7,018 nucleotides of DNA, taken from the NCBI GenBank assembly GCA_913061385.1, contig CAJXTM010000187.1, positions 1-7,018 on the forward strand. The letters run 5' to 3'. The notes below the pieces were generated by a model. It ran no database searches, had not been told where the DNA came from, and saw only the letters and a program-made list of their open reading frames with translations. Source of the DNA: an uncultured Rhodopirellula sp. GTDB lineage: Bacteria > Planctomycetota > Planctomycetia > Pirellulales > Pirellulaceae. Of the stretch, positions 1 to 7,018 are shown one piece after another. The position numbers were made by a program, and so were the translations under genes. Numbering within the stretch: the stretch's first letter is position 1; every line of letters starts with the position of its first letter.

Positions 1-48
1 TCTACACGTAAGGAGTCGTCGGCAGCGTCAGATGTGTATAAGAGACAG
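1..48 (+). other. Nextera i5 adapter (library artefact)
   Basis: This is not genomic DNA. Positions 1-7 (TCTACAC) are the end of the Illumina P5 arm. Positions 8-15 (GTAAGGAG) match the Nextera index known as N505/S505. Positions 16-29 (TCGTCGGCAGCGTC) are the read-1 arm, and 30-48 (AGATGTGTATAAGAGACAG) is the 19-bp Tn5 mosaic end. Biological sequence starts at 49. The 19-bp mosaic end could be mistaken for a transposon terminus, but the index and primer arm outside it show it is a library oligonucleotide. The match is from memory of the published oligonucleotides and is exact over the whole stretch. Confidence 0.98.
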
Positions 49-49
49 A

Positions 50-100
50 CTGTATCGTGTGCTGCTTGATCAGCCAATTCAGCAGGAAGCCAACGAATGA
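50..100 (+). CDS. C-terminal tail of unidentified upstream gene (partial)
   Basis: A frame open from the first genomic bases reads LYRVLLDQPIQQEANE and stops at TGA 98-100. That TGA overlaps the ATG (97-99) of the next gene as ATGA, the usual geometry of translationally coupled genes in one operon. The overlap is the main reason to think this is a real gene end. Sixteen residues are too few to name a family. The rest of the gene lies outside the fragment because the adapter cuts it at position 48. It could also be chance open frame, since 16 codons without a stop is unremarkable. Confidence 0.35.
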   Translation: MYRVLLDQPIQQEANE

Positions 101-1101
101 ATCATCGAGGCAATTCGTTGAAAAATTGGCTGTTCGGGTATGTTGATGCATGGGACCGATTCTGGTTCACCCCGCGCCAGCCCTGTACGCTTTCAGTTCT
201 TCGAATCATCACGGGGCTCATGCTGCTGTACTCCCATCTGGTGTTGGCGACTGACTTAAAGGCATTTGTCGGCGATACGGCTTGGGTAAACAATGAAACC
301 GCCAGGCAATTGCACGACGGTACATTTGGTTTTTCGGACTATGGCAGAACTTACCTTTGGTTCATCAGTAGCCCAAACCTGCTCTGGGCACACCATCTTT
401 TCACGATGGTTATAACCGCATGTTTTGCTTTCGGATTTCTGACCAGGATTACATCACCCTTGGCGTGGTTTCTGCAACTCATGTATTTGCATCGTCTGAC
501 GGGGGCACTGTTTGGTTTTGACCAGATCGTGACTTACGTAGCGATGTATCTGATGCTCGCTCCAACCGGAAGTTGCTACAGCGTGGATGCACGAATAAGG
601 ACTCGTTTTGCTTCAGCCAATCGAGGACGTTTTTGGCATTGGCTATTTCCAGAAGCCAAGCCGACGGTCCTTGCGAATATTGCCACTCGCCTGATGCAAC
701 TGCACCTTTGCGTGATTTACCTATTTGGTGGAATCAGTAAAGCTCGCGGACAGACTTGGTGGGACGGAACCGCGGTTTGGTACTCCGTCAGTAACTACGA
801 GTACCAGTCGTTGGATATGACATGGCTTTCCGGGTATCCGCGTTTGTTCAGCATGATGACGCATGTCACGCTTTTTTGGGAACTGTTTTATTGTGCTCTC
901 ATTTGGCCGCGATTGACGCGTCCGTTTGTGCTCGCAATCGCTGTTTTCATGCATGCTGGAATCGCGTTTGGGCTTGGGATGATAACTTTCGGCACCATGA
1001 TGATTGCCGCGAACATGATTTTCATCAGTCCCGAATGGGTACAGCACGGATTGGAAAGTCTGCGACGGTCGTCTGGTTCGTCACGACAATCTGAAGTCTG
1101 A
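97..1101 (+). CDS. HTTM-domain integral membrane protein
   Basis: The product is a 334-residue polytopic inner-membrane protein of the HTTM group (the membrane domain shared with vitamin K-dependent gamma-carboxylase). Hydrophobic spans are visible near residues 31-52, 97-116, 120-155 (probably two), 196-213, 251-270 and 275-310. The segment at about 196-230 (aromatic/hydrophobic run, then YLFGGISKARGQTWWDGTA) resembles the best-conserved HTTM core, with its Lys and W-x-G-x-A. The C-terminal tail from about 311 is polar and Ser/Arg-rich. No carboxylase-type C-terminal extension follows, so vitamin K-dependent carboxylation should not be assumed; the function of most bacterial HTTM proteins is unknown. 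The start at ATG 97 has an AGGAAG site at 84-89, seven bases upstream, and overlaps the stop of the preceding frame. The next gene converges on it. Confidence 0.85.
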   Translation: MNHRGNSLKNWLFGYVDAWDRFWFTPRQPCTLSVLRIITGLMLLYSHLVLATDLKAFVGDTAWVNNETARQLHDGTFGFSDYGRTYLWFISSPNLLWAHHLFTMVITACFAFGFLTRITSPLAWFLQLMYLHRLTGALFGFDQIVTYVAMYLMLAPTGSCYSVDARIRTRFASANRGRFWHWLFPEAKPTVLANIATRLMQLHLCVIYLFGGISKARGQTWWDGTAVWYSVSNYEYQSLDMTWLSGYPRLFSMMTHVTLFWELFYCALIWPRLTRPFVLAIAVFMHAGIAFGLGMITFGTMMIAANMIFISPEWVQHGLESLRRSSGSSRQSEV

Positions 1102-1236
1102 TTTCGACACAGCAAGAGTCGCTGCGAGCAACCATCTAAGAACAGCGTATTACCCTGCAGAATTTCATTTTTCCTGATTGTCGGGCATCCATTCAGCATC
1201 GATCGACTGGCCTTCATTTAGGCTTAGCTACTGCCT

Positions 1237-1269
1237 CCACCAAGTGATTTGTCGCTTATCACTCGGTGG
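1237..1269. terminator. Candidate bidirectional terminator hairpin
   Basis: The arms CCACC-A-AGTGAT (1237-1248) and ATCACT-C-GGTGG (1258-1269) pair over 11 of 12 positions, with one A/C mismatch and a 9-base loop. It lies in the gap between the convergent HTTM gene and gpmI, where a shared terminator is expected. Neither side has a clear T-run, so it does not meet the classical intrinsic-terminator pattern. It may instead stabilise 3' ends or be incidental. Confidence 0.4.
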
Positions 1270-1319
1270 GTACAGGTCACATCGTCTGACCTCAACGCCA
1301 TTGTTTCGCAGTAACGCGA

Positions 1320-1340
1320 ATGAGTGAGTTCACCACTCGT
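1320..1340 (-). terminator. Weak hairpin just downstream of gpmI stop
   Basis: ATGAGTG (1320-1326) can pair with CACTCGT (1334-1340) through seven positions, including one G-T wobble, around a 7-base loop. It begins 35 bases after the gpmI stop codon on the minus strand. There is no T-tract, so it is only a possible 3'-end structure. Confidence 0.2.
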
Positions 1341-1374
1341 AAGGTCGCTGTCGATTTCGAACTGTCGTGTCGGA

Positions 1375-2979
1375 TTACAGCTTTAGAAGGGGTTCGCCGG
1401 TCATTTGTTCTGGAATGGGCAGGCCCAGCAATTCAAGGATCGTGGGCGCGATGTCGGCAAGTCGGCCACCGCTACGCAGTTTTTGGCCGTTTAGATTTGG
1501 TTCGACCACGATCAATGGTACATCAAAGGTCGTGTGCGCCGTGTGTGGGCCACCGCTTTTTGGATCGATCATTTGTTCGCAATTGCCATGGTCTGCAGTC
1601 ACAACCAGAGAACCACCCTTGGCCAGCGTGGCTTCCACAATTTTTCCTACGCAAGCATCAACTTTTTCGACTGCCTTAACTGCAGCTTCGACTACTCCCG
1701 TGTGTCCAACCATGTCGCCGTTGGCGAAGTTCACGATAATCAATGCAGCTTGTTCAGAGTCGATTTCGGCAAGCACTTTTGCCGTGACCTCTTCCGCTGA
1801 CATCTCTGGTTTTTGGTCATACGTTGAAACATCTCGTGGTGAGGCGGCCATTCCTCGATCTTCTTCTGAAAACGGATCATCTCGGTAGTCATTGAAAAAG
1901 AACGTAACGTGGGGATATTTCTCTGTTTCAGCACAGCGGAACTGATGCAGTTCTAGACTGCTGATGTATTCGCCGAGGATATTCGGCATCTTGGCCGGTT
2001 TTTCAAAGATCACGTGAACAGGTAATCCGGTTTCGTAACCCGTCATTGTGGCAAAGTAGAGGTTTTGAATCTGCTCGCCACGGTCAAAACCGCCACCGTC
2101 GATATTTTTCCATTGGTCGTCAGGGAAGACGAACGCTTTTGTGATTTCACGGGTCCTGTCCCCTCGGTAGTTCAGGAAGATGATAGCATCGCCATCTTTG
2201 ACAAGGGTCGGGCCGTTGGGTCCAAGAATGGTCGTCGCTGAGATGAATTCATCACCCTTGCGATTGGCGTCGGTTGGATGGTCGTAATACGACTGAATCG
2301 CCTCGCCTGCTGTTTCGGCAGTTCTTTCGGCGCCGCGGGTCATCATTTCGTACGCGGTCTCGACCCGTTCCCAACGAAGATCACGGTCCATGGCGTAGAA
2401 ACGTCCCACCACGCTGGCGATATGACCGACACCAGCCTCGCCCATCTTATTCTCCAGTTGACTAACAAAGGCTTTGCCACCCGTTGGTGATGTGTCACGA
2501 CCGTCGGTAATGGCGTGAACCGCAAACTTATCACCTGCGAGCCCAGAATGTTTGACGAGATCAACAACAGCAAATGCATGCTCCAAATCACTGTGGACTC
2601 GTCCATCGGACATCAAACCCAGCAAGTGCAGCGTGCCACCGCTGGCCTTTACATGGTCAATCGATTCCTGGAAGACCGTTTTGCTGAAAAAAGATTCGTC
2701 GCGAATTGCTCGAGTGATTCGCATCACTTCTTGGTCGACGATTCTGCCGGCACCAATATTTTGATGTCCCACTTCACTGTTGCCCATCACGCCAGCAGGT
2801 AGCCCCACGTCTTCACCTGAGGTGTGAATCAATGCATTGGGGTAATCCTGCATCAGGGCGTCGGAGACTGGTGTATCCGCCAGGTGGACGGCATTCGCAT
2901 GATTCCACTCTGGGTTAGGATTCTCGCCCCAGCCGTCACGGACAATCAGAACAACAGGTTTTCGTCGGACTTGCGTCAA
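1375..2979 (-). CDS. gpmI: 2,3-bisphosphoglycerate-independent phosphoglycerate mutase
   Basis: This cytoplasmic glycolytic and gluconeogenic enzyme interconverts 3-phosphoglycerate and 2-phosphoglycerate using two metal ions and a phosphoserine intermediate. The 534 residues are slightly longer than the usual 510 or so. Motifs in order: metal-binding DGWG (D15); nucleophile Ser68 in GNSEVGH; substrate-binding HAITDGRDTSP (156-165) and GRFYAMDRD (192-200); NYRGDR (270-275); K354 in EKYPHVTFFFND; metal ligands D422 and H426 in NGDMVGH; D463 and H464 in TADHGN; H482 in PHTAH. All expected alkaline-phosphatase-superfamily ligands are present, so it should be active. The start is TTG at 2979: no in-frame ATG precedes it, the next internal Met (43) would delete the first metal motif, and a weak AAAGAGA site (2988-2994) lies eight bases upstream. 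It is divergent from pgi, another glycolytic gene. Confidence 0.97.
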   Translation of the reverse strand: MTQVRRKPVVLIVRDGWGENPNPEWNHANAVHLADTPVSDALMQDYPNALIHTSGEDVGLPAGVMGNSEVGHQNIGAGRIVDQEVMRITRAIRDESFFSKTVFQESIDHVKASGGTLHLLGLMSDGRVHSDLEHAFAVVDLVKHSGLAGDKFAVHAITDGRDTSPTGGKAFVSQLENKMGEAGVGHIASVVGRFYAMDRDLRWERVETAYEMMTRGAERTAETAGEAIQSYYDHPTDANRKGDEFISATTILGPNGPTLVKDGDAIIFLNYRGDRTREITKAFVFPDDQWKNIDGGGFDRGEQIQNLYFATMTGYETGLPVHVIFEKPAKMPNILGEYISSLELHQFRCAETEKYPHVTFFFNDYRDDPFSEEDRGMAASPRDVSTYDQKPEMSAEEVTAKVLAEIDSEQAALIIVNFANGDMVGHTGVVEAAVKAVEKVDACVGKIVEATLAKGGSLVVTADHGNCEQMIDPKSGGPHTAHTTFDVPLIVVEPNLNGQKLRSGGRLADIAPTILELLGLPIPEQMTGEPLLKL

Positions 2980-3053
2980 TGGACCGTTCTCTTTTGATGG
3001 TTGTAAAAAAACAGGATTTACAGGCGGTTTTTGGACTAGCAGTCATGCGGCGG

Positions 3054-3063
3054 GCCGATCGGC
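3054..3063. repeat. 10-bp perfect palindrome GCCGATCGGC
   Basis: A perfect inverted repeat lies within the divergent promoter region, 75 bases upstream of the gpmI start. Placement suits an operator, but palindromes of this size occur by chance, so no regulator is named. Confidence 0.2.
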
Positions 3064-3145
3064 GGTCAGCTTTATAACTCCTCTCTACGCTCAATTTAGC
3101 CGACAGAGACGGTCCTCGGAACGCCCAAGGCATTCGTTCCAATCA

Positions 3146-3157
3146 GGCTTGCAAGCC
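3146..3157. repeat. 12-bp perfect palindrome GGCTTGCAAGCC
   Basis: A perfect inverted repeat lies 75 bases upstream of the pgi start codon and 167 bases upstream of the gpmI start. It could be an operator for a dimeric regulator acting on the divergent pair. One such site is expected by chance every few kilobases, so the support is its position only. Confidence 0.25.
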
Positions 3158-3231
3158 CGCTTCGAGAGTGTGGACCCATCCGCTACGCTAGCTTCTCTAC
3201 ATCGACCAGTCCCTTAAGGAATTATCTGATC

Positions 3232-4650
3232 ATGCATCTTCTGCGTTTTGATCCTTCCGGCAGTATTAATTCCGATTTTGGTGTCACTGAGGAGCAAGTT
3301 TCAGGTTTGTCTGAAACCTTGGGGGAACTCCGAACTGAGATTGTTGAAACTGATCCAAAACAGTACATGTCCGGTCAGGTGCCGGAGCATAAAAAGCCTC
3401 TTGACGCTCGGTTCTTTTGGCTTCCTGAAGAGCAGTTGGCTGCCTATGAGGCAGACCGTGGTGCGTCAGAACTGGGGCGGATTTTTCAGGTTGCCAATGG
3501 TATCCACAACGAGATTGATGCAGTTGCTGTCCTAGGCATTGGTGGGTCCTATATGGGTGCGAGGGCAATGATGGAAGCCTGCTGTGATCCTTATCACAAC
3601 GAACTGACTCGAGGAGACCGAGGTAGCAAGCCGCGAATGTATTTCGAGGGCAATAATGTTGACAACGACGCAAGCAACGCTTTGCTGCATCGAATTAAGG
3701 CAGGTGGATATGGAACGACTGAGGCAGAGAAGCGTTTCGCAATTGTCGTTATCAGCAAGAGTGGTGGAACGATGGAGACAGCTGTTGCCTTTCGGCAGTT
3801 TCTCTCGTCTCTCGAAGCATCGTTGGGAGAACAGGCGTCTAGGAAACTGGGGCGTCTTGTGATCCCTGTTACCGGGGCGTCCGGGAAGCTTCATGATCTG
3901 GCTTCTGTGATTGGTTGTGAGCAGGTGTTCAGTGTTCCCGAGGGAGTGGGGGGGCGATTCAGTATTCTGTCTCCAGTTGGTCTGCTGCCTGCTGCCATGT
4001 TGGGGTTGGATTGCATGAAATTGCTCGAGGGTGCTGTTGCCATGAACGAGCACTTCAAAAATGCTTCTTATGATGAAAATGTGGTGTTGCAGTATGTGGC
4101 GGTAAACCACTTACTTGCCAAGCATCGAGGCAAGTCAATTCGTGTGATGAGCGTTTGGAGTAAGGCCCTCGAAGCTGTCGGATTGTGGCACGACCAGTTG
4201 CTTGCAGAGTCCAATGGAAAACAGGGGTTGGGCGTCACTCCGTTGACCACCGTGAATACCCGAGATTTGCATAGTCGCCATCAGCAGCATCAGCAGGGAG
4301 GGAACGATAAAGTGTTTAACAATATCATTGTCGAAAAATATCGAACTGATCCTTTGCAAGTGGGGCATAGTGCAAGAAATCAGGACTCACTGAATGACCT
4401 GGCAGAACGCACGCTGCCAGAGATTATGTCGGCGGCCATCAAGGGTACCAATGATGCACTCCATGGGGATGGTCGCCCGACAACCGACATTTTGCTTCCC
4501 GGAATTGATACGCATGTTCTGGGACAGCTATTTCAAATGCTTATGATTGCAACAGTGGTCGAGGGCAGGCTTTTGGGGATCAATCCGTACGGGCAACCTG
4601 GCGTTGAGCAGTATAAACAGAATATGAATAAGAACCTCGGACGCGGCTGA
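3232..4650 (+). CDS. pgi: Glucose-6-phosphate isomerase
   Basis: This cytoplasmic enzyme interconverts glucose 6-phosphate and fructose 6-phosphate. The 472 residues place it with the shorter bacterial isomerases rather than the roughly 550-residue E. coli/eukaryote type. Visible landmarks: sugar-isomerase loop GIGGSYMGA (102-110); phosphate-binding ISKSGGTMET (174-183); family signature GGRFSILSPVG (240-250), containing the conserved Arg242; E326 in WHDQLLAES; H347 in TRDLHS; and Lys462 in the C-terminal signature NPYGQPGVEQYK. The E-H-K spacing (21 and 115 residues) resembles that remembered for the Bacillus enzyme. The second signature has Gly455 where Asp is commonest (YGQPGVE for FDQPGVE), probably tolerated. 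The ATG at 3232 follows AAGGA at 3216-3220. It is divergent from gpmI and followed by a hairpin-containing gap before trpA. Confidence 0.97.
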   Translation: MHLLRFDPSGSINSDFGVTEEQVSGLSETLGELRTEIVETDPKQYMSGQVPEHKKPLDARFFWLPEEQLAAYEADRGASELGRIFQVANGIHNEIDAVAVLGIGGSYMGARAMMEACCDPYHNELTRGDRGSKPRMYFEGNNVDNDASNALLHRIKAGGYGTTEAEKRFAIVVISKSGGTMETAVAFRQFLSSLEASLGEQASRKLGRLVIPVTGASGKLHDLASVIGCEQVFSVPEGVGGRFSILSPVGLLPAAMLGLDCMKLLEGAVAMNEHFKNASYDENVVLQYVAVNHLLAKHRGKSIRVMSVWSKALEAVGLWHDQLLAESNGKQGLGVTPLTTVNTRDLHSRHQQHQQGGNDKVFNNIIVEKYRTDPLQVGHSARNQDSLNDLAERTLPEIMSAAIKGTNDALHGDGRPTTDILLPGIDTHVLGQLFQMLMIATVVEGRLLGINPYGQPGVEQYKQNMNKNLGRG

Positions 4651-4657
4651 ATCCGGA

Positions 4658-4729
4658 ATGATGGCTGGTTGGATTGGATACCTTGCGTTACTCGCCCAAT
4701 GTAAGAATTTGGCGAGTCTTCGGGCCTAA
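4658..4729 (+). CDS. Possible 23-codon small ORF after pgi
   Basis: An ATG-ATG pair at 4658-4663 opens a frame that ends at TAA 4727-4729. The predicted peptide begins MMAGWIGYLALLAQCK, with a hydrophobic first half, one Trp and a Lys/Arg-containing tail. The hairpin at 4690-4717 lies inside it. A CGGA sits just upstream, too close to be a good ribosome-binding site. It could be imagined as a trp leader peptide upstream of trpA, but one Trp codon is too few for the known type of attenuator. Probably chance. Confidence 0.12.
   Translation: MMAGWIGYLALLAQCKNLASLRA
4690..4717 (+). terminator. Candidate pgi 3'-end hairpin
   Basis: ACTCGCC-C-AA (4690-4699) pairs with TT-T-GGCGAGT (4708-4717): seven continuous base pairs, one mismatch, then two more, around the 8-base loop TGTAAGAA. 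It starts 40 bases after the pgi stop. No U-run follows (next bases CTTCGGGCC), so it is either a non-canonical terminator, a mRNA-stabilising structure, or part of an untranslated leader of trpA. Confidence 0.45.
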
Positions 4730-4844
4730 TCGAACTCAGGTTGTGTTGCTCAGGCTTGAGAAAACTGTTGCGAACAGGACCTGCATTGGCATGCCGCAGA
4801 GGTTTCATCTGGCTGACGCCGGGTTACTTTCTGTCCACGTTGGC

Positions 4845-4850
4845 TACAAT
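4845..4850 (+). promoter_or_regulatory. Possible -10 box upstream of trpA
   Basis: TACAAT matches five of six positions of the sigma-70 -10 consensus and lies 57 bases before the trpA start, within a GGCTACAAT context. No good -35 hexamer is found 16-18 bases upstream (closest sequences are GGTTAC/TTACTT), so this is a weak prediction of a trpA promoter separate from pgi. Confidence 0.25.
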
Positions 4851-4907
4851 AGACCATTACAGCCCCTAACTGCCCTGCTCTGCCCCAAATTTGGAAACGA
4901 TTCATTC

Positions 4908-5723
4908 ATGTCAGCAGTTGACCAGCTTTTTGCCGATTTGCGATCAGAAGGCCGTAAGGCGCTGATGCCGTTCTTCACTGCTGGTGATCCAGATGTGTCC
5001 ACCACCGCACGCGTCATTCAGGCCGCCCAGTCAGCTGGCGCGAGCTTGTGCGAGGTTGGTGTTCCGTACAGTGATCCCATTGCTGATGGACCTGTCATTC
5101 AGGCTTCTTATCAGCGTGCGCTCGATCGTGGTTTTCGACTTCAGCAGATGATGGATCTGGCCGAAAATTTAAAGCCAGATGTTACTATGCCGCTAGTAAC
5201 GATGGTCAGCTACGCAATCATTTATCGGGTTGGCTTGGAAAAGTATGTCCAACAGGCAAAGGCGGCGGGCTATGCCGGTGCGATCGTGCCTGACCTGCTA
5301 GTTGAGGAGGCGGGTGAACTATCGAAAATTTGTGCTGCTGAGGACTTCAGCCTAGTGCAGCTAGTCACGCCAACAACGCCTCGAGAACGCCAAGTCAGGA
5401 TTGCCCAGTCTTCTTCCGGATTTCTCTATTATGTGTCTGTCACAGGAATTACCGGGGAGAGAGTCGCTCTGCCTGAAGATCTGGTTGATAATGTGAAATG
5501 GCTACGTGGGCAAACAGAGTTGCCCATTTGCATCGGATTTGGAATCAGTGGACCAGAGACAGCAGCACAGTTGGCGCCGGTCGCCGACGGATTGATCGTA
5601 GGTTCGGCTGTGGTCAGGCGAGTTCACGATGCGGGTGATTCTGATACAGCAGTGACACAGGTTACGGCATTTGTGAAAGCGTTGCGGCATGCGATCGACA
5701 ACGCTTCGGCAGAAATTGAATGA
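4908..5723 (+). CDS. trpA: Tryptophan synthase alpha chain
   Basis: The product cleaves indole-3-glycerol phosphate to indole and glyceraldehyde 3-phosphate; indole normally passes through a tunnel to the TrpB subunit, which joins it to serine. The 271-residue protein is a single TIM barrel of normal length (E. coli 268). The catalytic pair sits at the same numbering as in E. coli, Glu49 in CEVGVPYSDP and Asp60 in IADGP, which strongly supports ATG 4908 as the start rather than an upstream in-frame codon. Other landmarks are MPFFTAGDPD (20-29), VPDLLVEEA, the loop segment YYVSVTGITGER, and phosphate-binding GFGIS and GSAVV near the C-terminus. A GGAAA lies about 12 bases upstream, a loosely spaced ribosome-binding site. 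trpB, the usual upstream neighbour, is absent: pgi lies there instead. The redox gene pair follows after only 41 bases, so co-transcription is possible without functional connection. Confidence 0.97.
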   Translation: MSAVDQLFADLRSEGRKALMPFFTAGDPDVSTTARVIQAAQSAGASLCEVGVPYSDPIADGPVIQASYQRALDRGFRLQQMMDLAENLKPDVTMPLVTMVSYAIIYRVGLEKYVQQAKAAGYAGAIVPDLLVEEAGELSKICAAEDFSLVQLVTPTTPRERQVRIAQSSSGFLYYVSVTGITGERVALPEDLVDNVKWLRGQTELPICIGFGISGPETAAQLAPVADGLIVGSAVVRRVHDAGDSDTAVTQVTAFVKALRHAIDNASAEIE

Positions 5724-5764
5724 CAGATTATTTCACGGCAGAGAAGAATAGACGATAGAATTCT

Positions 5765-6577
5765 ATGGATCAAAAACCTCGACGAGACTTCCTGAAAAAG
5801 GCAGCCCTTGCGCTGCCGATTGTTGCAGTAACCGATTCTGCTGATGCGAATGCAGCAGATGATGCGACGGAAGGTAGTGCAGAAAGTACGCCGTCATGGC
5901 AGGGTCGTATGACCGCTCCTGATGACGGCAAGCGTTATGGCTGGTTCGTCGACACAAGGCGATGCTTCGGGTGTCATGCTTGCGAGGTCAGTTGTAAGTC
6001 GGAAAATGACGTGCCCCTTGGGAATTACATTCGTCAGACCACTTACCTTGATAAAGGTAAGTACCCCGAGGTAGCAAGACTTTTTCTACCCATGTCGTGT
6101 CAACACTGTGAGGACGCGCCGTGTATCAAAGCTTGCCCATGCGGTGCTTTGCATAAGGAATCAGGCGGGACTGTGGCGATTGATTACGACGTCTGTTGTG
6201 GTCATGGATCGTGTGTCGATGCTTGTCCCTATGGCGCGATCTATATGGATCCAGTTGCCAGCCAAGCCGTCAAATGCCACAACTGCTATCACCGGGTGGA
6301 ATCCGGGATGGAGCCGGCTTGTGTGCCGACGTGCCCTGCCGAAGCGTTGCACTTCGGGGATTTAAATGACCCGCAATCAAGGGTCAGTCAGGCGATGCAG
6401 CGAGCCGAGGATGAGGACGTTGAATTGGTTCAGATACGGGTCGAAAAAGAGACAAAGCCACGGATGTGGTTTGCCGGGCCTGCGGCTGCCGAGATCGAAA
6501 AGAAATTGCCACGCGAGGGGGAGTCCTTCAGCCCTGAGGCCTATGATATTTACAACTGGAAGGAGGGTGAGAAATGA
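5765..6577 (+). CDS. Tat-exported four-cluster Fe-S electron-transfer subunit of a molybdopterin oxidoreductase
   Basis: The 270-residue protein is of the DmsB/PsrB/TtrB/NrfC type and should relay electrons between a Mo-bisMGD subunit and a membrane partner. A Tat signal is clear: PRRDFLKK (5-12), a hydrophobic stretch (13-22), then a probable cleavage after ANA (30). Four cysteine groups follow: C67-x2-C70-x2-C73-x3-C77; C112-x2-C115-x4-C120-x3-C124 (plus C126); C144-x2-H147-x2-C150-x3-C154; C171-x2-C174-x11-C186-x3-C190. The last is followed by the family-typical ALHFGDLNDP. In the third group the usual second Cys is His147, with an extra Cys145 next to C144. By analogy with NarH (Trp at this position) this may give a [3Fe-4S] cluster. 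The start is fixed by the Tat motif although the ribosome-binding site is weak (GAGAAG 18 bases upstream). Its stop overlaps the next ATG. The substrate and exact subfamily cannot be told. Confidence 0.9.
   Translation: MDQKPRRDFLKKAALALPIVAVTDSADANAADDATEGSAESTPSWQGRMTAPDDGKRYGWFVDTRRCFGCHACEVSCKSENDVPLGNYIRQTTYLDKGKYPEVARLFLPMSCQHCEDAPCIKACPCGALHKESGGTVAIDYDVCCGHGSCVDACPYGAIYMDPVASQAVKCHNCYHRVESGMEPACVPTCPAEALHFGDLNDPQSRVSQAMQRAEDEDVELVQIRVEKETKPRMWFAGPAAAEIEKKLPREGESFSPEAYDIYNWKEGEK
6561..6566 (+). promoter_or_regulatory. Strong Shine-Dalgarno site for the molybdopterin gene
   Basis: AGGAGG lies inside the end of the Fe-S gene, seven bases before ATG 6574. It is the best ribosome-binding site in the window and fixes the start of the next gene, together with the ATGA overlap. 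Confidence 0.85.
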
Positions 6578-6971
6578 GTCAAGATCACGACCCTCAATCG
6601 CACCGCAGTCAGCGTCGACGTTTTTTGAATCTTGGACTGGCAACGATCACAAGTGGTGTTCTTGCTATCGGTACTAAGAGGCTCCAATCGGCTCAAGTAG
6701 AGGTTCTTTCGCCAGGCGAGAAAAAGGCGACAACTGGTGGTGCGGCAGTTGACCAGTCAGTTCCAAAAATTGACATGGAAAAATGGCGAAAACTGAAATC
6801 TGAGCCTTATGAGTTCGGCACCTTTGGCGAGATGCCAGGTGTTTGCAATCTTCCCGGGCCGCTGGCCAAAAGAAACTGGCCAGATCGCGAAAAGTACAAA
6901 GGGGCGGTGAAAATCCCCGGGATGTGCCAACTGTGCAGCACTGTTTGTGGCATGATTGGCTACGTCAAAGA
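6574..6971 (+). CDS. Molybdopterin oxidoreductase catalytic subunit, N-terminal fragment
   Basis: Only 132 complete codons are genomic; the fragment ends at 6971 in mid-codon (GA-) where the adapter begins. A Tat signal is present: S-x-RR-x-FL pattern at 12-18 (SQRRRFL), then a hydrophobic stretch about 19-32. After a polar linker, residues 118-125 (CQLCSTVC) give the C-x2-C-x3-C of the N-terminal [4Fe-4S] motif of DMSO reductase-family enzymes; the fourth Cys and the Mo-binding domains are lost. The first Cys sits late (118), leaving roughly 85 residues between signal and cluster, including a segment EPYEFGTFGEMPGVCNLPGP that I do not recognise. Position directly after, and overlapping, the Fe-S subunit gene supports a two-subunit periplasmic complex, perhaps with a membrane anchor further downstream. 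Polysulfide, thiosulfate, tetrathionate or other substrates are all open. Residues encoded after 6971 are adapter. Confidence 0.85.
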
Positions 6972-7018
6972 CTGTCTCTTATACACATCTGACGCTGCCG
7001 ACGACTCCTTACGTGTAG
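6972..7018 (-). other. Nextera i5 adapter, reverse complement (library artefact)
   Basis: This is the exact reverse complement of positions 2-48: mosaic end at 6972-6990 (CTGTCTCTTATACACATCT), primer arm at 6991-7004, index complement CTCCTTAC at 7005-7012 and the P5 remnant at 7013-7018. The window therefore has a perfect 47-bp inverted terminal repeat that is wholly synthetic. The same index arm at both ends suggests a single-adapter amplification such as a synthetic long-read workflow (inference). Position 6971 is the last genomic base. The reading frame of the last gene happens to stay open through the adapter, which would add false residues to that protein. Confidence 0.98.

Follow-up and report, generated by a model that had tools for sequence, protein, structure and literature searches.

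Genes and Terminal Sequences of the Window

The window, i.e., the whole stretch of 7,018 nucleotides that was analysed (contig C187), consists of 6,923 bases of genomic DNA enclosed between two inward-facing copies of a laboratory oligonucleotide. Its features are listed below by position and strand.

1..7, +: remnant of the P5 flow-cell oligo (TCTACAC), exact suffix of the P5-i5 oligo
8..15, +: i5 sample index GTAAGGAG, the same in all 80 sampled i5 tails that are sufficiently long
16..29, +: Nextera read-1 (i5-side) primer arm TCGTCGGCAGCGTC (oligo match)
30..48, +: left 19-bp Tn5 mosaic end, AGATGTGTATAAGAGACAG (oligo match; sequence printed in a passage of PMC3046479)
49..6971, unstranded: genomic part, the 6,923 bases that remain after removal of both exact adapter ends
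97..1101, +: HTTM-domain/SdpB-family-like membrane protein of 334 aa (Pfam PF05090, 27.9 bits, cut-off 27.7; TIGR04033 below cut-off)
1375..2979, -: 2,3-bisphosphoglycerate-independent phosphoglycerate mutase (TIGR01307, 612.7 bits, cut-off 330.65)
3232..4650, +: glucose-6-phosphate isomerase (PF00342, 89 bits, cut-off 22)
4908..5723, +: tryptophan synthase alpha chain, trpA (TIGR00262, 245.7 bits, cut-off 102.35)
5765..6577, +: 4Fe-4S electron-transfer subunit of a molybdopterin oxidoreductase-type complex (PF13247)
6574..6971, +: molybdopterin oxidoreductase catalytic subunit, start only, cut by the contig end and continued in contig C740
6933..6971, +: 39 bp shared exactly with bases 45-83 of C740, where they adjoin the inner side of that contig's own i7 adapter
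6972..7017, +: false C-terminus CLLYTSDAADDSLRV from translated adapter (same peptide inside database proteins P0002-P0004)
6972..6990, -: right 19-bp Tn5 mosaic end (oligo match, reverse complement; the mosaic-end reverse complement is printed in a passage of PMC3046479)
6991..7004, -: right Nextera read-1 primer arm (oligo match)
7005..7012, -: right i5 sample index (oligo match and index uniformity across the sample)
7013..7018, -: right P5 remnant (oligo match)

For the product of 5765..6577, the top NCBIfam matches are of the TtrB, NrfC and DmsB types, all below their cut-offs, as are the others among the best 25 of 31 matches. The cut piece at 6574..6971 on its own matches no Pfam or NCBIfam family; its product is 73% identical to that of a relative with a 951-aa open frame. 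A promoter and terminator scan of the window gave no excess over shuffles, a tRNA search of the window found none, and an Rfam search of the window returned no family at gathering score.

Compared with the Nextera P5-i5 oligo, positions 1-48 and 6972-7018 are its exact 3′ ends (48 and 47 nt, respectively), both facing inwards. The two arms form an exact inverted repeat of 47 bp (positions 2-48 versus 6972-7018), in which the match breaks at the first insert base and which ranked first among the 12 inverted pairs returned by a repeat search of the window. The perfect inverted terminal repeat pointed out in the earlier note is, therefore, real, and both arms correspond letter for letter to ends of the indexed i5 oligo.

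Adapter Ends across the Genome

In the genome to which the window belongs (1,197 contigs, 5.70 Mb), a search for the mosaic end that allowed at most one mismatch gave 1,372 matches (670 + 702). About 0.002 matches are expected at that stringency with equal base frequencies, and the reversed control pattern yielded none in the same 5.70 Mb, which excludes a chance origin. The full i5 arm with its index was matched 472 times and the i7 arm 659 times.

A set of 141 contigs was fetched, seven of which read only N; the counts of ends below use the other 134. This sample is not random: 20 contigs were chosen, 10 of them adjacent to the window in length rank, and the remainder are roughly every seventh contig up to number 861 of the 1,197. 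Of the 268 ends, 217 (81%) match a Nextera end of either arm, i5 or i7, exactly, short tails without the index included. By class, there are 103 i5 ends, 114 i7 ends, one one-base variant, five partial and 45 bare ends; we count the bare ends against the explanation given below, while we met no counter-evidence to the adapter identity itself. In all, at least one end is adapter-tagged in 132 of the 134 readable contigs. With N-reading contigs counted as misses, the 1,372 matches in the whole genome correspond to 57% of its 2,394 ends, below the 81% of the sample. Internal copies are absent from the 134 readable contigs, and none of the 141 fetched contigs has an outward-facing copy near an end. 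Each arm carries a single index wherever the sampled tail is long enough (i5, 80 out of 80; i7, CAGCCTCG, 92 out of 92), and tail lengths cluster at 45-50 in both arms, although the arm sequences differ. As adapters sit on about four-fifths of the sampled contig ends, the window with its matching ends is not a mobile element.

The insert bases beside the adapters (217 ends) display the preference sought there for a 9-bp Tn5 target, with symmetry-related G1/C9, T2/A8 and Y4/R6 (r = 0.83). There was no bias at two control positions, 101 and 109 bases into the insert, while positions 11 and 14, which lie beyond the 9-bp core, also show some bias. The inner preferred bases are at 2/8, versus 3/7 in the Tn5 target consensus. 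For the edge positions of the 9-bp core of Tn5, G/C is reported in a passage of PMC8557372.

At the right end of the window, the adapter does not mark the end of the genome. The first bases of contig C740 are an i7 adapter, followed by the exact copy of window positions 6933-6971 and then by the in-frame continuation of the oxidoreductase gene. The continuation shares 95-97% identity with four relatives, compared over 512 residues in three cases and over 153 in the fourth, and the exact mosaic end is absent from the loci of five relatives. When the C740 piece was searched against the PDB, 56 distinct sequences were returned, the best of them a thiosulfate reductase; this confirms the enzyme family only. 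Amongst the 134 readable contigs plus the start of C740, a minor part of the 1,197 contigs of the genome, the overlap between the window and C740 is the only exact one of 14 to 400 bp between trimmed ends. At the left end, a 202-base search, which very short overlaps would escape, found no neighbouring contig.

Origin of the Terminal Sequences

We consider it about 97% probable that the window ends are untrimmed Nextera i5 adapters, likely acquired by read-through and kept by the assembler, rather than the ends of a mobile element. Directly observed are the identity of the adapters, their presence on most sampled ends (both arms, one index each), the Tn5-like bias and the continuation of the gene. 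The sequences agree with Illumina Nextera i5/i7 read-through in exact sequence, segment order, the single index per arm and Tn5-like target bias; there is no difference in sequence, and what stands out here is how widespread the adapters are within one deposited genome, on 217 of the 268 readable ends sampled.

The earlier note went further, in that the window appeared to it to be a single whole amplified library fragment bearing the same adapter on either side. Both ends do carry i5, but amongst the 86 contigs of the sample in which both ends are tagged, the pairs i5/i5, i5/i7 and i7/i7 number 20, 45 and 21, where independence predicts 21.0, 43.0 and 22.0 (p = 0.67). Moreover, one adapter-tagged contig is as long as 25 kb, and the genome goes on in C740 with the overlap of 39 bp. 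Nextera PCR also suppresses molecules with an identical adapter at both ends. The step is named suppression PCR in a passage of PMC3046479. This part of the earlier note did not hold up, and we regard a single same-adapter molecule as very improbable; the two ends of the window likely come from different library molecules, i5/i5 being one outcome of independent ends.

A genuine Tn5/IS50-type composite transposon or mini-transposon with a 6.9-kb cargo would likewise present an inward-facing 19-bp Tn5-type terminus at each end, as the window does. However, the termini are the synthetic mosaic sequence, joined to index and P5, with nothing outside the ends. They differ by three and four mismatches from the wild-type outside and inside ends, whose best matches in the window fall on the adapter itself. 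In the six main open frames that were scanned (Pfam, NCBIfam), neither IS50 nor another transposase was detected; identical ends cap most sampled contigs; and, at the same locus, the five relatives lack the exact mosaic end while C740 continues the gene. We reject the composite transposon, whose probability is negligible. The probability of an in vivo mini-Tn5 or engineered insertion library in a living strain is equally negligible. Engineered mini-Tn5 elements do employ mosaic ends, but 1,372 copies in a single genome (none internal in the 134 readable sampled contigs), a sequencing index and flow-cell oligo outside the mosaic end and the lack of a marker gene in the same six scanned frames lead us to reject it.

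As to how untrimmed adapters could have come to cap the contigs, reads from short tagmented inserts would have run through into the adapter and been left untrimmed before assembly. A de Bruijn-graph assembler would then retain the adapter sequence, and contigs would end where the adapter paths of many inserts merge. We infer from this model a rule by which tail length would equal k minus the insert bases common to another adapter-bearing path, k being close to 55. Fitted to the tail lengths, the graph model performs best at k = 54-57, the four values being about equal within the range tried, which stops short of larger k combined with more than 400,000 inserts; the default k of metaSPAdes is 55. 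Tail length and shared insert bases were compared over 226 tagged ends, to which the sample contributed its 217 and further fetched loci of the same genome nine: they are negatively correlated for i5 (rho -0.30, p = 0.007, 78 ends), with no clear correlation for i7 (rho -0.11, p = 0.26, 99 ends). A ceiling of 54 for the sum of tail and shared bases is not unusual under permutation (0.10 and 0.56). Against the details of the graph stand the spread of the tails (SD 1.71), wider than the model's 1.2, and the 49 of 217 tails shorter than 42 nt, which are outside the fitted range.

If tail length is indeed the final k minus the shared insert bases, the tails would reveal both k (about 55) and the number of distinct read-through inserts, and thus be a fossil record of the assembly; we give this even odds. 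The whole sample would then have held some 30,000 distinct read-through inserts, given k = 55, and facing adapter ends with an overlap shorter than k would mark contigs that can be rejoined.

The Adapter in Public Records and Its Consequences

The identical 48 bases also occur in public records, where all 85 matches, distributed over 82 stretches from unrelated organisms, lie no more than 60 nt from the end of a contig; named public MAGs and Streptomyces drafts are included. Phage records contain parts or near-copies of the 48-base adapter, and translated adapter, CLLYTSDAADDSLRV, lies inside the three database proteins P0002-P0004. Identical ends on unrelated contigs, proposed earlier as proof of untrimmed Nextera adapter as opposed to a transposon, are, thus, found both in the sample of the same genome and in unrelated organisms, and that identification stands. 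Literature searches on the adapter peptide, on the adapter sequence with MAG terms and on Nextera read-through terms found no papers.

The same note had named the 48 bp inside a closed genome as the observation that would speak against it. Literally, this occurs once: a plasmid record titled “complete” contains the 48 bases once in its interior, unpaired and preceded by P5 sequence. Nine other plasmids, among the matches listed, have 95.6% identity to the locus. We read the internal copy as probable contamination of that record, so the fault appears to lie in the proposed refutation, which was too weak, and not in the artefact reading.

Laboratory sequence in deposited genomes is the adapter and vector contamination for which NCBI FCS tools screen. 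A passage of PMC10898089 tabulates contaminated submissions, with adaptors among the common contaminants; its counts are per submission, whereas in this single genome the ends of 132 of the 134 sampled contigs that are readable are affected.

Since adapter bases are found in the “complete” plasmid and in phage records, a closed record is no proof of a biological end. The inverted ends of the window are an ordinary artefact, from which no biology is gained. They do have consequences for annotation: a repeat finder reports a perfect 47-bp inverted terminal repeat from the adapter ends, gene callers would create false protein ends such as the CLLYTSDAADDSLRV that closes the last open frame of the window, and neighbouring contigs, e.g., C187 and C740, remain unjoined, by which the oxidoreductase gene is split.

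Adapter sequence at contig ends

Positions 1-48 of the window are the exact 3′ end of the Nextera P5-i5 oligonucleotide, with index GTAAGGAG, and the 3′-most 47 bases of that oligonucleotide recur, exactly and in reverse complement, at 6972-7018. This makes a perfect 47-bp inverted repeat that stops at the first insert base. It ranks first among the 12 inverted pairs returned by a repeat search of the window. The coordinates and segment names given in the earlier note were correct, with an exact oligonucleotide match at both ends, and its reading of these ends as untrimmed adapter, not transposon, is now shown: the same mosaic end (the 19-bp Tn5 terminus) occurs throughout the genome, with no internal copy in 134 readable contigs. 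The inverted ends are an adapter artefact and no real feature of the window.

The genome comprises 1,197 contigs and 5.70 Mb, at an estimated completeness of 77.7%. Allowing up to one mismatch, we found 670 and 702 mosaic-end matches on the two strands over all contigs, against about 0.002 expected by chance and none for a reversed control pattern; these matches amount to 57% of the 2,394 contig ends, N-only contigs being counted as misses. There are 472 matches to the i5 arm carrying the window's index and 659 to i7, the other Nextera arm. Our contig sample, skewed to the longer contigs of the genome, consisted of 140 whole contigs plus the window, of which seven N-only contigs were left out to give the 134 readable ones. 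Their 268 ends carry 103 exact i5 and 114 exact i7 tails (adapter bases left on the contig end), one variant with one extra base and five partial mosaic ends; 45 are bare. None of the 141 contigs has an outward-facing mosaic end near its end. Wherever tails are long enough to show the index, it is uniform per arm (i5, 80/80; i7, 92/92). The right end of one examined stretch (L167) bears a 54-nt i5 tail in which one additional C separates the read-1 arm from the mosaic end; an oligonucleotide synthesis or sequencing error is the likely source. The adapter ends are no property of the window's locus.

Library chemistry and assembly

The proposal that the record is one amplified fragment with identical adapters at its two ends found no support. 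Such molecules should make same-arm pairs dominate; the 86 contigs tagged at both ends include 20 i5/i5, 45 i5/i7 and 21 i7/i7 pairs, the mixture expected for independent ends (21.0, 43.0 and 22.0; chi-square p = 0.67). The window's i5/i5 pair is one draw from that mixture.

At the 217 tagged ends, the nine insert bases adjoining the adapter show a reverse-complement-symmetric preference (r = 0.83), for G1/C9, T2/A8 and a pyrimidine at 4 with a purine at 6, which was not found at two control positions, 101 and 109 bases into the insert. The inner preferences lie at 2/8 here, whereas in the Tn5 consensus they lie at 3/7. Further bias extends beyond the 9-bp core (G at 11, C at 14). A G/C pair at the core edge is typical of Tn5, according to PMC8557372. 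The adapter was inserted by Tn5, very likely in the tube.

As for how the tails entered the assembly, inserts shorter than the read length would let reads run into the adapter, and untrimmed reads would give every insert a path into common adapter sequence. Such paths would stay separate in a de Bruijn graph while a k-mer keeps enough unique insert bases and would otherwise merge, leaving on each contig an expected tail of k minus m bases, where m counts the insert bases common to some other path. This model predicts a narrow peak of tail length, equal for both arms. The tails peak at 47 (i5) and 48 nt (i7), with 168 of 217 at 42-51 nt (mean 46.9). In simulation, k = 54-57 gave the best fit, the number of inserts being about 30,000 at k = 55, and larger k was covered only up to 400,000 inserts. 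The model gives a spread of 1.2 where 1.7 is observed, and the fitted range leaves out 49 shorter tails. A pairwise test of tail length against shared bases agreed in sign, significantly for i5 only, and its ceiling of 54 was not unusual by permutation. We put the odds of this read-through and graph-merging origin at about even.

The same adapter in public records

At least 82 public genome-contig stretches, many of them from a few sequencing projects, contain the 48 bases, and all 85 matches lie no more than 60 nt from a contig end; the organisms include Myxococcaceae, flavobacteria, Clostridia, Verrucomicrobia, Ktedonobacter and Streptomyces, among others. Two Streptomyces NRRL drafts of named isolates (L037, L050) have the same indexed adapter at contig ends, with tails of 58 nt (one base of the P5 part different) and 60 nt, exceeding those on the other contigs of that scan. 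Near its end (~7983-8080), the IMG/VR contig IMGVR_UViG_3300033553_000162 (L091) holds the full P5 oligonucleotide with the same index, and a T run lies outside P5 on the strand read. In the window's phylum, 3 of 392 genomes, its own included, contain the i5 arm. Another genome of this phylum has the arm inside the examined stretch and away from its end (G238:C213:3254-3286; L243 1501-1533), and the bases upstream of it differ; a chimeric join at the adapter is likely.

Complete E. coli genomes gave no match in 20,395 records. Among 50,697 phage records, 26 match the adapter partially or almost completely, seven of them covering 80% or more of the query; the 20 phage matches listed (H9-H28) include no exact full 48-base copy, and several lie at record ends and some inside annotated genes. 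Eight of 72,556 plasmids match, and one record titled complete holds all 48 bases internally:

NZ_MH643786.1, ~164112-164166 (L251 1494-1548): internal i5 adapter copy, same index and P5 remnant

Since this copy is single, has P5 sequence ahead of it, and the nine other plasmids listed, from a search of up to 5,000 records, are 95.6% identical to the locus over ~652 bases, we read it as probable contamination; the record probably needs correcting.

Genes of the window and the split oxidoreductase gene

The main open frames of the window are ordinary:

HTTM-domain protein
phosphoglycerate mutase
glucose-6-phosphate isomerase
trpA
iron-sulphur subunit, then cut catalytic subunit (of a molybdopterin oxidoreductase)

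As the DNA reads, the last gene acquires the false tail CLLYTSDAADDSLRV. A search with this tail returned four proteins, one of them a true relative; the others (P0002, P0003 and P0004; E-values 1.7 to 6.5) hold the adapter peptide CLLYTSDAADDSLRVDLGGRRIIKK followed by more translated P5, fused in P0002 to an aspartoacylase-family domain. The closest relative of the cut gene found by database search is a partial protein labelled Planctomycetaceae, which makes a planctomycete the likely source.

Window positions 6933-6971 are repeated exactly at 45-83 of C740, another contig of the genome; this 39-bp overlap lies directly inside C740's own 44-nt i7 adapter and, being shorter than a k of the simulated size, would account for two contigs left unjoined. 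Read in phase with the last gene of the window, all 512 C740 codons examined are stop-free and encode molybdopterin oxidoreductase and Fe4S4 domains.

Apart from the window's own genome, the search took in 19 relatives; five have a match to the gene, and the exact mosaic end is absent from all five loci. The identities below come from the four with an extracted frame (all but L218). The C740 piece is 95-97% identical to three relatives over all 512 residues (open frames of 951 to 962 aa) and 97% identical to a fourth over 153 residues (open frame only 390 aa), whereas these four share 67-73% identity with the part in the window. The relatives show the same contrast among themselves: the N-terminal part is 67-79% identical (six pairs), and past it identity is 94-96% in the three pairs that exclude the fourth relative and 63-65%, over a shorter aligned stretch, in those that include it (three pairs). 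The overlap, the in-frame continuation and the relatives together indicate that the cut gene is probably whole in the genome and was split by the assembly.
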